Shown: positions 1 to 64,000 of the stretch, in pieces | Layout: every line of letters starts with the position of its first letter | How positions within the stretch are numbered: position 1 is the first letter of the stretch | Assembly (NCBI GenBank): GCA_036226585.1 | Contig: CP108997.1 | Coordinates: forward strand, 2,418,001 to 2,482,000 | From: Streptomyces sp. NBC_00708 | Lineage (GTDB): Bacteria > Actinomycetota > Actinomycetes > Streptomycetales > Streptomycetaceae | Direction of reading: 5' to 3' | DNA length: 64,000 nt | The notes under the pieces: model-generated | Seen by the model: the letters and a program-made list of their open reading frames with translations, nothing else | Told to the model about the DNA's origin: nothing | Database searches by the model: none | Position numbers and translations under genes: made by a program

Positions 1-742
1 GGGCGAGCAGGTCGCGCATGGCCCGGACGCCGCCCTCCTCGGAGAAGTCGGCGGGGGCGATCAGCCGCTCGTCGGGCTCCAGGCCCGCGTCGCGGACGGC
101 CTGGCGGTAGCCGTCCAGGCGGCTCTGGGAGGCGTAGACGTCGAGCCGGCCGGTGATCGTGGCGATGGTGCGGCGGCCGCGCGAGACGAGGTGTTCCACC
201 GCGCCGCGGGCGCCCTCGAAGTTGTCGGAGTCGACCGAGGAGAGCGATTCGGCGGCGGATCTGCGGCCGTTCATCACGGCGGGCATGCCGAGCTGTTCCA
301 GCAGGTCGGGCAGCGGGTCGTCGGCGTGCACGGAGACCAGCAGCACGCCGTCCACACGGTGCGCGGTGAGGTACTGGGCGAGCCTGCGGCGCTCGCGGTC
401 GCTGCCGACGAGGGTGAGCAGCAGCTGCATCTCCGTATCGGCCAGGGCGGCGCCGACCCCGCGCACGATGTCGGAGAAGTACGGCTCCGCGAAGAAGCGG
501 CTCTCCGACTCGGGCACGACGAGCGCGATGGCGTCGGTACGGTTGCCGGCCAGCGCACGGGCCGCGCGGTTGGGTACGTAACCCAGCTCGGCGACGGCGG
601 CCTCGACCGCCTCCCTGGTGTGGGCGCTGACGCGGGGCGATCCGTTGATGACGCGCGAGGCCGTGCCCCGCCCGACCCCCGCCCGCGCCGCGACCTCTTC
701 GAGCGTGGGCCGGCCCCCGCTCCGTACTCGCGCTGCCGTCAT
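1..742 (-). CDS. cebR: LacI-family repressor of cellobiose utilisation, CebR (C-terminus cut by window edge)
   Basis: LacI/GalR regulator, 247 codons visible, running off the left edge. The N-terminus is a LacI helix-turn-helix (TLEEVAARAGVGRGTASRVI, then the hinge-helix region NRAARALAG), followed by the start of the periplasmic-binding-protein-like effector domain. The ATG at 742 has a GGGAGG ribosome site about 3 bases upstream of GCC. The gene lies next to bglC and the cebEFG transporter, and perfect CebR-type palindromes (TGGGAGCGCTCCCA) lie in its own promoter and upstream of cebE. CebR is known to repress cellobiose/cellotriose uptake and release DNA when these sugars bind. Family and start are seen directly; the CebR assignment rests on gene order plus operator sequence. 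Confidence 0.9.
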   Translation of the reverse strand, partial: MTAARVRSGGRPTLEEVAARAGVGRGTASRVINGSPRVSAHTREAVEAAVAELGYVPNRAARALAGNRTDAIALVVPESESRFFAEPYFSDIVRGVGAALADTEMQLLLTLVGSDRERRRLAQYLTAHRVDGVLLVSVHADDPLPDLLEQLGMPAVMNGRRSAAESLSSVDSDNFEGARGAVEHLVSRGRRTIATITGRLDVYASQSRLDGYRQAVRDAGLEPDERLIAPADFSEEGGVRAMRDLLA

Positions 743-854
743 GGCTGCCTCCCGTTCGCGGTCAATTTCTCACAGTCGGATAACCAAACCAAGTCCTGGT
801 GTGGGTTCCCTTGACACTCTGCGGGACCGGTCGGCCGCTCCCCTCCCCCACTCA

Positions 855-870
855 GTGGGAGCGCTCCCAC
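855..870. promoter_or_regulatory. CebR operator upstream of cebR (perfect 16-bp palindrome)
   Basis: GTGGGAGCGCTCCCAC is a perfect palindrome containing the 14-bp CebR consensus TGGGAGCGCTCCCA. It lies about 113 bp upstream of the cebR start, between cebR and the end of bglC, so autoregulation of cebR is likely. Confidence 0.85.
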
Positions 871-923
871 TCTACGCGCGTGGTCAAGCGTTCCGCACAG
901 GCCGGGGGCGGAGCCGGGAAACG

Positions 924-955
924 GCTGAGACCCGGCACGGATGCCGGGTCTCAGC
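924..955 (-). terminator. Hairpin terminator after bglC
   Basis: Perfect 13-bp inverted repeat (GCTGAGACCCGGC / GCCGGGTCTCAGC) with a 6-base loop, 42 bp beyond the bglC stop. It probably ends the cebEFG-bglC transcript and separates it from cebR. There is no clear U-tract, as is usual for Streptomyces terminators. Confidence 0.8.
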
Positions 956-997
956 GGGCCGGTACGGGTCAGGACGTACCGGAGAGGGAGGGAGATG

Positions 998-2464
998 TCA
1001 GGCGAGGTCGCCCTGCGGGGGCAGTGCGTGGCGGCGGATCACATCGGCGTACCAGTGGGCACTGGCCTTCGGGATGCGGCGCTGCGAGGCGTAGTCCACG
1101 TACACGGCACCGAAGCGCTTCGAATAGCCGTACGCCCACTCGAAGTTGTCCATCAGCGACCAGAGGAAGTAGCCGCGCACATCCGCGCCGTCGGCCACCG
1201 CGCGCTGCACGGCGTCGAGGTGGCCGTGCAGGTAGGCGATGCGCTCGGGGTCCTGCACCCGGCCCTCGGGCGAGACGTAGTCGTCGAAGGCGGCGCCGTT
1301 CTCGGTGACCATGAGCGGGACGCCGGGGTGCTCGCGGGTGACGTCCATGAGCAGGTTGTAGAGCCCGTTGGGGTCGATCGACCAGTTCATGGCGGTGGTC
1401 GGCTTGCCGTCGGCGAGATGGAAGGCGACGTGCTCGGAGCCGGGCCAGGGCGAGTAGTCGCTGGCGCCGTGGCCGTCGTTGCGGGTGTCGCCGGCGCCCT
1501 CTGCGGGCGTGGAGACCAGGGTCGGCGTGTAGTAGTTGACGCCGAGGACGTCGACCGGGCGGGAGATCGCCTCCAGGTCGCCGTCCCGCACCAGCTTCGA
1601 CCAGTCCACCACGTGCGCGGTGTCCGTGAGCAGGTCCTCCGGGTAGGCGCCGTGCAGCATCGGTCCGGTGAAGACCCGGTTACCGACCGCGTCGATACGG
1701 CGGGCGGCGTCCGCGTCCTCGGGGCTCGGCGTCAGCGGGCGCACCTGGTGGAGATTGAGGGTGACCGAGGTCTGCGCGGTAGCGGGGAGTTGACCGCGCA
1801 GAACCTCGATCGCCCGGCCATGGGCGAGATTGAGGTGGTGGGCCGCCCGCAGGGCGGAGGCGGGCTCGGTGCGTCCGGGGGCGTGCACCCCGGAGCCGTA
1901 GCCGAGGAAGGCCGAGCACCACGGCTCGTTGAAGGTGGTCCACATGCCGACGCGGTCGCCGAGGGCGCCGGCCATGATCGCGGTGTAGTCCGCGAACCGC
2001 TCGGCGGTCGCGCGCTCCGGCCAGCCGCCGGCGTCCTCCAGCTCCTGGGGCAGGTCCCAGTGGTAGAGGGTGGCGACGGGCGTGATGCCGGCCTCCAGCA
2101 GCTCGTCGACGAGCTTGCGGTAGAAGTCGAGGCCGCGTTCGACGGCGGGGCCGCGGCCGGTGGGCTGGACCCGGGACCAGGAGACGGAGAAGCGGTACGC
2201 CTTCAGCCCCAGCTGCTTCATCAGGGCCACGTCGTCGCGGTAGCGGTGGTAGTGGTCGGCGGCGATGTCGCCGGTGTCGCCGTTGCGGACCTTGCCGGGG
2301 GTGCGGCTGAAGGTGTCCCAGATGGAGGGCGTGCGCCCGTCCTCGGCGGCGGCACCCTCGACCTGGTAGGCGGCGGTGGCCGCTCCCCAGAGGAAGCCCG
2401 TCGGGAACTCGGTGGTGGCCTCGGGCGCCGGCTTCGGGGCGATGTCGGGTCGTACAGCAGTCAT
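998..2464 (-). CDS. bglC: GH1 beta-glucosidase BglC
   Basis: 488-residue cytoplasmic glycoside hydrolase family 1 enzyme that hydrolyses cellobiose and short cello-oligosaccharides to glucose after uptake. The GH1 acid/base is Glu180 in TFNEPW and the nucleophile is Glu388 in VTENG; the N-terminal signature [14 protein letters not shown] is also present, and no signal peptide is seen. Length is normal for the family. The ATG at 2462-2464 abuts a CebR-like box (2466-2479). It is the last gene of the cebEFG-bglC series, 124 bp after cebG, and is followed by a strong hairpin. In Streptomyces, BglC also lowers intracellular inducer for CebR; that is family knowledge and not visible here. Confidence 0.93.
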
Positions 2465-2465
2465 G

Positions 2466-2479
2466 CGGGAGCGCTCCCA
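2466..2479. promoter_or_regulatory. CebR box at the bglC start codon (one mismatch)
   Basis: CGGGAGCGCTCCCA differs from the TGGGAGCGCTCCCA consensus only at the first base. It ends one base upstream of the bglC ATG, so a bound repressor would block an internal bglC promoter or impede readthrough from cebG. Confidence 0.75.
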
Positions 2480-2588
2480 GGAAGGTGACGGACAGGGGCG
2501 TGACGGGTGGGGCTGCGGAGCCCGTACGGCCCGCGGGGCGGGCGGGGGCCGTACGGGTCCGGTACGGAGAGGTGGTGGCGAGCGGGCG

Positions 2589-3509
2589 TCAGCCCTTGAC
2601 GGCGCCGGACATGATCCCGCCGACGATCTGCTTGCCGAAGACCACGAACACCACGAGCAGCGGCAGGGTGCTGATCAGCGCGCCGGCCATCACGATGCTG
2701 GTGTCGGGGGTGTACGAGGCGCTGAGCTGGCCGAGGGCCACCTGAAGCGTGGGGTTCTGCTGGTTCAGGGCGAGGTAGGGCCAGAAGAAGTCGTTCCAGG
2801 CCTGCACGAAGGTGAGCATGCCGAGCACCATCATCGCGGGGCGGGCCACCGGCAGCACCACGCTCAGCACGATGCGGAAGTTGTTCGCGCCGTCGATCTT
2901 GGCGGCCTCGATCAGCTCGTACGGCAGTGCCTCGCTGAGGTACTGGCGCATGAAGAACACGCCGAAGGCGCTGACCAGGGTCGGGAAGATCACCGACTCC
3001 AGGTTCCCGCCCCAGCCGAGATCGGCCATCATCATGAACAGCGGGACGACGCTGAGCTGCGGCGGGATCGTCAGGGTCAGGATGACCCCGGTCATCAGGG
3101 CGCCGCGGCCGCGGAAGCGCATCTTGGCGAAGGCGTAGCCGGCCAGGGTGCAGAAGAAGAGCGTCGCCGCGGTGATGCAGCCGGCCACGATGACGCTGTT
3201 GACGATCGCCTTGCCCAGGTGGGCCTGGGTCCAGGCGGCGTCGAGGTTGTGGAAGAGGCGGTCGCCCGGCAGGAACGGCGGGGTGGTGGCCAGCACCTCG
3301 TCCTGGGTGTGGGACGCGGCCACGAGGGTCCAGTACAGCGGCAGCAGCGAGCCGATGCCGACGACGGCCAGGGCGATGTAGGCGAACGGGCCGCCCTTCA
3401 GCTGCTGCCCGGCACCGGGCTTGAAGCGGCTCGCGCGCTTCGGCGCGCGGTGGGCGGAACGCGCTGGGAGGCCGAGCTCCGGGGCTTTGGTGGGGCTGGT
3501 GATGGTCAT
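2589..3509 (-). CDS. cebG: Cellobiose ABC transporter permease CebG
   Basis: 306-residue inner-membrane permease of the MalG/binding-protein-dependent type. Six hydrophobic segments are visible, beginning with a helix after a basic N-terminal tail (residues ~1-35), and the conserved cytoplasmic EAA loop appears as [16 protein letters not shown]. It forms the membrane channel with CebF. It starts 16 bp after cebF, so the two are co-transcribed. No ATPase gene lies in the cluster; in Streptomyces the shared ATPase MsiK, encoded elsewhere, powers this transporter (established knowledge). Confidence 0.92.
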
Positions 3510-3525
3510 TGGATATCGCTCCCGG

Positions 3526-4524
3526 TCAGACCGCGGATGTGCGTACGAAGCGGCCGATGAGCCAGTTGACCGCGGCGATGATCAGCAGGAGGGCGAGCAT
3601 CGCCCAGGCCACCGCGGCGGCCGGACCGAGATGGCCCAGGTTCCAGCCGTAGTTGTAGAGGTAGACGCTGAGGGTCTCGTACTGATTCTCGTTGCCGCCG
3701 GTCGCGCCGAGCGTGCCGCCCTCCAGCAGCAGGGGCTCACCGAACAGCTGCATGGAGCCGATGGTCGAGATGACGATCGTGAAGAGGATCGTGGGCCGCA
3801 GCGAGGGGATGGTCACCTTGCGGAACTGCTGCCAGCGCGAGGCACCGTCGAGCGAGGCCGCCTCGTACAGGTCGGACGGCACCGCCTGCATCGCGGCCAG
3901 GTAGATCAGGGTGTTGTAGCCGGTCCAGCGCCAGATCACGATGACCGAGATGGCGATCTTGGACGTCCAGTGGCCGTTGGCCCAGTTGGTGTCGCCGAGA
4001 CCGACGAAGTGCAGCGCCCAGTTCAGCAGGCCGCCGTCGGCCCGGAAGACCAGGGCGAAGACGAGGGCCGCGGAGGCCACGGAGGTGGCGTACGGGGTGA
4101 GGACGACCGTGCGCCAGAAGGTGCTGGCGCGCAGCTTGTAGTTCAGCAGGTGCGCCAGGCCGAGCGCGACGAGCAGCTGCGGGACCGTCGACATGACACC
4201 GATCAGGAAGGTGTTGCTGACGGCCGTCCAGAACTCGGAGTCGTGCAGGATCCTGTCGAAGTTGTCCCAGCCGACCCACTCCATCTGGTTCATGCCGGTC
4301 ATCTCGACCCGGTGCAGGGCGATCCAGCCGGTGTAGACGAGCGGGTAGAGCCCGAACGCCCCGAAGACGAGGAAGAACGGGGCTATGTAGGCGTACGGCG
4401 ACGCCTTGTCGTCGAACCGCCAGAGCCGGCTCCGCCACGTCTGCCGGCGGGCGTCCGCCGGTGTGTGCTGGGAGCCGCGGGGTGGCGGCGCGTATGCGTC
4501 CCGGGTGGGAGTCGAGGTGGCCAC
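3526..4524 (-). CDS. cebF: Cellobiose ABC transporter permease CebF
   Basis: 332-residue permease of the MalF type and partner of CebG. After a ~45-residue hydrophilic N-terminal tail come six membrane spans. The EAA loop reads DLYEAASLDGASRWQQFRKV. The start is a GTG at 4522-4524 with a GGAAGGA ribosome site upstream. It lies between cebE (168 bp upstream) and cebG (16 bp downstream) in the order cebE-cebF-cebG-bglC known from other streptomycetes. Confidence 0.92.
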   Translation of the reverse strand: MATSTPTRDAYAPPPRGSQHTPADARRQTWRSRLWRFDDKASPYAYIAPFFLVFGAFGLYPLVYTGWIALHRVEMTGMNQMEWVGWDNFDRILHDSEFWTAVSNTFLIGVMSTVPQLLVALGLAHLLNYKLRASTFWRTVVLTPYATSVASAALVFALVFRADGGLLNWALHFVGLGDTNWANGHWTSKIAISVIVIWRWTGYNTLIYLAAMQAVPSDLYEAASLDGASRWQQFRKVTIPSLRPTILFTIVISTIGSMQLFGEPLLLEGGTLGATGGNENQYETLSVYLYNYGWNLGHLGPAAAVAWAMLALLLIIAAVNWLIGRFVRTSAV

Positions 4525-4692
4525 GAGCGGGAGTCCTTCCCTGGATTGCTTGAGTTACCCGGGTACGGGGCGGGGGCCGACTGGGCCGTCGCGTCGCACC
4601 CCTCATCAGGAACACGCAGGTGCGGGCGGCCCCGGAGGGCCGCCCGCGCCGGGCGCGTCCGGCGGATCGGGCCGGACGCGCCCCGGCGAACG

Positions 4693-6018
4693 TCAGCCGA
4701 TCACCTTGTCGATGGCCTTGGTCGCCGCCTCCCAGGCGTCGTCCGGCTTGGTGCCGCGCTGCTCCATGTTGTTGATCTGGGTGGAGATGGTGTCCTTGAT
4801 CGCCGCGTCCTTCGGGCCGAGGATCGTCTCGGGGATGGACTTGGCCTCGTCGGCGTAGATCTGGCCGATCGGGGCGTCGTTGAAGTACGGCAGGGTCGCG
4901 GTCTTCACGTCGGGCAGCTCGTACGCGCCCTTGTTGGACGGGAAGGAACCGATCGCCTTGAAGACGGCGGCCTGCTGCTCGGGGGCGGTCAGCCACTTGA
5001 CGAGCTTGGTGGCCTCGTCGACGTTCTTGCCGGCCTTCGGGACGCCGAGGAAGGAACCGCCCCAGTTGGCGGCGGTGGCACCGGGGGCGGTGGTGATGTC
5101 CCACTTGCCCTTGTTGGCGTCACCGGCGTTCACGGAGATCTGGCCGGCCATCCAGGCGGGGCAGACCACGGTGGCCATCGTGCTCTTGCGCAGCGCGGCC
5201 TTCCACGGGTCGCTGAACTGGGCGAGGCCCTGGGTCAGCTTCTTGTCCGCGGCCTCGGCCGCGAGGTTCCAGCCCTGCTGGACGCTGGGGCTGTCCTTGT
5301 AGACCGCCTTGCCGCTCTCGTCGTAGTACTGCTTCGCGTTGGAGCTGACGACGGCGTTGTACATGGCGCTGGCGGAGTCCATGAAGTACGTGCCCGCCGG
5401 GGCCTTCTTCTTGAACTCCTCACCGAGCTTGAGGTAGTCCTCCCAGCCGCCGGAGATCTTGGCGGCGACCTCCTTGCGGTCGGTCGGCAGACCGGCCTTC
5501 TTGAACAGCTCGGTGTTGTAGCAGAGCGACATCGGGCCGATGTCGGTACCCGCGCCGATCACCTTTCCGTCCGCCGTGGTGGCCTGCTTCTCCTTCCACG
5601 ACACGAACTCGTTGACATCGATGACCTTGCTCAGGTCGGCGAACTGGTCCGCCTTGGTGTCGACGAGCTCCTTGATGCGGCCGACCTCGAGACCCTGGAC
5701 GTCGGCGAGGCCGCTGCCCGAGTTCAGCTGCTGGAGCAGCTTGGGGTAGTAGACCTTCTCATCGGCGGTGGTGTCCTCCTTCACCGTGATGTTCGGGTGC
5801 AGCTCGTGGTACTTGGCGAACAGACCGGCTTCCTTGTAGCCGAACTGGCCGAAGTCGGCGACGGTCAGCGTGATCTTCCCGTTCGCCTCGGAGGACTCGT
5901 TCGAGTCGGAGTCGTCACTGCTGCAGCCGGTCAGCAGCAGCGCCGAAGCGGTCAGGCCCGTGGTGGCCAGAACCGCGACTCTGCGGCTCCGGCCGGCGAC
6001 GGTGCGGGTGATACGCAT
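4693..6018 (-). CDS. cebE: Cellobiose-binding lipoprotein CebE
   Basis: 441-residue extracellular solute-binding protein (family 1). The signal peptide has basic residues (SRRVAV) and a lipobox LLTGC with Cys32, so the mature protein is lipid-anchored outside the membrane and captures cellobiose/cellotriose for CebFG. An open frame continues upstream, but the ATG at 6018 is chosen because it carries an AAGGAG ribosome site and gives a proper signal peptide. It is the first gene of the ceb operon. The promoter with TTGACA (6200-6205) and CAATCT (6176-6181), 18 bp apart on the minus strand, places transcription start just ahead of the CebR box at 6147-6160. Confidence 0.93.
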   Translation of the reverse strand: MRITRTVAGRSRRVAVLATTGLTASALLLTGCSSDDSDSNESSEANGKITLTVADFGQFGYKEAGLFAKYHELHPNITVKEDTTADEKVYYPKLLQQLNSGSGLADVQGLEVGRIKELVDTKADQFADLSKVIDVNEFVSWKEKQATTADGKVIGAGTDIGPMSLCYNTELFKKAGLPTDRKEVAAKISGGWEDYLKLGEEFKKKAPAGTYFMDSASAMYNAVVSSNAKQYYDESGKAVYKDSPSVQQGWNLAAEAADKKLTQGLAQFSDPWKAALRKSTMATVVCPAWMAGQISVNAGDANKGKWDITTAPGATAANWGGSFLGVPKAGKNVDEATKLVKWLTAPEQQAAVFKAIGSFPSNKGAYELPDVKTATLPYFNDAPIGQIYADEAKSIPETILGPKDAAIKDTISTQINNMEQRGTKPDDAWEAATKAIDKVIG

Positions 6019-6146
6019 TCCACTACTCCTTGTTCCAGGGTGGGACTGGCTCACTGCGTGGCATACGCGCTGGTGGGTGCGGGTGCCGGATGGGGTTGGG
6101 GGGAGGACACGGGCAGTGCCGTTCACGCGGGAAACCCCGTGCGATG

Positions 6147-6205
6147 TGGGAGCGCTCCCATGCGTCGATGTCGGAAGATTGCTGCCTCGGAGGGGTGGGT
6201 GTCAA
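6147..6205 (-). promoter_or_regulatory. cebE promoter with CebR operator
   Basis: On the minus strand a perfect -35 TTGACA (6200-6205) is separated by 18 bp from a -10-like CAATCT (6176-6181). The perfect 14-bp CebR box TGGGAGCGCTCCCA occupies 6147-6160, about +9 to +22 from the expected start, suited to blocking early elongation. The remainder of the 6019-6512 intergenic stretch shows no further gene. Confidence 0.8.
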
Positions 6206-6512
6206 GAGTTGAAGACGCTTCCGTTGCGCGAGCGTGTCCTGCAAGTCACGAGACCGTGTCCGCCCGAAGGCTTGCCAAAGCACTGCGCCGCGTTGCGGCC
6301 TCGGCCGCGATTTTGAATTCCCGCAGGTGGCAAGCGGGTTGGGGTTGGATCTTGATCGGATGCCCGGGAAGAACCGGCAGGCGTGCCGGTTTTCCGGCAT
6401 CCCCCGGAAACGGGCCGCCCCAGCCTCGGGGGCCCCGCCGGGAAGTGAACGGGGTACGGCGCGGAGGGGGCGGGAATGCGGAGTCGCGCGTTCTTTGCCC
6501 GAAGCCGGGGCG

Positions 6513-8213
6513 GTGCCGGCCGGAGCCGGCGGGCGGGGGTGGCCCGGGGACCATCCCGAGCTTGCCCTCTTCCTCTGTCTCGCCCTCGGCTACCTCGTGG
6601 GGAAGCTCCGCGTCGGCCCCATCACGCTCGGCGGCATCTGCGGAACGCTGATCGTCTCGCTGCTGATCGGTACCCGGCACGTCACCGTCGACGACGACGT
6701 CAAGACGGTGTTCTTCGCCCTGTTCATCTTCTCGCTCGGCTATCTGGCCGGGCCGCAGTTCTTCGCCAACCTCAACCGGCGCAGCCTCCGCTTCCTCGCG
6801 CTCTGCCTGATCGAGCTGGTCTGCGTCCTCGGTATCGCCTTCGGGCTGGCCAAGGCGTTCGACCTGGACGTGGGGACCGCGTCCGGCATCCTGGCAGGCG
6901 CCGCGACGGAGTCCGCCGTGGTCGGTACGGCGACCGAGGCCATCGGCAAGCTCGACGGGCTGACGTCCGCCCAGATCACCCAGTACCAGGGCCACGTCGC
7001 CACCGCGTACACCGTCTGCTACCTCTTCGGCCTGGTCACCATCGTGCTGTACACCAGCCAGATCATGCCGATGCTGATGCGCATCAAACTGGCGGACGCC
7101 TCCCGCGAGCTGTGGGAGAAGATGCGCGGCGGCGCCCGCGGCCTGGAGGCCGACGAGCGGGAGGCGCTGCCCGGCACGGTGGGCCGTACCTACCTGGTGA
7201 CCCTGGCCGACGGCCTCAGGATCGGTGAGCTGAAGGCCGTACGGGCGGGCAGGGTCACCGTCGAGGGCGTCAAGCGCGGCAGCAAGCTGCTCACCCCCTC
7301 CCCCGGTCTGGAGCTGACCCTGAGCGATCTGGTCCAGCTGGTCGGCCGGCGCTCCTGGATCATCGAGGCCGGCCGCGAGATCGGACCCGAGACTCCCTCG
7401 GTGCCGGGCCTCGACACCCCGCTGGCGACCCGGCAGGTCGCGGTGACCGAGAAGGCCACGGCCGGCTCCACCATCGCCCAACTGGAGCGGGACCACCCCG
7501 AGTTCCTGAAGGACGGGGTCTACGTCACCGATGTGCTGCGCAACGACCAGCATCTGCCCGCCTCCGCCGAGACCACGGTGCAGCGCGGCGACGTGCTCAC
7601 CCTCGTCGGTGCGCGGGCGGGCCTGAACAAGCTGGTGGCGAAGATCGGCGCGGTCGTGAAGAACGACGCGACGGACTTCATCTACCTGGGCTTCGGCATC
7701 GTGGCGGGCTCGCTGCTCGGACAGGTCGTGGTCCGGTTCGGCGACATCCCGATGTCGCTCGGCACCGGTGGCGGCTGCCTGGTCTCGGGGCTGCTCTTCG
7801 GCTGGTTCCGCTCCCGCAAGCAGACCTTCGGGGCCTTCCCGCCGCAGGCCGCCAACACGCTCAAGGACCTGGGCCTGGCCGTCTTCATCGCCTGCACCGG
7901 CCTGACCGCCGGACCGCAGGCCTGGCCGCTGCTGAAGGAGTACGGCGCGCTGCTCCCGTTCGCCGGGATCGCCATGGTCCTCATCCCCGCCACGGTCTCC
8001 CTGATCGTCGGCCTGAAGCTGCTCCACATCGAGAAGCCGCTGCTGATCGGCGCCATCGCGGGCCAGCAGTGCTCGACCCCCGCGATCACCTCCATCACCC
8101 AGGTGGCGCAGAGCTCCGTACCGCTGCTCGGCTACACGATCACGTACGCGCTCTCGAACTTCCTGCTGCCCCTCACCGGCCCCGTCCTCGTCGGTGTCCT
8201 GGGATCCGGATGA
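6513..8213 (+). CDS. aspT: Aspartate:alanine exchanger, AspT family
   Basis: About 566-residue inner-membrane antiporter of the AspT/YidE family. It has N-terminal hydrophobic segments starting at HPELALFLCLALGYLVGKL, a central pair of RCK_C/TrkA-C-like cytoplasmic domains (roughly residues 200-380), and a C-terminal set of spans including GGGCLVSGLLFG. AspT imports aspartate and exports alanine. The next gene encodes aspartate 4-decarboxylase, so the pair can run a proton-motive decarboxylation cycle. The start is uncertain: GTG 6513 is the nearest in-frame start before the conserved HPELALF and has only a weak ribosome site. No clear promoter was recognised upstream. Confidence 0.86.
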   Translation: MPAGAGGRGWPGDHPELALFLCLALGYLVGKLRVGPITLGGICGTLIVSLLIGTRHVTVDDDVKTVFFALFIFSLGYLAGPQFFANLNRRSLRFLALCLIELVCVLGIAFGLAKAFDLDVGTASGILAGAATESAVVGTATEAIGKLDGLTSAQITQYQGHVATAYTVCYLFGLVTIVLYTSQIMPMLMRIKLADASRELWEKMRGGARGLEADEREALPGTVGRTYLVTLADGLRIGELKAVRAGRVTVEGVKRGSKLLTPSPGLELTLSDLVQLVGRRSWIIEAGREIGPETPSVPGLDTPLATRQVAVTEKATAGSTIAQLERDHPEFLKDGVYVTDVLRNDQHLPASAETTVQRGDVLTLVGARAGLNKLVAKIGAVVKNDATDFIYLGFGIVAGSLLGQVVVRFGDIPMSLGTGGGCLVSGLLFGWFRSRKQTFGAFPPQAANTLKDLGLAVFIACTGLTAGPQAWPLLKEYGALLPFAGIAMVLIPATVSLIVGLKLLHIEKPLLIGAIAGQQCSTPAITSITQVAQSSVPLLGYTITYALSNFLLPLTGPVLVGVLGSG

Positions 8214-8271
8214 CCGGCTCCCCCGGCGCCACCACCGTCACCCTCGACCACTGACCAGCGGGAGCACGGAC

Positions 8272-9927
8272 ATGCCCAAGGAGACCCTCGGCCGCGCGCA
8301 GATCCACGCGTACGCCCAGCTCAGCCCGTTCGAGCTGAAGGACAAGTTCATCAGCATCGCCCAGGCGGAACAGAGCGGCAAGCCCGGCCAGAAGGGGAAG
8401 ACGACCCGGGTCATGCTCAACGCGGGCCGCGGCAACCCGAACTGGGTCGCCACCGGCCCCCGCGAGGCGTACCACGCGCTCGGCTACTTCGCGATCGAGG
8501 AGTCCCGCCGGGTCTGGACGGCGGACAACCTGGGCGGGATGCCGGAGGAGGCGGGCTGCGCCGAGCGCTTCGCCCGCTTCACGCGTACGCGCCCGGGGCT
8601 GCCCGGCATCGAGCTGCTGAAGGCGTGCGTCGACCTGGCGGTCAAGCGGTTCGGCTTCACGCCCGACGCCTTCGTGCACGAGCTGGCGGACTCCTCGATC
8701 GGGGACAACTACCCGGTGCCGGGGCGCATCCTGCCGCACGTCGAGCAGATCGTACGGGGGTATGTCACGGACGAGATGTTCGACCACCGGCCGCCGGAGG
8801 GGCAGCACCTCAGCCTCTTCGCGACCGAGGGCGGCACCGCCGCGATGTGCTACATCTTCGACTCGCTGCTGAAGAACGGCATCCTGCGCCGGGGCGACCG
8901 GATCGCCCTGATGGTGCCGGTGTTCACGCCGTATCTGGAGATCCCGGAGCTGGACACGTACGGCTTCGACGTCGTGCACGTCGAGGCGAACCTGTTCACC
9001 GAGACCGGGGTGCGGCAGTGGCGCTATCCGCCGGAGGAGATCGCCAAGCTCGCCGATCCCTCGGTGCGGATGGTCTGCTGCGTCAACCCGAGCAACCCGC
9101 CCTCGCTCGCGCTCTCCCCGCAGGTCGCCCGGCAGATCGTGGACATCGTGGCCGGGCAGAACCCGAACCTGATCGTCGTGACGGACGACGTCTACGGGAC
9201 CTTCGTCGAGGGCTTCCGCTCGCTCGCCGCCGACCTGCCGCGCAACGCGCTGCTCGTGTACTCCTACTCCAAGCACTACGGGGCCACCGGCTGGCGGCTC
9301 GGGGTCATCGGGCTGCACGACGACAACGTGATCGACGACCTGCTGGCCGCGCAGGGCGCCGAGGAGAAGGCGCGGCTGAACAAGCGGTACGGGTCGCTCT
9401 CCCTGGAACCGGAGCGGATGCGGTTCATCGACCGGCTGGTGGCGGACTCCCGGCAGGTGGCGCTCAACCACACGGCGGGCCTGTCGCTGCCGCAGCAGGT
9501 GATGATGGCGCTGTTCTCGCTGTTCGACATGCTGGACGAGGGCCAGGAGTACAAGCTGCGTATCCGCTCCCTCGTGCAACGGCGCCTCGATCTGCTGCTC
9601 GAAGGCGCGCAGATGAAGATCTCCGAGGACCCGAAGCGGGCCGCGTACTACATCGAGCTGGACCTGCTGGCGGAGGCGGAACGCACCCTGGGCAAGGAGT
9701 TCGCCGCCTATCTGGAGGCCAACTACGAACCCGTCGACCCGCTGTTCCGGCTGGCCGAACAGACCTCCGTGGTGCTGCTGAACGGGGGCGGCTTCGACGG
9801 ACCGGAATGGTCGGTGCGGGTGTCCCTGGCCAACCTCGACGACCTGGACTACCTGAAGATCGGCCACCAGCTGCGGGTCGTCTTCGACGAGTACGCGCGG
9901 GAGTGGCGGGCCGCCCAGGGCTCCTAG
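8272..9927 (+). CDS. aspD: Aspartate 4-decarboxylase / aspartate transaminase (AspD)
   Basis: 551-residue PLP enzyme of the fold-type I aminotransferase superfamily, matching bifunctional aspartate 4-decarboxylases (L-aspartate to L-alanine + CO2). The PLP lysine lies in YSYSKHYGATGWRLG, with upstream NPSNPPS and DDVYGTF motifs typical of the family. The ATG at 8272 has GGAG eight bases upstream. It lies 58 bp after aspT: the exchanger supplies aspartate and removes alanine while intracellular decarboxylation consumes a proton. The stop codon shares the CTAG palindrome with the stop of the convergent GntR gene, giving a 4-bp tail-to-tail overlap. Confidence 0.92.
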   Translation: MPKETLGRAQIHAYAQLSPFELKDKFISIAQAEQSGKPGQKGKTTRVMLNAGRGNPNWVATGPREAYHALGYFAIEESRRVWTADNLGGMPEEAGCAERFARFTRTRPGLPGIELLKACVDLAVKRFGFTPDAFVHELADSSIGDNYPVPGRILPHVEQIVRGYVTDEMFDHRPPEGQHLSLFATEGGTAAMCYIFDSLLKNGILRRGDRIALMVPVFTPYLEIPELDTYGFDVVHVEANLFTETGVRQWRYPPEEIAKLADPSVRMVCCVNPSNPPSLALSPQVARQIVDIVAGQNPNLIVVTDDVYGTFVEGFRSLAADLPRNALLVYSYSKHYGATGWRLGVIGLHDDNVIDDLLAAQGAEEKARLNKRYGSLSLEPERMRFIDRLVADSRQVALNHTAGLSLPQQVMMALFSLFDMLDEGQEYKLRIRSLVQRRLDLLLEGAQMKISEDPKRAAYYIELDLLAEAERTLGKEFAAYLEANYEPVDPLFRLAEQTSVVLLNGGGFDGPEWSVRVSLANLDDLDYLKIGHQLRVVFDEYAREWRAAQGS

Positions 9928-10628
9928 GCCGCGCGCAGCCGGGACAGCGTGCCCTCCAGCTCCTCCTGCGCCGCGCGCGCCGCCGCCTCCGCGTCGCCCG
10001 CCACCACCGCCGCGACCAGGGCCCGGTGGCCCGCATGCCCGTGGTGGGGGTCGTCGCGGCGCAGCCCGAGCAGGTCCACCAGGTCGATGAGCCCCTGGCG
10101 CAGGGCCGGGACGAACTCGGCGAAGAGGTCGCTGAGGACCGGGTTGTGCGCGGCGGCCACGACCGCCCGGTGCACCGCGATGTCCGCGTCCACGAAGTCC
10201 GCGTCGTCGGTGCCCGTGCCCGCCGCCAGCCGGGCGGTGAGGGCCGCGTCGAGGGCGGCCAGGTCCTCGTCGGTGCGGCGGCGGGCGGCGAGGCGGGCGG
10301 CCTGGACCTCGATGAGCATGCGGACCTCGTAGACATCGGTGACCGACGCCCTGCGCAGCCGTACCGGCCAGTCCTCCGTGACGTGGTCGGCGACGACGAA
10401 GACGCCGGCGCCCTGGCGGGAGCGGAGGAGGCCGAGCGTGGCGAGCGTACGCACCGCCTCGCGGACCGTGGAACGGCCCACGCCCAGCTCGCGGGCGAGG
10501 GTCGTCTCGCCCGGGAGCTTCGTGCCGACCGGCCAGTGCCCCTCGGTGATCCGCGCGCGCAGATGGCTGGTCGCCTGTTCGACGAGGGGGCTGGGGCGGA
10601 GGGGGCCGGGCGCGGACACGGGTTTCAC
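9924..10628 (-). CDS. FadR-type GntR transcriptional regulator
   Basis: 234 residues with a GntR winged helix at ~10-75 (LARELGVGRSTVREAVRTLA) and an all-helical FCD effector domain at ~85-230 containing conserved Asp/His positions (DIAVHRAVV, GHRALVAAV) that bind metal and carboxylate ligands in this family. The start is a GTG at 10626-10628. It is convergent with aspTD, overlapping by 4 bp, and divergent from the leuL-leuA leader. Repeats resembling CTGACA / CAGACA lie at 10630-10645 and overlap the leuL -35, so it may control leuA, itself, or aspTD; the true target is inference. Confidence 0.88.
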   Translation of the reverse strand: MKPVSAPGPLRPSPLVEQATSHLRARITEGHWPVGTKLPGETTLARELGVGRSTVREAVRTLATLGLLRSRQGAGVFVVADHVTEDWPVRLRRASVTDVYEVRMLIEVQAARLAARRRTDEDLAALDAALTARLAAGTGTDDADFVDADIAVHRAVVAAAHNPVLSDLFAEFVPALRQGLIDLVDLLGLRRDDPHHGHAGHRALVAAVVAGDAEAAARAAQEELEGTLSRLRAA

Positions 10629-10636
10629 CTGTCAGG

Positions 10637-10666
10637 TTGTCTGAGGGGTTGCGTTCTGGTTACTGT
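10637..10666 (+). promoter_or_regulatory. Leaderless promoter of leuL-leuA
   Basis: TTGTCT (10637-10642), an 18-bp spacer and TACTGT (10661-10666) lie seven bases upstream of the leuL ATG. Transcription would therefore start at or next to the start codon. GntR-like repeats overlap the -35. Confidence 0.6.
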
Positions 10667-10673
10667 ACCGCTC

Positions 10674-10721
10674 ATGACGTACCGCGGTCTCCTTCTTCTC
10701 GGCTGCCGCGGCGGGGCCTGA
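10674..10721 (+). CDS. leuL: Leucine-rich leader peptide (LeuL) for attenuation of leuA
   Basis: 15-residue open frame, [15 protein letters not shown], with four consecutive leucine codons (CTC CTT CTT CTC). CTT is uncommon in such a GC-rich genome, which would sharpen stalling when charged tRNA-Leu is low. It starts seven bases after a TACTGT -10, so it is probably translated from a leaderless transcript. It precedes leuA by 73 bp, and two perfect hairpins lie in between. Leader peptides of this kind are known upstream of actinobacterial leuA and ilvB. The reading frame and codons are seen; regulation by attenuation is inferred. Confidence 0.75.
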
Positions 10722-10727
10722 AGCGAT

Positions 10728-10779
10728 CGGCACCCTGCCGCGGGGTGCCGTGCTGTGCCGGTCGCATCCGGCGATGCGA
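10728..10779 (+). promoter_or_regulatory. Two hairpins between leuL and leuA (candidate attenuator)
   Basis: Hairpin 1 has perfect 8-bp arms CGGCACCC (10728-10735) and GGGTGCCG (10743-10750) with a 7-base loop. Hairpin 2 has perfect 7-bp arms TCGCATC (10762-10768) and GATGCGA (10773-10779) with a 4-base loop, just ahead of the leuA ribosome site. Neither has a U-tract, so control may act by terminating transcription without U residues or by masking translation start. Confidence 0.55.
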
Positions 10780-10794
10780 GAAGAGACACCGTTC

Positions 10795-12582
10795 ATGCCC
10801 GAGTTCATGCCCGCGGCCCCGTCCGGCGCCCGGTCCCCGATGCACGGCTTCCCCACCATCTGCACGCCCCGCGGCCCGGTCCCCGAGGCCGCGCCCCGCT
10901 GGAACCCCCAGCGCTCCAGCTCCATGCCCTCGCACCGCTACCGCTCCGCGTACGACCGTGTCGCGGTCCCGCTGACCGGGCGGAGCTGGCCGCAGGCCCG
11001 TATCGAACGGCCCCCGCTGTGGGTGCCGGTGGACCTGCGGGACGGCAACCAGGCGCTGGCGGAGCCGATGGACACCCCGCGCAAGCGACGGATGTTCGAT
11101 CTGCTGGTCGCGATGGGCTTCAAGGAGATCGAGGTCGGCTATCCGTCGGCGAGCCGCACCGACTTCGACTTCGTACGCCACCTGGCGACCGGCGGGGCCG
11201 TCCCCGACGACGTCACCGTGGTCGTCTTCACCCCCGCCAGGGCGGACCTGATCGAGCGGACCTTCGAGTCCGTGGCGGGCCTGGACCGGGTCGTCGTCCA
11301 CCTCTACATCGCGACCGCGCCCGTCTGGCGCGAGGTGGTCCTGGGCCGCGACCGGGCCGGGGTGCACGGCGTGGTGCTGGAAGCCGCCCGGCAGATGGAC
11401 CGGCTGGCGCGGGCCAGGCCCGGCGCGGACATCCGGTTCCAGTTCTCGCCCGAGGTCTTCAACCTGACCGAGCCGGACTACATCCTGGAGATCTGCGACA
11501 GCCTGACCGGGCTGTGGGACGCCTCGCCCGACCGGCCGGTCGTCCACAACCTGCCGGCCACGGTGGAGATCGCCACACCCAACGTCTACGCGGACCAGAT
11601 CGAGTACATGCACCGCAACCTGGCCCGGCGGGACTCGGTGATCCTCTCCGTGCACCCGCACAACGACCGCGGTACGGGCGTGGCCTGCGCGGAGCTGGCG
11701 GTGCTGGCGGGGGCCCAGCGGGTGGAGGGCTGCCTGTTCGGCAACGGGGAGCGCACCGGCAACGTCGACCTGGTCAACCTGGCGCTCAACCTGCACGCCC
11801 AGGGCGTCGACCCGATGATCGACTTCTCGGACATCGACGAGATCCGCCGCACGGTGGAGCACTGCAACCGGCTGCCGGTGCCGCCGCGCCATCCGTACGG
11901 CGGGGACCTGGTGTACACCGCGTTCTCCGGCACCCACCAGGACGCCATCAGCAAGGGCTTCGCCCGCCGCGCGGACGGGGGCTCCGAGCTGTGGGAGGTC
12001 CCGTACCTGCCGATCGACCCGGCCGACGTGGGGCGTACGTACGAGGCCGTCATCCGGGTCAACTCGCAGTCGGGCAAGGGTGGCATCGCCCATCTGCTGC
12101 GCACCGGGCATGGCGTGGACCTGCCGGCCGGGATGCGCGCGGAGTTCTCCCGCACCGTCCAGGCGGCGACCGACGACAGCGGTCTGGAGGCGACCGGGAA
12201 GGACCTGTGGAACCTGTTCGAGGCGGCGTACCTGGTCCCCGGGCGGGACGGCGGGGTGGCCCTCACCTCCTGGTCCGCGCAGAGCGGTCCGGCCGGTGAG
12301 CACCGCTTCGTCTGCACCTTGCGGGTGGATGAGCGGGAGGGCGATTACGAGGGGACGGGCACCGGCCCGGTCACGGCGTTCGCGGACGCGCTGGCGGCGG
12401 CCGGGGTGGCGGCGGCCGTCCTGGACCTGGTGGAGCAGGCGCCGGACGGGACCGGGACGACGACCGCGTACGCGCGCTGCCGCGTCGGTGGCGAGGAGCG
12501 CTGGGGCGCGGGCCGGGACGCCTCGGGCGTGGCCGCGTCGGTGGCGGCGGTGCTGTCGGCGGTGAACCGGGCGCGGGGGTAG
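10795..12582 (+). CDS. leuA: 2-isopropylmalate synthase LeuA
   Basis: About 595 residues. The enzyme joins acetyl-CoA and 2-oxoisovalerate in the first step of leucine synthesis. The HMGL-like TIM barrel carries DLRDGNQAL (divalent-metal Asp), HPHNDRGTG (metal-binding HxH region) and [12 protein letters not shown]. The C-terminal ~110 residues form the LeuA allosteric regulatory domain. ATG 10795 is preferred because GAGAAGAG lies just upstream; ATG 10774 falls within a hairpin. The N-terminal ~40 residues before SSMPSHRY are Pro/Ala-rich. An upstream leucine leader peptide indicates end-product control. It may be a second leuA paralogue, since the sequence departs noticeably from the main streptomycete LeuA as I remember it. 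Confidence 0.92.
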
Positions 12583-12619
12583 CGGCTCGCGGGCAGCGGC
12601 TCGCGGGCGGGAGAAAGGG

Positions 12620-12669
12620 GCGCGTGCCCCGGCCAGGGGTGGGGGGAAGGGGGCCCGGCCGGGGCGCGC
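12620..12669. terminator. Bidirectional terminator between leuA and the chitinase gene
   Basis: Inverted repeat with arms GCGCGTGCCCCGGCC (12620-12634) and GGCCGGGGCGCGC (12657-12669), with one bulged base, lying between two convergent genes. Confidence 0.6.
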
Positions 12670-12684
12670 GGAGGGGGGTTGGTC

Positions 12685-14190
12685 CTACTTGTAGGTGCCG
12701 AACGCCTTGGTGAAGGCGAGCGGTTCCTGCGTGATGGAGCTGCACGAGGCGTCGGCGGTGGGCTTGGCGCCGCCCGCGCACTCCTTGTCCCGGGTGCCCG
12801 ACCACATCGCGAGCCAGGCAAGGCCCTTCTCCTTGGCGAAGGTCACCAGCTGGGTGGCGTCCTCGACCTTGAAGACCTCGGTGCTGACGTCGTTCACGCC
12901 GATCATCGGGGTGACGGCGACGGCCTTCCACGCCTCGGCGTCGGAGAGCCCGAGCACGCCCTTGATCTGGGCCTGGGTGGCGGTGGCCGCCTGGATGGCG
13001 TACGTGCCCATGTCGCCGCTGTAGGAGGCGCCGTAGTCCATCGCCATGATGTTGACCGCGCCGACGTCCACGCCGTTCTTCTTCGCGTCGGCGATCAGGT
13101 CGACGCCGGGCTGGGTCAGGCCCTCGGGCATCACCGGCAGCGTGAACGACACGTCCAGGCCGGGGTGCGCCTTCTGGAGCTGCGCGATGGCCTGCGAGCG
13201 GCGGGTGTTGGCGGCGGTGTCGGGGAGCGCGCCGCCCTCGATGTCGAAGTCGACCTTGGTCAGCTTGTACGTGTCGACGACCTTGCCGTACGCGGCGGCG
13301 AGGTCGGCGGCCGAGGAGCAGCGCAGGGCCAGTTCGGAGCCGGCGGCCCCGCCGAAGGAGACCCGGACGTCGCCGCCGGCCGCGCGCAGGGCGCCGATCT
13401 GGGAGGCGACATGGTCGTCACCGAGGCCGGTGACCCCGCCCCAGAGCGGGGCGCAGCTGCCGCCGGAGGTGATGAAGGCGAGGTTGAACTGCTTGACCCC
13501 GGTCTTGTTCGCGGTGTCGACCAGGTCGTACGCGGGGTAGAGCGAGGTGTCCACGTACGGGGCGAAGCCGGCGCCGCTCGCGGTGCCACCGCCGCCGTCG
13601 GTCTTCGTGGGCGTCGGCGTGGGGGTGGGAGTGGGGGTGGGAGTGGGGGTGGCCGTCTCGCTGGGCTTGCCGGTGGGCTTGCCGGTGGGGGTGGCCGTGG
13701 GGGTCGGGGTCGCGGACTCGGTGGGGCGGCCGCTGGGTTCGGGGGTGGCGCCGGGGTCCACGGAGCACGTGGCGCCGTCGATGAGACAGCCGGTGGGGTC
13801 GGCGGCCGTGCCGTCGGACGCGGCGACGAAGCCGACCGTGACGGACTGCCCGGCGGCGAGCTGCTTGTTCCAGCTCGCGGGCCTGACGGTGACGTGGCTG
13901 CCGCTGACGGTGTGCTCGCCGTTCCACAGCGAGCTGAGCTTCGTGCCCGCGGGCAGGTCGAACTCGAGCGTCCAGTCGTTCTTCGCGGCGGCGGTGTCGT
14001 TGGTGACGACGTACTGCCCGGTGTACCCGCCGGTCCAGCCGCTGGTCCGGGTGTACGCGGCGCCGACCGCCGACGCCTGGGCCGTGCCGGTGAGGGCGAA
14101 CACCGTCCCGCCGATCACCGCGGCCGCGACGACCGAGCCGATCACCTTGGTCCTGGTGCCCATCGTGCGCCGGTGCGTTCTGGTGCCCAT
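12685..14190 (-). CDS. Secreted CBM2-GH18 chitinase
   Basis: 501 residues. A signal peptide (to about residue 40, ending near TAQASA) is followed by a family 2 carbohydrate-binding module (~41-145, with GWTGGYTGQY and a Cys pair), a Pro/Thr-rich linker of ETATPTPTPTP type (~150-205), and a GH18 catalytic domain (~210-500). The GH18 signature VDFDIEGG holds the DxDxE catalytic pattern, and the upstream strand SFGGAAG matches the SxGG motif. The product is an extracellular endo-acting chitinase-like enzyme of the small actinobacterial GH18 type. ATG 14190 has AGGA upstream; an internal ATG at codon 10 is an alternative. The linker DNA contains short GGGAGT/GGGGGT repeats prone to length change. 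Confidence 0.88.
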   Translation of the reverse strand: MGTRTHRRTMGTRTKVIGSVVAAAVIGGTVFALTGTAQASAVGAAYTRTSGWTGGYTGQYVVTNDTAAAKNDWTLEFDLPAGTKLSSLWNGEHTVSGSHVTVRPASWNKQLAAGQSVTVGFVAASDGTAADPTGCLIDGATCSVDPGATPEPSGRPTESATPTPTATPTGKPTGKPSETATPTPTPTPTPTPTPTKTDGGGGTASGAGFAPYVDTSLYPAYDLVDTANKTGVKQFNLAFITSGGSCAPLWGGVTGLGDDHVASQIGALRAAGGDVRVSFGGAAGSELALRCSSAADLAAAYGKVVDTYKLTKVDFDIEGGALPDTAANTRRSQAIAQLQKAHPGLDVSFTLPVMPEGLTQPGVDLIADAKKNGVDVGAVNIMAMDYGASYSGDMGTYAIQAATATQAQIKGVLGLSDAEAWKAVAVTPMIGVNDVSTEVFKVEDATQLVTFAKEKGLAWLAMWSGTRDKECAGGAKPTADASCSSITQEPLAFTKAFGTYK

Positions 14191-14319
14191 CGCGTTCCTG
14201 CCTCGTCGTACGGGAGTGGGGGATGCGGGAGCACGCTAGCGGCTGCGGAACGGGCAAATGGGGTGAGCCGGGCCCGGGTTGATGTTCTTAGGGTTGGCTT
14301 AAGGAGCGCATCGGCCGCG

Positions 14320-15720
14320 CTAAAGGTTCGCGCGTCCCGAGCCCCGGTGGCGCCGCTGCAGTCCCACCCGGTGGCCGCGCCCGCGTCGTTCCGGGCGCTG
14401 TCCGTCGAGCCCGATCCAGACCCGGACCTCCGTACCGCCCAGCACCGAGCGGCCGATGCGCACGTCCCCGCCGGTGGACTCCGCGACCCGGCGGACGATG
14501 TCGAGCCCGAGGCCGGTCGAGCCCACCGCGTCCCGGGCCCCGCCGCGCGCCAGGGCCGCCTTCGGGTCCGCGATGCCGCCCCCCGCGTCCGAGACCAGCA
14601 CGATCACCGCGTCACCGCTGTGGTGCACGTCGACCGCGAAGGCGGTGCCCTCCGGGGTGTGCCGGAAGACGTTGCCGAGCAACGCGTCGAGCGCGGCGGC
14701 CAGTTCGGGGCGGGCCACCGGAATCCGCAGCGTGCGCTCCACCCCGGCGAGGCGCACCTCGCGGCCCTCGTCCTCGGCCAGCGCGGACCAGAAGTCCATC
14801 CGCTCACGGATCACCTCGGAGGCGTCGCAGCCGGCGCCCGGACCGCCCGGCTGGGTCTGCGGGCGCTGCTCGCGGGCGGTCCGGATGATGGTGTCGACCT
14901 CGCGCTCCAGCTGTTCGACGGCCGCCCGGGTCTGCTCGGCCGCCGGGCCCTCGCCCAGGGACGCGGCGTTCAGCCGGAGGACGGTGAGCGGGGTGCGCAG
15001 CCGGTGCGAGAGGTCGGCGGCCAGCTCGCGTTCGTTGGCGAGGAGCTGGACCACCTGGTCGGCCATGGAGTTGAACGCGACGGCGGCGGAGCGCAGTTCG
15101 TCCGGGCCCTCCTCCGGCACCCGGGTGCCGAGCCGCCCCTCCCCCAGGTCGTGCGCGGCGCCCGCGAGGCGCCGGGCGGGCTCGACCATGCGCACGCCGA
15201 GCCGGTCGGCCACCGCGACCGAGCCGACGATCAGCGCGACGCCGACGCCCGCCAGGATCAGCCAGGCGGTGGTGACCCCGTGGGAGACCGCGTCCTCGGG
15301 GACGAACACCTCGACGACCGCGATGTCGTGGGGCCCGACGGCGGTCGGCTGGAGCAGCACGGAGCCGCCGGTGACCTCGGTGATGGCGGCGCGTCCCGAG
15401 GTGCGTACGGTCTCCAGATCCTTGGCGGTGGCGTGCCCGTGGCCGATGTCCACCGCGAGCCCGTCGGGTTCGCCGGAGGCCGGGATGTGGACGGCCATCC
15501 GCCCGGCGGCGCCCGGTTCGGTGGTGAGCACCGCCTTCTGGAGCTGGGCCCGGTCGGTGGTGATGGAGAGCGTGGGGCCGATCGTCGCGGCCTGCCGTTC
15601 GGCGTCCGAGAACGCGCGGTCGCGGGCCATCTCCTTGACGACGAGGCCCAGCGGCACGGCGAAGGCGAACACGACCATGGCGGTGACGGCCAGGCAGACC
15701 TTGACCAGCGCCCATCTCAT
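14320..15720 (-). CDS. Sensor histidine kinase
   Basis: 466 residues. A transmembrane helix (~5-28) and an extracytoplasmic sensor loop (~30-165) are followed by a second helix (~170-190), HAMP (~190-245), HisKA with phospho-acceptor DLSHRLRTPL (His followed by Arg instead of Glu, common in actinobacterial kinases), and HATPase_c with a G box LGLDIVRRV; the final ~30 residues are basic. Its ATG overlaps the stop of the response-regulator gene as ATGA, so the two are translationally coupled. The input signal is unknown. The basic C-terminal tail (rich in Arg/Gly) is unusual and may be a low-complexity extension. Confidence 0.9.
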   Translation of the reverse strand: MRWALVKVCLAVTAMVVFAFAVPLGLVVKEMARDRAFSDAERQAATIGPTLSITTDRAQLQKAVLTTEPGAAGRMAVHIPASGEPDGLAVDIGHGHATAKDLETVRTSGRAAITEVTGGSVLLQPTAVGPHDIAVVEVFVPEDAVSHGVTTAWLILAGVGVALIVGSVAVADRLGVRMVEPARRLAGAAHDLGEGRLGTRVPEEGPDELRSAAVAFNSMADQVVQLLANERELAADLSHRLRTPLTVLRLNAASLGEGPAAEQTRAAVEQLEREVDTIIRTAREQRPQTQPGGPGAGCDASEVIRERMDFWSALAEDEGREVRLAGVERTLRIPVARPELAAALDALLGNVFRHTPEGTAFAVDVHHSGDAVIVLVSDAGGGIADPKAALARGGARDAVGSTGLGLDIVRRVAESTGGDVRIGRSVLGGTEVRVWIGLDGQRPERRGRGHRVGLQRRHRGSGRANL

Positions 15721-16421
15721 GCCGGCCGCTCCGGCGCCGGGGCCTGGAGCTTGACGCCGACACCGCGCAGCGTGTGCAGATAGCGGGGCCGGGCGGCGGT
15801 CTCGCCGAGCTTGCGGCGCAGCCAGGAGAGGTGGACGTCGATGGTCTGGTCGTCGCCGTAGGACTGCTGCCAGACCTCGGCGAGGAGTTCCTTGCGGGGG
15901 ACGACGACGCCGGGCCGCCCGGCCAGGAAGGTCAGCAGGTCGAACTCCCGGCGGGTGAGGTCGAGGGCGGTGCCGTCGAGTTCAGCCTGCCGGCGCAGCG
16001 GGTCTATGGAGAGCCCGCCGACCTGGATGACGCGTGGCGGCGGTGCCTCGCCGCCGGTGGCGCGGGCCCGGCGGAGCACGGCGGCCATCCGGGCCGAGAG
16101 GTGCTCCACGGAGAACGGCTTGGTGAGGTAGTCGTCGGCGCCGTCGTTGAGCAGCCGGACGATCTCGCTCTCGTCGTCGCGGGCGGTCGCGATGATGACG
16201 GGGACGTCGGTGATGCCGCGCAGCATCTTCAGGGCCTCGGAACCGTCGAGATCGGGCAGTCCGAGGTCCAGGATGACCACGTCGAAGCGGAAGTGGGCGA
16301 CTTCGCGCAGCGCTTCCAGCGCGGTGCCGACGCTCCGTACGGTGTGGGAGGCCTCCGTCAGGTGCCGGATGAGGGCGGAACGTACGAACTGGTCGTCCTC
16401 GACCACGAGCACACTGGGCAT
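15717..16421 (-). CDS. OmpR-family response regulator
   Basis: 234 residues: a receiver domain (~1-120, acidic pocket EDD, phospho-acceptor Asp52 in LDLGLPD, Lys in TKPF) and an OmpR-type winged helix (~135-230, ending in LRRKLGE and LRGVGVKL). ATG 16421 begins the conserved MPSVLVVEDD; the frame stays open upstream, but those residues do not resemble the family. It is the first gene of the pair with the downstream kinase, divergent from a small secreted-protein gene 70 bp away that is a plausible regulatory target. Confidence 0.92.
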   Translation of the reverse strand: MPSVLVVEDDQFVRSALIRHLTEASHTVRSVGTALEALREVAHFRFDVVILDLGLPDLDGSEALKMLRGITDVPVIIATARDDESEIVRLLNDGADDYLTKPFSVEHLSARMAAVLRRARATGGEAPPPRVIQVGGLSIDPLRRQAELDGTALDLTRREFDLLTFLAGRPGVVVPRKELLAEVWQQSYGDDQTIDVHLSWLRRKLGETAARPRYLHTLRGVGVKLQAPAPERPA

Positions 16422-16491
16422 GGGCGGCACCGTACGCCATCGGACCGTACGGGCGTCATGCCGGCGGAGTTCGTGGGGCAGGATATTGAAG

Positions 16492-17031
16492 ATGCAACGA
16501 GGTCTCGTACACGCGCTGGCGTGGTCGCTCGCCACCGGCGCCGCGGTCGCGGTGTCGTGGTGGGGTGTGCACGCCGTGCTGGCCGGCACGGTGTACGACC
16601 CGCCGCGCGCGGTGCCGATCTCGGCGCCGACGACGGAGAGCCTGGTGTCCTCGACGCACCGCCCCGCCCCGTCGGCCTCGCCCGCTCCGAAGCCCCGGGC
16701 CTCCACGCCGAAGCCGTCCGCGCCGCCGTCCCGTACGCCGTCGCCCTCGCGCACCCCGTCGCCCAACACCCCGCGCCCGGCGTCCGGGACCGCCGGCACC
16801 CCGGCCGGGCAGGCGCGGAGTTACGCGACGGACGGCGGCCGGGTCGTGTTCGAGATCGGGGCGGACTCGGCGGAGCTGGTGTCCGCGACCCCGGAACCGG
16901 GCTGGTCGATGCGGGTGTGGTCCAACTCGACCTGGATCCGCGTGAACTTCGCCCGGGACGACGGCACGACGGTCTCCGTCTTCTGCACCTGGAACGACCA
17001 CCCGCCCCAGGTGGACATCGTCAACTCGTAG
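16492..17031 (+). CDS. Membrane-anchored/secreted protein with Pro/Ser/Thr-rich stalk
   Basis: 179 residues, not assigned to a named family. A hydrophobic signal or anchor (~8-30, SLATGAAVAVSWWGVHAVLAG) is followed by a Pro/Ser/Thr stalk (~35-105) and a compact C-terminal domain (~110-179) with several Trp residues (GWSMRVWSNSTWIRV, FCTWNDHPP). It probably acts outside the membrane. It is divergent from the response-regulator gene with only 70 bp between starts, suggesting shared control. The ATG at 16492 has a weak GGA-type ribosome site. Confidence 0.75.
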   Translation: MQRGLVHALAWSLATGAAVAVSWWGVHAVLAGTVYDPPRAVPISAPTTESLVSSTHRPAPSASPAPKPRASTPKPSAPPSRTPSPSRTPSPNTPRPASGTAGTPAGQARSYATDGGRVVFEIGADSAELVSATPEPGWSMRVWSNSTWIRVNFARDDGTTVSVFCTWNDHPPQVDIVNS

Positions 17032-17044
17032 CCCGTGGTCCGCG

Positions 17045-17962
17045 TCAGTGGAACGCGTTCGGGGGCGGCGGCGGTGACGGGCGGGCGGCCGCGTCGTGCA
17101 CGGGGGCCGCGCCGCCGGTGAAGTCCGCGAGCGCCCTGCCGTGTTCGACGCGTCCGGGGTGCGGATCGGTCGCCACCCGGCGGGTGAGCCGCGCGATCTC
17201 GGGCGCGGTGTCGGAGGCGAGCAGCACGGCGTTGCCGAAGCGGCGGCCCCGCCAGACCGTGGGGTCGGCGGCGAGGGCCAGTTCGGGGAAGACCGTGGCG
17301 GCGGTGGCGATCTGGCCGCGCAGATGGGCCAGCGGCGGCCCGTCCGCGAGGTTGGCGGCGTAGGTCCCGCCGGGCTTCAGGACCCGGCGCACCTCGGCGA
17401 GGAACTCGGTGGTGGTCAGGTGGGCCGGCGTACGGGCGCCGCTGAAGACGTCCGCGATGACGAGGTCGGCCCAGCCGTCCTGGATCTTCCCGAGTCCGGC
17501 GCGGGCGTCGGTGGACCTGACCCTGATCCTGGCCTGCGGGTCCAGCGGCAGTTCGCGGCGCACCAGCTGCACGAGGGCCGCGTCCACCTCGATGATCTGC
17601 TGGGTCGACCGGGGGCGGGTGGCGGCGATGTACCGGGCGAGCGTGAAGGCCCCGCCGCCCAGGTGCACCACGTGCAGCGGCTGCCCGGCGGGGGCGACGA
17701 GGTCGGCGATGTGCCCGATCCGGCGCTGGTACTCGAAGGAGAGGTACGCGGGGTCGTCGAGGTCGACATGGGACTGCGGGGCCCCGTCGATCGTCAGCGT
17801 CCAGGCACGGCGGCGCTCCCGGTCGGGCACCAGCTCGGCGAGGCCGCCGTCCACGGGCTCGGAGACGTTGCCCGCGGGGGCTCCGCGGCCCGCGCGCTGC
17901 TTGCGGTCGCCGCCGGCCGCTCCTCGACGTGCCACTGCTTCTCGCCCCTGCCCACTGCTCAC
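17045..17962 (-). CDS. Spermidine-synthase-like class I methyltransferase-fold protein
   Basis: 305 residues. The Rossmann-fold core includes the nucleotide-binding glycines VVHLGGGAFTLARY, the acidic strand end IIEVDAALVQLV, and DLVIADVFSG, matching the spermidine synthase-like family common in Actinobacteria. It is cytoplasmic, with a basic disordered N-terminus of ~35 residues and a Pro-rich C-terminus. Many such proteins lack proof of aminopropyl transfer, so substrate is unknown. The start is GTG 17960-17962. It is convergent with the upstream secreted-protein gene, 13 bp apart. Confidence 0.82.
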   Translation of the reverse strand: MSSGQGREAVARRGAAGGDRKQRAGRGAPAGNVSEPVDGGLAELVPDRERRRAWTLTIDGAPQSHVDLDDPAYLSFEYQRRIGHIADLVAPAGQPLHVVHLGGGAFTLARYIAATRPRSTQQIIEVDAALVQLVRRELPLDPQARIRVRSTDARAGLGKIQDGWADLVIADVFSGARTPAHLTTTEFLAEVRRVLKPGGTYAANLADGPPLAHLRGQIATAATVFPELALAADPTVWRGRRFGNAVLLASDTAPEIARLTRRVATDPHPGRVEHGRALADFTGGAAPVHDAAARPSPPPPPNAFH

Positions 17963-18032
17963 CGTGTCCGGGACGGGCCGATCCGCGCGGCCCGCCGTCC
18001 GGCCATTATCGGTGCGGCGGGGGCGGTCCGGC

Positions 18033-18425
18033 TCAGCGGCAGTTGTCGGCGGCCTCGATCAGCCGGGCGGCCTGGTCGAGCGCGTCGCGCAGCACGGCCG
18101 GGTCCGTGACCGGAGTGTCCGCCGCGGGCGGCAGCAGCCAGCCGCTGCCGGAGACCGGCGGCTCGGCGGGGATACGGAGCCCGCGGCCGTCGGTCCGCGT
18201 ACAGGCACTGCCCGGTACGTCCCAGCCCTGCGCGGTGCCCGGCGGCACCAGGAAGCCGAGGGTGTCGCAGGTGCCGTCGTGGATGACCGGCCCCACGGCC
18301 TCCCGCGCCGCGCGCCGGCGCAGGATGTCGACGGCCTCCAGCCCCTGCCGGGCGGGCACGGTCACCAGATCGCAGGGTTCGTCGGCGGACGCCGTACCAC
18401 CCGTCGCCATGTCGATGTGCAACAA
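18033..18425 (-). CDS. Conserved streptomycete hypothetical protein
   Basis: About 130 residues with no recognised domain. Features are CDLVTVPARQGLEAVDIL near the N-terminus, GFLVPPGTA and GSACTRTDGRG in the middle, and a helical C-terminus ending EAADNCR. The two Cys-containing strands resemble a small prim-pol-associated or regulator-partner protein seen in streptomycetes, but I cannot name it. A TTG start at 18425 is preferred because AGGAG lies seven bases upstream; ATG 18410 is an alternative. It is divergent from the XRE-TPR regulator at 18661. Confidence 0.65.
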   Translation of the reverse strand: MLHIDMATGGTASADEPCDLVTVPARQGLEAVDILRRRAAREAVGPVIHDGTCDTLGFLVPPGTAQGWDVPGSACTRTDGRGLRIPAEPPVSGSGWLLPPAADTPVTDPAVLRDALDQAARLIEAADNCR

Positions 18426-18660
18426 GGGACCTCTCCTCTCATCGCCGGAGCCGCGTTCCGTCTCCACAGGGACCAACGCGCCGACCACGTCAAGGGCTAC
18501 GGTGCGACACCGCCGCAAAGGGTGGCAGTTCATGGCGGATCGCGACCGAGATGCCCGCTTCATCCGGAAACGCTGCGTGTGCGACTCGTCACAGCAGGTA
18601 CGTTCTTGCTCCGCCGGGACACCGGAAACAACGCCCGGCTCGCACCGAGAGGGCCACGCC

Positions 18661-20058
18661 ATGGTGTCGACAGGGGCAGTTCCCAACCTCGCCTTCCGGC
18701 GGCTGCGCGGACCGCGCTCCGCCGGGGAGTTCGCTGCCGCGGTCCGCAGGTCCGCTCGCGAGATCGGCGAGCAGGTCGCCTGCGACGCCCGGTACATCGG
18801 GCGCGTGGAGTCCGGCGAGATCCGCTGTCCCAACTACGCGTACGAGCGGGTCTTCCTGCACATGTTCCCCGGGACGACCCTGGAGGACCTGGGCTTCTCG
18901 CCCCGCGCATCCGTACGCGGGCGGGCGGCCAGGCCCGCGGCGGACGCCCCGCCACCCCCGACTGCCCCGCCGCTGGAGGCCGGCAGCGACACCGACGAGG
19001 AGAGCGACGTGCTGCGTCGCGTGTTCATGACGAGCGGCACCACCGCGGTGGCGGCCTTCCCTCTGGGTCTGGGCCTCGGCGGCCCTGCCGTCTCCCTGCC
19101 CGTGCAGCGCCGGGTCGGCGAGACGGAGGTGAGCGCCGTCGAGAGAGCCGTGCGGCAGATCCGGGTGCTGGACGACCGGCACGGCGGCGACTGGCTCTAC
19201 CGGCGTGCCTCACAACCGCTGAAGGCGGCGTACGCGCTGCTCGACGCCGGGACCGTGAGCCGGGGCTCCACGGCGGACCGGCTGCACTCGGGCGCCGGTG
19301 AGCTGGCCCTCTCGGTGGGGTGGCTGGCCCATGACTCGGGCCGCTTCGAGGACGCCCGCTCGCACTACGCGGAGGCGCTGGCGACCGCGCGGGTGGCCGG
19401 GGACGCGGCCCTGGAGGCGCACGCGTTCTGCAACACGTCGTTCCTGGCCCGCGACACGGGGCGGCCCCGGGAGGCGGTGCGGGCGGCGGAGGCGGGTCTG
19501 CGTGCCGCCGAACCGCTGGGCTCGCCGCGGCTGCGGGCGCTGCTCGCGCTGCGGGAGGCGGGCGGCCGGGCGGGGCTCGGGGACCGTACGGGCTGCGAGC
19601 GGGCGCTCGGCCGGGCGCACACCGCGTTCTCGCGGGGGCCGTCGGGGGCGGACCCGGAATGGATGAGCTTCTTCCGCGAGGCGGAGCTGGAGATGCTGGA
19701 GGCGCAGTGCTGGGCGGCGCTGGGCGACTGGTCCCGGGCCGCGCGCCACGCGGGCCGGGCGGTACGGCTCCAGGACCCGCACTTCACCCGGAACCTCGCG
19801 CTGTACCGGGCCGAGCTGACCTGCGACCTGGCCCGTGCGGGCCACCACGAGGAGGCGGCGTCGGCCGGCCACGCGGTCCTGGACCTCCTGCACGAGGTCC
19901 GGTCCTCCCGTATCCGCGCCATGCTCATGGACGCGGTGGCGGTGCTGGGCCCGCGCACCGGGGCCGCCCCACGGGTCCGCGACTTCCTGGACCGCTACGA
20001 GGGCGCGGCCGCGCCCAGCCGGCCCAGCCCGGCCCACCCCAGCCCGTCCGGCGTTTGA
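18661..20058 (+). CDS. XRE-type HTH regulator with TPR-like repeats
   Basis: 465 residues. The N-terminal helix-turn-helix (~10-70, CDARYIGRVESGEIRCPNYA) is followed by a disordered Pro/Ala segment (~80-110), then an alpha-helical array (~150-455) rich in TPR-like pairs such as GRFEDARSHYAEALATARVAG. The build resembles the NsdA-like developmental and antibiotic regulators of Streptomyces; the specific orthologue is not certain. The start ATG 18661 has GAGAGG upstream. The last codons and stop lie within a dispersed intergenic repeat (20039-20064), so the C-terminal residues PSPAHPSPSGV are probably repeat-derived. Confidence 0.82.
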   Translation: MVSTGAVPNLAFRRLRGPRSAGEFAAAVRRSAREIGEQVACDARYIGRVESGEIRCPNYAYERVFLHMFPGTTLEDLGFSPRASVRGRAARPAADAPPPPTAPPLEAGSDTDEESDVLRRVFMTSGTTAVAAFPLGLGLGGPAVSLPVQRRVGETEVSAVERAVRQIRVLDDRHGGDWLYRRASQPLKAAYALLDAGTVSRGSTADRLHSGAGELALSVGWLAHDSGRFEDARSHYAEALATARVAGDAALEAHAFCNTSFLARDTGRPREAVRAAEAGLRAAEPLGSPRLRALLALREAGGRAGLGDRTGCERALGRAHTAFSRGPSGADPEWMSFFREAELEMLEAQCWAALGDWSRAARHAGRAVRLQDPHFTRNLALYRAELTCDLARAGHHEEAASAGHAVLDLLHEVRSSRIRAMLMDAVAVLGPRTGAAPRVRDFLDRYEGAAAPSRPSPAHPSPSGV

Positions 20059-20175
20059 GGACGGACCCCTCCGCCCAGGACCGGGGCCCACTCGCTCGGA
20101 CCTCGGCCCCAGGCCCCGGAACGCGCACCGCACCCCGTACGCAACGGTTCCGTCCTCAATCGCCGGACGGGCTGG
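20039..20175. repeat. Inverted pair of a dispersed Streptomyces intergenic repeat
   Basis: Two 26-bp arms, 20039-20064 and 20150-20175, are reverse complements with one mismatch. The core CAGCCCGTCCGGCG is followed by an (A/T)TTGAGGAC segment. This sequence recurs widely between Streptomyces genes (known to me from other genomes). The left arm supplies the stop codon of the XRE-TPR gene. A degenerate third piece, GCCGGACCGGCTGGA, lies near 20250. The repeat probably serves as a structured 3' end or terminator. Confidence 0.75.
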
Positions 20176-20288
20176 GTTGGCCGGGCGCGCCGGCCCCGCC
20201 AGACGCGCCGGAGGGCTGGGTGTCACCGGCGCACCGGCCCCGTCACAGGCGCCGGACCGGCTGGAGTTCGCACCGGTCACCCCATTGC

Positions 20289-20885
20289 TCACCGCTCAAG
20301 ATGCCCCGTGTCGTTCCATTTCTGGATGGCCGGCGCGCCGTACGCCCAGCCGAGGACGGACAGGGACGTCGGGGCCAGCCAGATGCGGGCGCCGAAGGCG
20401 ATGTCCTCGCCCAGCCAGCGCGCGCCCAGCGCCCGCAGGATGTGGCCGTGGGCGAAGACCAGGACGTCGCGGTCGGCCGAGCGGGCCCACTCCACGATCT
20501 CGTCGGCACGGGCCGACACCTGGGCCGTGCTCTCCCCCTCCGGCACCCCGTCGCGCCAGATGAACCAGTCCGGCCGCCCGGCCTTGATCTCGGCCGGGGT
20601 CAGTCCCTCGTACGCCCCGTAGTCCCACTCCATCAGCGTGTCCCACGGCTGCGCGCGGTCGCCGAAGCCCGCGAGCTCGCAGGTCTCGGAGGCGCGGACG
20701 AGCGGGCTGGTGCGGACCTCCACATCACGCGACTCCGCCCACGGCCCCTTGTGCAGCCGCTCGCCGAGGAGCTTCGCCCCCTCGCGTCCGGCGTCGAGCA
20801 GCGGAATGTCCGTCCTGCCGGTGTGCCTGCCGTTGAGGGACCATTCCGTCTGCCCGTGCCGGGCGAGCAGGATGCGCGGTGCCAT
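20289..20885 (-). CDS. Histidine phosphatase (phosphoglycerate-mutase-like)
   Basis: 198 residues. The phosphate-binding RHG is at 9-11 ([10 protein letters not shown]), with a second catalytic His in [12 protein letters not shown] and the acid residue region SRADEIVEW. It matches the broad histidine phosphatase family that removes phosphate from small metabolites; the substrate is unknown. It is cytoplasmic with normal length. The ATG at 20885 has AGGGAGAA upstream. No operon partner is close; the 237 bp to the divergent PAP2 gene hold its promoter. Confidence 0.88.
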
Positions 20886-21122
20886 AAAAGGGTTCTCCCT
20901 GAAAAGCTGGGACCTGGGATGCGGAATCTGAGATCTTGTTCCCATCATCCCGTACCTGCCCATGAGGCAACCCGGGGGGCCGCGACGGCGTCCCACAGAC
21001 CACAGATGAATCCGAGCAGCTGAGGGGTGCCGACCACACCCCCGGGGGACACGCGGCCGACGCGCACCGTACGGTTGAACGCCCGCAGTCGGCCGCATGA
21101 ACACGTGATGGAGAAGTTCCGG

Positions 21123-22094
21123 ATGCCGCACGCCACCAACGCGCCCGCTCCGCTCCACCGGCTCCGCTGGTGGACCGAGCTGCCGCTCCTGGCCCTGGTG
21201 TACGCGGCGTACTCCGGCGGCCGGCTCCTCGTACGGGGTGACGTGTCCACAGCCGTCGACCACGGTCTGCGCATCCTGGACCTGGAAAAGGCGCTGTTCC
21301 TGAACGCGGAGCACCCGCTCAACCGTCTGTTCACGGCGCACGCGTCCATAGGCATACCCTCCGACTTCGCGTACGCCTCCCTGCACTACGTGGTCACCCC
21401 GGCCGTCCTGATCTGGATGTTCCGCCGCCACTCGGCCGCGTACCGCAGGGCCCGCACCTGGCTGATGACCTCGACCATGCTCGGTCTGATCGGCTTCACG
21501 CTGATGCCGACGTGCCCGCCCCGGCTGCTGGACGCGAAGTACGGATTCGTCGACACGATGGCCCAGTACAGCTCGTACGGCTGGTGGGGCACGGAGGCGA
21601 GCGCGCCGCGCGGCATGGGCGGCATGACCAACCAGTACGCGGCGATGCCCAGCCTGCACGTCGGCTGGGCGCTGTGGTGCGGCATCCTGCTGTGGCGCCA
21701 CGCCAAGCACCCGGCGCTGCGGGCCGCGGGCATCGCCTACCCGCTGATCACCACGTTCGTCGTGATGGGCACCGCCAACCACTACTTCCTCGACGCGGTC
21801 GCCGGCTGCGCCGTGATGGGCGTCGGGGCCCTGCTGGCCCGGCCCGTGATCCGCCTGGCCGACCGGGGCAGGGCCGCGGTCCTGCCCCGCTTCTCCCAGG
21901 TGTCCGCGACCACGGAGTCCCCGGATGTCAGTGCCGGGTGCAAGACTTCGGCGGGTGAGCGAATCCCCGGCCAGCGGACCTCCTCCGCAGAACCATCCGA
22001 CGCGGCAGCAGCGGCCGGTCCGCCTGTCCGGGCCGATGTCGCCGCCGACGCCGGACGGACCCCCGACGGGGACCCTGCGGCGGCGTCTCGCTGA
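21123..22094 (+). CDS. PAP2-superfamily integral membrane phosphatase (inositol-phosphoryl-ceramide-synthase-like)
   Basis: About 323 residues with five to six membrane spans. The PAP2 phosphatase motifs are [15 protein letters not shown] (C2 histidine) and [13 protein letters not shown] (C3 His/Asp), as in Aur1/inositol phosphorylceramide synthase-type proteins. The active site would face the outer side and act on lipid phosphates. ATG 21123 is chosen for GGAGAAG upstream; ATG 21108 is an alternative. The last ~70 residues are low-complexity and hydrophilic, and this 3' end overlaps the start of the nuclease gene. Confidence 0.83.
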
Positions 22095-23166
22095 GCTGAG
22101 AGGACCGGCGGTCGCCCCGCGCCCGCTGGACGCCCGCGCGCTCGCGGCCCTCGCCGCCAACCCGGGCTGCAAGCGCCGCGCCCTGCTCGACGGCGCCGGG
22201 GTCGACAAGGGTGCGCTCGCCTCCGCGCTGGGCTCACCGGCCCCCTTCGGCCAGTCCCAGTTCGCCTTCATGCGGGGCAACGCCTTCGAGGCCCGGGTCA
22301 AGGCCGACGGCGGTAAGGAGCTGATGCGCCTGCTGCACGAGCGGCTCGGCGGCTCCGGTGAACCGCCGCGTGACGTGGCGGTGCCCGATCTGACGGCCGC
22401 CGGGCCCCAGGGCCGCGCGGCCAGGACCGCGCTCGCGCTGCGGGAGGCGACGGAGGCGGGCGGCTGGGCGCTGCTCGACCACCCGATGCTCGCCCTGGAG
22501 GTCGCGGGCTCGCCCGCCTATCTGGAGCCGGACGCGGTGGTGGTGCACCCCGACGGCACCTGGACGGTCGTCGAGATCAAGTCGTTCCCCATGATCGACG
22601 GCTCGGCGGACGCCGCGAAGGTGGGCGCCGCCGCCCGCCAGTCCGCGGTGTACGTCCTGGCGCTGGAGCGGGTCGCGGAGGTCACGGACGGGGCCCGGGT
22701 GGGCCACCGGGTGCTGCTGGTGTGCCCCAAGGACTTCTCGAACCTGCCGGCCGCCTCCGTCGTCGACGTACGCAAGCAGCGCGCCGTCACCCGCCGCCAG
22801 CTGACCCGGCTCACCCGCATCGAGGAGATCGCGGCGGCCCTCCCCGACGGCGCCAGCTTCGACCCGGAGCGCTCCCCCGAGGACCTGGAGACGGCCGTCG
22901 AGTCGGTCACCGCGGCCTATGCGCCGGAGTGCCTGTCCTCCTGCGAGCTGGCCTTCCACTGCCGGTCCCGGGCCCGCTCCGAGGGGGCCGTCGAGGCGCT
23001 GGGGCGCGGGGTGCGGGGTGAGCTGGGCGGCCTGACGACGGTCGCCGGGGTGCTGGCGGCGGCCGCCGGCAAGGAGGGCGATCCGGCCGACCCCGCGGTC
23101 GCCGCCCTGCGCCGCGCGGCGGCCCTGCGCGCCGAGGCACTGGAGGGGTGCGCCGCATGTCACTGA
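21955..23166 (+). CDS. RecB/Cas4-like PD-(D/E)XK nuclease with candidate Fe-S cluster
   Basis: About 403 residues. The nuclease core has [15 protein letters not shown] (alpha-helical motif), an acidic strand YLEPDAVVV and the signature VVEIKSFPM (ExK), i.e. Asp...Glu-x-Lys. One Cys lies N-terminal ([10 protein letters not shown]) and three C-terminal ([11 protein letters not shown]), the arrangement that binds a 4Fe-4S cluster in Cas4, AddB and Dna2. It is predicted to degrade DNA ends together with the two overlapping downstream genes. The start could be GTG 21955 or ATG 22036; both overlap the preceding gene. The first ~45 residues are disordered. Function in repair or defence is not shown by the sequence. 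Confidence 0.78.
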
Positions 23167-24770
23167 TCACCACGCTGGCCCGGCTGGAGGCGGTGGAGAG
23201 CGGGCGCGCCAGGCCGACGGCCACCGTGCGCCACCGCCGGCTGACCGGCCGGCCGCTCGTCCTGGTGCCGCTGACCACGGCGGGCGAGGCGGGCGCCCCG
23301 CTCGGCGCGCTCGTCGGCACGGACCGGGAGGCGCCCCGGCTGCTGGCCGTGGCCCAGCCCCGCGACCGGGACCTGCGCTTCGCGTTCCTCGCCGAGCTGG
23401 CCGAGGCGGTCCTGCCGCACATCGAGTCGTACGCGGACGTCGTCGAGCCGGCCGAGCGGGGCGAGACCGATCCGGCGACCGGGAAGCGCGTCAAGGTCGA
23501 GACCGAGCTGTGCGTGGACGCGGCGCAGCTCGTGGTGCCGAGCCGGGCGGGCATCGAGTTCGTCCGGCTGCTGGGCCGCTCCATGCGCTTCCGCCGCACC
23601 GCCGATGACGACCCGGACACGCCGTATCCGGCGCCCGCCCGGGTGCCGCTGCTCGGGCGCTGGCTGACGCACTACGGCGAGCGGGCCCGGGTCCCCGGCT
23701 CCTCGCTGCTGCTCGCCTGCACGGATCTGCTCAACCGGCACTGGGCGACCGGCCAGTCGAATCTGGAGGACCAGCACCTGGGGGCCCTGCTCGCCTGGAT
23801 CGACCCGCCGGCCGGCGAGTCCGGTGCCGAGGCGGCGCTCCGCGCGGAGCTGGCGCGGGACGCGGCGGGGCAGCTGCTGTGCCCGCCGGCCGGCCCGGCC
23901 ACCGACCCGGACTTCGACAACCGGCTGCTGGCCCCCGCGATCGAGAAGTACGACCGGGCGCGCGCCTCACTGGCGGCGGCCGAGGACGGGCTCGCCGCGG
24001 ATGCCCGGCTCGCGGAGCTGACCGGGGCCGAGCGCGAGATCAGGGCGCTGCTCGCCGGGGTGCTGCGGCCGACCTGGGACGCGGTGTGGCGGGGCCTGGA
24101 CCTGCTGCGGGAGCTGCCCGAGGGGGCCAGGACCGAGGACCGCTGGACCCGGGACCGCTGGTCGTTCACCGCCCACCGCGACCGGGTGCGCTCCGGTGAG
24201 CCGCCGCAGCCGCGCCGGGACGACGCGGTGACGGCCGCCCGCAAGCTGGCCGCGCGCGAGACGGCACAGGCACAGCTGGAGGCACAGGAGGCGCTGGACG
24301 ATCCGCTGGTGCTGGCGGGCCGGCGGCTGGCCGGGGAGGCGTTCATCGGGGAGGTGAGCACGGTGGAGATGGCGTACAGCGAGTCGAAGCGGCCCTCGCC
24401 GCGCCCGCTGGTCACGGTCCGCACGGACGAGCGGCCGCAGCTGGGCGAGGGCGTCAAGGTCTACCGCTCGCTGGACGGCAAGCCGCAGACCGCCCAGTTC
24501 GTGGCGTTCGGCCCGGCGGACGAGGAGGAGGGCGGCGCGCGCTCGCTGGTGCTGCGGATCACCGACCGGATGGGGCGCGGCAAGGAGCCTGCCCCGGGGT
24601 CGGTCCCGGAGCCGGGCGACCGGATCGCCTGGACCCTGTTCGAGCACGACCAGCGCGGCGGGCCGCAGCTGCCGGACGCGGAGGAGACGCCGTGGACCCA
24701 CGGCGGCCCGCCGGGCGGCCCCGAAGCGGCCGAGCTGCCCGACCCCGTGACCCCGGAGGACCTGCTGTGA
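23157..24770 (+). CDS. Middle subunit of nuclease-helicase operon (coiled coil plus helicase-barrel-like domain)
   Basis: 537 residues with no confident family name. The N-terminal half is alpha/beta with ETELCVDAAQLVVPS and a Trp-rich piece RHWATGQSNLEDQHLGALLAW. Residues ~300-400 are helical and charged (stalk-like, KLAARETAQAQLEAQEA), and ~405-510 look like a beta-barrel (EVSTVEMAYSESKRPSPRPL...VKVYRSLDG...DRIAW), which in Upf1/Dna2-type SF1B helicases immediately precedes Walker A. Here the next gene starts with Walker A. The ATG at 23157 overlaps the nuclease stop by 10 bp, and GGAGG lies upstream. I infer that it completes a split helicase. Confidence 0.7.
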   Translation: MSLITTLARLEAVESGRARPTATVRHRRLTGRPLVLVPLTTAGEAGAPLGALVGTDREAPRLLAVAQPRDRDLRFAFLAELAEAVLPHIESYADVVEPAERGETDPATGKRVKVETELCVDAAQLVVPSRAGIEFVRLLGRSMRFRRTADDDPDTPYPAPARVPLLGRWLTHYGERARVPGSSLLLACTDLLNRHWATGQSNLEDQHLGALLAWIDPPAGESGAEAALRAELARDAAGQLLCPPAGPATDPDFDNRLLAPAIEKYDRARASLAAAEDGLAADARLAELTGAEREIRALLAGVLRPTWDAVWRGLDLLRELPEGARTEDRWTRDRWSFTAHRDRVRSGEPPQPRRDDAVTAARKLAARETAQAQLEAQEALDDPLVLAGRRLAGEAFIGEVSTVEMAYSESKRPSPRPLVTVRTDERPQLGEGVKVYRSLDGKPQTAQFVAFGPADEEEGGARSLVLRITDRMGRGKEPAPGSVPEPGDRIAWTLFEHDQRGGPQLPDAEETPWTHGGPPGGPEAAELPDPVTPEDLL

Positions 24771-26101
24771 CGGCCGTATTCGACCCGGGCGCGGCGGCGG
24801 GCCTGGCCACCGCGAGGATCCTGGACGACACGCTGAACGGCACGGCCCGGGGTGTCGTGGTGGACTCCCCGCCGGGCGCGGGCAAGTCGACGCTGGTGGT
24901 GCGCGCCGCGCTGGAGCTGGCCGCGGCGGGCCGCCCGCTGATGGTGGTCGCGCAGACGAACGCGCAGGTGGACGACCTGGTGGTGCGGCTCGCGGAGAAG
25001 GAGCCCGAGCTGCCGGTGGGCCGGCTGCACAGCAGCGACTCCGATCCGTACGACAAGGTGCTGGACGGCCTGGAGAACGTACGCAAGTCGGCGAAGGCGG
25101 CGGATCTGGCGGGGCTGGACGTCGTCATCTCGACGGCGGCGAAGTGGGCCCATGTGAAGAACGTGGAGCCGTGGGGGCACGCGATCGTCGACGAGGCGTA
25201 CCAGATGCGCTCGGACGCGCTGCTGGCCGTGGCCGGGCTGTTCGAGCGGGCACTGTTCGTGGGCGATCCGGGTCAGCTGGACCCGTTCTCGATCGTCGGC
25301 GCGGACCAGTGGGCGGGGCTGAGCTACGACCCCTCGGCGAGCGCGGTGAGCACGCTGCTCGCGCACAACCCGGAGCTGCCGCAGCACCGGCTGCCGGTCT
25401 CCTGGCGGCTGCCGGCGTCGGCGGCTCCGCTGGTGTCGGACGCGTTCTACCCGTACACCCCGTTCCGCAGCGGTACGGACCACGGCGACCGGCGGCTGTC
25501 CTTCGGGGTCGCGTCGGACGGGTCGGCGGCGGACCGGGTGCTGGACGAGGCGGCGGAGTCGGGGTGGGGGCTCCTCGAACTGCCGGCCCGGCACACCCCG
25601 CGCACCGATCCGGAGGCGGTGCGGGCGGTCGCCCTGGTGGTGCGCCGGCTGCTGGACCGGGGTGGCGCGGCCACCAGTGAGCGGTCGCCCGATCCGGCGC
25701 CGGTGACGGCGGACCGGGTCGCGGTCGGCACGGCCCACCGCGACCAGGCGGCGGCGGTGCGCGCCGCGCTGGCGGAGCTGGGGGTGACGGGGGTCGCGGT
25801 GGACACGGCGAACCGGCTGCAGGGCCGCGAGTTCGATGTGACGGTGGTGCTGCACCCGCTGTCGGGCCGCCCGGACGCCACCGCGTTCCATCTGGAGACG
25901 GGCCGGCTGTGCGTGCTGGCCTCCCGCCACCGGCACGCGTGCATCGTGGTCTGCCGCGAGGGCGTGGCGGACCTGCTGGACGAGCATCCGTCGACGGAGC
26001 CGGTCCAGCTGGGCGTCACGGTGAAGTTCCCGGACGGCTGGGAGGCGAACCACGCGGTGCTGGCGCATCTGGCGGAACACCGGGTGGGCTGGACTTGTTG
26101 A
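24767..26101 (+). CDS. SF1B (Upf1/Dna2-like) helicase core
   Basis: 444 residues carrying an ordered set of superfamily 1 motifs: I SPPGAGKSTL, Ia VVAQTNAQVDDLV, II IVDEAYQM, III LFVGDPGQLDPF, V DTANRLQGREFDVTVVL, and VI VLASRHRHACIVV. It begins almost at motif I and lacks the 1B barrel/stalk that comparable helicases carry before or within domain 1A. The upstream gene seems to provide that part. The GTG at 24767 overlaps the previous stop as GTGA, with GGAGGA upstream, so the three proteins are made in concert and probably form a complex. Confidence 0.85.
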   Translation: MTAVFDPGAAAGLATARILDDTLNGTARGVVVDSPPGAGKSTLVVRAALELAAAGRPLMVVAQTNAQVDDLVVRLAEKEPELPVGRLHSSDSDPYDKVLDGLENVRKSAKAADLAGLDVVISTAAKWAHVKNVEPWGHAIVDEAYQMRSDALLAVAGLFERALFVGDPGQLDPFSIVGADQWAGLSYDPSASAVSTLLAHNPELPQHRLPVSWRLPASAAPLVSDAFYPYTPFRSGTDHGDRRLSFGVASDGSAADRVLDEAAESGWGLLELPARHTPRTDPEAVRAVALVVRRLLDRGGAATSERSPDPAPVTADRVAVGTAHRDQAAAVRAALAELGVTGVAVDTANRLQGREFDVTVVLHPLSGRPDATAFHLETGRLCVLASRHRHACIVVCREGVADLLDEHPSTEPVQLGVTVKFPDGWEANHAVLAHLAEHRVGWTC

Positions 26102-26217
26102 GTGCGCCGGGGGCGTGGCCGGGCCGCCGCGCGCCCCGGTGGACGGGAGCGATGCGCCCTTGCGGCGCACGGGACAATGGAGGATGGCCGTCGGGGCCGC
26201 CCGAGGAGGAAGACCAC

Positions 26218-26562
26218 ATGGCACAACCCGAGCGGAGCGAGCAGCAGCGGCTGCGTCCCGCACCCCTGCTGTTCGAGCCGGCCGCGGCCGTCGCGGACCC
26301 GGAGCACTTCTTCGACCTGGAGTCGATGGACGATCCGAAGGAGCTGCTGGAGCGGGCGACGGAACTGGCCCTGGCGTTCCGCGCGGCAACCGACCGCGCG
26401 GTCGAGTTCCAGGCGATAGCCGCGGCCCAGCTGGCCGATCCGCGCCGCTTCGACCGGCTCACGACCGCGGACATCGCGCGGCGGGCGGAGTGGACCGAGG
26501 ACTACGCGAAGAAGATGGTCGAGTTCGGCCGCACCCTGCTGAACGCGCCGCCGTCGTCGTAG
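26218..26562 (+). CDS. Small helical conserved hypothetical protein
   Basis: 114 residues, mostly alpha-helical and acidic, no known domain. The core reads FFDLESMDDPKELLERATEL and then an amphipathic segment ending in WTEDYAKKMVEFGR. The ATG at 26218 has GGAGGAAG seven bases upstream. It follows the nuclease-helicase operon by 116 bp on the same strand and may be co-expressed. It could be a small DNA-binding or accessory subunit, but nothing in the sequence proves this. Confidence 0.7.
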   Translation: MAQPERSEQQRLRPAPLLFEPAAAVADPEHFFDLESMDDPKELLERATELALAFRAATDRAVEFQAIAAAQLADPRRFDRLTTADIARRAEWTEDYAKKMVEFGRTLLNAPPSS

Positions 26563-26697
26563 CGTCCGGCCCGGGGGTGACGCCGGGTACCACCACCGGC
26601 ATATGCCCGCGCGAACCATACTCCTCGCGCGGTTATCGTGTCCCGATTTTCGGCAACTCTCGGAATCCGGTTGATCACTCCCGGTAGACCTGTGCAC

Positions 26698-27393
26698 ATG
26701 ACCGCATGGCTGCCCGACGAAACGACCCTGCACCACGGCGACGGACCCTGTCTCGGCGCCGGACACGAGGCCGATCTCTTCTCCGCCCTGCGCGAGCCCG
26801 CGCGGCACCAGACGGCTCAGGTGACCGCGGCCGGCGCCGCGTGGCTGGCCGGGGCCACGGCGTACCCGCGCAGCGCCCTGGCGCAGTGGGAGTCGCGCCC
26901 GACGGCGCCCGGGGTCCTGCCGTGCGGCACGGCGTTCGACGTGGTGAACGTCCCGACGCTGTTCGGGCGCCGGATGCTGGAGCACCTGTGGGCCGACGGA
27001 CCGGGGTCCGGCCCGGTCGCCTCGCACCGCGGCCGGATGCTGCTGTTCGCCACCCCGGGCACCGCCCAGCGGCTGCCCTCGCTGCTGGACTGGGAGGAGT
27101 GGGGCGGCGCCCCGCAGAGCCAGGAGGGCGGCGGTACGAAGGTGCCCCCGCTGCTCTGTCACGGCACCGGGGACGCGGTGACGGTCCCGCCCCTGACCTG
27201 CGGCGAGGGGTATACGGGGCCCCGCTGGCTGGTGGCCCCGGACACGCGCAGCCCCTGGCTTCCGGGCCCGGACGTACTGCTGTGGGCCTGTGTGCGGGTG
27301 GCCCGGTCGGCACCCGCTCCGACGCCCCGTATTTCGATTTTTCCTCTCACCGATCAGGGTGCTAAGGTCTACGACGTCAGCAGGCGCCGCTAG
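26698..27393 (+). CDS. Prim-pol-like protein (degenerate bifunctional primase/polymerase N-domain)
   Basis: 231 residues similar in pattern to the N-terminal bifunctional DNA primase/polymerase domain proteins that are frequent in Streptomyces (AAGAAWLAG..., GTAFDVVNVP..., GRMLLFATPG). The usual catalytic acidic pair is not obvious: the strand reads FDVVNVP, so enzymatic activity is doubtful. The ATG at 26698 follows a long low-signal leader. The stop codon TAG lies at 27391-27393 inside the tRNA-Lys gene, so the last residues VSRRR are encoded by tRNA flank and acceptor stem. This ending is probably a chance read-through or an eroded 3' end. Confidence 0.65.
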   Translation: MTAWLPDETTLHHGDGPCLGAGHEADLFSALREPARHQTAQVTAAGAAWLAGATAYPRSALAQWESRPTAPGVLPCGTAFDVVNVPTLFGRRMLEHLWADGPGSGPVASHRGRMLLFATPGTAQRLPSLLDWEEWGGAPQSQEGGGTKVPPLLCHGTGDAVTVPPLTCGEGYTGPRWLVAPDTRSPWLPGPDVLLWACVRVARSAPAPTPRISIFPLTDQGAKVYDVSRRR

Positions 27394-27457
27394 CTCAGTT
27401 GGTTAGAGCAGCTGACTCTTAATCAGCGGGTCCGGGGTTCGAGTCCCTGGCGGCGCA
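27384..27457 (+). tRNA. tRNA-Lys(CTT), copy 1
   Basis: 74-base cloverleaf: acceptor GCGCCGC/GCGGCGC, D-arm GCTC...GAGC, anticodon stem GCTGA/TCAGC with loop CTCTTAA (anticodon CTT), T-arm CGGGG TTCGAGT CCCTG (one non-canonical pair), discriminator A. CCA is not encoded. A TAAGGT -10 lies at 27363-27368, 15 bases upstream. It is identical to copies at 37568 and 43612. Confidence 0.97.
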
Positions 27458-27463
27458 CAGACG

Positions 27464-27497
27464 GAAGAAGCCCCTCGCGAGAGCGAGGGGCTTCTTC
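27464..27497. terminator. Terminator after tRNA-Lys copy 1
   Basis: Perfect 15-bp arms (GAAGAAGCCCCTCGC and its complement) around a GAGA loop. It can serve the tRNA on the plus strand and the convergent M6 protease gene on the minus strand. Confidence 0.9.
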
Positions 27498-27518
27498 GTT
27501 GTCCGGTACGGGACCGGG

Positions 27519-28763
27519 TCAGGTCCCCGTGGTGATGCGGACGGTCCAGGAGCCCGACGGCGTACGGTCGGCGACCTCGACGGTGGCGTGCGCGCCGGGC
27601 ACGGAGTACGTCTCGCCGACGCGCAGCGGTGCGTCCGCGAGCGGCGGGTAGACCGAGCTCTCCCAGCAGGCGTCGCTGTCGGGGTGCGTGTCGAGCACCT
27701 CGACCGGGCCACCGCCGGACGGGGTCTCGTTGCGCACCCGGTAGAGCAGGATGCCCTCGGCGCAGGTCGAGCGGTCGTTGCCGGTGGAGCCGCGGGCCTC
27801 GATGGCGACCGCGCTGCCCTCGCCGGTCCTGATCACGGCGAGCCGGGTGCCGAGGGACGCGCCGCGCACGGGGACGGCGGCCATCGGTTCGAGGGTGACG
27901 ACCCGGTCGCTCTGGACGCAGACCACCTGCCGGTCGTCCAGCCAGCCCAGCTTCCACTTGTGCCAGCCGAAGAGGTCGGGCGCAAGCCCGAACTGGCTGC
28001 CCATGACGTCCCAGTCGCCGACGTAGGTGTCCCAGTCGCCCTTGCCGTCGGACGGCCGGTGGTAGAGGTCCGGCAGGTCGAAGACGTGGCCGGTCTCGTG
28101 GGCCAGCACGTTGTGGTCCGGCGGGTGCTGTTCGAAGACGGTGACGACGCGCCTGATGTCCGTACCGTCGGCGTGCAGCGGCCGGTCGAAGTTGACGACC
28201 TTGGTGGCGTCGGAGTCGACGCCGGGGGCGTCCGGGTCCGCGACGAGGTAGACGATGTCGTAGCGCGAGAAGTCGACCGTGGGGTCGGCCACCCGGATCG
28301 CGTCGCGCAGGTAGGCGCTGCGCCGGTCGCTGGCCCAGTCGCGCTGTATGCCGTACCAGGTCGAGGGCTTCGGCATCCGGATCCACTGCCGCTGCGGGTG
28401 CGGGCGCAGGGTGAACTTCCCGTACGAGGCACGCCGGAAGAACTGGGTGGTGGCCGGGAAGTAGTCCGGGGTGAGTTCGGCGGGCGTGGTGGCCGGCCGG
28501 GCGTCGGGGAACGAGAGGAAGACCATCACCGCGTCCAGGGCGTGGTCCGGGCGCGGATAGGCGCCGTTCCACCGGTCGATGCCGAGGGAGTGGTGGGCGG
28601 CGGTGCGGGGCAGTGCGCAGGGGGCCGCGTCCCCGGAGGCGGCGGCAGCGGGCCCGGCGACGAGGGAGGTGGCGACGAGCGCCAGCAGCGAAATCAGCCC
28701 GGCCACCAGCCCTCGCGGGCTCGGCCTCTCCACCCCTGATGAGGGCCCGGACTGACGCGGCAC
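27519..28763 (-). CDS. Secreted M6-family metalloprotease
   Basis: 414 residues. A signal peptide (basic start, hydrophobic GLISLLALVATSLVAG, cleavage near AAAASG) precedes a zinc protease domain with LAHETGHVFDLPDLYH, the HExxH site of gluzincin-like M6 peptidases (immune inhibitor A relatives). Downstream WDVMGSQFG is the characteristic M6 Met-containing turn. The C-terminal ~110 residues are beta-rich. GTG 28763 is selected because a full GGAGGT ribosome site sits five bases upstream; the open frame extends further without support. It acts extracellularly; natural substrate unknown. Confidence 0.9.
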   Translation of the reverse strand: MPRQSGPSSGVERPSPRGLVAGLISLLALVATSLVAGPAAAASGDAAPCALPRTAAHHSLGIDRWNGAYPRPDHALDAVMVFLSFPDARPATTPAELTPDYFPATTQFFRRASYGKFTLRPHPQRQWIRMPKPSTWYGIQRDWASDRRSAYLRDAIRVADPTVDFSRYDIVYLVADPDAPGVDSDATKVVNFDRPLHADGTDIRRVVTVFEQHPPDHNVLAHETGHVFDLPDLYHRPSDGKGDWDTYVGDWDVMGSQFGLAPDLFGWHKWKLGWLDDRQVVCVQSDRVVTLEPMAAVPVRGASLGTRLAVIRTGEGSAVAIEARGSTGNDRSTCAEGILLYRVRNETPSGGGPVEVLDTHPDSDACWESSVYPPLADAPLRVGETYSVPGAHATVEVADRTPSGSWTVRITTGT

Positions 28764-29202
28764 ATCTACCTCCGGTACGGGGAGCGGATCCCTCCGGTGC
28801 GGGGCGCGGACGGTTCCGGCGCGGGCCCCGGACGCGACCCCCGGAACTCTCCTGTCCACCTTGTGGGGTTATGGACGTTTCGTCACGTCGGGCTCGCCCA
28901 GTCGGGTCGGAGGCCTCATCGGCCACACCCTTCACAGACAGTCACAATCGATCACGCACGCAACGGGAGAGAACAGAGGCGCGCAGAAACAATCAGTCGG
29001 GGACAAACCGGATCGGCGTCCGCATGGGCCGTGCGAGTCGGAGCGGGGCGCCCGAGGGCCGGGGCGCTGGAACGGCCGGGGCGCGGCCCTCTATGCTTCA
29101 CCTCGCTTTCCTGCGCGGTTCCCGCCTCCCACGGCGGTGCTCCACGCGGCGGGCCAGTCCGACCGGAGGTGTCCGGGACAGAACTGCAGGGCGGAGCGAA
29201 CG
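28764..29202. other. Intergenic region between M6 protease and CdgA-like genes
   Basis: About 440 bp with no supported gene. It must hold two divergent promoters. Short GTCAC/GATCAC elements occur near 28880 and 28937, but I could not define a promoter. Confidence 0.5.
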
Positions 29203-31050
29203 GTGAGCGCAACCCCCGAAGGACCGGGGCCCACGGCACCCCCTGCACAGCACCCCGTGGTGACGGAGCGTCACGAAGTGTGGCCGCCCGGCGCGTCCGC
29301 CACCGAGGCGCACGACTACCGGGCAGCGTTCCGGGCCGCCACCCTGCCGATGGCCGTCGTCGGCCCGGAGGGCCTGATCGTCACCGCCAACGAGGCGCTC
29401 GGCGCGCTGACGGGCACCGGCGCGGCGGCGCTCACCGCGCAGTCGGCGGCCGATCTGGTCGACCTGGCGGCGGACGCCCGCGCCTGGCACGCGTACCGCG
29501 AGGTGCTGCACGGCCGCCGCTCCCGCTTCCGCTGCACCCGCCGGCTCAAGCACCCCGACGGGCGCGCGCTGTGGGCCGAGATCACCGTCGTGCCGATGCC
29601 CGGCGGCCGGGAGGCGGAGGACGGCGGTGCGCCCGGTCAGGTGCTGCTCTCCGTCGCGGACGTCAGCGACCGGCGCGAACTGCAGAAGCGGCTGCGCCAC
29701 CTCCAGATGCACGACCCGGTGACCCGGCTGCCCAACCGGACGCTGTTCTTCGAGCGGCTGTCGGCGGCACTGCGGCCCCCGCCCCACCAGGAGGGCGGCG
29801 GCTCCCGCATCGGGCTCTGCTACTTGGACCTGGACGGCTTCAAGGCGGTCAACGACACCCTGGGCCACCGGATCGGCGACCGGCTGCTGGCGGCCGTCGC
29901 CGCGCGGCTCACGGACTGCGCCGAGCAGGAGGGCGCGTACCCGGCCGGTGCCCCGCTGGTGGCCCGGCTCGGCGGCGACGAGTTCGCGCTGCTGGTCGAG
30001 GAGTCCACCGGCACCGAGCAGCTGACCGATCTGGCGCGCACGGTGCTGGGGGCGCTCCAGCAGCCCTTCGACCTGGCCGGGCAGCGGCTCTCGGTCTCGG
30101 CGTCGATCGGAGTGGTGGAGCGGCCCGTCGCGGGCACGTCCGCCACCGGTCTGATGCAGGCCGCCGACACCACGCTGTACTGGGCGAAGGCCGACGGCAA
30201 GGCCCGCTGGACCCTGTTCGACCCGGAGCGCAACGCCCACCGGATGACCCGCCAGGCGCTGTCCTCCACCCTCCGCCCGGCCGTGGAGCGCGGCGAGTTC
30301 ACCATCGAGTACCAGCCGCTGGTCGGCATGGCCGACGGGGTCGTGCGCGGCGTCGAGGCGCTGGTGCGCTGGAACCACCCGCAGTTCGGCATGCTCTCGC
30401 CGAATCGGTTCGTCGCGATCGCCGAGGAGGACGGCTCGATCGTGCAGCTCGGCCGGTGGGTGCTGCGCTCGGCCTGCCGGCAGGCCCGGCGCTGGCAGCT
30501 CGACCATCCGGCGAAGCCGCCGCTGTTCATCAGCGTCAATGTCGCGGTGCGCCAGGTCTGGGACTCCGACCTGGTCACCGATGTCGCGGAGATCCTGGCG
30601 GAGACCGGGCTCGATCCGGCGCTGCTGCAACTGGAGCTGACCGAGTCCGCGGTGATGGGTTCGGCGGGCCGCCCGCTACGGGCCCTCCAGGCGCTCAGCG
30701 ACATGGGCGTCCGCATCGCCATCGACGACTTCGGCACCGGCTACTCGAACCTCGCCTACCTGAGCCGCCTGCCGGTGTCCGTGCTCAAGCTGGACGGCGC
30801 GTTCGTGCGCGGTTTCCGGTACGAGGACGGCACGCACCCCAGCCCCGCCGACGAGACGATCGTCGAGGCCATGGTCGAGCTGGCGCACCGGCTGGGCCTG
30901 ACCGTCACCGCGGAGTGCGTGGAGACGGCCGGCCAGGCGGAGCGGCTGCGCCGGATCGGCTGCGACACGGGACAGGGCTGGCTCTACTCGCGCGCGGTCG
31001 CCCCGGAACGCATCGCCGAACTCATCGGGACCCGCGCCCCGGGGGCGTGA
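29203..31050 (+). CDS. cdgA: PAS-GGDEF-EAL cyclic di-GMP enzyme, CdgA-like
   Basis: 615 residues, soluble. PAS-like sensor (~40-155), diguanylate cyclase domain (~165-335) with an intact active site LGGDEFAL near residues 256-262 and DLDGFKAVND, then an EAL phosphodiesterase domain (~345-610) with EALVRWNHP near 384 and DDFGTGYSNL near 507. Both catalytic signatures look complete, so it may make and degrade c-di-GMP, the signal that controls BldD and development in Streptomyces. The domain order matches CdgA; the orthology is inferred. GTG 29203 has GGAG upstream. It ends 3 bp from the convergent luciferase-like gene. Confidence 0.85.
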   Translation: MSATPEGPGPTAPPAQHPVVTERHEVWPPGASATEAHDYRAAFRAATLPMAVVGPEGLIVTANEALGALTGTGAAALTAQSAADLVDLAADARAWHAYREVLHGRRSRFRCTRRLKHPDGRALWAEITVVPMPGGREAEDGGAPGQVLLSVADVSDRRELQKRLRHLQMHDPVTRLPNRTLFFERLSAALRPPPHQEGGGSRIGLCYLDLDGFKAVNDTLGHRIGDRLLAAVAARLTDCAEQEGAYPAGAPLVARLGGDEFALLVEESTGTEQLTDLARTVLGALQQPFDLAGQRLSVSASIGVVERPVAGTSATGLMQAADTTLYWAKADGKARWTLFDPERNAHRMTRQALSSTLRPAVERGEFTIEYQPLVGMADGVVRGVEALVRWNHPQFGMLSPNRFVAIAEEDGSIVQLGRWVLRSACRQARRWQLDHPAKPPLFISVNVAVRQVWDSDLVTDVAEILAETGLDPALLQLELTESAVMGSAGRPLRALQALSDMGVRIAIDDFGTGYSNLAYLSRLPVSVLKLDGAFVRGFRYEDGTHPSPADETIVEAMVELAHRLGLTVTAECVETAGQAERLRRIGCDTGQGWLYSRAVAPERIAELIGTRAPGA

Positions 31051-31053
31051 GCC

Positions 31054-32181
31054 CTACGCGTCGGGCAGCCCGTACGCGTCCGCGATCAGCCCGTAGCTGC
31101 GCAGCCGGGCCTCGCCGCTGTGCGCGTTGGCGGTGATCATCAGCTCGTCGGCGCCGGTGCGCTTGGCCAGGTCGTCGAGGCCGGAGCGGACCTCGTCGGA
31201 GGTGCCGTGGACGATGTTGACCAGCCAGTTGTCGACGAACTCGCGCTCCATCGGGGAGAACGTGTACGCCTCCGCCTCCTCGGGCGTCGGCACCAGGCCG
31301 GGCCGCCCGGACCGCAGCCGGAGCATCGAAAGCGCGCCGGTCAGCACCTGCCGCCGCGCCTCGCGCTCGTCGTCGGCGGCGAGGGCGGCGACGCCGATCA
31401 GGGCGTACGGCGCGTCCAGGACCGTGGACGGCTTGAAGGAGTCGCGGTACAGCTCCAGCGCCGGGACGGTGTTCTGGGCCGAGAAGTGGTGCGCGAAGGC
31501 GAACGGCAGCCCGAGGACCCCGGCGAGCCGGGCGCTGAAGCCGGAGGAGCCGAGCAGCCAGATGGGCGGGCGCGCCGGGGACTGGACGCCGCCCTCGGCG
31601 GTGGCCTGGACGGGTCCGGGAACCGCGTGGATGCGGGCGTAGGGGTGGCCGTCGGGGAAGTCGTCGTCCAGGAACCGGGTCAGCTCCATGAGCTGCTGCG
31701 GGAAGTCGTCCGCGCCCTCGTTGAGCCGGTCCGTACGCCGCAGGGCCGCGGCGGTGGCGCCGTCCGTGCCGGGGGCGCGGCCCAGGCCGAGGTCGACGCG
31801 GCCGGGGGCCATCGCCTCCAGGGTGCCGAACTGCTCGGCGATGACGAGCGGGGCGTGGTTGGGCAGCATGACGCCGCCCGAGCCGAGCCGGATGCGCTCG
31901 GTGCGGGCGGCGGTGTGGGCCAGGATCACGGCCGGGGACGAGGAGGCGACGCCGGGCATCGAGTGGTGCTCGGCGACCCAGTAGCGGTGGAAGCCCCGGC
32001 GTTCGGCGAGCCGGGCGATTTCCACGCCGGTGCGCAGGGCCTGGCTCGCCGTGCGGCCCTGGCCCACGGTCACCAGGTCCAGCACGGACAGCGGCACGGG
32101 GGCGGTCCCCCGGGCCGTGCCGCGGATCTCGTCGCCCTGGATCCTGTCGCCCTGGATCTCGTCGCCTCGCATCTCGTCCAC
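31054..32181 (-). CDS. LLM-class flavin-dependent oxidoreductase
   Basis: 375 residues with a luciferase-like TIM barrel: LSVLDLVTVGQG near the N-terminus, RYWVAEHHSMPGVASSSP (the MsnO8-type signature) and LLGSSGFSARLAG. Such enzymes use reduced flavin (FMNH2) or F420; the cofactor here is not known. The N-terminal ~25 residues are three imperfect copies of a GDEIQ-type pentapeptide, from a 15-bp DNA repeat (32124-32168). GTG 32181 with GGAGAG upstream is used; ATG at codon 4 is possible. The gene is convergent with the CdgA-like gene with 3 bp between stops. Confidence 0.88.
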   Translation of the reverse strand: MDEMRGDEIQGDRIQGDEIRGTARGTAPVPLSVLDLVTVGQGRTASQALRTGVEIARLAERRGFHRYWVAEHHSMPGVASSSPAVILAHTAARTERIRLGSGGVMLPNHAPLVIAEQFGTLEAMAPGRVDLGLGRAPGTDGATAAALRRTDRLNEGADDFPQQLMELTRFLDDDFPDGHPYARIHAVPGPVQATAEGGVQSPARPPIWLLGSSGFSARLAGVLGLPFAFAHHFSAQNTVPALELYRDSFKPSTVLDAPYALIGVAALAADDEREARRQVLTGALSMLRLRSGRPGLVPTPEEAEAYTFSPMEREFVDNWLVNIVHGTSDEVRSGLDDLAKRTGADELMITANAHSGEARLRSYGLIADAYGLPDA

Positions 32182-32273
32182 GTTCTGGCCTCTCCGGTGG
32201 TGCGCTTCAGTGCCTCGTCCGTCCGGGGAGCAGCAACAGGAGGATGGCTCCGTTTATTCCGGGCCGCCGCTTC

Positions 32274-33053
32274 TCAGCTCTTCTTCCCGTGGGCGTACGC
32301 CCGTCCGCTTCCCCAGCTCACCGGGGCCGGCGGCTGCTCGCGGTTGGCGAAGAGCGTGCCGAGCCGGGGCGCCCAGGCGGGGCGGTCGGCCAGCCGCAGG
32401 GCCTCGCGGGCCGCCACCTGGTTGGCGGTGAGGACGGGCTTGCCGAGCGCCTCCTCCAGCTCGGGGAGGTGGGCGGCGGTGTGCAGGGAGGTGTCGGGGA
32501 TCAGCACGGCGTCCGCGTCGGGGCGGTCGGCGGCCCTGGCCAGTTCGAGGACCCGGGCCGCGTCCCAGGAGGCGGCCTCGGCGGCGTCGGTGACGCCCGC
32601 CGCGTGCACTCCGGTCACCTCCATGCCGGTCTCCCGCAGGAACGCGGCGAACCGCTCGGCGACGGCCTCGGGGTAGGTCGCGGCGACCGCGACGCGCTCG
32701 GCGCCCAGCTTCCGCACCGCGTGGACGAAGCCGATCGAGGTGCTGGACGCGGGTACGCCCGCCGCACGGGCGAGGGCCGCGACCTGGTCGTGGGCGCCCT
32801 GCCACCCGTGCAGGAAGCTGCCGCCGTCGCAGGCCCAGACGATGGACTGGACCCCGGAGCGCTGCAGCTCCTCGATGCCGGCGGCGAGCCGGCCGGAGGT
32901 GCCCAGCGCGCGCAGGGCGTCCTCGGCGTAGGCGCCGTCCGGGCTCTCGGTGTGGTGGACGACGAGTCTGATGGTGCTGTCGAGAAGAATTTCCATGCGC
33001 GGGTAGTCGTCCTCGGCGAAGTGGCCCGGGTAGAGGAATCCGACGGTCGTCAT
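32274..33053 (-). CDS. Asp/Glu racemase-superfamily protein, EutA/maleate-isomerase-like
   Basis: 259 residues with the Asp/Glu racemase fold found in maleate cis-trans isomerase, arylmalonate decarboxylase and the ectoine-utilisation protein EutA. The first catalytic cysteine site is VWACDGGSF; the second half reads LTANQVAAREALR, with no second catalytic Cys, which agrees with EutA/arylmalonate-type members more than with true racemases. ATG 33053 has GGGTGG upstream; the frame continues further upstream without a good start. It is divergent from ehuBCDA, so a role in handling ectoine or a related compound is likely but inferred. Confidence 0.75.
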   Translation of the reverse strand: MTTVGFLYPGHFAEDDYPRMEILLDSTIRLVVHHTESPDGAYAEDALRALGTSGRLAAGIEELQRSGVQSIVWACDGGSFLHGWQGAHDQVAALARAAGVPASSTSIGFVHAVRKLGAERVAVAATYPEAVAERFAAFLRETGMEVTGVHAAGVTDAAEAASWDAARVLELARAADRPDADAVLIPDTSLHTAAHLPELEEALGKPVLTANQVAAREALRLADRPAWAPRLGTLFANREQPPAPVSWGSGRAYAHGKKS

Positions 33054-33419
33054 ATCCACCCTTTCTCTGCACCTGCGTCCGTGCCGCGGCGGATCGCCCG
33101 CCGCGCCCGCCGCGCGAACCGGCGGCGGCACTGACCGGTTTCCCCGCTCCTGTTCCAGTATTCCGCCATCCGCCCCGGATCTCGCCCCGGGCGGCCGGCC
33201 GCGTGCATGAACGGCGACCGCACGGGCACCCGTCGCGGTACGGAGCCGCGTACGGGACATCCCCTACGAAACCCCGCCTTCCGGCCTGCCACCGGACACG
33301 GGAAGGTCACCCTCCGGCCACCGTTCGATTACATGCGCCTTCTTCCTGAATAGACACGGGGGATCGGGCAGGCGCCCAGCCTGTCCGGACTGTTCGACCC
33401 CTTCAGGAGATTGCGAACC
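33054..33419. other. Divergent promoter region, EutA-like gene / ehuB
   Basis: About 365 bp with no supported gene. It must contain both divergent promoters; I see no strong palindrome or -35/-10 pair. Confidence 0.5.
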
Positions 33420-34322
33420 ATGGCTGACTTCCCGAACCTGTCCCGCCGGGGATTTCTCAACCGATCGGCAGCGGTGGGCGGTCTGCTCGTCGTCCCGGGC
33501 CTCCTCGCCGCGTGCAGCAAGACCGGCGCCGACTCCGCCGACGGCGAGGGCGCCCTCGCGAAGCTCCGCAAGCAGGGGTTCGTACGCGTCGCGTACGCCG
33601 ACGAAGCGCCGTACGGGTACATGGAGGGCAAGGAACTCAAGGGCGAGGCGCCCACGTTGCACCGGGAGATCTTCAAGGCCCTCGGTGTCGACGAGCTGAA
33701 GCCCACCCTCTCCGAGTGGGACGGCCTGATCCCCGGACTCCAGGCCGGCAAGTACGACGTGGTCAGCGCCGGCATGGCGATCACCCCGGAGCGCTGCGCC
33801 AACGCCCTGTTCTCGGAGCCGGAGTTCATCTCGCCGACCGCGATGATGGTGAAGAAGGGCAACCCGAAGAAGGTCACCGACCTGGCGTCCGCGAAGGCCG
33901 CCGGGATCACCCTCGGCGTGATGGCGGGCGCGGTCGAGGGCTCGTACGCCAAGGGCGCGGGCATCCCCGAGGGCAAGATCAAGACCCTCCAGAAGCCGCA
34001 GGACGGGGCGGACGCGGTCAAGGGCGGCCGGATCGACGCCTTCCTGCTGACCGGCATCTCCCTGCGCTGGCTCGCCAAGACCAACGGGGGCACCGAGGTC
34101 ACCGAGGCCTTCCTGCCCGAGCTGGACGGCGCCAAGCAGTACAGCCCCGGCGGCGCCGTCTTCCGCAAGGGCAACGAGGAGCTGCGCGACGCCTTCAACC
34201 GCGAGCTGAAGAAGATCGTCGCCGACAAGTCCCGCTATGTGGAGCTGCTGCGCGACTACGGCTTCGGCGCGACCGAACTTCCGCCGGCCACGCTGAAGAC
34301 GGCCGATCTGTGCAAGGGCTGA
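33420..34322 (+). CDS. ehuB: Ectoine/hydroxyectoine-type ABC transporter substrate-binding lipoprotein EhuB
   Basis: 300 residues. Twin-arginine signal (SRRGFLN, residues 8-14) plus a lipobox LLAAC with Cys32: exported by Tat and lipid-anchored. The mature part is a family 3 (SBP_bac_3) solute-binding fold; DEAPYGYMEG and the SAGMAITPERC segment fit EhuB, which binds ectoine and hydroxyectoine. ATG 33420 has AGGAG about 10 bases upstream. It is the first gene of ehuBCDA. Other amino-acid binding is possible. Confidence 0.83.
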   Translation: MADFPNLSRRGFLNRSAAVGGLLVVPGLLAACSKTGADSADGEGALAKLRKQGFVRVAYADEAPYGYMEGKELKGEAPTLHREIFKALGVDELKPTLSEWDGLIPGLQAGKYDVVSAGMAITPERCANALFSEPEFISPTAMMVKKGNPKKVTDLASAKAAGITLGVMAGAVEGSYAKGAGIPEGKIKTLQKPQDGADAVKGGRIDAFLLTGISLRWLAKTNGGTEVTEAFLPELDGAKQYSPGGAVFRKGNEELRDAFNRELKKIVADKSRYVELLRDYGFGATELPPATLKTADLCKG

Positions 34323-34341
34323 CAGGGACGGGACCCACCGC

Positions 34342-35079
34342 ATGAATGATTTCTTCTCGGCCTTCGCCGACGATCTGCCGCAGCTGCGGTCGGGCCTGTG
34401 GGTGACCCTGGAGGCCACGGTCCTGGGCGCGCTCCTCGCGCTGCTCCTGTCGTTCGTGCTCGGCCTGATGTCGCTGAGCCGGCTCCTGCTGTCGCGCGGG
34501 GTCTCCCGTGTGGTCGTGGAGTTCTTCCGCGGCACCTCGCTGTACGTGCAGCTGTTCTGGCTGTACTACGCGATGCCGCCGCTGACCGGGTACGAACTGA
34601 CGCCGCTGGTCTGCGGGGTGCTCGCGTTCGGCCTCAACTACGGGGCGTACGGCGCCGAAGTGGTGCGCGGCGCGGTCAACTCCGTACCGCGCGGCCAGTA
34701 CGAGGCGGCGCTCGCGCTGAACATGTCGCCGCTGCACCGGATGCGCAAGGTGATCCTGCCGCAGGCGTGGGTGCAGATGATCCCGTCGTTCACCAATCTG
34801 CTGATCCAGCTGCTGAAGGCGACCCCGCTGCTGTGGCTGATCTCGGCCGCGGACCTGATGACCGCCATCGAGAAGCTGCGCAGCCGTACGGGTGAGACCC
34901 TCACCGCCTACGTCACGCTGCTGGTCTGCTACTTCGTCCTGGCGTACGCGCTGACCCTGCTGATGAACCTGCTGGAGCGGTCCGCCAAGCGGCGGCTCGG
35001 TCTGGCCACCGGCGGGAAGAGCCTGCTGAAGTCCCGCAGCGCCGTGAACGCCGCCCAGACCGCCGGAGGTGCCGGGTGA
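34342..35079 (+). CDS. ehuC: ABC transporter permease EhuC
   Basis: 245 residues; His/Glu/Gln/Arg-opine type polar amino-acid permease with about five membrane spans. The characteristic segments are VVEFFRGTSLYVQLFWLYY and the EAA-like loop EAALALNMSPLHRMRKV. It forms the channel with EhuD. It lies 19 bp after ehuB, and its stop overlaps the GTG of ehuD as GTGA. Confidence 0.87.
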   Translation: MNDFFSAFADDLPQLRSGLWVTLEATVLGALLALLLSFVLGLMSLSRLLLSRGVSRVVVEFFRGTSLYVQLFWLYYAMPPLTGYELTPLVCGVLAFGLNYGAYGAEVVRGAVNSVPRGQYEAALALNMSPLHRMRKVILPQAWVQMIPSFTNLLIQLLKATPLLWLISAADLMTAIEKLRSRTGETLTAYVTLLVCYFVLAYALTLLMNLLERSAKRRLGLATGGKSLLKSRSAVNAAQTAGGAG

Positions 35080-35720
35080 AGAGCGATTTCGACTGGGGCG
35101 CCGTCGGTGACGCGCTCCCCCTGCTCATCGACGGGTTCTGGACGACCCTGCTGGCCACGGTGCTGGGCACCCTGGTCGCCGCGGTCCTCGGGCTGGCCAT
35201 CGCGGTCGCCGGACGCGCCCCGTCGCGACTGGTGACCGTGCCGGTGAAGGCGCTGATGGAGTTCATCCGCTCCACCCCGCTGCTGGTGCAACTGGTGGGC
35301 GCCGCCGCACTGTTCACCTCGGTGGAGCCGCTGACGATCGGCATCGTGGTACTGGGCGTCCACTACGCCACGTACACCTCCGAGGTGTACCGCGCGGGGA
35401 TCGACGGGGTGCCGAAGGGCCAGTGGGAGGCCTGCCGGGCGCTCTCGCTGACGCCCCGCCGCACCTGGCAGGCGGTGATCCTGCCGCAGGCGGTCCGCAA
35501 CGTGCTGCCCGCGCTCGGCAACTACGCGATCTCCATGTTCAAGGAGACGCCGTACCTCGCCGTGATCACGGTGCACGAAATGGTCTACCAGGCCCGCAAC
35601 TACGGGACCGAGCACTTCCGCTACACGGAGGCGTTCACCCTCGCCGGACTGATCTTCCTGGTGGCGAGCTACCCCACCTCGCTGTTGATGAGAAAGCTGG
35701 AGAAGCGCCTTGGCCACTGA
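35076..35720 (+). CDS. ehuD: ABC transporter permease EhuD
   Basis: 214 residues, the second permease of the polar amino-acid type. It has LMEFIRSTPLLVQLVGAA and an EAA-like loop EACRALSLTPRRTWQAV, with five predicted spans. The GTG start overlaps the ehuC stop by 4 bp, and its 3' end overlaps ehuA by 11 bp, showing tight coupling within the operon. Confidence 0.87.
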   Translation: MKSDFDWGAVGDALPLLIDGFWTTLLATVLGTLVAAVLGLAIAVAGRAPSRLVTVPVKALMEFIRSTPLLVQLVGAAALFTSVEPLTIGIVVLGVHYATYTSEVYRAGIDGVPKGQWEACRALSLTPRRTWQAVILPQAVRNVLPALGNYAISMFKETPYLAVITVHEMVYQARNYGTEHFRYTEAFTLAGLIFLVASYPTSLLMRKLEKRLGH

Positions 35721-36561
35721 ACCCCTCCCCCTGCAGAAGAACGCGGCCCCGGCGCCCGAGGACGCCCGGACCGTCGACGCCGCCAAGGACGAGGGGCATC
35801 CGCTCGTCCACTTCGACAAGGTCGTCAAGCGCTACGGCGACCATGTGGTCCTGGACCGGCTGGACTTCACGGTCGAGCGCGGCGAACACGTCACCCTGAT
35901 CGGGCCGAGCGGTTCGGGCAAGACGACGATCCTGCGGCTGCTGATGACGCTGGAGCGGGTCAGCGACGGCGTGATCTGGATCAACGACGAGCCGCTGACG
36001 CACACCCGGGCGGCGGACGGCTCGCTGAAGCCGGCGTCCGAGAAGCATCTGCGGGCGGCCCGCCGCAGGATCGGCATGGTCTTCCAGCAGTTCAACCTCT
36101 TCCCGAACATGAAGGTGCTCCAGAACATCACCGAGGCACCCGTCAACGTCCTCGGCATGGACCGGGACAGGGCGGAGGCCCGCGCCCGGGAGCTGCTGGA
36201 ACTCGTCGGCCTGTCCGGCAAGGTCGACGCGCATCCCTCACAGCTCTCCGGCGGCCAGCAGCAGCGGGTCGCCATCGCCCGCGCGCTCGCGATGGAGCCG
36301 GAGATCCTGCTCCTGGACGAGGTGACGTCGGCGCTGGACCCCGAGCTGGTCGCCGGGGTGCTGGAGCTGCTGAGCGACATCGCCAGGAACACCGACATCA
36401 CGATGCTCTGTGTGACGCACGAGATGAACTTCGCCCGGGACGTCTCGGAGAAGGTACTGATGTTCGATGCCGGACGGGTCGTGGAGTCCGGTTCGCCGGA
36501 AAAAATCTTCTCCGATCCCTCGCACGAACGCACGCGCGAATTCCTCAACGCGGTGCTGTGA
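35710..36561 (+). CDS. ehuA: ABC transporter ATP-binding protein EhuA
   Basis: 283 residues with a full ABC ATPase set: Walker A GPSGSGKTT, Q-loop VFQQFNLFP, signature LSGGQQQRVAIARAL, Walker B EILLLDEVTSALD, switch His in VTHEMNFAR. It energises uptake through EhuCD. The start is a TTG at 35710-35712, inside the 3' end of ehuD. The N-terminal ~35 residues are a hydrophilic extension. Last gene of the operon; the IclR regulator follows after 183 bp. Confidence 0.9.
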   Translation: MATEPLPLQKNAAPAPEDARTVDAAKDEGHPLVHFDKVVKRYGDHVVLDRLDFTVERGEHVTLIGPSGSGKTTILRLLMTLERVSDGVIWINDEPLTHTRAADGSLKPASEKHLRAARRRIGMVFQQFNLFPNMKVLQNITEAPVNVLGMDRDRAEARARELLELVGLSGKVDAHPSQLSGGQQQRVAIARALAMEPEILLLDEVTSALDPELVAGVLELLSDIARNTDITMLCVTHEMNFARDVSEKVLMFDAGRVVESGSPEKIFSDPSHERTREFLNAVL

Positions 36562-36744
36562 CCTCGGCATCCATGTCCCGCGCATGACCTAGGCATATGC
36601 CGGACGGGTGCGCCCCTGATCGCGGCTCCGGGGCGCACCCCTCAGTCCGCCGCACACCCCCCTGAACAGGCCTCCGGCGGCTATCGTGGGGGCGAAGCCT
36701 CCGGCCACAGGCCGGCCTCCGGTTCCAACTGGCAGGGGGAAGCC

Positions 36745-37503
36745 GTGGCGTTGAAGCCCGAACCGACGGCGCCGTTCCACTCGGTGCAGTACGCCCTGCG
36801 CGTGCTCGAAACGGTCTCCAAGCACGGCAGCGGCGTCACGGACACCCAGATCTCCCGGGAGACGGGACTGCCCGCCGGCCATCTCTCCCCGCTCCTGCTG
36901 ACACTGCGCCGCGAGGGCTACGTCGAACAGATCACCGACGGGGCGTACGTCATCGGCTCCTCGCTGCTGCTGCTCGGCTCGGGAGCCGCCCGCCGTCAGG
37001 CCCTGGAGTCCAAGCTCCAGCAGACCCTCGCCCAGCTGCGCGACTCCGTCGGCGCGGCGGTCTACATCAGCCGGTACGTCGACGGCGAGATCCGCGTCAC
37101 GCAGTACGCCGACAGCCCGCTCACCCCCGCCGTCAACGAGTGGGTGGACTTCCGCTCGGCGGCGCACGCCTCGGCGATCGGCAAGTGTCTACTGACCCAG
37201 CTGGACCAGAACGGCCGGCGCGACCACATCTCGCGGCACAAGACGGCCCGGCTGACCTCGCGGACGATCACCAACGAGAAGGTCCTCTTCTCCAAGCTGG
37301 ACAGCCAGCCGGCCACGGTCCCGGTGCTGGACCTCCAGGAGTACGCGGTCGGCACGGTGTGCGCGGCGGTGCCGCTCACGGCCGGGTCGTCGGCGGGCTG
37401 CCTGGCCCTGTCGATGCCGGTGAAGGACGCGCACCGGCTGCGCGCTGCGGCGGACGCGCTGAACCGGCGCGCGGCCCCGGTCCTGCTGTCGCTGGCGCTG
37501 TAG
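36745..37503 (+). CDS. IclR-family transcriptional regulator
   Basis: 252 residues. A winged helix (~10-75, TDTQISRETGLPAGHLSPLL) and an IclR effector domain (~85-250, HASAIGKCLLTQL, GTVCAAVPLTAG) are visible. GTG 36745 has GGGGGA upstream. Located downstream of ehuBCDA on the same strand but with its own 183-bp upstream region, it may regulate this operon; this is inference. It ends 64 bp before tRNA-Lys copy 2. Confidence 0.9.
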   Translation: MALKPEPTAPFHSVQYALRVLETVSKHGSGVTDTQISRETGLPAGHLSPLLLTLRREGYVEQITDGAYVIGSSLLLLGSGAARRQALESKLQQTLAQLRDSVGAAVYISRYVDGEIRVTQYADSPLTPAVNEWVDFRSAAHASAIGKCLLTQLDQNGRRDHISRHKTARLTSRTITNEKVLFSKLDSQPATVPVLDLQEYAVGTVCAAVPLTAGSSAGCLALSMPVKDAHRLRAAADALNRRAAPVLLSLAL

Positions 37504-37567
37504 GGGCGCCCGGGACGGGTGTGTCATCAGCACCCCTGCGGACCAGGTATTATTTTCACGTCAGCAG

Positions 37568-37641
37568 GCGCCGCTAGCTCAGTTGGTTAGAGCAGCTGAC
37601 TCTTAATCAGCGGGTCCGGGGTTCGAGTCCCTGGCGGCGCA
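37568..37641 (+). tRNA. tRNA-Lys(CTT), copy 2
   Basis: Identical 74-base sequence to copy 1, anticodon CTT, no encoded CCA. The own -10 TATTAT is at 37548-37553, 14 bases upstream. The 5' flank GTCAGCAG is shared with the other copies. Confidence 0.97.
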
Positions 37642-37647
37642 CAGACA

Positions 37648-37694
37648 ACGCACGAGGCGGTTTCCGTATCCACGGAGACCGCCTCGTGCGTTTT
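37648..37694 (+). terminator. Terminator after tRNA-Lys copy 2
   Basis: Perfect 14-bp arms ACGCACGAGGCGGT and ACCGCCTCGTGCGT around a 16-base loop that itself pairs (TCCGT/ACGGA), ending in TTTT. Confidence 0.9.
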
Positions 37695-37719
37695 GTGCTG
37701 CCCGCAGTCATGTACGAGC

Positions 37720-37765
37720 GTTTTACACAGCCGTACTAGACAACTGTTTTAAACAGCCGTATATT
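37720..37765 (+). promoter_or_regulatory. Promoter-operator of the MFS exporter gene
   Basis: A -35 TAGACA (37737-37742), exactly 17 bp, and -10 TATATT (37760-37765) lie just upstream of the ATG at 37773, implying a leaderless mRNA. In the spacer is a near-perfect palindrome CTGTTTTAAACAG (37744-37756). Two 17-bp direct repeats, GTTTTACACAGCCGTAC (37720) and GTTTTAAACAGCCGTAT (37746), are 26 bp apart. The pattern suggests a TetR/MarR-like repressor encoded elsewhere. Confidence 0.75.
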
Positions 37766-37772
37766 CCTTGGC

Positions 37773-39326
37773 ATGACGAACCCCACGAGCTCCACCGCCG
37801 CCCCCGGCGCACTCGCCGGCCGTCGGGAGTGGACCGCCTTCCTGGTCCTGCTCCTCCCCCTCCTGCTCGTCTCGATGGACGTCTCCGTCCTCTTCTTCGC
37901 GATCCCGTCCATCGACCGGGACCTCGCCCCCAGCGCCACCCAGCAGCTGTGGATCTTCGATGTGTACGCCTTCGCCCTGGCCGGCCTCCTCATCACGATG
38001 GGCTCGCTGGGCGACCGCATCGGCCGCCGCAGGCTGCTGCTGATCGGAGCTCTCGCCTTCGGCGCCGCCTCGGTCTGCGCGGCGTACGCGAACAGCCCGG
38101 AGATGCTCATCGCGGCGCGGGCGGTCCTCGGGATCGGCGGGGCGACGCTGATGCCGTCCACCATCGGGCTCGTGCGCAACATGTTCCGCGACGAGCGGCA
38201 GCGGGCGAAGGCCATCGGCATCTGGTCGGGCGCCATGGCCGGCGGCGTCGCGCTCGGTTCGGTGCTCAGCGGGGTGATGCTGGAGCACTTCTGGTGGGGC
38301 TCGGTCTTCCTGATCAACGTGCCCGCGATGCTCCTGCTGCTGATCCTCGTGCCGCTGCTGGTGCCGGAGTTCAAGGACCCGAACCCGGGCCGCTTCGACT
38401 TCCTCAGCGTCCCGCTGTCCATGGGTACGGTCCTGCCGGTGGTCTACGGCATCAAGGAGAGCGCCGCCCACGGGCTCGACGCCGAGCGGGCGCTGATCAT
38501 CGCCGCCGGGCTGGCCGTCGGCTGGGTCTTCGTCCGCCGGCAGCGCACCCGCTCCGACGCGATGATCAGCCGGGAGCTGTTCCGGGGCCGCGGCTTCGGC
38601 ACCGGGATCGGGCTGAACGCGCTGGCCGCCTTCGCGATGATGGGCTCGGCCTTCTTCACCACCCAGTACCTGCAGTCGGTGCTCGGCATGAGCACGATGG
38701 AGGCCGCGCTGTGGAGCCTGGCCCCGTCGCTGGCGGTGGGTGCGGCGGCGCCCGCGGCGACCGCCATCGCCCAGCGGACCCAGCGGGCGTACGTGGTCTG
38801 CGGCGGGTTCGTCATCGGGGCGGCGGGCTTCGGCCTCTTCACCCTGGCCGGGACCGACTCGCTGGTCCTGCTGCTGATCGGCTCGGCCGTGATGAGCAGC
38901 GGCATCGTCGCCGTGATGGCGCTCGTCTCGGACATGGCGATGGCCGTCAGCCCTGCGGAGAAGGCCGGCTCGGCCGCCTCCCTGCTGGAGACCGGGCAGG
39001 AGTTCGGCGGCGCGCTGGGCATGGCCCTCCTCGGCGCCGTCTCCACCGCGGTCTACCGGGCCGACATGCCCGCGTCCGCCCCGGACGTCGCCCGCAAGAC
39101 CCTGCCGGGCGCGCTGACCACCGGTGACCACTCGCTGATCGCGATCGGCCAGGAGGCCTTCGTGCACAGCATGCGGTACGCCTCGGTGACGGGGTCGCTG
39201 ATCCTGCTGACCGGTGCGGTGCTGGCGGCGACCCTGCTGCGCCGGGCGACCCGACCGGCGGCGGCCGCCGCCGGGGAGACCGTCACCGAGGCGCCGGCCG
39301 CGACTCCGGTCCCCGCCCAGGTCTGA
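37773..39326 (+). CDS. MFS drug exporter, DHA2 (14-TM) family
   Basis: 517 residues with about 14 membrane spans. The motif-A loop reads GSLGDRIGRRRLLLIG, and the N-terminal DHA2 signature MDVSVLFFAIPSI is seen (motif D1). It resembles QacA/SmvA-type proton antiporters that expel cationic drugs or dyes. No regulator gene is adjacent, although the promoter has a clear operator. The C-terminal tail is Ala/Pro-rich. The mRNA is probably leaderless because the -10 lies seven bases upstream of the ATG. Confidence 0.9.
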   Translation: MTNPTSSTAAPGALAGRREWTAFLVLLLPLLLVSMDVSVLFFAIPSIDRDLAPSATQQLWIFDVYAFALAGLLITMGSLGDRIGRRRLLLIGALAFGAASVCAAYANSPEMLIAARAVLGIGGATLMPSTIGLVRNMFRDERQRAKAIGIWSGAMAGGVALGSVLSGVMLEHFWWGSVFLINVPAMLLLLILVPLLVPEFKDPNPGRFDFLSVPLSMGTVLPVVYGIKESAAHGLDAERALIIAAGLAVGWVFVRRQRTRSDAMISRELFRGRGFGTGIGLNALAAFAMMGSAFFTTQYLQSVLGMSTMEAALWSLAPSLAVGAAAPAATAIAQRTQRAYVVCGGFVIGAAGFGLFTLAGTDSLVLLLIGSAVMSSGIVAVMALVSDMAMAVSPAEKAGSAASLLETGQEFGGALGMALLGAVSTAVYRADMPASAPDVARKTLPGALTTGDHSLIAIGQEAFVHSMRYASVTGSLILLTGAVLAATLLRRATRPAAAAAGETVTEAPAATPVPAQV

Positions 39327-39355
39327 CGGTGGCCCGGCCCGTACCGGCACAGCGA

Positions 39356-39387
39356 AGCCCCGGGGAGTCCGTGGACTCCCCGGGGCT
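39356..39387. terminator. Bidirectional terminator between MFS and LPMO genes
   Basis: Perfect 15-bp arms AGCCCCGGGGAGTCC (39356-39370) and complement (39373-39387) around a two-base loop, between convergent genes. Confidence 0.88.
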
Positions 39388-39442
39388 CGCCGTGCTGCCC
39401 GCCGGCAGCACGTCAGTCACGCGGCACGGTCACCGGCGGACG

Positions 39443-40033
39443 TCAGAACTGCACGTCCGAGCACGCGTAGAACGCGTTGGCGGTGTCCGCGATGTTCCAG
39501 ACGCTCAGGATGATGTGCTTCCCGGACTTCTGGGTGGGGATGGTGCCCTGCTGAGTCAGCGTCGCCGGGGGCTGCTGGTTGTTGTACGGCACCGTCATGA
39601 AGGGCTGCGGCTCCAGGTCCGCCCGGGTGAGCGGCTTGGTGGGGTCCCAGCCGTCCTTGGTGATGTAGTAGCGGAAGTCCGTCGTGGCGTGGCGGGCGGT
39701 GAACTGCCAGCGGAAGCTGAAGCCCTGACCGGCCGTCACCTTGGTGGCGGGCCAGTTGCCGCCGCGCGGGTCGTCGAGCTGCGCGAACTCGCCGTGGCCG
39801 CCGGAGCAGATCTTCCCGTCGGCCGGACCGGCCGCCGGGAAGCCCTTGGGGCCCTCGACGCTCTGCGGCTCCCACTGGATGTTGCCGCAGCCGGTCACCG
39901 TGCCGTTGGCACACAGTTTCTGACGGCTGATCGGGTTGTCCGTGTAGCCGTGGCTGCTGGCGCTGCTGGTGGCGAACATCGAGACGCCCGCTACCGCGAG
40001 GCCGACCAGGGCCGCACTTGCCTTCATACGCAT
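39443..40033 (-). CDS. Chitin-active lytic polysaccharide monooxygenase, AA10 (CBM33)
   Basis: 196 residues. A signal peptide ends ...SSASS with the mature protein starting at His28 (HGYTDNP), which supplies the amino-terminal copper His of the histidine brace. The second His is in FTARHATTDFRYY. Single-domain size and NAFYACSDVQF at the C-terminus fit small streptomycete chitin-oxidising LPMOs. ATG 40033 follows GAGGAG by 9 bases; a longer open frame upstream is unsupported. Two chitinase-type direct repeats in the promoter suggest chitin-dependent control. Confidence 0.92.
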   Translation of the reverse strand: MRMKASAALVGLAVAGVSMFATSSASSHGYTDNPISRQKLCANGTVTGCGNIQWEPQSVEGPKGFPAAGPADGKICSGGHGEFAQLDDPRGGNWPATKVTAGQGFSFRWQFTARHATTDFRYYITKDGWDPTKPLTRADLEPQPFMTVPYNNQQPPATLTQQGTIPTQKSGKHIILSVWNIADTANAFYACSDVQF

Positions 40034-40100
40034 GTGATGTCGCTCCTCGGATCGTGGGGGGAGTGGGGATTCCATGAGCACTGCTGCGTACGCGCGTTCT

Positions 40101-40154
40101 GCGGTCTAGACCAAGGCTTAGATTATTGCCGTGCCTTGACCATGTCCAGACCAA
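40101..40154 (-). promoter_or_regulatory. Chitinase-type direct repeats upstream of the LPMO gene
   Basis: On the minus strand TTGGTCTGGACATG (40141-40154) and TTGGTCTAGACCGC (40101-40114) repeat with 40-bp phasing. They match the TGGTCYAGACC direct repeats known in Streptomyces chitinase promoters, where they govern chitin induction and glucose repression. Confidence 0.8.
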
Positions 40155-40198
40155 TGAGCGCGTGATTCCGGTTGCCCCGGAACCTCCCCCGCACGTTC

Positions 40199-42109
40199 TC
40201 AGGCGCCGTCGCCCCCGGTACGCCCGGTGTAGAAGGCCACCGTCAAGTCCTTGACCAGGGACTTGCGTTCGTAGTCGTCCAGCTCCACGAGGCCCCGTTC
40301 GGTCAGCCGGCTGACGGTGTCGTCCACCGCGTCCACGACCGATGTCAGGACGCTGTCTCGGTGCTGGGCGTCGATCGCCGCGATCCGGCGCCGCTGCATC
40401 GCCGCCGCCACCTCCGGCGCGTACTCGATCCCGGTCGGCTGGGCCGAGTACACCTCGACGCCGACGGGCTCGCAGTCCGCCTTCAGCATCCGCGTCAGCG
40501 CGTCGCCGACCGCCTCCGCGTTGCGCAGGGTGTGCGCGTCCTCGTGGAAGGCGTCGGCGGGCAGCTGGGACAGGACCCGGGCCATCGCCGCCTCGACCTG
40601 CTCACGCAGGTACGTCTCGTGGTCCTCGATCCCGAGGGCCGCCCGCACGGTGTCCTTGACCCGCCACACGACCTGGACGACGACCCGCAGCGCGGTGCCG
40701 TTCGCGTCCACCGCGGGCAGCGGCTCGCTGCGCCAGTGCCGCAGCCGTACGTCGATGCGGCGGCGCAGCAGCAGCGGGCTGATCCACATCAGCCCGGTCC
40801 GCCGCACGCTGCCCCGGTACTGGCCGAACAGCGTGAGCACCCAGGCGTGGCCGACCCGGCCCCTGGTCAGGCCCCCGACCGCGAAGAGCACGACGGCCGC
40901 CAGGAACACGAGCGCCGCCCAGGCGCCCGTGCCGAGTCCGTCGTACGGGCGCGGGCCGAGCCCGAAGCGGGCGAGCACGGCGGCCGGCAGCGCGCCGGTC
41001 CACCACAGCACCCCGGCGGCCGCCGCGGTCCCGCCGAGTCCGGTGAGCAGCGCGACCCAGCCGGGCAGCGCGGGGCCCGGCCGCTCGTGCAGCCGGGGGT
41101 CGGCGTCGGGCGCGGGCCGGGTGGCGGGCCGCACCTGGGGCGTCCTCGGCACGGGCGGCCGGCGCACACCGGTCCCGGGCTCGCCCCCGCCGGGGCGCAC
41201 GACGGTGGACGGCACGGCGGTGGCCCCGGCGTGCCGCTCCTCCCGGAAGAGGAGGTGCACGGGGATGGAGGCGGTCCGCTCGTTGGCGATGACCGCCTGA
41301 TGCCGGCCACTGTCCCGGAGCGGGTCGGTACGGGGTCCGGCGTCGGGCCCGGGAACGAGGACCGGGCCGACGCCGCCCCCGGCGCCGGTGCGGGCACCGG
41401 CGAGGACGGGCTCGCGCTCGGGAGCGGGGGCCCCGGCGGCCGGCTCGGGCTCAGGAGCGGGCTCGGGCACGGAAGCTGACATGGCATCAGCAGGCGCCGC
41501 ATCGGCGAGCACCGCGTCCACAGGCACCGCGTCCGCGGGCTCCTCCGCACCGGCCTCCGCGTCCGCTCCCGCCGCCGAGGGCACCGACACCGAGGCGGAC
41601 GTCGCACCCAGCGGGCCCCTGCGGTCGTCCTCGCCCGGCACGAGGTCGAGCACCAGATCGACGACGGAATCGAAACCGGCCGCGTCCCCGGCCTTCGAAA
41701 GCGTTCCGGTCTCCGGACGCGCCCCGGTCTCCGGACGCACCTCGGCGTCCACCGGCCCGTCCTCGTCAGCCGGTACCCGGTCCTCCGGCACCTCGACGAC
41801 CACCTCACCGCCGGCGGGCACCGACACCGCGACCGGCCCGAAGACCGGCGGCGGCACGGGGCCCGGGTCCTTGGACGGCACCACGCCCCGCACCGGCAGG
41901 CCCTCGGGGACCGCGTCGGCCTCCTCCCCCATCACGGCCCGGGTGCCCGCCGCCGCCCACGCGTCCGTGACGCTGCCGGCACCTCCCGGGCCCACCCATT
42001 CCCGTACCGGGACCGTCCCGTACCGCTCCTCCCCGTACTCCGTCTCCTGGCCGTGCTCCGGGTTCCCGGAGCTGTCCGACACCGTGGATCGCATTACCGC
42101 CTCCGTCAT
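40199..42109 (-). CDS. SPFH/band-7 domain protein with long acidic Pro/Ala-rich N-terminus
   Basis: About 636 residues. Residues ~1-360 are disordered, rich in Pro, Ala, Glu, Val and Asp (PEPAPEPEPAAGAP type). Two adjacent membrane helices (~380-450, LLTGLGGTAAAAGVLWWTG and AALVFLAAVVLFAVGGL) follow, then an SPFH domain (~455-635) with AWVLTLFGQYRGSVRRTGL and long alpha-helical EAAMARVLSQLPADAFHED. SPFH proteins scaffold membrane microdomains. It begins 10 bp after the NlpC/P60 gene, thus the same operon. ATG 42109 is the best start; ribosome site weak. Confidence 0.82.
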   Translation of the reverse strand: MTEAVMRSTVSDSSGNPEHGQETEYGEERYGTVPVREWVGPGGAGSVTDAWAAAGTRAVMGEEADAVPEGLPVRGVVPSKDPGPVPPPVFGPVAVSVPAGGEVVVEVPEDRVPADEDGPVDAEVRPETGARPETGTLSKAGDAAGFDSVVDLVLDLVPGEDDRRGPLGATSASVSVPSAAGADAEAGAEEPADAVPVDAVLADAAPADAMSASVPEPAPEPEPAAGAPAPEREPVLAGARTGAGGGVGPVLVPGPDAGPRTDPLRDSGRHQAVIANERTASIPVHLLFREERHAGATAVPSTVVRPGGGEPGTGVRRPPVPRTPQVRPATRPAPDADPRLHERPGPALPGWVALLTGLGGTAAAAGVLWWTGALPAAVLARFGLGPRPYDGLGTGAWAALVFLAAVVLFAVGGLTRGRVGHAWVLTLFGQYRGSVRRTGLMWISPLLLRRRIDVRLRHWRSEPLPAVDANGTALRVVVQVVWRVKDTVRAALGIEDHETYLREQVEAAMARVLSQLPADAFHEDAHTLRNAEAVGDALTRMLKADCEPVGVEVYSAQPTGIEYAPEVAAAMQRRRIAAIDAQHRDSVLTSVVDAVDDTVSRLTERGLVELDDYERKSLVKDLTVAFYTGRTGGDGA

Positions 42110-42119
42110 GTCCGTCGTG

Positions 42120-43427
42120 TCACGCGAAGAGTCGCCGCCAGGTTTCCGGGCCCGGATAGCCGTCGGCCTCCGCGCCCCGCCAGCCCTGGGCCTTCTGGAA
42201 GGCCTCGACATTGCGCCGGTCCGCCTCGGTCCAGCGGGGGTCGGGGCCCGACCGGTAGTACGCGCCGTATCCCTTCTTCACCAACTGTTTTCCGAGCTTG
42301 TCGACATGGCTGTTGGACCGACCCGGCCGGAAATACCCCCGTCCGGGGAAGGCCGGGACCGCCTTGGAGCCGCTCTGGCCGCCCGCGGCGGGGATGTCGT
42401 GGCCGGTTCCGGTCACCAGCAGCTCCCAGGTGTCGGGGCCGGGGATGCCGTCGGCCTCGGCGCCCTTCCACCCCTGGGCCCGCTGGAAGGCCTGGGTGGC
42501 CCTGCGGTCGGCATCGGTCCAGACCGGATCGGGGCCGACCTTGTAGAAGCGCTTGCCGCCCCGGGCGACGAGCATCGTGCCGAGCCGGGTGACATGCGCG
42601 TTGTTCGCCCGGGGACCGAACTTCGCCACGCCGGGGAACGGCGTCGCGGTGGTCTCGCTGCCGGACTTCCCCGCGTTCAGGCCCTTGTAGCGGTAGGCCA
42701 CATAACTGGCGGAGTTGGTCCAGTACGCCATGGGCGTCGTCTGCTTGCGGGTGTGCGGCTTGGTCTGCTCGTACGCCGTGTAACGGGTGTGCGTGGAGTC
42801 GGTCCAGCCGCCGAAGATCGTGACGTGGGAGCCCTTCGCGGGGTCGGCCAGGTTGTGGAAGAGCAGGATGTCGCCGGGCTCCAGGTCCGCGCGGGCGATG
42901 CGCGTGCCGTACGCGGCGAGGCTGCCGGTCCACTCGTTGCCCGCCAGGTTCCAGGCCATCGAGACATAGCCGGAGCAGTCCTGCCGGTACCCGTCCGACC
43001 AGTACTTCGACATGCTGTACGGGACCTGCGCGGTGACCCACTTCTTCGCCCGGTTGATGATGTCGGTGCGGGTCGTCGCGCGCGGCACGGGCGCCGCCTG
43101 GGCCGCCTGCGGTCCGGAGGCCCCCGCCCCCCGCAACGGTCCGGGAACCCCCTGGGGGCTGTCCGGCAGCGGGCCGATCCCGGCGGGCAGCCCCGCACCG
43201 GGCACCGGGGCGGGGTCGTGCGGGGCTCCGGCGGATTCCCCGGCCGCGCCGCCGAGCACCACCCCGGCCGCGGTGACCAGGACCATCGCGCGCCGGGCGC
43301 CGTGGGCGGCCGGGTTCCCCCCGTACCGCCTGGGCAGTCCCCCGGCGGCGGTCCGCCGCTGGTCGGCGCAGCCCGGACAGGGACAGTCGATGGCGGGTAC
43401 GTACTCCTCGAAATCCGGCACAGTCAT
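42120..43427 (-). CDS. NlpC/P60-like cell-wall hydrolase with two peptidoglycan-binding repeats
   Basis: 435 residues. The N-terminal tail carries an unusual Cys cluster CPCPGC (~17-22), followed by a hydrophobic segment (AMVLVTAAGVVLGG, ~52-70), an NlpC/P60 domain (~135-280) with catalytic QDCSGYV, His in GSHVTIFGGW and an acidic YEQT, then two ~65-residue peptidoglycan-binding repeats each ending GPDPxWTxADRR...GWxGAEADGxPGPxTW. It probably cleaves peptidoglycan stem peptides. ATG 43427 has a perfect GGAGGGG site. It is the first gene of a two-gene unit with the SPFH protein. Confidence 0.86.
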   Translation of the reverse strand: MTVPDFEEYVPAIDCPCPGCADQRRTAAGGLPRRYGGNPAAHGARRAMVLVTAAGVVLGGAAGESAGAPHDPAPVPGAGLPAGIGPLPDSPQGVPGPLRGAGASGPQAAQAAPVPRATTRTDIINRAKKWVTAQVPYSMSKYWSDGYRQDCSGYVSMAWNLAGNEWTGSLAAYGTRIARADLEPGDILLFHNLADPAKGSHVTIFGGWTDSTHTRYTAYEQTKPHTRKQTTPMAYWTNSASYVAYRYKGLNAGKSGSETTATPFPGVAKFGPRANNAHVTRLGTMLVARGGKRFYKVGPDPVWTDADRRATQAFQRAQGWKGAEADGIPGPDTWELLVTGTGHDIPAAGGQSGSKAVPAFPGRGYFRPGRSNSHVDKLGKQLVKKGYGAYYRSGPDPRWTEADRRNVEAFQKAQGWRGAEADGYPGPETWRRLFA

Positions 43428-43611
43428 GCGATTCCCCTCCGCAGTCGTCAAGATCCTCGGGCGCATCTGCTCGGGCGTCAGTGTGGCAATGGTCGTGACA
43501 TACCGCAGTTTGACGGATAGAAGGGAAAAAACGACCATCCGACAGGCCGGGAGGGCGGCGAGATGGTCGGGAGCACCGCTCGGGATCGGGTAGAGTTCTC
43601 CAGGTCAGCAG

Positions 43612-43685
43612 GCGCCGCTAGCTCAGTTGGTTAGAGCAGCTGACTCTTAATCAGCGGGTCCGGGGTTCGAGTCCCTGGCGGCGCA
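43612..43685 (+). tRNA. tRNA-Lys(CTT), copy 3
   Basis: Identical 74-base sequence to copies 1 and 2. A -10-like TAGAGT lies at 43591-43596, 15 bases upstream; the flank GTCAGCAG is shared. Confidence 0.97.
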
Positions 43686-43692
43686 CGCACAG

Positions 43693-43727
43693 TCAAGGCC
43701 CCCTCGCTTCGCGCGAGGGGGCCTTGA
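43693..43727 (+). terminator. Terminator after tRNA-Lys copy 3
   Basis: Perfect 15-bp arms TCAAGGCCCCCTCGC and complement around a 5-base loop. The 264 bp from here to the sortase stop show no gene I can support. Confidence 0.88.
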
Positions 43728-43991
43728 TCGTTTCCGGTGCGCGACGCAAGCGCTTCACCGCGTGCGGAGGGTGACCGGTTATCGACGTAACGTCAGGAAA
43801 CGGGTGGGCGGGCCGGGCGTGTCCCCCTACAGTGGGGCGTGCGGCGGGCCCGGTCGACCGGGATCCGCCGGGCCGACCCCAGACCTCCCGTGTCGGCGCC
43901 GGGCCACTCCCGCGGCCCGCGTACCGCGGTCGAGGACCGGCCCGGCCGCCGCCCGGGGACGGGCGGGCGGCCGGGCCGGGTACCGAAGGGT

Positions 43992-44699
43992 TCAGGCGGC
44001 GTCCGCCCGCACCTTCTCCTTGTTCCCCGTGCCCGCGGGCTTCTCCGCCGTGAGGTAGGCGGAGACGATCACGTTCGCGGTGTACGCGTGCGACTCGCGG
44101 TCGTACGTGCCGCCGCAGGTGATCAGCCGCAGCTCCGCCCGGCCGTCCTTGCGGGGCCCGTACGCCTTCGCGGCGTCGAACCGGGCGCGGGTGAGGACCT
44201 GGACGTCGTCGATGGTGAACTCGGCGACCGTGCCGTCGGTGCGGGTGACGTCGACCTTCGCGCCGGGGCGGGCCGCGCTGAGCCCGTAGAAGACGGCCGG
44301 CTTGGTCTCGGTGTCGACATGGCCGACGAACAGGGCCGGGCCCTCGGCGCCGGGCCGGGTGCCGCTGCCGTACCAGCCGACCGTCCGGGGCGTGTCGAAG
44401 GACGGCGGCTCGATGGCGCCCTCCGCGTCCAGGCCCCGGGAGACGACCGGGGCGCGGACACCGAGCGAGGGGATCTCGACGCTGCTCGGCGTCACACCCT
44501 TGATCGGTGCGTGCGCCGGGGGCAGCGGGACGCCGAGCGGGCGCCCGACCGCGGCGACGTCGCCGGTGGTCGGGGCCGAGCCGATGCCCGAGCCGTCGGT
44601 GATGCCGCGGCCCCACAGCCACAGGCCCAGCAGGATCACGGCCCAGGCCACTCCGGTGAGCAGCCTGCCGTGACCCGCCGAGTCCTCCGATGCAGACAT
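43992..44699 (-). CDS. Class F sortase
   Basis: 235 residues. One N-terminal membrane anchor (~14-32, GVAWAVILLGLWLWG), a linker, then a sortase barrel with catalytic His in LFVGHVDT, Cys in LITCGGTYD and Arg downstream in DRESHAY. Class F sortases of Actinobacteria work at the outer membrane face. The preceding gene, 1 bp upstream, encodes a candidate substrate or partner with a C-terminal membrane helix. ATG 44699. Confidence 0.88.
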   Translation of the reverse strand: MSASEDSAGHGRLLTGVAWAVILLGLWLWGRGITDGSGIGSAPTTGDVAAVGRPLGVPLPPAHAPIKGVTPSSVEIPSLGVRAPVVSRGLDAEGAIEPPSFDTPRTVGWYGSGTRPGAEGPALFVGHVDTETKPAVFYGLSAARPGAKVDVTRTDGTVAEFTIDDVQVLTRARFDAAKAYGPRKDGRAELRLITCGGTYDRESHAYTANVIVSAYLTAEKPAGTGNKEKVRADAA

Positions 44700-44700
44700 G

Positions 44701-45261
44701 TCAGTCGGCCGCCGGGCGGCGACGGCGCACGCTGCGGTAGGCGACGGCGACGGCCGCGACGGCGGCCAGTCCGAGGCCGATCACCTCGTGGGTGGTGCCG
44801 GGGCCGTCCTGGTCCGCGGTCTCGCTCGCGAGCACGGCGGTGCCGCCGCCGCCCGCGTGGACCGGGGCGACGGGCATGGGGCGCTCGCGGTGGACGACGG
44901 TGACGGTGGCGGTCGCCTTGGTGTGCTTGTCGTCCTTGCAGATCGCCTCGACGTCGTAGTCACCGGGCTCGGCGTCCGAGCGGATGCTCGCCTCGGCGTA
45001 GAGCGTCCGGTCGTTGCCCGCCGAGAAGCGCACCTCGGAGACGAAGGCGTCGGAGTTCCCCTTGGCCTCCTTGGCCTTGCAGCCGGCCAGCTCCAGGTCG
45101 ACCTCGCGGCCGGGGGCGACGGACGAGGGGGAGACCGACAGGGTGGCGCGGGAGTGTGAGTCCTCGTGGCCGGAGCCGGATTCGGCCAGTGCCGCGGGGA
45201 TCGGCACCAGGGTCGCCGCGGCCAGTGCGGCGGCACAGAACGTGAGGGGTATGGAACGCAT
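44701..45261 (-). CDS. Secreted C-terminally anchored protein, candidate class F sortase partner
   Basis: 186 residues. A signal peptide (MRSIPLTFCAAALAAATLVP, cleavage near ALA-ES) is followed by an immunoglobulin-like beta domain (~35-130, two Cys), a Gly-rich motif PVAPVHAGGGG (~137), then a membrane helix and the basic tail RRRR. The order motif-helix-positive tail is a sorting-signal layout but lacks LPxTG; class F substrates are known with PVxAG-like sequences, so PVHAGG fits. Stop and sortase ATG are 1 bp apart, i.e. one operon. The linkage is inference. Confidence 0.78.
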   Translation of the reverse strand: MRSIPLTFCAAALAAATLVPIPAALAESGSGHEDSHSRATLSVSPSSVAPGREVDLELAGCKAKEAKGNSDAFVSEVRFSAGNDRTLYAEASIRSDAEPGDYDVEAICKDDKHTKATATVTVVHRERPMPVAPVHAGGGGTAVLASETADQDGPGTTHEVIGLGLAAVAAVAVAYRSVRRRRPAAD

Positions 45262-45337
45262 CGTGAACCTCCTGATGGCAGGTTCACGCGCGCCGGGGCT
45301 TTTCGCATCCGCAGCGCGGGGCCGCTGGGCCGGTGGA

Positions 45338-45376
45338 GTGGGGCGAGCGGGCGCGGTTCGGGCCCGCTCGCCCCAC
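45338..45376 (-). terminator. Terminator after the HAD-family gene
   Basis: Perfect 15-bp arms GTGGGGCGAGCGGGC (45338-45352) and complement (45362-45376), 12 bp past the stop. Confidence 0.82.
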
Positions 45377-45388
45377 CGGAATCCGGTG

Positions 45389-46177
45389 TCAGCCCAGGTC
45401 GACGAGGTCGACCAGGTCCGCGATGGAGTCGACGACCGTGGACGGCCGGAACGGGTACTTGTCGATGTCCGCGACCGTGGTCAGCCCGGTGAGCACCAGG
45501 AACGTCTGCATGCCCGCCTCCAGACCGGCCAGCACATCGGTGTCCATCCGGTCGCCGATCATGGCGCTGGACTCGGAGTGCGCGCCGATCGCGTTGAGCC
45601 CGGTGCGCATCATCAGCGGGTTGGGCTTGCCCGCGAAGTACGGGGCCTTGCCGGTCGCCTTGGTGATCAGGGCGGCGACGGAGCCGGTCGCGGGCAGCGG
45701 GCCCTCGGCGGACGGGCCGGTCTCGTCCGGGTTGGTGCAGATGAACCGGGCCCCGCCGTTGATCAGCCGGATCGCCTTGGTGAGCGCCTCGAAGGAGTAC
45801 GTACGCGTCTCGCCGAGCACCACGTAGTCGGGGTCGTGGTCGGTGAGGACGTAGCCGATGTCGTGCAGCGCGGTGGTGAGACCGGCCTCGCCGATGACGT
45901 ACGCGGTGCCGCCGGGGCGCTGGTCGTCCAGGAACTGGGCGGTGGCCAGCGCGGAGGTCCAGATGTTCTCGACGGGCACGTCGAGGCCCATGCGGTTCAG
46001 CCGGGCGTGCAGGTCGCGGGCGGTGTAGATCGAGTTGTTGGTCAGGACCAGGAAGGGCAGCCCCGAGTCACGCAGCCGCTTGATGAAGGCGTCGGCACCG
46101 GGGATCGGCGTGCCCTCGTGGATGAGGACGCCGTCCATGTCGGTGAGCCAGGACGAGATCGGCTTGCGCTCTGCCAT
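45389..46177 (-). CDS. HAD-superfamily IIA phosphatase, NagD-like
   Basis: 262 residues. HAD motifs: I WLTDMDGVLIHEG (nucleophile Asp), II LVLTNNS, III Lys in GKPNPLMM, IV GDRMDTDVLAG. The C2-type cap between motifs II and III marks the IIA subclass of NagD/4-nitrophenyl phosphatase enzymes acting on nucleotides or sugar phosphates. ATG 46177 has GGAG upstream. The stand-alone gene ends with a strong hairpin. Confidence 0.9.
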   Translation of the reverse strand: MAERKPISSWLTDMDGVLIHEGTPIPGADAFIKRLRDSGLPFLVLTNNSIYTARDLHARLNRMGLDVPVENIWTSALATAQFLDDQRPGGTAYVIGEAGLTTALHDIGYVLTDHDPDYVVLGETRTYSFEALTKAIRLINGGARFICTNPDETGPSAEGPLPATGSVAALITKATGKAPYFAGKPNPLMMRTGLNAIGAHSESSAMIGDRMDTDVLAGLEAGMQTFLVLTGLTTVADIDKYPFRPSTVVDSIADLVDLVDLG

Positions 46178-46323
46178 GTGGGACTCCAGTTGCCGTACGC
46201 CAGGTGCGGGGACGCCGGCGGCACCGCGCTGTGCAGCGCCGACGTCCCTGAGTTTAGGCCGACTGTTCGACGCGGAGGTACCTCCTGAGCGGCGCGGACG
46301 CCCTCTGGGGCGCGCCGGTCCGG

Positions 46324-47409
46324 TCAGGGGTGGGTGCGGCGGGTCCGGCGGGATGCCAGGACCATCGCGCCGCCGCCGATCAGGAATCCGGAGACGGTGA
46401 GGGCGGGGAGCGGTACGGGGACGGAGATGCCGGTGTTGGCGAGCTGCGGGACCCCCGCCGGGTCGGTGCCGGGCGGGACGGGGCGCCCGGTGGTGCCGGT
46501 CCTGCCGGGGTCGTACCCCTCGTCGCCCTTGCCCTTCACCGTGCCGCTCCCCTGTTCCTCGTCCTCGCCGGTGCCGCCCACGTTCTCCCTGCCCGTTCCG
46601 TCCGCGCTCTCGCGGTCGCCGTCCGTCCTGCCGCTGTCGGTGCCGTCACCGTCGCCGTGCTCGTCGACCACGGTGAACGGGTAGTCCCCGGACTCGCCGA
46701 CCCACTCCCCGTCGCCGCCCGGCGTGCTCCCCGCGCCCCGGCGCTGGACGATCGCGGCGTTCGCGGTGATCCGGCCGGGGCTCGTGTCGGAGGTGAAGGC
46801 CAGCCGGACCTGGACGGTGACGGTGCGTCCGGCGGGCACCGTGAACCCGGGGAAGGCGTCGTCCCCGTCGCCGCCGAAGACGCCGATGTGCTCGTCCCGG
46901 TCGGTCGTCTCCCAGGTCACGCGGTGCTCGACACCCGGGCGGGCGCGCTCGGAGAACTCCAGCTGGATCTGGTCCGAGGTCAGCGCCCGGTCCTCGTCGG
47001 TGAGGACGAGCACGGGGTGGATCGCGCGGCAGGACTCCGTCGTCGTGTTCGTCAGGTCCAGGAACCAGGTGCCGTAGCCGCCGCCGGACGCGTAGGTGTC
47101 GGGTCCGCCGTGGATCCGGGTGTCGATGGGGAAGTCCGCCGACGCGGGGGTGCCGCAGGCGGGCTGCTGGTCGGCGGTGGCCGCGCCGGGCGCCGCCACC
47201 GGGGTCAGCCTCGTGGCCGGCCCCGCGACCGGGCTGCGCTGCGGTGCGGCGGACGCGGTGGCCCCTCCGAGGACCACGGGCATGACGCTCGCGGCGGCGA
47301 GCCCGAGCGCGAGACCGTGCCGGGTGCGGCCGGCCCCGGGGGGCTCGGCGGGCTCGGAGGACGGGGCGGGCTCGTAGGACCCGGAGGGCTCTGCTGGTTC
47401 GGGGGGCAT
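46324..47409 (-). CDS. LAxTG-anchored surface protein
   Basis: 361 residues. An N-terminal tail rich in Pro/Glu precedes a signal-like helix (~33-55, GLALGLAAASVMPVVLGG), a beta-rich domain (~85-240), a charged Gly/Asp/Glu-rich stalk (~245-315) and a C-terminal sorting signal LANTG, hydrophobic helix, and tail SRRTRRTHP. LAxTG is the motif recognised by class E sortases that anchor chaplins. No class E sortase is in the window; the nearby class F enzyme prefers other signals. Its role is unknown. Confidence 0.83.
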   Translation of the reverse strand: MPPEPAEPSGSYEPAPSSEPAEPPGAGRTRHGLALGLAAASVMPVVLGGATASAAPQRSPVAGPATRLTPVAAPGAATADQQPACGTPASADFPIDTRIHGGPDTYASGGGYGTWFLDLTNTTTESCRAIHPVLVLTDEDRALTSDQIQLEFSERARPGVEHRVTWETTDRDEHIGVFGGDGDDAFPGFTVPAGRTVTVQVRLAFTSDTSPGRITANAAIVQRRGAGSTPGGDGEWVGESGDYPFTVVDEHGDGDGTDSGRTDGDRESADGTGRENVGGTGEDEEQGSGTVKGKGDEGYDPGRTGTTGRPVPPGTDPAGVPQLANTGISVPVPLPALTVSGFLIGGGAMVLASRRTRRTHP

Positions 47410-47622
47410 CGCGGGGCAGCCTCCACTTCGTACGGCAACGGCCGGTCGGGGCGCGTGCGCGAGGCCCGGTCGTCCGGACGGCGCTGCTCCGCTCCGGGAA
47501 CACGCCCTGGGGCGGCGACCCTGTCACGCGCGCGCGTGCGTCCTCGGCAGGCGTGCCGGAGGGCCGCCCGGACGCGTCGGGGGTCCGCCCGATCGGCGGA
47601 GGGCGGGGTGCGCGTACCGGGC

Positions 47623-48735
47623 TCAGCCCGCCTCCGCCTCGCCGTTGCCCACCCTTCCGAACACCGGGGCCAGCACCAGCTGGGCCGCGCCCTCCGCCAC
47701 CGGGCGGTCGCCCTCGCGGTGCGCCGTGACCGGGACGGGGGTGCCGCGCACCCCGTCGCGGCGGGCGCGTTCGTCGAGGACCGCGCGCACCCCGCGTACG
47801 TACGCGTCGGGGTCGGCGGCGACCGTGCGGCCGCCCAGCACCACGCGGTCGATGTCGAGCAGCCCGACGAGGTTGGCGGCGCCGGTCCCGAGGACCCGGG
47901 CGGCCTCGGCGGCGTCGCCCCGGCGGACGGCGGCCAGGCACAGCGCCTCCAGGCAGCCGCGTCCGCCGCAGCCGCACGGGATGCCGTCCAGCTGCACGGT
48001 CTGGTGGCCGAACTCCCCCGCCCCCGTCCGCTCCCCCCGGTGCACCGTCCCGCCGAGGACGAGCCCCGCGCCGAGGCCGGTGCCGAGGTGAAGGTAGGCG
48101 AAGTCGGCGGGGCCGTCCGCCCCGAGGGCGAGACCGAGGGCGGCGGCGTTGGTGTCCTTGTCGAGGACGACGGGCAGCCCGGTGCGGGCGGCGAGCGCGT
48201 CGCGCAGCGGGTACCCGTCCCACTGCGGGAAGCCGGTGACCCGGTGCAGCACCCCGCCCCGGTGGTCGAGCGGTCCCGGCACGGCGACGCCCACCCCGAG
48301 CACCGGCGGCGCCCCGTCCCCCCGCACGGCGGCGACCGCCCCGGCGGCGGCCGCCAGCACCTCGTCCGCCGGGGCCCCGAAGTCGAGCGGAGCCGTACGG
48401 CTCGCGGCAACGGCGCCCGCGAGGTCGACGAGCACCGCGGTCAGCCCGTCGCGGTCCAGGTGCAGCCCCACCGCGTACCCGGCCTCGGGGACCAGCCGCA
48501 GCACGGTGCGGGGCTTGCCGCCGGTGGAGGCGCGGCGGCCCGCCTCGGCGGCCAGGCCCTCGGCGCGCAGCCGGGCGGTGATCTTGCTGACGGCCTGCGG
48601 GGTGAGCCCGGTGCGCTCGGCGAGTTCGAGCCGGCTGATGCCGCGCTCGCCCGCGACCCGCAGCAGGTCGAGGACGAGGGCCGCGTTGTGGCTGCGCAGG
48701 GTGGGGAGGTTGGCGCCGCTGTTGCTCCTGTTCAC
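47623..48735 (-). CDS. ROK-family transcriptional regulator
   Basis: 370 residues. An N-terminal winged helix (~15-70, LELAERTGLTPQAVSKIT) precedes a ROK sugar-kinase-like domain (~80-365) with GVGVAVPGPLD, GTGLGAGLVLGG and the zinc-binding CGCGGRGCLE. GTG 48735 is the most plausible start, giving a sensible N-terminus; upstream codons fall in the operator. It is divergent from the Gfo/Idh/MocA gene across a perfect palindrome, so it probably represses itself and that operon in response to a sugar. Confidence 0.88.
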   Translation of the reverse strand: MNRSNSGANLPTLRSHNAALVLDLLRVAGERGISRLELAERTGLTPQAVSKITARLRAEGLAAEAGRRASTGGKPRTVLRLVPEAGYAVGLHLDRDGLTAVLVDLAGAVAASRTAPLDFGAPADEVLAAAAGAVAAVRGDGAPPVLGVGVAVPGPLDHRGGVLHRVTGFPQWDGYPLRDALAARTGLPVVLDKDTNAAALGLALGADGPADFAYLHLGTGLGAGLVLGGTVHRGERTGAGEFGHQTVQLDGIPCGCGGRGCLEALCLAAVRRGDAAEAARVLGTGAANLVGLLDIDRVVLGGRTVAADPDAYVRGVRAVLDERARRDGVRGTPVPVTAHREGDRPVAEGAAQLVLAPVFGRVGNGEAEAG

Positions 48736-48759
48736 CCACCCATTGTCGCCCGCGCTTGC

Positions 48760-48784
48760 ACTTTGGCAACAGCGTTGCCAAAGT
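48760..48784. promoter_or_regulatory. Operator in the ROK / oxidoreductase divergent promoter
   Basis: Perfect 11-bp inverted arms ACTTTGGCAAC (48760-48770) and GTTGCCAAAGT (48774-48784) around AGC. It lies 25 bp from the ROK start and ends 6 bp before the oxidoreductase ATG. A likely binding site for the ROK regulator. Confidence 0.85.
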
Positions 48785-48790
48785 GGAGCC

Positions 48791-49933
48791 ATGACCTCCC
48801 CCACCTCCCCCGAGACCTCCGGCTCCCCCCTGCGCGTCGGACTCGTCGGCTACGGCCTGGCGGGGTCCGTCTTCCACGCCCCGCTGATCACGGCGACCGA
48901 CGGCCTCGTCCTGGACACCGTCGTCACCCGCGACGAGGAGCGCCGCGCCGAGGCCCGTGCCGCCTACCCGGACGTACGGTTCGCCGCCTCGCCCGACGAG
49001 CTGTGGCAGCGGGCGGACGAGCTGGACCTGATCGTCATCGCGTCACCGAACAGGACACACGTACCGCTGGCGAAGGCGGCGCTCGAAGCCGGGCTGCCCG
49101 TCGTCGTGGACAAGCCCGTCGCGGGCACGGCGGCCGAGGCGCGCGAGCTGGCGGCGCTGGCCGGGGAGCGCGGGCTGCTGCTCTCGGTCTTCCAGAACCG
49201 CCGCTGGGACAACGACTTCCTCACCCTGCGCGCGCTCCTCGCGGACGGCGCCCTGGGCGAGGTCCAGCGCTTCGAGTCGCGGTACGAGCGCTGGCGCCCG
49301 CGGCTGAAGGGCGGCTGGCGCGAGTCGGGCGACCCGCGCGAGATCGGCGGGCTGCTGTACGACCTGGGCAGCCATGTCGTCGACCAGGCGCTGACCCTGT
49401 TCGGCCCGGCGGCCCAGGTGTACGCGGAGACCGACCTGCGGCGGCCGGGCGCGGCGGCCGACGACGACACCTTCGTGGCGGTCACGCACACCTCGGGCGT
49501 CCGCTCGCACCTGTACGTGAGCGCGACGACGGCCCAGCTCGGCCCGCGTTTCCGCGTGCTCGGGTCCGCCGCCGGCTTCGTGAAGCACGGCCTCGACCCC
49601 CAGGAGGCCGCCCTGCGCGAGGGCGCCCGGCCGGGCGGTGACGCGCCGTGGGGCGAGGAGCCCGAGGAGCTGTGGGGCCGGCTCGGCGCGGGCGAGTCCC
49701 CGCTCACGGGCGGCGGCACCCCGGTCCGTACGCTCCCGGGCGACTACCCGGCGTACTACGCGGCGGTCGCGGACGCGCTGCGCGGGAAGGGCGACAATCC
49801 GGTGACCGCCCTCCAGGCCGCCGAGGCGCTGGACGTCCTGGAGGCAGCCCGCCGCTCGGCCCGCGAGGGGATCACCGTCACCCTGCGGCCCGCCGGCACC
49901 TCCGCCCACGCATCCGAGGAGCAGCCCGTATGA
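48791..49933 (+). CDS. Gfo/Idh/MocA-family NAD(P)-dependent oxidoreductase
   Basis: 380 residues. The N-terminal Rossmann fold has GLVGYGLAGSVFHAPL and DLIVIASPNRTHV, and the catalytic-lysine region reads VVVDKPVAG (the family EKP site, here DKP). A C-terminal alpha/beta dimer domain has GGLLYDLGSHVVDQAL (His of the active site). The substrate is probably a sugar or inositol derivative. The stop overlaps the next gene as ATGA. ATG 48791 directly follows the ROK operator and has GTGGAG upstream. Confidence 0.9.
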   Translation: MTSPTSPETSGSPLRVGLVGYGLAGSVFHAPLITATDGLVLDTVVTRDEERRAEARAAYPDVRFAASPDELWQRADELDLIVIASPNRTHVPLAKAALEAGLPVVVDKPVAGTAAEARELAALAGERGLLLSVFQNRRWDNDFLTLRALLADGALGEVQRFESRYERWRPRLKGGWRESGDPREIGGLLYDLGSHVVDQALTLFGPAAQVYAETDLRRPGAAADDDTFVAVTHTSGVRSHLYVSATTAQLGPRFRVLGSAAGFVKHGLDPQEAALREGARPGGDAPWGEEPEELWGRLGAGESPLTGGGTPVRTLPGDYPAYYAAVADALRGKGDNPVTALQAAEALDVLEAARRSAREGITVTLRPAGTSAHASEEQPV

Positions 49934-50409
49934 ACCCCACCGCTCCGACCATCTCCGAGCTGATCGCCCAGGAGCGCAGGCTGACCCTGCCGCACTTCGG
50001 CTACGACGACGCCTACGCGCTCGGCGGCCTGCTGGTCGCCCTGGCCCGGGAGCGGCACGCCCCGGTCGCGATCGACATCCGGCGCGGGGCGCAGCAGCTG
50101 TTCCACGCCGCGCTGCCCGGGTCGAGCGCCGACAACGACGCGTGGATCGACCGCAAGCGCCGGGTCGTCGAGCGGTACGGGGAGAGCTCGTACCTGGTGG
50201 GGACGCGGTTCCGGGCGAAGGGGACGACGTTCGACGAGGCGTCCCGGCTCGACCCGGACGTGTACGCGGCGCACGGCGGCTCGTTCCCGATCGCCGTCGA
50301 GGGCGCGGGTGTCATCGGCTCGGTGACGGTCTCGGGCCTGCCGCAGGCGGAGGACCACGCGCTGGTGGTGGAGGCGCTGGAGCAGTTCGCGTCGCGCATC
50401 GGCGGCTGA
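49930..50409 (+). CDS. UPF0303/heme-degrading-domain-like protein
   Basis: 159 residues resembling the UPF0303 group of the HbpS/GlcG-like fold: QERRLTLPHFGYDDAYALG near the start, DIRRGAQQLFHAALPGS in the middle and GVIGSVTVSGLPQAEDH near the C-terminus. Members are suspected heme- or ligand-binding proteins; true activity is not shown. The ATG overlaps the stop of the oxidoreductase gene by 4 bp, so the two are coupled and regulated together. Confidence 0.85.
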   Translation: MNPTAPTISELIAQERRLTLPHFGYDDAYALGGLLVALARERHAPVAIDIRRGAQQLFHAALPGSSADNDAWIDRKRRVVERYGESSYLVGTRFRAKGTTFDEASRLDPDVYAAHGGSFPIAVEGAGVIGSVTVSGLPQAEDHALVVEALEQFASRIGG

Positions 50410-50416
50410 CGTACGC

Positions 50417-50455
50417 GGAGGGGCGGGGTCCGCATAGGACAGACCCCACCCCTCC
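50417..50455. terminator. Bidirectional terminator between UPF0303 and FAH genes
   Basis: Arms GGAGGGGCGGGGTC (50417-50430) and GACCCCACCCCTCC (50442-50455) pair with one mismatch; it sits between convergent genes. Confidence 0.8.
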
Positions 50456-50471
50456 GATGTATCAGGGCGCT

Positions 50472-51332
50472 CTACGCGTCCTTCAGCTCCTGCCGCTGCC
50501 GGCCCAGGCCGTCGATCTCCAGCTCGACGACGTCGCCCGCCCGCAGATAGGGCTTGGGCTCGGGCTGCCCCATGGCCACGCCGGCCGGGGTGCCGGTGTT
50601 GATCACGTCGCCCGGGTAGAGCGTCATGAACCGGCTCAGATAGCGGACGACCTCGCCGACGGGGAAGATCTGGTCGGCGGTCGTGCCGTCCTGCCTGAGC
50701 TCGCCGTTGACCCAGAGCTTCAGCGGGAGGGCCTGCGGGTCGGGGACCTCGTCGGCGGTCACCAGCCAGGGGCCCAGCGGGTTGAACGTCTCGCAGTTCT
50801 TGCCCTTGTCCCAGGTGCCGCCGCGCTCGATCTGGAACTCGCGCTCGGAGACGTCGTGCGCGACCGCGTAGCCGGCGACATGGGCCAGCCCCTCCTCGGC
50901 CGTCTCCAGGTAGCGCGCGGTGCGCCCGATGACGACGGCGAGCTCGACCTCCCAGTCGGTCTTCACGCTGCCGCGCGGCACGAGCACGGTGTCCTCGGGC
51001 CCGACGACGGTGTCCGGGGCCTTGAAGAAGAGGATCGGCTCGTCCGGTATCGCCGCCCCGGTCTCCGTGGCGTGGTCGTGGTAGTTCAGCCCGATGCACA
51101 CGATCTTGCCGATCCGGGCGAGCGGCGGACCCACCCGCAGCCCCTCGGCGTCGAGCGCCGGCAGCCCGTCGGGGGCCGCCGCTGCGGCGCGCACCCGGGC
51201 GAGCGCGTCCTCATCGGCGAGCAGCGCGCTGTCGATGTCGGGGACGACTCCCGACAGGTCACGCAGGGTTCCGTCCTCGTCCAGCAGCGCCGGTCGTTCC
51301 GCGCCTGCCGTACCCACACGAAGCAGCTTCAC
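50472..51332 (-). CDS. Fumarylacetoacetate hydrolase-family protein
   Basis: 286 residues with the FAH fold: IGLNYHDHATETG, a metal site DWEVELAVVIG, a substrate loop FNPLGPWLVTADE and GDVINTGTPAGVAMGQ. Relatives are 2-keto-3-deoxy acid hydrolases, oxaloacetate decarboxylases and diketo-deoxyfuconate hydrolases; specificity cannot be chosen from sequence. The start is GTG 51330-51332 with GGAGAG upstream. It is probably monocistronic, convergent with the UPF0303 gene. Confidence 0.9.
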   Translation of the reverse strand: MKLLRVGTAGAERPALLDEDGTLRDLSGVVPDIDSALLADEDALARVRAAAAAPDGLPALDAEGLRVGPPLARIGKIVCIGLNYHDHATETGAAIPDEPILFFKAPDTVVGPEDTVLVPRGSVKTDWEVELAVVIGRTARYLETAEEGLAHVAGYAVAHDVSEREFQIERGGTWDKGKNCETFNPLGPWLVTADEVPDPQALPLKLWVNGELRQDGTTADQIFPVGEVVRYLSRFMTLYPGDVINTGTPAGVAMGQPEPKPYLRAGDVVELEIDGLGRQRQELKDA

Positions 51333-51467
51333 GCGTCTTTCTCTCCTCGGTCGGGGTCAGGCCCGTCGGATGGGTGGCGGCCATCGCAGGCTTGTCCGAT
51401 CCTCCAAGACATCCGATCACTCCGCAAGACCCTGTTCACCACCTGGACCGGCGCCGGTCCGGCCCGG

Positions 51468-52238
51468 TTACGCGGCCGTGGCGACCGCGGCGCCCGGAGC
51501 GGGCATGTCGCGGTACAGGAAGGCCCGCTCGATCGCGGTCCAGGTGGTGCTGGTGACGACGTACAGCGCGGCGGCCAGCGGCACGAAGGCGACGGTGAAG
51601 AGGGTGAAGAAGGACATCAGCGGCATGAGCTTGTTCATCGCGCCCATGCCCGGCATCGGCTGCCCGTCGGGGCCGGTGGCCGGGGTGACCGGGTTGGCGG
51701 CCATCTGGCGCTTCGTGCGCCCGTAGTTGAACGTGGCGACGGCGGCCACGATCGCGAAGAGGCCCAGGTAGACGAGGCCCTGCGCGCCGAACATCCCGCC
51801 GTGCGCGAGGGCGTCGTGCCAGCGCTCGCCGAGCGGCGCGTCGAAGAGCTGGTGGCCGAGGAGCTCGTTGGCCTTGCCGCCGATCTTCTGGCTGGAGAAG
51901 AGGTGGTACAGCAGGAAGAACGCCGGCATCTGGAGCAGGCTCGGCAGGCAGCCGGAGAACGGCGAGACCTTCTCCTCGCGGTGCAGCTCCATGAGCGCCT
52001 TCTGCATCTTCTCGCGGTCCTTGCCGTGCTTCTTGCGCAGCTCGGCGATCTGCGGCTGGAGCCGTCGCTGCGCCTTCTGCCCCCGTGCGGCGGCCCGCGA
52101 GAGCGGGTGCACGGCGAGCCGGACGAGCGCGGTGAACAGGACGATCGCGGCGGCGGTGGACGCGTTCTGGAAGAGCGGGTGCAGCAGATCGGCGAGGGCG
52201 CCGACCAGGCTGGCGAAAGCGGACATGAAGGCGGACAT
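51468..52238 (-). CDS. yidC: YidC/Oxa1-family membrane insertase (accessory copy)
   Basis: 256 residues with the five-span YidC core: an early helix with ALVRLAVHPLSRAAARGQ (hydrophilic-groove Arg), the coiled cytoplasmic loop QIAELRKKHGKDREKMQKAL, and ends at YVVTSTTWTAIERAFL. It has no N-terminal periplasmic domain, as in Gram-positive YidC. The main yidC of Streptomyces lies near rnpA at the origin; this looks like a second insertase. GGAGGG lies upstream of ATG 52238. It follows a DUF6412-like gene after 85 bp. Confidence 0.88.
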   Translation of the reverse strand: MSAFMSAFASLVGALADLLHPLFQNASTAAAIVLFTALVRLAVHPLSRAAARGQKAQRRLQPQIAELRKKHGKDREKMQKALMELHREEKVSPFSGCLPSLLQMPAFFLLYHLFSSQKIGGKANELLGHQLFDAPLGERWHDALAHGGMFGAQGLVYLGLFAIVAAVATFNYGRTKRQMAANPVTPATGPDGQPMPGMGAMNKLMPLMSFFTLFTVAFVPLAAALYVVTSTTWTAIERAFLYRDMPAPGAAVATAA

Positions 52239-52323
52239 GGGTGAGCCCTCCGGGGTCTCGTCATGCGGGAAGCGAGGAGAACGTGCTTCGGCGTGACGGG
52301 TCCGCGAAGGGGTCGGTGCGCCC

Positions 52324-52659
52324 TTACGCGGCCGTCAGGAGGGCACGGCCCGGGGCTCGGGGACGGCGGCGCCCCTGGGCGTCCGGGTCCCGTTGCGGGA
52401 GGAACGCGGTGCGCTTCTCCCGGTCGCGCATGGCGGTGCGCACCCGGGTGCGGGGCACCGGGGTGGCGCAGCGGGCGCTGATGACCGAGCAGGCGACGAG
52501 CGCGGTGCCGGCGGCCGCGGTGGCGGCGAGCGCGACGGCGGCGGAGAGGCTTCCGCCCTCGGCGAGGAGCACCTCGGTGAGGAGGAAGAGGAGCAGCCCC
52601 GCGGGGCGCAGGACGCGGGAGAGACCGCCGCGTACGCGGTTCATGGCGCTGGTGTCCAT
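52324..52659 (-). CDS. Small membrane protein, DUF6412-like
   Basis: 111 residues with two adjacent hydrophobic segments (AGLLLFLLTEVLLAEG and AAVALAATAAAGTALVACSVI), followed by a basic tail (RTRVRTAMRDREKRTAF). It matches a small streptomycete protein family usually next to an accessory yidC, as here; the DUF number is from memory. ATG 52659 has GGGAGG eight bases upstream. It leads the operon driven by a strong promoter with a palindromic operator. Confidence 0.75.
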   Translation of the reverse strand: MDTSAMNRVRGGLSRVLRPAGLLLFLLTEVLLAEGGSLSAAVALAATAAAGTALVACSVISARCATPVPRTRVRTAMRDREKRTAFLPQRDPDAQGRRRPRAPGRALLTAA

Positions 52660-52700
52660 GGACGGTGCCTCCCTTCCCTGCTCGCTCCTGCCGTCCATCC

Positions 52701-52745
52701 GTTATACACGATGACCCGACGCCGTCAACGTACATTGACGGCGTC
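52701..52745 (-). promoter_or_regulatory. Promoter and 28-bp palindromic operator for the DUF6412-yidC operon
   Basis: On the minus strand -35 TTGACG (52723-52728), 16 bp, -10 TATAAC (52701-52706). The -35 is half of a perfect inverted repeat, GACGCCGTCAA (52718-52728) and TTGACGGCGTC (52735-52745), with a 6-base spacer. A repressor bound here would exclude RNA polymerase. Confidence 0.8.
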
Positions 52746-52767
52746 TCCACACGCCCACGCGCGCGGC

Positions 52768-54258
52768 TCAGCCCGCCCCCACCGGCGCCTCCAGCTCGTC
52801 CCGGGCCAGCACCTCGTCGTCCGGCCGTTCGTCGCGCTCGCGCGGACCGGCGTACGTCACCGCGAGCGCGACGGCCAGGTTGGCGGCGAGGGCGACGATG
52901 CCCGCGTTCACGCCCCACACCGGGTCGTTCTCCGTGAACACGAACCCGCACACCACCCCGACCCCGACGACGAGCCCGGACACCGCCCCGAGCAGCGTCA
53001 GCCGCCGCCACATCAGCCCCAGCAGCACCATGGGAAGCAGCTGCGCCATGCCCTCGTACGAGATGAGCGAGAGGCGTACGAGGGTGTTGGGCGCGGTGTA
53101 CGTGAGCAGGAGCGCCAGGCCGCCCGCGACCACGACGACCAGTTGGGCCGCGCCCTTCTGCCGCCGTTCCCAGCGCGGCACGAGCGAGAGCACGCTGCGG
53201 CCCCACATCGTGCCGATGACCAGCATGAACACAGCCATGGGCACGATCGAGGAGAGCGCGGCGGCAACCCCGATGATCCCGACCGACCAGGCGGGCAGCG
53301 AGTCGACGACGAGCTTGAAGAGGGCGAGGTTGGACTCGGCGCCGACGAGCCCCGGCACCACGAACAGGGCTGCCATGCCGAGCAGCATCGGGACGAAGAG
53401 CAGGACGTTGTAGGCCGGGAGCCACATCGCGTTGCGGCGGAGCACGTCGGCGTTCTTGGCGCCGAGGTAGCCGGCGACGGTGGTTGGGAAGATCACGACG
53501 GTGAGCGAGTTGAGGAACGAGGTGGTGATGAACCACGCCTGCCCGAGCCCGCTGTCCCCGTGGCCGGGAAAGGTCAGCCACTCGCTCTTCTCGGTGACGA
53601 GCCGGTCGAGGAAGGGCCCGTAGCCGTCGAAGTAGTGCACGGGCACGTAGATGGCCAGGAAGCCGAGCGTGACGATGACCAGCAGGTCCTTCAGCACGGA
53701 CACCCAGGCGCTGCCGCGCAGCCCGCTGACGACGACGAAGCCGGTGGTGACGGCGAAGGCGATGAAGTACGCCCAGTTCAGGCTGATGGTCCCGTAGGAG
53801 ATCGTCGAGACGACGACGCCCATGCCGGTGATCTGGAGCTGGATGTAGGGGAGCAGGAACACGGTCGCGAGGACGGCGACGAGCGCGCCGAGCCAGGGCC
53901 GCCCGAAGCGGTGCGCCACCATGTCGGTGATCCCGACGAGACCGTGCTTGCGCGCGTACGCCCAGAGCATCGGGCCGACGACATAGCCGACGGCGTACCC
54001 GCAGGACATGTACGCGACGACGTACAGGACGGGCGCCCCGTAGTTGTAGCCCCAGCCGGCGGCGCCGAGGTAGCTGAAGCTGGTGTAGCCCTCCCCGGCC
54101 ATCAGCACCCAGATGAAGACGGTCCCCAGGCTCCGCCCGCCCACCGACCACTCGGCGAGCCCGCCGCCGCCCCGCCTGCCGCGTACGGCGAGCAGCCCGA
54201 GCGCGACGGTGGCGACCATGAAGACCCCGAAGACGGAGGTCGCGACGGCGGCGTTCAC
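52768..54258 (-). CDS. Sodium:solute symporter (SSS) family transporter
   Basis: 496 residues, about 13 membrane spans. SSS features include the early GGRSLGTVFIWVLMAGEGYTS (unwound TM1), ITGMGVVVSTISYGT and GLRGSAWVSVLKDLLVIV. Substrate is probably an organic acid or similar solute coupled to sodium. The start is GTG 54256-54258, overlapping the DUF3311 stop as GTGA. The pair DUF3311 + SSS is a recurring two-component arrangement like the YhdT-PanF type. Confidence 0.9.
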   Translation of the reverse strand: MNAAVATSVFGVFMVATVALGLLAVRGRRGGGGLAEWSVGGRSLGTVFIWVLMAGEGYTSFSYLGAAGWGYNYGAPVLYVVAYMSCGYAVGYVVGPMLWAYARKHGLVGITDMVAHRFGRPWLGALVAVLATVFLLPYIQLQITGMGVVVSTISYGTISLNWAYFIAFAVTTGFVVVSGLRGSAWVSVLKDLLVIVTLGFLAIYVPVHYFDGYGPFLDRLVTEKSEWLTFPGHGDSGLGQAWFITTSFLNSLTVVIFPTTVAGYLGAKNADVLRRNAMWLPAYNVLLFVPMLLGMAALFVVPGLVGAESNLALFKLVVDSLPAWSVGIIGVAAALSSIVPMAVFMLVIGTMWGRSVLSLVPRWERRQKGAAQLVVVVAGGLALLLTYTAPNTLVRLSLISYEGMAQLLPMVLLGLMWRRLTLLGAVSGLVVGVGVVCGFVFTENDPVWGVNAGIVALAANLAVALAVTYAGPRERDERPDDEVLARDELEAPVGAG

Positions 54259-54443
54259 CGGCGGTCACCCCGCCGGGTCAGCCATACGGCGACGGGGGTC
54301 AGCAGGGTCGCGCCGAGCAGCCAGAAGAAGAGGAACGGCAGCCCGAGAACGACAGGTCTGACCCGGTTCACGAACGGCAGCGCCCCCAGGTAGAGGACGT
54401 AGGGGACCAGCAACCACAGCAACTGCGGACGTCGTCTGAGCAC
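54255..54443 (-). CDS. DUF3311 small membrane protein, partner of the symporter
   Basis: 62 residues with two hydrophobic helices (LLWLLVPYVLYLGAL and GLPFLFFWLLGATLLTPVAVWL) and basic ends. DUF3311 proteins are usually encoded just upstream of SSS symporters. GTG 54441-54443 has no ribosome site, and TAACGT lies nine bases upstream, suggesting a leaderless mRNA. The stop overlaps the symporter start by 4 bp. Confidence 0.82.
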   Translation of the reverse strand: MLRRRPQLLWLLVPYVLYLGALPFVNRVRPVVLGLPFLFFWLLGATLLTPVAVWLTRRGDRR

Positions 54444-54542
54444 GAGGAGACACGTTAGAGGGTCGGCGGGGGTCTGTTGCGGTCGGTCGTCCGCGCCCCG
54501 GGCCGGCTGCGTCACCACGCACGGGGCGATGGCCGTCCATGC

Positions 54543-54715
54543 CCTCGGGCGCGCGGTCGTCGACACCCCCCGGCCGACGGTCACCCATCCCCTCGGGCGC
54601 GCGGTCGTCGACACCCCCCGGCCGACGGTCACCCATCCCCTCGGGCGCGCGGTCGTCGACACCCCCCGGCCGACGGTCACCCATCCCCTCGGGCCGACGG
54701 TCGTCAACACCCCCG
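54543..54715. repeat. 48-bp tandem minisatellite (3.6 copies)
   Basis: Units start at 54543, 54591 and 54639 (48 bp each, nearly identical) with a diverged partial copy from 54687. The unit begins CCTCGGGCGCGCGGTCGTCG. It lies in the 348-bp gap between DUF3311 and the SEC-C gene. Because 48 is a multiple of three, all frames stay open across it, producing artificial reading frames. Confidence 0.9.
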
Positions 54716-54791
54716 GGCAGCGACCGGGCTCACGCCGCGGGCCCACGGAGCAGCCTCCGCCGCACCCCCGCACAGCAGTACGGTGTGATTC

Positions 54792-55799
54792 ATGCGCCCC
54801 GACACCCCTGCCGACCACATCACCGAAGCCGAGCGTCTGCTCCGCACCGCGGCGCAGTACCCCGAGGACCACGAACCGCTGCTCCTCCAGGCCGCGGCCC
54901 ACCTGGAACTCGCCGGTGACCGCGCCCGTGCCACGACGCTCTACGACGAACTGCTCAACGCCCCCGGCACCGAGCACCCGCACCTGGTGAAGGCCCTCAG
55001 CGCCGCGAACCTCTGGGAGTACGGCCACGAGGCGGAGGCCCGCGCGCTGATCGACGGCGTCCGCGTGGCTGCCCCGCAGGAGGCGGCGCCGTGGGAGATC
55101 GCGGCCGAGACGCTGGAGGCCCACGACGAGCTGGAGGCGGCCCACGACCTCTTCTCCACGGCCCTGCACCTGCTGATCGCCCCGGGCGAGGAGGTCCCGT
55201 ACGCGACCCAGTCGCTGCTGACCGGACGCCACCGGGTGCGCCGGCTGAGGGGCGTCCCGCACGACGCCTGGGACGAGCTGGCGGACACCCTGCACACGGC
55301 GGCGGTCCCGCTGGACGAACTCCACGACCCGAAGCGCCTGTGGTCGCTGGGCTCGTCGGACCCGGGCGAGCTGCGCGCCGAGATCACCCGGCTGCGCGCC
55401 GAACTGGGCACGTACCGCACGGCGTTGTCGCGCCCGTTCCCGGTGGCGGTGCTGCACTGGCCGGCGGACGAACTGCGCGAACTGCTCACCGCCTACCCGA
55501 GCCTGGGCAGCGAGTACGCCTCGCACCCGGACCACCTGGCCCGCCTGGAGACGGCCCTGCGCGACCTCCAGGCGGCGGGCACCCCGAACCTCGGCATCGT
55601 CCGGGGCACGGTCCCCTCCTACGAGGCCTTCGCCGCCTCGGAAGCCGCCTCCCCGGCGGACCCGGACCTGCTCCCCCAGTACGCCACGACCCTGGCCGCC
55701 CGCGGGCGCGCGGTGCCGTGGCCCCCGGCGAAGAGCGGGGAGTGCTGGTGCGGGTCGGGGGATTCGTACCGGGAGTGCCATGGGGGGCGGGTGGAGTAG
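54792..55799 (+). CDS. Helical-repeat protein with C-terminal SEC-C zinc motif
   Basis: 335 residues. Residues ~10-170 are TPR-like helical pairs (LLLQAAAHLELAGDRARATTLYDEL), followed by a helical region and a proline-rich end with a SEC-C metal site CWCGSGDSYRECHG (residues ~319-332). SEC-C motifs bind zinc and mediate protein contacts, as in SecA. The molecular role is unknown. TACGGT lies 8 bases before the ATG, consistent with a leaderless transcript, and no Shine-Dalgarno is seen. Confidence 0.85.
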   Translation: MRPDTPADHITEAERLLRTAAQYPEDHEPLLLQAAAHLELAGDRARATTLYDELLNAPGTEHPHLVKALSAANLWEYGHEAEARALIDGVRVAAPQEAAPWEIAAETLEAHDELEAAHDLFSTALHLLIAPGEEVPYATQSLLTGRHRVRRLRGVPHDAWDELADTLHTAAVPLDELHDPKRLWSLGSSDPGELRAEITRLRAELGTYRTALSRPFPVAVLHWPADELRELLTAYPSLGSEYASHPDHLARLETALRDLQAAGTPNLGIVRGTVPSYEAFAASEAASPADPDLLPQYATTLAARGRAVPWPPAKSGECWCGSGDSYRECHGGRVE

Positions 55800-55856
55800 G
55801 GGCGGCCGGGGCGCCCGGTGACGGGGCGGGCGGCTGATTCGGCCGGCCCGTCCGGC

Positions 55857-55907
55857 GGGCGCGGGCGGCGGGCGGCGGGCGCGGGCGGCGGGCGGCGGGC
55901 GCGGGCA
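55857..55907. repeat. 20-bp G/C-only tandem repeat
   Basis: About 2.5 copies of a 20-bp unit made of GCGGGC and GGCGGGC blocks between the SEC-C and GNAT genes. Flanking GGCCGGCCCGTCCGG / CCCGTCCGGCCG sequences could fold around it. Confidence 0.7.
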
Positions 55908-55927
55908 GCCCGTCCGGCCGCCCGGAA

Positions 55928-55961
55928 TACGGAGGCGGGCGGCCGAACGCCTCCGTACGCT
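55928..55961 (+). promoter_or_regulatory. Leaderless promoter with inverted repeat for the GNAT gene
   Basis: TACGCT (55956-55961) is a -10 located seven bases before the ATG. Overlapping it are perfect 10-bp inverted arms TACGGAGGCG (55928-55937) and CGCCTCCGTA (55948-55957), a candidate operator. Confidence 0.55.
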
Positions 55962-55968
55962 GCGCCCC

Positions 55969-56499
55969 ATGCCCGAACTCCAGCGCCTGCGCCCCGACCA
56001 CGCCCCCGCCGTCCTCGCGTTCGAGCACGCCAACCGCGCCTTCTTCGCGGCGTCGGTCCCGGACCGGGGCGACGACTTCTTCGCGAACTACCCGGCCCGC
56101 CACGCGGCCCTGCTGGCCGAACAGGAGGCGGGCGTCTGCCACTTCCACGTCCTGGTGGAGTCGGGCGAGATCCTGGGCCGCTTCAACCTGATGGACGCCA
56201 CCGCCGGCACCGCCGAACTCGGCTTCCGCCTCGCAGAGACCGCCACGGGCCGCGGCCTGGCAACGACCGCGGTGCACCGGCTCTTCGACCTGTGCGCCGA
56301 GAGCTACGGCCTGACGACGCTCACGGCGAGGGCGGCACTGACGAACACGGGGTCGCGAGCGGTACTGACCCGGACGGGGTTCCTGGAGACGGGCGAGCAG
56401 GTGGAACTGAACGGCAAGCGAGGCCTGGCGTACGTACGGGAGCTGGGGGCGGCGGTCGCGTCCGGCCCCGGTGTGCGGGACGGACGCCTTCCCTCCTGA
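55969..56499 (+). CDS. GNAT-family N-acetyltransferase (RimJ-like)
   Basis: 176 residues. GNAT core: RFNLMDATAGTAELGFRLAETATGRGLATTAV (the R-G-x-G-x-A loop appears as GRGLAT) and ARAALTNTGSRAVLTRTGF, the end of motif B typical of RimJ/RimL-type protein or ribosomal acetyltransferases. It uses acetyl-CoA; the substrate is unknown. The C-terminal ~20 residues are unrelated low complexity. Leaderless start at ATG 55969. Confidence 0.88.
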   Translation: MPELQRLRPDHAPAVLAFEHANRAFFAASVPDRGDDFFANYPARHAALLAEQEAGVCHFHVLVESGEILGRFNLMDATAGTAELGFRLAETATGRGLATTAVHRLFDLCAESYGLTTLTARAALTNTGSRAVLTRTGFLETGEQVELNGKRGLAYVRELGAAVASGPGVRDGRLPS

Positions 56500-56690
56500 A
56501 CCGAAGAGCCCGCAGTCGTAGCTGCCGCACAGAAGCCGGGGGGGGGCGACCTCCCACTCAGCGACGCGATCACCGGGGAAGGCCGTCTTCAAGCCCGGTG
56601 GAACCCGGGGCGCCTTCGCACGATCGATGCGAGCAGGAGCGATTTCGTCGTGATCGACCGCGAAGAGGATCGGACGTAGGAGACTAGGCC

Positions 56691-57146
56691 GTGATGAGTA
56701 CCGCCAGACCTTCCTCCCCCGCCGTGTCCGCCCGGATGAGTCGCCAGGCCAGCCGCGACACCGCGCCCGAGGTGGCGGTCCGGAAGCTGTTGCACGCGTC
56801 CGGTTACCGATACCGCCTCAACGAGCGGGTGCCGCACATGTCCCGGCGGACGATCGACATCGCCTTCACCCGGGCCAAGGTGGCCGTGTTCCTGGACGGA
56901 TGCTTCTGGCACGGCTGCCCCGAGCACGCGACGCAACCGAAGTCGAACGCCGAGTGGTGGCGGCAGAAGCTCGATCGCAACATGGCGCGGGACGCGGAGA
57001 CGACGGCGCACCTGGTGGCCGAGGGGTGGACGGTCCTGCGCTTCTGGGAGCACCAGGCTCCGGTCCAGGTCGCGGAGAAGGTGGCGGAAGTCGTCGATCA
57101 GGAGAAGTCCGCGAAGCGGACAGGGCGGGGATGCGGGGATCAGTGA
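56691..57146 (+). CDS. vsr: Vsr-family (very short patch repair-like) endonuclease
   Basis: 151 residues with the Vsr fold: MSRQASRDTAPEVAVRKLL, the catalytic acid in TIDIAF, then FLDGCFWHGCPEH, KSNAEWWRQKLDRN and GWTVLRFWEHQ. Vsr nicks T:G mismatches that arise from deamination of 5-methylcytosine, and relatives in restriction systems may act as nucleases. GTG 56691 or ATG 56694; AGGAG at 56678-56682. It is coupled (GTGA overlap) to a methyltransferase homologue, consistent with a mismatch-repair or restriction role. No other nuclease is seen in the cluster. Confidence 0.92.
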   Translation: MMSTARPSSPAVSARMSRQASRDTAPEVAVRKLLHASGYRYRLNERVPHMSRRTIDIAFTRAKVAVFLDGCFWHGCPEHATQPKSNAEWWRQKLDRNMARDAETTAHLVAEGWTVLRFWEHQAPVQVAEKVAEVVDQEKSAKRTGRGCGDQ

Positions 57147-58099
57147 GCGAGTTGCGGTTCGTGGACGTGTGCGCGGGGGCCGGCGGGTTGGCCCTCGGGC
57201 TGGAGCAGGCCGGGTTCGATCCGGTGCTGCTGTTGGACAGGAAGGCGGTGGCCTGCGAGACGCTGGGTCTGAACCGGCCGCACTGGAAGGTCCTGGAGAT
57301 GGACCTGCTGGACTTCGTCCCGGACGAGCACCCGCAGACGTACGACGTCGACCTCCTGTCGGCCGGCCTTCCTCGCGTGAAGTCGAGCGCCACGGCGGCC
57401 AGGGCGGAGACGGACGAGGAGGAGCGGCTGCTCAGGGCGGCGGTCCTCCTCGCCCATTCGATCCAGCCGCGTGCCGTGATCCTGGAGAACGTGCCGGGGC
57501 TGGTCGGCGCGGGTGCCTTCGAGCCCCTGCGCGGGTTCATCCGGGAGGAGCTGGAGCACCTCGGGTATCGGCTCCACTGGTTCGTCCTGAACGCGGCGGA
57601 CTACGGGGTGCCGCAGGACCGGAAGCAAGGGGTGCTCGTCGCTCTCAAGGAACCGTACGGCGATCGCTTTCGTCCACCGACGCCCACGGTGAAGGAGCAT
57701 GTGCCGGTGGGTGTGGCGCTTCGGGCGTCCATGGCCTCCCGTGGATGGAGCGGGGCGGATGCCTGGGCGGCTCGGGCCGTCTCCGTGGCGCCGACATTGG
57801 TCGGCGGTTCCGACAACCGCGGGGGTGCCGATCTGGGCCCGACGGGCACGAAGGCCGCCTGGGCGCGGATGGGCGTCAACGGCGGGGCGCTGGCGGACGA
57901 AGTTCCCGGTCCGGAGACGGCCGACGCCCCGGGGCTGATCAAGCTCACGGCCGCACAGGCGGCGCTGCTGCAGGGCTTCCCCACGGAGTGGCGCTTCGCG
58001 GGCCGGAAGACTGCTCGGTACCGGCAGATCGGGCATGCATCGCCACCGGCGGTGGGGGAAGCACTGGGGCTCGCGGTCGCGGAGGCGTTGCGTGGTTGA
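57143..58099 (+). CDS. C5-cytosine methyltransferase homologue lacking the catalytic cysteine
   Basis: About 318 residues. Motif I FVDVCAGAGGLALGLEQAG, motif VI ILENVPGL, motif VIII QDRKQGVLVAL and motif X RQIGHASPPAVGEALG are preserved, so SAM binding is likely. Motif IV, usually GGPPCQxFS, reads SAGLPRVKSS: the proline-cysteine pair is replaced and no nearby Cys exists. It should not catalyse methyl transfer in the normal way. The GTG at 57143 overlaps the vsr stop as GTGA; ATG 57131 is an alternative. It could be a DNA-recognition or regulatory subunit of the intact enzyme encoded next. Confidence 0.82.
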   Translation: MSELRFVDVCAGAGGLALGLEQAGFDPVLLLDRKAVACETLGLNRPHWKVLEMDLLDFVPDEHPQTYDVDLLSAGLPRVKSSATAARAETDEEERLLRAAVLLAHSIQPRAVILENVPGLVGAGAFEPLRGFIREELEHLGYRLHWFVLNAADYGVPQDRKQGVLVALKEPYGDRFRPPTPTVKEHVPVGVALRASMASRGWSGADAWAARAVSVAPTLVGGSDNRGGADLGPTGTKAAWARMGVNGGALADEVPGPETADAPGLIKLTAAQAALLQGFPTEWRFAGRKTARYRQIGHASPPAVGEALGLAVAEALRG

Positions 58100-58149
58100 G
58101 CACGCGTGGCTGTCCACGCACGAAGGTTAGTTGATCTTGAACGGCCGGC

Positions 58150-58155
58150 TACACT
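58150..58155 (+). promoter_or_regulatory. -10 element of leaderless methyltransferase transcript
   Basis: TACACT lies eight bases before the ATG at 58164, and no ribosome site is present, so translation probably starts on a leaderless mRNA. A TTAGTT about 17 bp further upstream may serve as -35. Confidence 0.6.
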
Positions 58156-58163
58156 TCAATCCC

Positions 58164-59402
58164 ATGACCCATGCACCTCGCCCACCCTTCCAACCTGCGG
58201 GTTTCCGCATCGTGGACTTGTTTGCCGGCCCCGGTGGCCTGGACATCGCCGCCACGATCATGGGAGTGGAGAGCATCGGGGTCGAGTGGGACGAGCCGAC
58301 GCGTGCCACGCGCGAGGCAGCCCTCCTGCGGACCACCGAGGTGAGGGACGTCGCCGCCGTGGGTCCGTGCGACCCGGAGGTGAAGGACGCGAATGTCCTC
58401 ACCGGCGGACCGCCCTGCCAGTCGTTCTCCGTGGCAGGCAACCGGGAGGGCCACAAGGCTCTGGAGGACGTGAAGCGGCTGGCCGGCTGCTTGGTCTCCG
58501 CGAGGGACCGCAAGTCCTTCGACTCCATTTGGGAAGAAGTCAAGCGCGAGACCGACTCCATGTCCGACGAACGCACGGGGTTCGTGCTCCAGCCCTTGCG
58601 CTGGATCATGGAGGCGAAGCTCAAGCGCAAGAGGCCCTACGACGTCGTGGTGCTGGAACAGGTCCCCACCGTGCTGCCGGTGTGGAAGCACTATGCCGAG
58701 CTGCTCAACGGCATCGGCTACGCGGCCAAGGCCCATGTCCTGCACGCCGAGGCATTCGGCGTCCCCCAGACGCGCAGGCGTGCCGTGCTGATCGCCCAGT
58801 GGGATCCGAAGAACACGAGGAGGGATGTGTACTTCCCCGAAGCGACCCACCAGCAGTACCGCAAGGGGGTCGAGCGCCTGCTGCCCACGACGCACGAGAC
58901 CCCGGCCGGCGATCCGCAGGACGGTGCCCTGTTCGCGCCGCCGAAGAACACCAAGGAGCCGTGGGTGTCGGTCGGCGACGCTCTCGCCGCCACCCGTCCC
59001 CGCGACTTCGTCCTGGTCTCCAACTACGGCTCCGGCGGCGACCCGAAGAACCGGGGCCGTCGCACCTCCGAGGAGCCGGCCGCAACGATCACCGGCAAGT
59101 TCCGTCGCAACCGGCTGTTCCTCCTGAAGGAGAACGATTCGGGCGAGAAGGAGGTCGGCGAGGAGCTGGACCGTCTCTCGCTCGAAGAGGGCGGGCTCCT
59201 CCAGTCGTTCCCGGCGCGCTACCCGTGGCGGTCCACCGATGTGGCCCAACAGATCGGAAACGCCATCCCGCCTCGTCTTTCCCTGCACATCCTGAGCGCC
59301 GCACTGCTGCGTGGGCAGCCGGAGGGCGATTGGTTCACCCGGCTCGCGGAGTGGAAGCCGCCGGTTCGCTCCACGGAGGTGGAGAGTTCCGAAGGGCCCT
59401 GA
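58164..59402 (+). CDS. DNA (cytosine-5) methyltransferase
   Basis: 412 residues with all key motifs: I FRIVDLFAGPGGLDIAA, IV LTGGPPCQSFSVAGNREG (catalytic Cys), VI VVLEQVPTVLP (EQV instead of the common ENV), VIII QTRRRAVLIAQ, a target-recognition region (~210-310), X QQIGNAIPPRLS. It transfers a methyl group from SAM to cytosine C5 at an unknown site, presumably to protect host DNA. ATG 58164 is used since TACACT lies just upstream. It follows the inactive homologue by 64 bp and ends in a shared hairpin with the convergent defence trio. Confidence 0.93.
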   Translation: MTHAPRPPFQPAGFRIVDLFAGPGGLDIAATIMGVESIGVEWDEPTRATREAALLRTTEVRDVAAVGPCDPEVKDANVLTGGPPCQSFSVAGNREGHKALEDVKRLAGCLVSARDRKSFDSIWEEVKRETDSMSDERTGFVLQPLRWIMEAKLKRKRPYDVVVLEQVPTVLPVWKHYAELLNGIGYAAKAHVLHAEAFGVPQTRRRAVLIAQWDPKNTRRDVYFPEATHQQYRKGVERLLPTTHETPAGDPQDGALFAPPKNTKEPWVSVGDALAATRPRDFVLVSNYGSGGDPKNRGRRTSEEPAATITGKFRRNRLFLLKENDSGEKEVGEELDRLSLEEGGLLQSFPARYPWRSTDVAQQIGNAIPPRLSLHILSAALLRGQPEGDWFTRLAEWKPPVRSTEVESSEGP

Positions 59403-59423
59403 CGCGGGCCTTCGGAACTCTCC
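59381..59423. terminator. Bidirectional terminator between the methyltransferase and DUF6339-like genes
   Basis: Perfect 15-bp arms GGAGAGTTCCGAAGG (59381-59395) and complement (59409-59423); the methyltransferase stop lies in the loop, and the minus-strand gene ends 2 bp beyond. Confidence 0.9.
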
Positions 59424-59425
59424 GG

Positions 59426-60316
59426 TCACTCCGCCGCGTCGTCCTCGGTCTTCTTTCCGCGCACGAGGGCTTCGGCGAAGAGTTCCGCGAAGTGCTCGGT
59501 GAGAGTGGCCACCGATTCCTCCGGCGCCCTCTCCTCGTCGGGCCCTTCCGGGAGTGCCCTTCGTGGCACCGCCGGTGCCCACTCCGCGTTCTCGATCCAC
59601 TGGGCCAACGACCGGCCGTCGCGTTCGACGTCGGGGGCCGTGACGTCGTACATGATCGTGGCTGCGGACGCGTTGACCGCCTTGACCAGGGCGTTGACTT
59701 CCCGGCCCGTACGTACAGTCCCTCGGACCATCAGGTCGACCAAGGCCTGCGCGGTCGGTCGGTGGTCGATCACGGAGAGACGCAGGGCGGTATTGAGCAT
59801 CTCCTGTTGGCCACATGCCGTCACTACCGGGCCGTAGTCGGAACCGTTCCGGTACAACTCCGCCGCCCACCACAGTCGGGCGAACGCCTGCGAGTCGGCG
59901 GGACCGCGAAAGCGCTTGGCCGTGACCTTCGGCGCCTCGCCCTTGCCGGGCTCCGTCGTATGCCTCCACACGACGTAGTCGGGCGCGACCCCCAGCGCCA
60001 GGTAGTTCCACAGCCTGCGGTCGGCCGCCTCCCGACGAGTGAGCCGCAGGGTCGCATGGAGCCGAGGAGCCAACCAGGCGTCGGCGGCGGTGACCTTCTC
60101 GTCGCGGAACGCGTGCTTGGCGTCGTCGACAAGATCGCGGACCGGCTGCAGCGCCCCCCTGGCCTCCTCCCCCGGCAGAGGTTCCGTGACCTTGTTGAGC
60201 GCTATGGCCGGGACGTTCTCCTTGCCGCTGAGCAGACCGTCGGTGATATAGCGGGCGGCGTCGAGGTCCGAGAGGAACGCCAGCCGCTCGGGCAGGAAAC
60301 TGGGCTTGTCGGTCAC
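59426..60316 (-). CDS. DUF6339-like protein of a methyltransferase/GHKL-ATPase defence cluster
   Basis: 296 residues, mostly alpha-helical, soluble, no enzyme motif I can identify. Visible segments are DLDAARYITDGLLSGKEN, WLAPRLHATLRLTRREAAD, LWNYLALGVAPDYVVWR and FARLWWAAELYRNGSDYG. From memory this resembles DUF6339 proteins that co-occur with C5-methyltransferases, Vsr and MutL-like ATPases. The GTG at 60316 overlaps the upstream stop as GTGA. Acidic C-terminus. It is the last gene of the minus-strand trio. Confidence 0.7.
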   Translation of the reverse strand: MTDKPSFLPERLAFLSDLDAARYITDGLLSGKENVPAIALNKVTEPLPGEEARGALQPVRDLVDDAKHAFRDEKVTAADAWLAPRLHATLRLTRREAADRRLWNYLALGVAPDYVVWRHTTEPGKGEAPKVTAKRFRGPADSQAFARLWWAAELYRNGSDYGPVVTACGQQEMLNTALRLSVIDHRPTAQALVDLMVRGTVRTGREVNALVKAVNASAATIMYDVTAPDVERDGRSLAQWIENAEWAPAVPRRALPEGPDEERAPEESVATLTEHFAELFAEALVRGKKTEDDAAE

Positions 60317-61305
60317 GCGTCGGCCTCCCGGTCGAGTCGGTCCAGACCCCGGACGGTCGCCGTCAGAGCCTTCGGCACTTCCGCCCTGCGCGTCGCGGCG
60401 TAATGGATGCGCGGCTGGAGTTCGGTCCATCCGGACGCGCCGGTCCTTCGGCCGTGGACTTCCCTGAGCGCGTCCTCCAACGGTCTGCCGGGCACAACGT
60501 CCGGCAGCATCTCGCGCAACACCTCGCCCCGCCAGTCCTGGGGGAAGAGCGGCGTGCCGTCGTCCTCGACCTCCAGGTCGCCGATGGCCGTGTGGAAGAC
60601 GGCCGTCCACACGTCGGTGCACATCTGGGCGATCAAAAGGTCCCGGACCAGGCTCTCGACCGCCGTGCCCTGGCCATCGACGAGTTCGGTGACACCCTCG
60701 AAGTCGGTGTTCACGTGCACGGTGGGCACCTCGCCGGAGGTGTCGACGGTCCACGGCACGTCCGCGAAGGGTCGCAGCCACTCGGGCCCCTCCCGGAACC
60801 CGACCTCGGACACCTCCAACTCCCGCTCACGCAGCGGCGCGTCGGACTTCAGGTCGACGATCCAGTCCTTCTCCGAGGCGGCGATCATGCGACCGCGCAC
60901 TCCGTCGACCGTGGCGATCACGTGCACGGTCATCGAGGCACGGTCGAGGTGGTCAGCCCGCCAGAGGTCCAGGTGGCCGGCCCACTCGCGGCCCCCCTCG
61001 GCACGAGGTTCGAGACACACTGTGGTCCGCGTGTTGGTGGCGCCCTCGGTGAGCACGACCACTACGGACACGTCGGACCAGGGCCCGTCGGGGGCGGTCG
61101 CGCGTCCGGGCACGGCGGCCGTGAGCGTCAACCGGGCCTTCTCCCAGTCGTCGCGCTCGGCCAGGCCCAGGGCCACCACCTGCTCGACGGTGGAGAAGGT
61201 CTTCGTGTCGAGCCGTTCACGAGCCTCCCCGGGGCCCCGGAGTTCGACAGCGGTCACCCGGAGCGTCACGGTGCCCGGAAGCCGCTGGTACGGATAGCCC
61301 CTCAT
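60313..61305 (-). CDS. Unknown protein of the defence cluster
   Basis: 330 residues, no recognised domain. The N-terminal half looks beta-rich (TVTLRVTAVELRGP, ARLTLTAAVPG, VSVVVVLTEG) like a C2- or CBM-type sandwich; the C-terminal half is mixed with VNTDFEGVTELVDG and IAQMCTDVWTAVFHTAIGDLE, plus WRGEVLREMLPD. Its ATG overlaps the GHKL-ATPase stop (ATGA) and its stop overlaps the DUF6339-like start (GTGA), so all three are made as a set and probably form a complex. Confidence 0.72.
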   Translation of the reverse strand: MRGYPYQRLPGTVTLRVTAVELRGPGEARERLDTKTFSTVEQVVALGLAERDDWEKARLTLTAAVPGRATAPDGPWSDVSVVVVLTEGATNTRTTVCLEPRAEGGREWAGHLDLWRADHLDRASMTVHVIATVDGVRGRMIAASEKDWIVDLKSDAPLRERELEVSEVGFREGPEWLRPFADVPWTVDTSGEVPTVHVNTDFEGVTELVDGQGTAVESLVRDLLIAQMCTDVWTAVFHTAIGDLEVEDDGTPLFPQDWRGEVLREMLPDVVPGRPLEDALREVHGRRTGASGWTELQPRIHYAATRRAEVPKALTATVRGLDRLDREADA

Positions 61306-63407
61306 GCCTGGCCTCCCTTGTCGGTCCCGAGTTCGACGATCAGACCGGTGAACACGGCCCGCACGGGGTGCGTGGACACGTCGGTCGTCGCCCTGAAGGT
61401 CGCCTTGCGGGCACCCGGCGCGAAATGCAGAGCCCCGTCGACGATTTCGCAGTTGTGAACGCCGACGAGCTGGGACCATCCCAGTACGGGGCGCGGACCG
61501 GAGCGCACGTCCAGCTTCGCCACGGGACTCGGTCGCGAGGAGTCGGCTCCGGCGGGGATCTTCACCTCTCCGGTGACGCACCACGCGCCGTCGGCGTCGA
61601 CGAAGGCATCGAGTTCCTCCAACGTCGGGAGCGCCGTCGGGCCGGCGGGGCGGGGCGACCGTTTGCCGCCCAGTGTCAGCTTCTTCCGGAGCCGCTCGGC
61701 CCCGCCCGACCGTTTCGCCCTGGGTACGGCGACGAGTTCGCGCACCGCCTTGTTGGTGTCGGTGGTGAGTTTGGCGATGCGACGGTATGCGGATGGCGAG
61801 TACAGCATCCGCAGCTCCTCCGTCTGCCCCCACTTGTTGTGCTCGGGCGGCTCGGAGGTCCGGAGGAAGACCTCTGCCGCGTCGGCGCCGAGGGCGTCCT
61901 CGCCCGCGGCGTGTCCCGCGAGCAGTACCGCCTGGAAGGCGTTGGTCCCCACGGGGAGGTCCCTGACCTTGGCCGTCCTGACGGTCATGCGATTGCCGCG
62001 CATCATGACCACGTAGTTCGGCTTGTCGTCGTCGGCGTCGTCGGCCTCGGTCACCAGAACGACGGCCCGATGCTCCGTGCTCTCCCTCCGCCCCGCGAGG
62101 GCGGGCACGTTGAGCGAAACGGTCGCCTCGGCCACTTGGCCGGACTCCGTCAGACGTTCCACGGTCGTGCCGTCGAGGAAGGCCTGCAGCGCACGCGTGC
62201 GTGAGGGCTGCGTGGTCCGGGGATCCACCCGCTCCTCCTCGATGATCTCCGTACCGTTGCGGAGGGTTCGCACGGATGCCTCCAGCAGCGGCCGCCGTGT
62301 CCTGCCCACGGTCATGGCCGCCCAGAAGTTTCGGCCGAGGGCCTGGACGAGGCGTTTGTGCATGCGGTGCACGCTGTCGTCGTCCTCGACACCGTTGCTC
62401 TCGGCATCGGGGTCGACGAGACTCGCCACGTCGTGGGCGCCCACGATCAGAAACGATGTGCCGGGTTCGTCGCTCTCCCGTGCGAGGTGGAGCCTCTCGA
62501 CCTTGTCCTCCTCGGCCCACCACGAACGCGCCACGTCCGAACTGTCGGCATCCGGGTCGGGGCGGCCGAACCAGGCGGGGCCCGCCCAGGGGCGGCCGTC
62601 CACTTCGCGCCAGGGAAGATCGAGCCGGCCGATGAGACGTCGCTCGGTACGCCCCTCGTGCGGCTCGGAGAGGGTGGAATTGATCAGGACGAGGCCGAGA
62701 CGACTCGTCGCCCAGAGCGTCGCCTTCCCGAGGCCGTACGACCCGCCCGCACCGCTCACCGATTTGTGGCTGTCGAGCTGGCGGCGCACCACTGCGGCGA
62801 ACCTGCCGGTCTCGTAGTCGTCTCCGGTCAGGCCCGAGGCGTTGTAGTCGTCGACGCGCAGCAGGACCAGTCGGTCGCGCTCGTACATGTCGCGCAGCCC
62901 GGCCGCGATGACCCGCCCGACCTTCTGGTCCTGGGACGCCGCCGACTCGTAGTGCGGGAGGAGTTCGTCCCAGCGGATCTCCTCCCGGAAGCGGGCCAGG
63001 GCCTCGCCCGTCAACTCGTGCAGCGTGTACCGCACGCGGACCGGTTGGTTGAGATCGAGACGCTCGTCGAGGCTGTTCTGCGTCGCCTCGCGTGCGAGCA
63101 CCTCGACGTCGGCCTCGAAGGCGAAAGCTGCGGCATTGCCGAAGTCGCGACCGCCGTCGGCGTATCCGGGACGGTGGTACCAGGAGACGGGGAGCCCGGC
63201 CAGGGCGTCCGATGTGCGGGTGTGAATCGTGCCGAGGTCGGTACCGAGAGCTTCCGCGATCTTGGCGATGGTCTCCGTGCGAGGTGTCGCCCGCCCGGTG
63301 ATCCAGGCCGATACCGCAGCCCGCGTCATCCCGATGCGGTCGCCGAGGTCGGCCTGACTCATGCCCGACTGCTTCAGTTGTCGGGCCAGCCAGGGGCCGA
63401 AATCCAT
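61302..63407 (-). CDS. XRE helix-turn-helix fused to GHKL (MutL/MORC-like) ATPase
   Basis: About 701 residues. An HTH (~1-60, MSQADLGDRIGMTRAAVSAW) is fused to a GHKL ATPase module: N-box LAREATQNSLDERL, then VDDYNASGLTG in the place of the DxGxG motif and SYGLGKATLWATS for the lid. The long C-terminal part (~350-700) is of unknown fold and has VVMMRGNRMTV and RTSEPPEHNKWG. MutL/MORC-type GHKL proteins are known in predicted restriction systems beside C5-methyltransferases. ATG 63407 opens directly on the HTH; GTG 63428 is an alternative. Two direct repeats upstream suggest autoregulation. Confidence 0.82.
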   Translation of the reverse strand: MDFGPWLARQLKQSGMSQADLGDRIGMTRAAVSAWITGRATPRTETIAKIAEALGTDLGTIHTRTSDALAGLPVSWYHRPGYADGGRDFGNAAAFAFEADVEVLAREATQNSLDERLDLNQPVRVRYTLHELTGEALARFREEIRWDELLPHYESAASQDQKVGRVIAAGLRDMYERDRLVLLRVDDYNASGLTGDDYETGRFAAVVRRQLDSHKSVSGAGGSYGLGKATLWATSRLGLVLINSTLSEPHEGRTERRLIGRLDLPWREVDGRPWAGPAWFGRPDPDADSSDVARSWWAEEDKVERLHLARESDEPGTSFLIVGAHDVASLVDPDAESNGVEDDDSVHRMHKRLVQALGRNFWAAMTVGRTRRPLLEASVRTLRNGTEIIEEERVDPRTTQPSRTRALQAFLDGTTVERLTESGQVAEATVSLNVPALAGRRESTEHRAVVLVTEADDADDDKPNYVVMMRGNRMTVRTAKVRDLPVGTNAFQAVLLAGHAAGEDALGADAAEVFLRTSEPPEHNKWGQTEELRMLYSPSAYRRIAKLTTDTNKAVRELVAVPRAKRSGGAERLRKKLTLGGKRSPRPAGPTALPTLEELDAFVDADGAWCVTGEVKIPAGADSSRPSPVAKLDVRSGPRPVLGWSQLVGVHNCEIVDGALHFAPGARKATFRATTDVSTHPVRAVFTGLIVELGTDKGGQA

Positions 63408-63465
63408 GCCGCTGTCCAACGTCACCACTCCTCGGCTGCCACGACGACCATGGGGCCACCGTACC

Positions 63466-63507
63466 CGAAATTTGACGCCGATCGATAGGCGACAACGAAA
63501 TTTGACG
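63466..63507 (-). promoter_or_regulatory. Paired 12-bp direct repeats upstream of the HTH-ATPase gene
   Basis: CGAAATTTGACG occurs identically at 63466-63477 and 63496-63507, exactly 30 bp apart, on the same face of the helix. The site is 38-100 bp upstream of the HTH-ATPase start and AT-rich against the background, suitable as an operator for the HTH domain. Confidence 0.7.
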
Positions 63508-64000
63508 GCCTCGCGAGGCGGTCGGAACGTTCATCACTTCCCTGATTCAAATATGCCAATAGCTCCGCATTGAGCCGACATGTCCGGCACGTCATCGATC
63601 GCCCGCCACGCCCCGATTTCAGCCGGAGCGCCGCCCTTTCCGACCCGCTCGCATCGCACCAAAAGGCCCTTGTGGCGATCCCGACGGAACGTGTAGTGTC
63701 GTTTACGAAGAGCCCTGACCGGACTCGAAAAGGCACGCTCAATCAGGTGCTCAGTTTGCTGTGCCCGAACGCCAATATCACGTTCGAGACGCAGGTCGCA
63801 CAGGTTTGATCGGATCGGCCAAACCCCTTGCCCTCATCCGAGAAGAACGCTTTCATTCTCGTCATCCTTTCCGTCCGACCTCTCCACCGACAGCTTTCCG
63901 AAAAAGGGAACCCGTTCTGCCGAATTCGCCTGCCTCGACTCAGGTGTTTTCAGCCCTCCGCATGTGCGCCATCGGCATTTCAGGACATCGGCTTCACTCA
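63508..64000. other. AT-richer right margin without a supported gene
   Basis: About 490 bp. Base composition is noticeably less GC-rich than elsewhere and only short frames without ribosome sites occur (for example 63570-63809 from a TTG). It may be the upstream region of a gene beyond the window or foreign DNA flanking the defence cluster. Confidence 0.5.

Follow-up and report, generated by a model that had tools for sequence, protein, structure and literature searches.

A cysteine-less C5-methyltransferase homologue within a putative composite DISARM-like/paraMORC-type defence island of Streptomyces

Genes and features of the locus

The window, that is, the whole stretch of 64,000 nucleotides of Streptomyces sp. 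NBC_00708 that was analyzed, carries toward its right end six genes in a convergent layout. V, M1, and M2 on the plus strand face the overlapping trio A, B, and C on the minus strand, and all six genes are present. The features are as follows.

56691..57146, plus strand: V, Vsr-family endonuclease, 151 aa (TIGR00632, 120.7 bits against a curated cut-off of 97.85; PF03852, 61.7 bits)
57131 (ATG) or 57143 (GTG) to 58099, plus strand: M1, C5-methyltransferase homologue with PC changed to PR (PF00145; PADLOC DruM2, 307.7 bits)
58131 (TTG) or 58164 (ATG) to 59402, plus strand: M2, intact C5-methyltransferase (PF00145; PADLOC PDLC03374, 624.3 bits)
59380..59430, no strand assigned: hairpin shared by the convergent units (fold -36.1 kcal/mol, z -6.8; equalled by 0 of 200 shuffles)
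59426..60316, minus strand: C, DUF6339 protein, 296 aa, all-helical model (PF19866, 46.4 bits against a cut-off of 23.2; PDC-M33C, 30.9 bits)
60313..61305, minus strand: B, Ig/E-set-like beta-sandwich plus helical C-terminal domain, 330 aa, matching no family
61302..63428, minus strand: A, N-terminal Cro/C1-type HTH plus GHKL ATPase, 708 aa (HTH_3, 52.2 bits; PADLOC PDC-M33A, 74.6 bits over residues 107-251)
63466..63507, no strand assigned: two direct repeats of 12 nt (CGAAATTTGACG) lying 30 bp apart, upstream of A; putative operator or promoter

The stop codon of V overlaps the GTG start of M1, and within the trio the overlaps are ATGA (A/B) and GTGA (B/C). An earlier note on this DNA had described two convergent units with one common terminator and an HTH-GHKL ATPase coupled to B and a DUF6339-like C; the single hairpin at the junction and the overlapping trio bear out both descriptions. 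It had also ended the system at position 63507, which proved too short: the other half extends to the right of the window, where genes for a GHKL/SF2 helicase, a UvrD-type helicase, DrmA, and DrmB lie divergent from A. The six genes may then constitute one half (methylation plus A-B-C) of a composite DISARM-like/paraMORC-type defence island of ~19.5 kb, a reading that is taken jointly with the mechanism proposed below and that, with it, has in our estimate an even chance of being right. The island looks like an anti-phage system, and phage defence is its function as predicted from sequence.

Three GHKL motifs of A, R-E-x2-Q-N-x2-D, D-x4-G-L, and G-x2-G-x-G-K, are invariant in 10 of 10 rows spanning Streptomyces, haloarchaea, and lactic acid bacteria. 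Upstream of A, a TTTGACA pair of similar spacing was recognized by eye in 8 of the 12 loci inspected; it is weaker in three and absent in one (L011). Through its HTH, A probably controls its own operon, A-B-C. No function for B or C emerged from fold searches, and the model of C (pLDDT 86) had no clear PDB match. A HEPN-like R-x5-H in C (R179/H185), although invariant in the 55-row alignment A2, was rejected as a candidate, being absent from the haloarchaeal, deinococcal, and lactococcal DUF6339 proteins.

Conservation and co-occurrence

Gene counts were made over 54 analysable orthologous loci, the relatives having been drawn from contig and genome searches whose samples are not exhaustive. 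All of these loci have A, B, and C, with B split between two frames in one of them; M2 is present in 52, V in 43, and M1 in 40, and a DrmA homologue is located close to A in 52. Among 295 sampled genomes of the genus, A was found in 65, and DrmB lies within 20 kb of it in 54 of those 65; M1-bearing genomes number at least 94 of the 295, with wide flanks taken for part of the genomes listed. Thus, the genes co-occur, as the note had supposed, rather than being scattered singly. An empty site could not be demonstrated by way of the GNAT flank, whose matches outside its own genome are short or of ~66-73% identity over a partial query.

The same counts bear on Vsr, which the note had named as the sole clear nuclease. 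The gene is indeed a Vsr gene by its profile score, but it was not detected in 11 of the 54 loci; consequently, Vsr is unlikely to be an obligatory restriction nuclease and was rejected as a requirement. It would rather be an optional partner, chiefly repairing T:G mismatches at M2-methylated sites.

M1 and the loss of the catalytic cysteine

The pairing of an intact with a catalytically altered methyltransferase, proposed in the earlier note, is upheld for both proteins. M2 retains the catalytic PCQ of motif IV (GGPPCQSFS). In M1 the motif reads GLPRVKS instead of G-PCQ-S, and P81 R82 is invariant in all 40 aligned rows (the window plus 39 loci), none of which has the catalytic Cys of an active enzyme. 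A short copy of M1 with His, at L027, was truncated and excluded from this alignment. M1 is under purifying selection, with dN/dS of 0.11-0.17 across seven comparisons. Given the invariant PR, together with these ratios, the change is neither a sequencing error nor recent decay. Genuine decay of M1 was observed at L045, where a remnant persists.

The note had regarded the inactive homologue as making this version unusual; in its context, the loss of Cys is actually the rule. The residue has been lost repeatedly, being absent from 79 of 82 M1-family proteins with a GHKL-B-DUF6339 context, compared with 2 of 40 in 37 genomes without detected A. The three exceptions (L209, L216, and L217) retain Cys despite the A-B-C context, and L204 has a Cys-less M1 in a genome without A. 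In the 37 genomes from which the 40 "solo" rows come, a search with the A profile matched none, 30 candidates being scored in each of the 13 largest lists; the same profile matched in 6 of 10 genomes of a wider search. A DUF6339 search matched in 0 of the 37 solo genomes but in no control genome either, and so carries no weight. A DISARM-only context, at first assigned to six rows, was discarded when A turned up in each of the six genomes (five times on the same contig), and these rows are counted in the A-B-C class in the final tally.

In 17 sister loci M1 forms a fusion with DUF6339 (C::M1). Of the 54 loci, 14 yielded no M1, one of them holding the decayed remnant, and so the protein is not indispensable to A-B-C. 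Judged by its sequence, M1 is a long-lived pseudoenzyme, and the loss of the catalytic residue with retention of the protein suggests that it is now probably reading DNA rather than marking it. This provides a clear phylogenetic contrast for a DNA methyltransferase retained in a non-catalytic job. No description of such a dead-methyltransferase association was found in the open-licence literature, outside which most subscription papers lie, and this is no proof of absence.

Models for the function of the island

Taken together, these results have led to a model, which we consider evenly balanced between right and wrong, in which one DISARM-like/paraMORC-type island marks self and recognizes what is unmarked. 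In this model, M2 would place 5-methylcytosine on a host motif as a self mark, as its intact motifs suggest. M1, which has kept the methyltransferase framework and lost the nucleophile, would act for the A-B-C complex as a reader that recognizes specific DNA sequences without catalysis. On contact of M1 with unmethylated sites in incoming DNA, A would close in an ATP-driven manner and, with B and C, grip this DNA, which would then be blocked or taken apart by DrmAB and the accessory helicases. This effector step is conjectural, since no nuclease was identified in A, B, or C. In addition, the DISARM genes may belong to a separate neighbouring system and not to the same machine.

A more specific and more tentative form of this model, somewhat likelier to be wrong than right, makes the dead C5-methyltransferase the specificity subunit of a MORC-type ATPase. 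It would be a site reader that directs a GHKL clamp to unmethylated foreign DNA and is joined to a DISARM helicase core; gripping and unwinding of the DNA would take the place of cleavage by a cognate restriction nuclease. More generally, the findings make it a testable question how a GHKL ATPase locates its DNA, which concerns the eukaryotic MORC proteins as well.

DNMT3L and the split bacterial C5-methyltransferases are models for a dead homologue that steers an active enzyme. By analogy, M1 could be an allosteric partner that steers or stimulates M2 within an otherwise R-M-like island, an explanation that we regard as doubtful. M1 and M2 usually lie side by side in the same direction, 16 of the 17 fusion loci and nearly all of the 54 loci contain an intact C5-methyltransferase, and in G863 and G789 M1 lies beyond DrmB yet adjoins a second intact methyltransferase. 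Nevertheless, M1 is one family throughout, whereas the intact partner is drawn from several methyltransferase families. In G051, G610, and G528, M1 lies beside DrmB without an adjoining methyltransferase, and the intact enzyme is located on the side of C. Furthermore, the fusions join M1 to DUF6339 and not to a methyltransferase, and the loci in which M1 was not detected keep M2.

It is also conceivable, though unlikely, that independent systems have gathered at one chromosomal hotspot (DISARM-like drmAB with helicases, a PDC-M33-like trio, and methyltransferases with Vsr), so that the linkage reflects inheritance and not one machine. The same TPR/SEC-C gene lies near the V side in 18 of 57 loci, and the convergent halves diverge unequally against L005 (dS 0.06-0.16 versus 0.31-0.51). 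A-B-C trios also occur on Lactococcus, Ligilactobacillus, and haloarchaeal plasmids, where drmAB is not annotated in the stretches inspected. However, this DrmB lineage is coupled to A nearly one-to-one (49 of 51 genomes), and A is kept both with a DrmA 60-98% identical to that of the window's island (28 loci) and with a diverged one of 36-38% (24 loci). Moreover, a Cys-less M1 occurs almost only in the A-B-C context.

Finally, it is very improbable that M1 is an enzyme with altered chemistry: it has retained the SAM motif and ENV, and every sequence of the aligned Streptomyces/Nocardia set has the Arg, but a second M1 lineage mostly has Ser, and several of its members have additionally lost both the GNA motif and the ENV Asn, so relaxed catalysis fits better than a new active site.

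Comparison with known systems

The A-B-C trio is a distant relative of PDC-M33, a three-gene PADLOC-DB candidate. The order GHKL / B / DUF6339 and the overlapping genes are shared, and PDC-M33C matches C with an E value of 4.4e-8. The match to A is confined to part of the GHKL domain, and PDC-M33B gave no match to B at E<=1, though B has the same gene place and a similar size. By comparison, the Lactococcus trio is matched by PDC-M33A, B, and C over nearly full length. The window's A also differs in its added HTH, and methyltransferases and DrmAB are attached to the trio.

ARMADA shares a YprA/DrmA-family helicase, its type II also having a GajB-like helicase, and is reported to carry a Vsr-type nuclease domain on its YprA helicase. 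It differs in having a PglX-like methyltransferase, and the main text of the paper on it does not mention GHKL or MORC (PMC12458937).

With DISARM, the island shares DrmA (PADLOC DrmA, 830.4 bits) and DrmB homologues (PADLOC DrmB, 230.1 bits; Pfam MZB, 33.7 bits) to the right of the window, as well as a C5-methyltransferase. M2 sits in the A-B-C half, outside the drmAB operon, and its score with a type II model is far above that with DrmMII (best 59.8 bits). The DISARM class genes are drmD or drmE; neither is among the 22 families that matched the 1588-aa protein, and for the UvrD-type protein the listing covered the best 25 of 50. A gene for the DrmC PLD nuclease was not found at the island (2.47-2.49 Mb), the PLDc_2 (PF13091) matches in the same genome lying at 3.00 and 3.88 Mb. 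DrmC is often missing from DISARM and appears non-essential (PMC9142583). Relative to DISARM, the extras are the HTH-GHKL protein A, B, the DUF6339 protein C, the GHKL-SF2 and UvrD-type helicases, the Cys-less methyltransferase, and Vsr.

The MORC/paraMORC restriction-modification clusters combine a GHKL ATPase with a C5-methyltransferase and Vsr and, variably, an SF2 helicase (Iyer et al. 2008, PMC2292703). All four are found in the island, and the note's allusion to MORC-like ATPases in restriction clusters thus corresponds to a kinship in gene content. If the model proposed here is correct, DISARM (DrmAB) and the MORC-type restriction clusters would be joined in one recurrent island.

Composition and conservation of the island

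Sequence and profile searches have established that the six genes described in an earlier note are real and lie where it had placed them:

56691-57146, plus strand: Vsr (V)
start 57131 or 57143, end 58099, plus strand: C5-methyltransferase homologue (M1)
start 58131 or 58164, end 59402, plus strand: second C5-methyltransferase (M2)
59426-60316, minus strand: DUF6339 protein (C)
60313-61305, minus strand: beta-sandwich protein (B)
61302-63428, minus strand: HTH-GHKL ATPase (A)

As the note had claimed, an ATGA overlap joins A and B and a GTGA overlap joins B and C, and the terminator thought to be shared by the two convergent units is seen as a strong hairpin at their meeting point. In addition, the GTG start of M1 is overlapped by the stop codon of V. 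The assignment of one altered and one intact methyltransferase also holds: M1 reads GLPRVKS where active enzymes carry PCQ, and the M2 motif is GGPPCQSFS. Upstream of A lie two direct repeats (63466-63507), and a TTTGACA pair with similar spacing was found by eye upstream of A in eight of 12 orthologous loci; these repeats are a possible operator of A's HTH.

The earlier note had proposed neighbourhood searches for conserved co-occurrence. With each A-bearing species represented by a single genome, the scan found 57 loci; 54 of these were analysed after L041 (a 3.9-kb contig) and the distant L057 and L058 had been left out, and homologues of A, B, and C occur together in 54/54. The A match is without the HTH part in a few of these 54 loci, and in L040, B is matched in two pieces and appears broken. 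M2 is present in 52/54 loci, V in 43/54, and M1 in 40/54, with all three found in 33/54. Individual loci vary: the M1 copy is truncated in L027 and lies on the other strand in L044; V is inverted in L040 and 5.7 kb away in L048, where M2 is also replaced by a different intact methyltransferase (L097 is the same locus). Genus-wide, A is found in 65 of 295 genomes, as one copy per genome.

Loss of the catalytic cysteine in M1

Within the M1 alignment, PR is invariant in 40/40 rows. The wider contrast rests on 122 M1-family ORFs with a profile score of at least 150, from the loci retrieved for this comparison. In a first classification, the motif residue was R in 48, S in seven, H in one, and C in one of the ORFs with A-B-C within 9 kb of M1; R in all 17 of the fusion class (sister loci in which C is fused to M1); C in both with the unfused sister GHKL2/B2 context; S in three, R in two, and A in one of a 'DrmAB only' class; and C in 38, R in one, and S in one of those with none of these contexts.

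The 'DrmAB only' class was merged into the A-B-C class, since A was later found in all six genomes: in five it lies 14-18 kb from M1 on the same contig, and in genome G856 it lies on a different contig. In three of these genomes (G051, G610, and G528), M1 adjoins DrmB and the C side holds the intact methyltransferase. G863 and G789 have M1 about 4 kb past DrmB, where it adjoins a second intact methyltransferase; the other one lies near C. A profile search for A in the 37 genomes behind the 40 rows without context gave no match in any. In the final count, Cys is absent in 79/82 M1-family ORFs in a GHKL-B-DUF6339 context, the exceptions being L209, L216, and L217, but in only 2/40 outside it (Fisher p 1.4e-25, uncorrected for kinship).

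A quick tree of this non-exhaustive sample, rooted on other intact methyltransferases and built without the motif columns, gives three Cys losses when regain is disallowed; its deep branches have only moderate support. The first covers 64 rows (R, one H), the solo row L204 among them, the second 16 rows (S, R, and A), and the third one solo row. Furthermore, dN/dS against seven orthologues is 0.11-0.17 for M1 and 0.15-0.32 for M2. Judged by its sequence, M1 is a conserved dead enzyme.

In L112 (genome G517; 7047-8372 and 11293-12234), a Cys-less M1 relative on a long branch and an intact one are separated by 3 kb; A was not found in this genome by profile search.

Divergence and surroundings

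Compared with locus L005, dS is 0.06-0.16 across the V-M1-M2 half (56691-59402), whereas it is 0.31-0.51 across the C-B-A half (59426-63428). This difference indicates that the two convergent halves have different histories, perhaps through exchange of halves at the shared hairpin. On the V side, a homologue of the TPR/SEC-C gene at 54792-55799 is found in 18/57 loci, and since it flanks differing island types, it points to a chromosomal hotspot. Elsewhere in the window, three tRNA-Lys(ctt) genes lie 6-10 kb apart (27384-27458, 37568-37642, and 43612-43686), a triplet that may mark tandem integration events.

A possible mechanism

The direct observations on the island are its gene content, conservation, and coupling, the Cys-less M1, purifying selection, and the fusion. 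C5-methyltransferases whose catalytic Cys has been replaced can bind DNA more tightly. In the model proposed here, M2 would mark self DNA, and M1 would read unmarked sites and pass them to A-B-C, where closure of the GHKL ATPase would grip the DNA. DrmAB and the two helicases, which form a DISARM-like half of the island to the right of the window, would then act, and Vsr would repair deaminated 5mC. The DISARM core reportedly binds 5'-overhang DNA and is damped by methylation, and DrmC is often absent and apparently non-essential (PMC9142583); an island without DrmC is consistent with that account.

Relation to known systems

Haloarchaeal, Lactococcus, and Ligilactobacillus plasmids also carry the A-B-C order, close to methyltransferases for cytosine or adenine or to other genes of defence systems, and the GHKL motif residues are invariant in ten diverse A proteins. 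DUF6339 is matched by 85 plasmid records, most of them from Listeria; on a Listeria innocua plasmid (L235, 8010-8569), the DUF6339 gene is split, does not have its two partner genes beside it, and is apparently a remnant.

The Lactococcus and Ligilactobacillus trios match all three components (A, B, and C) of PDC-M33, a candidate system in PADLOC. In the window's trio, A and C match, whereas B gave no PDC-M33B match in the PADLOC profile search; these matches identify the trio as a distant relative of PDC-M33. Taken together, the island is a new composite of known kinds of system, and its strongest new point is the loss of a methyltransferase nucleophile that is context-dependent, repeated, and retained.
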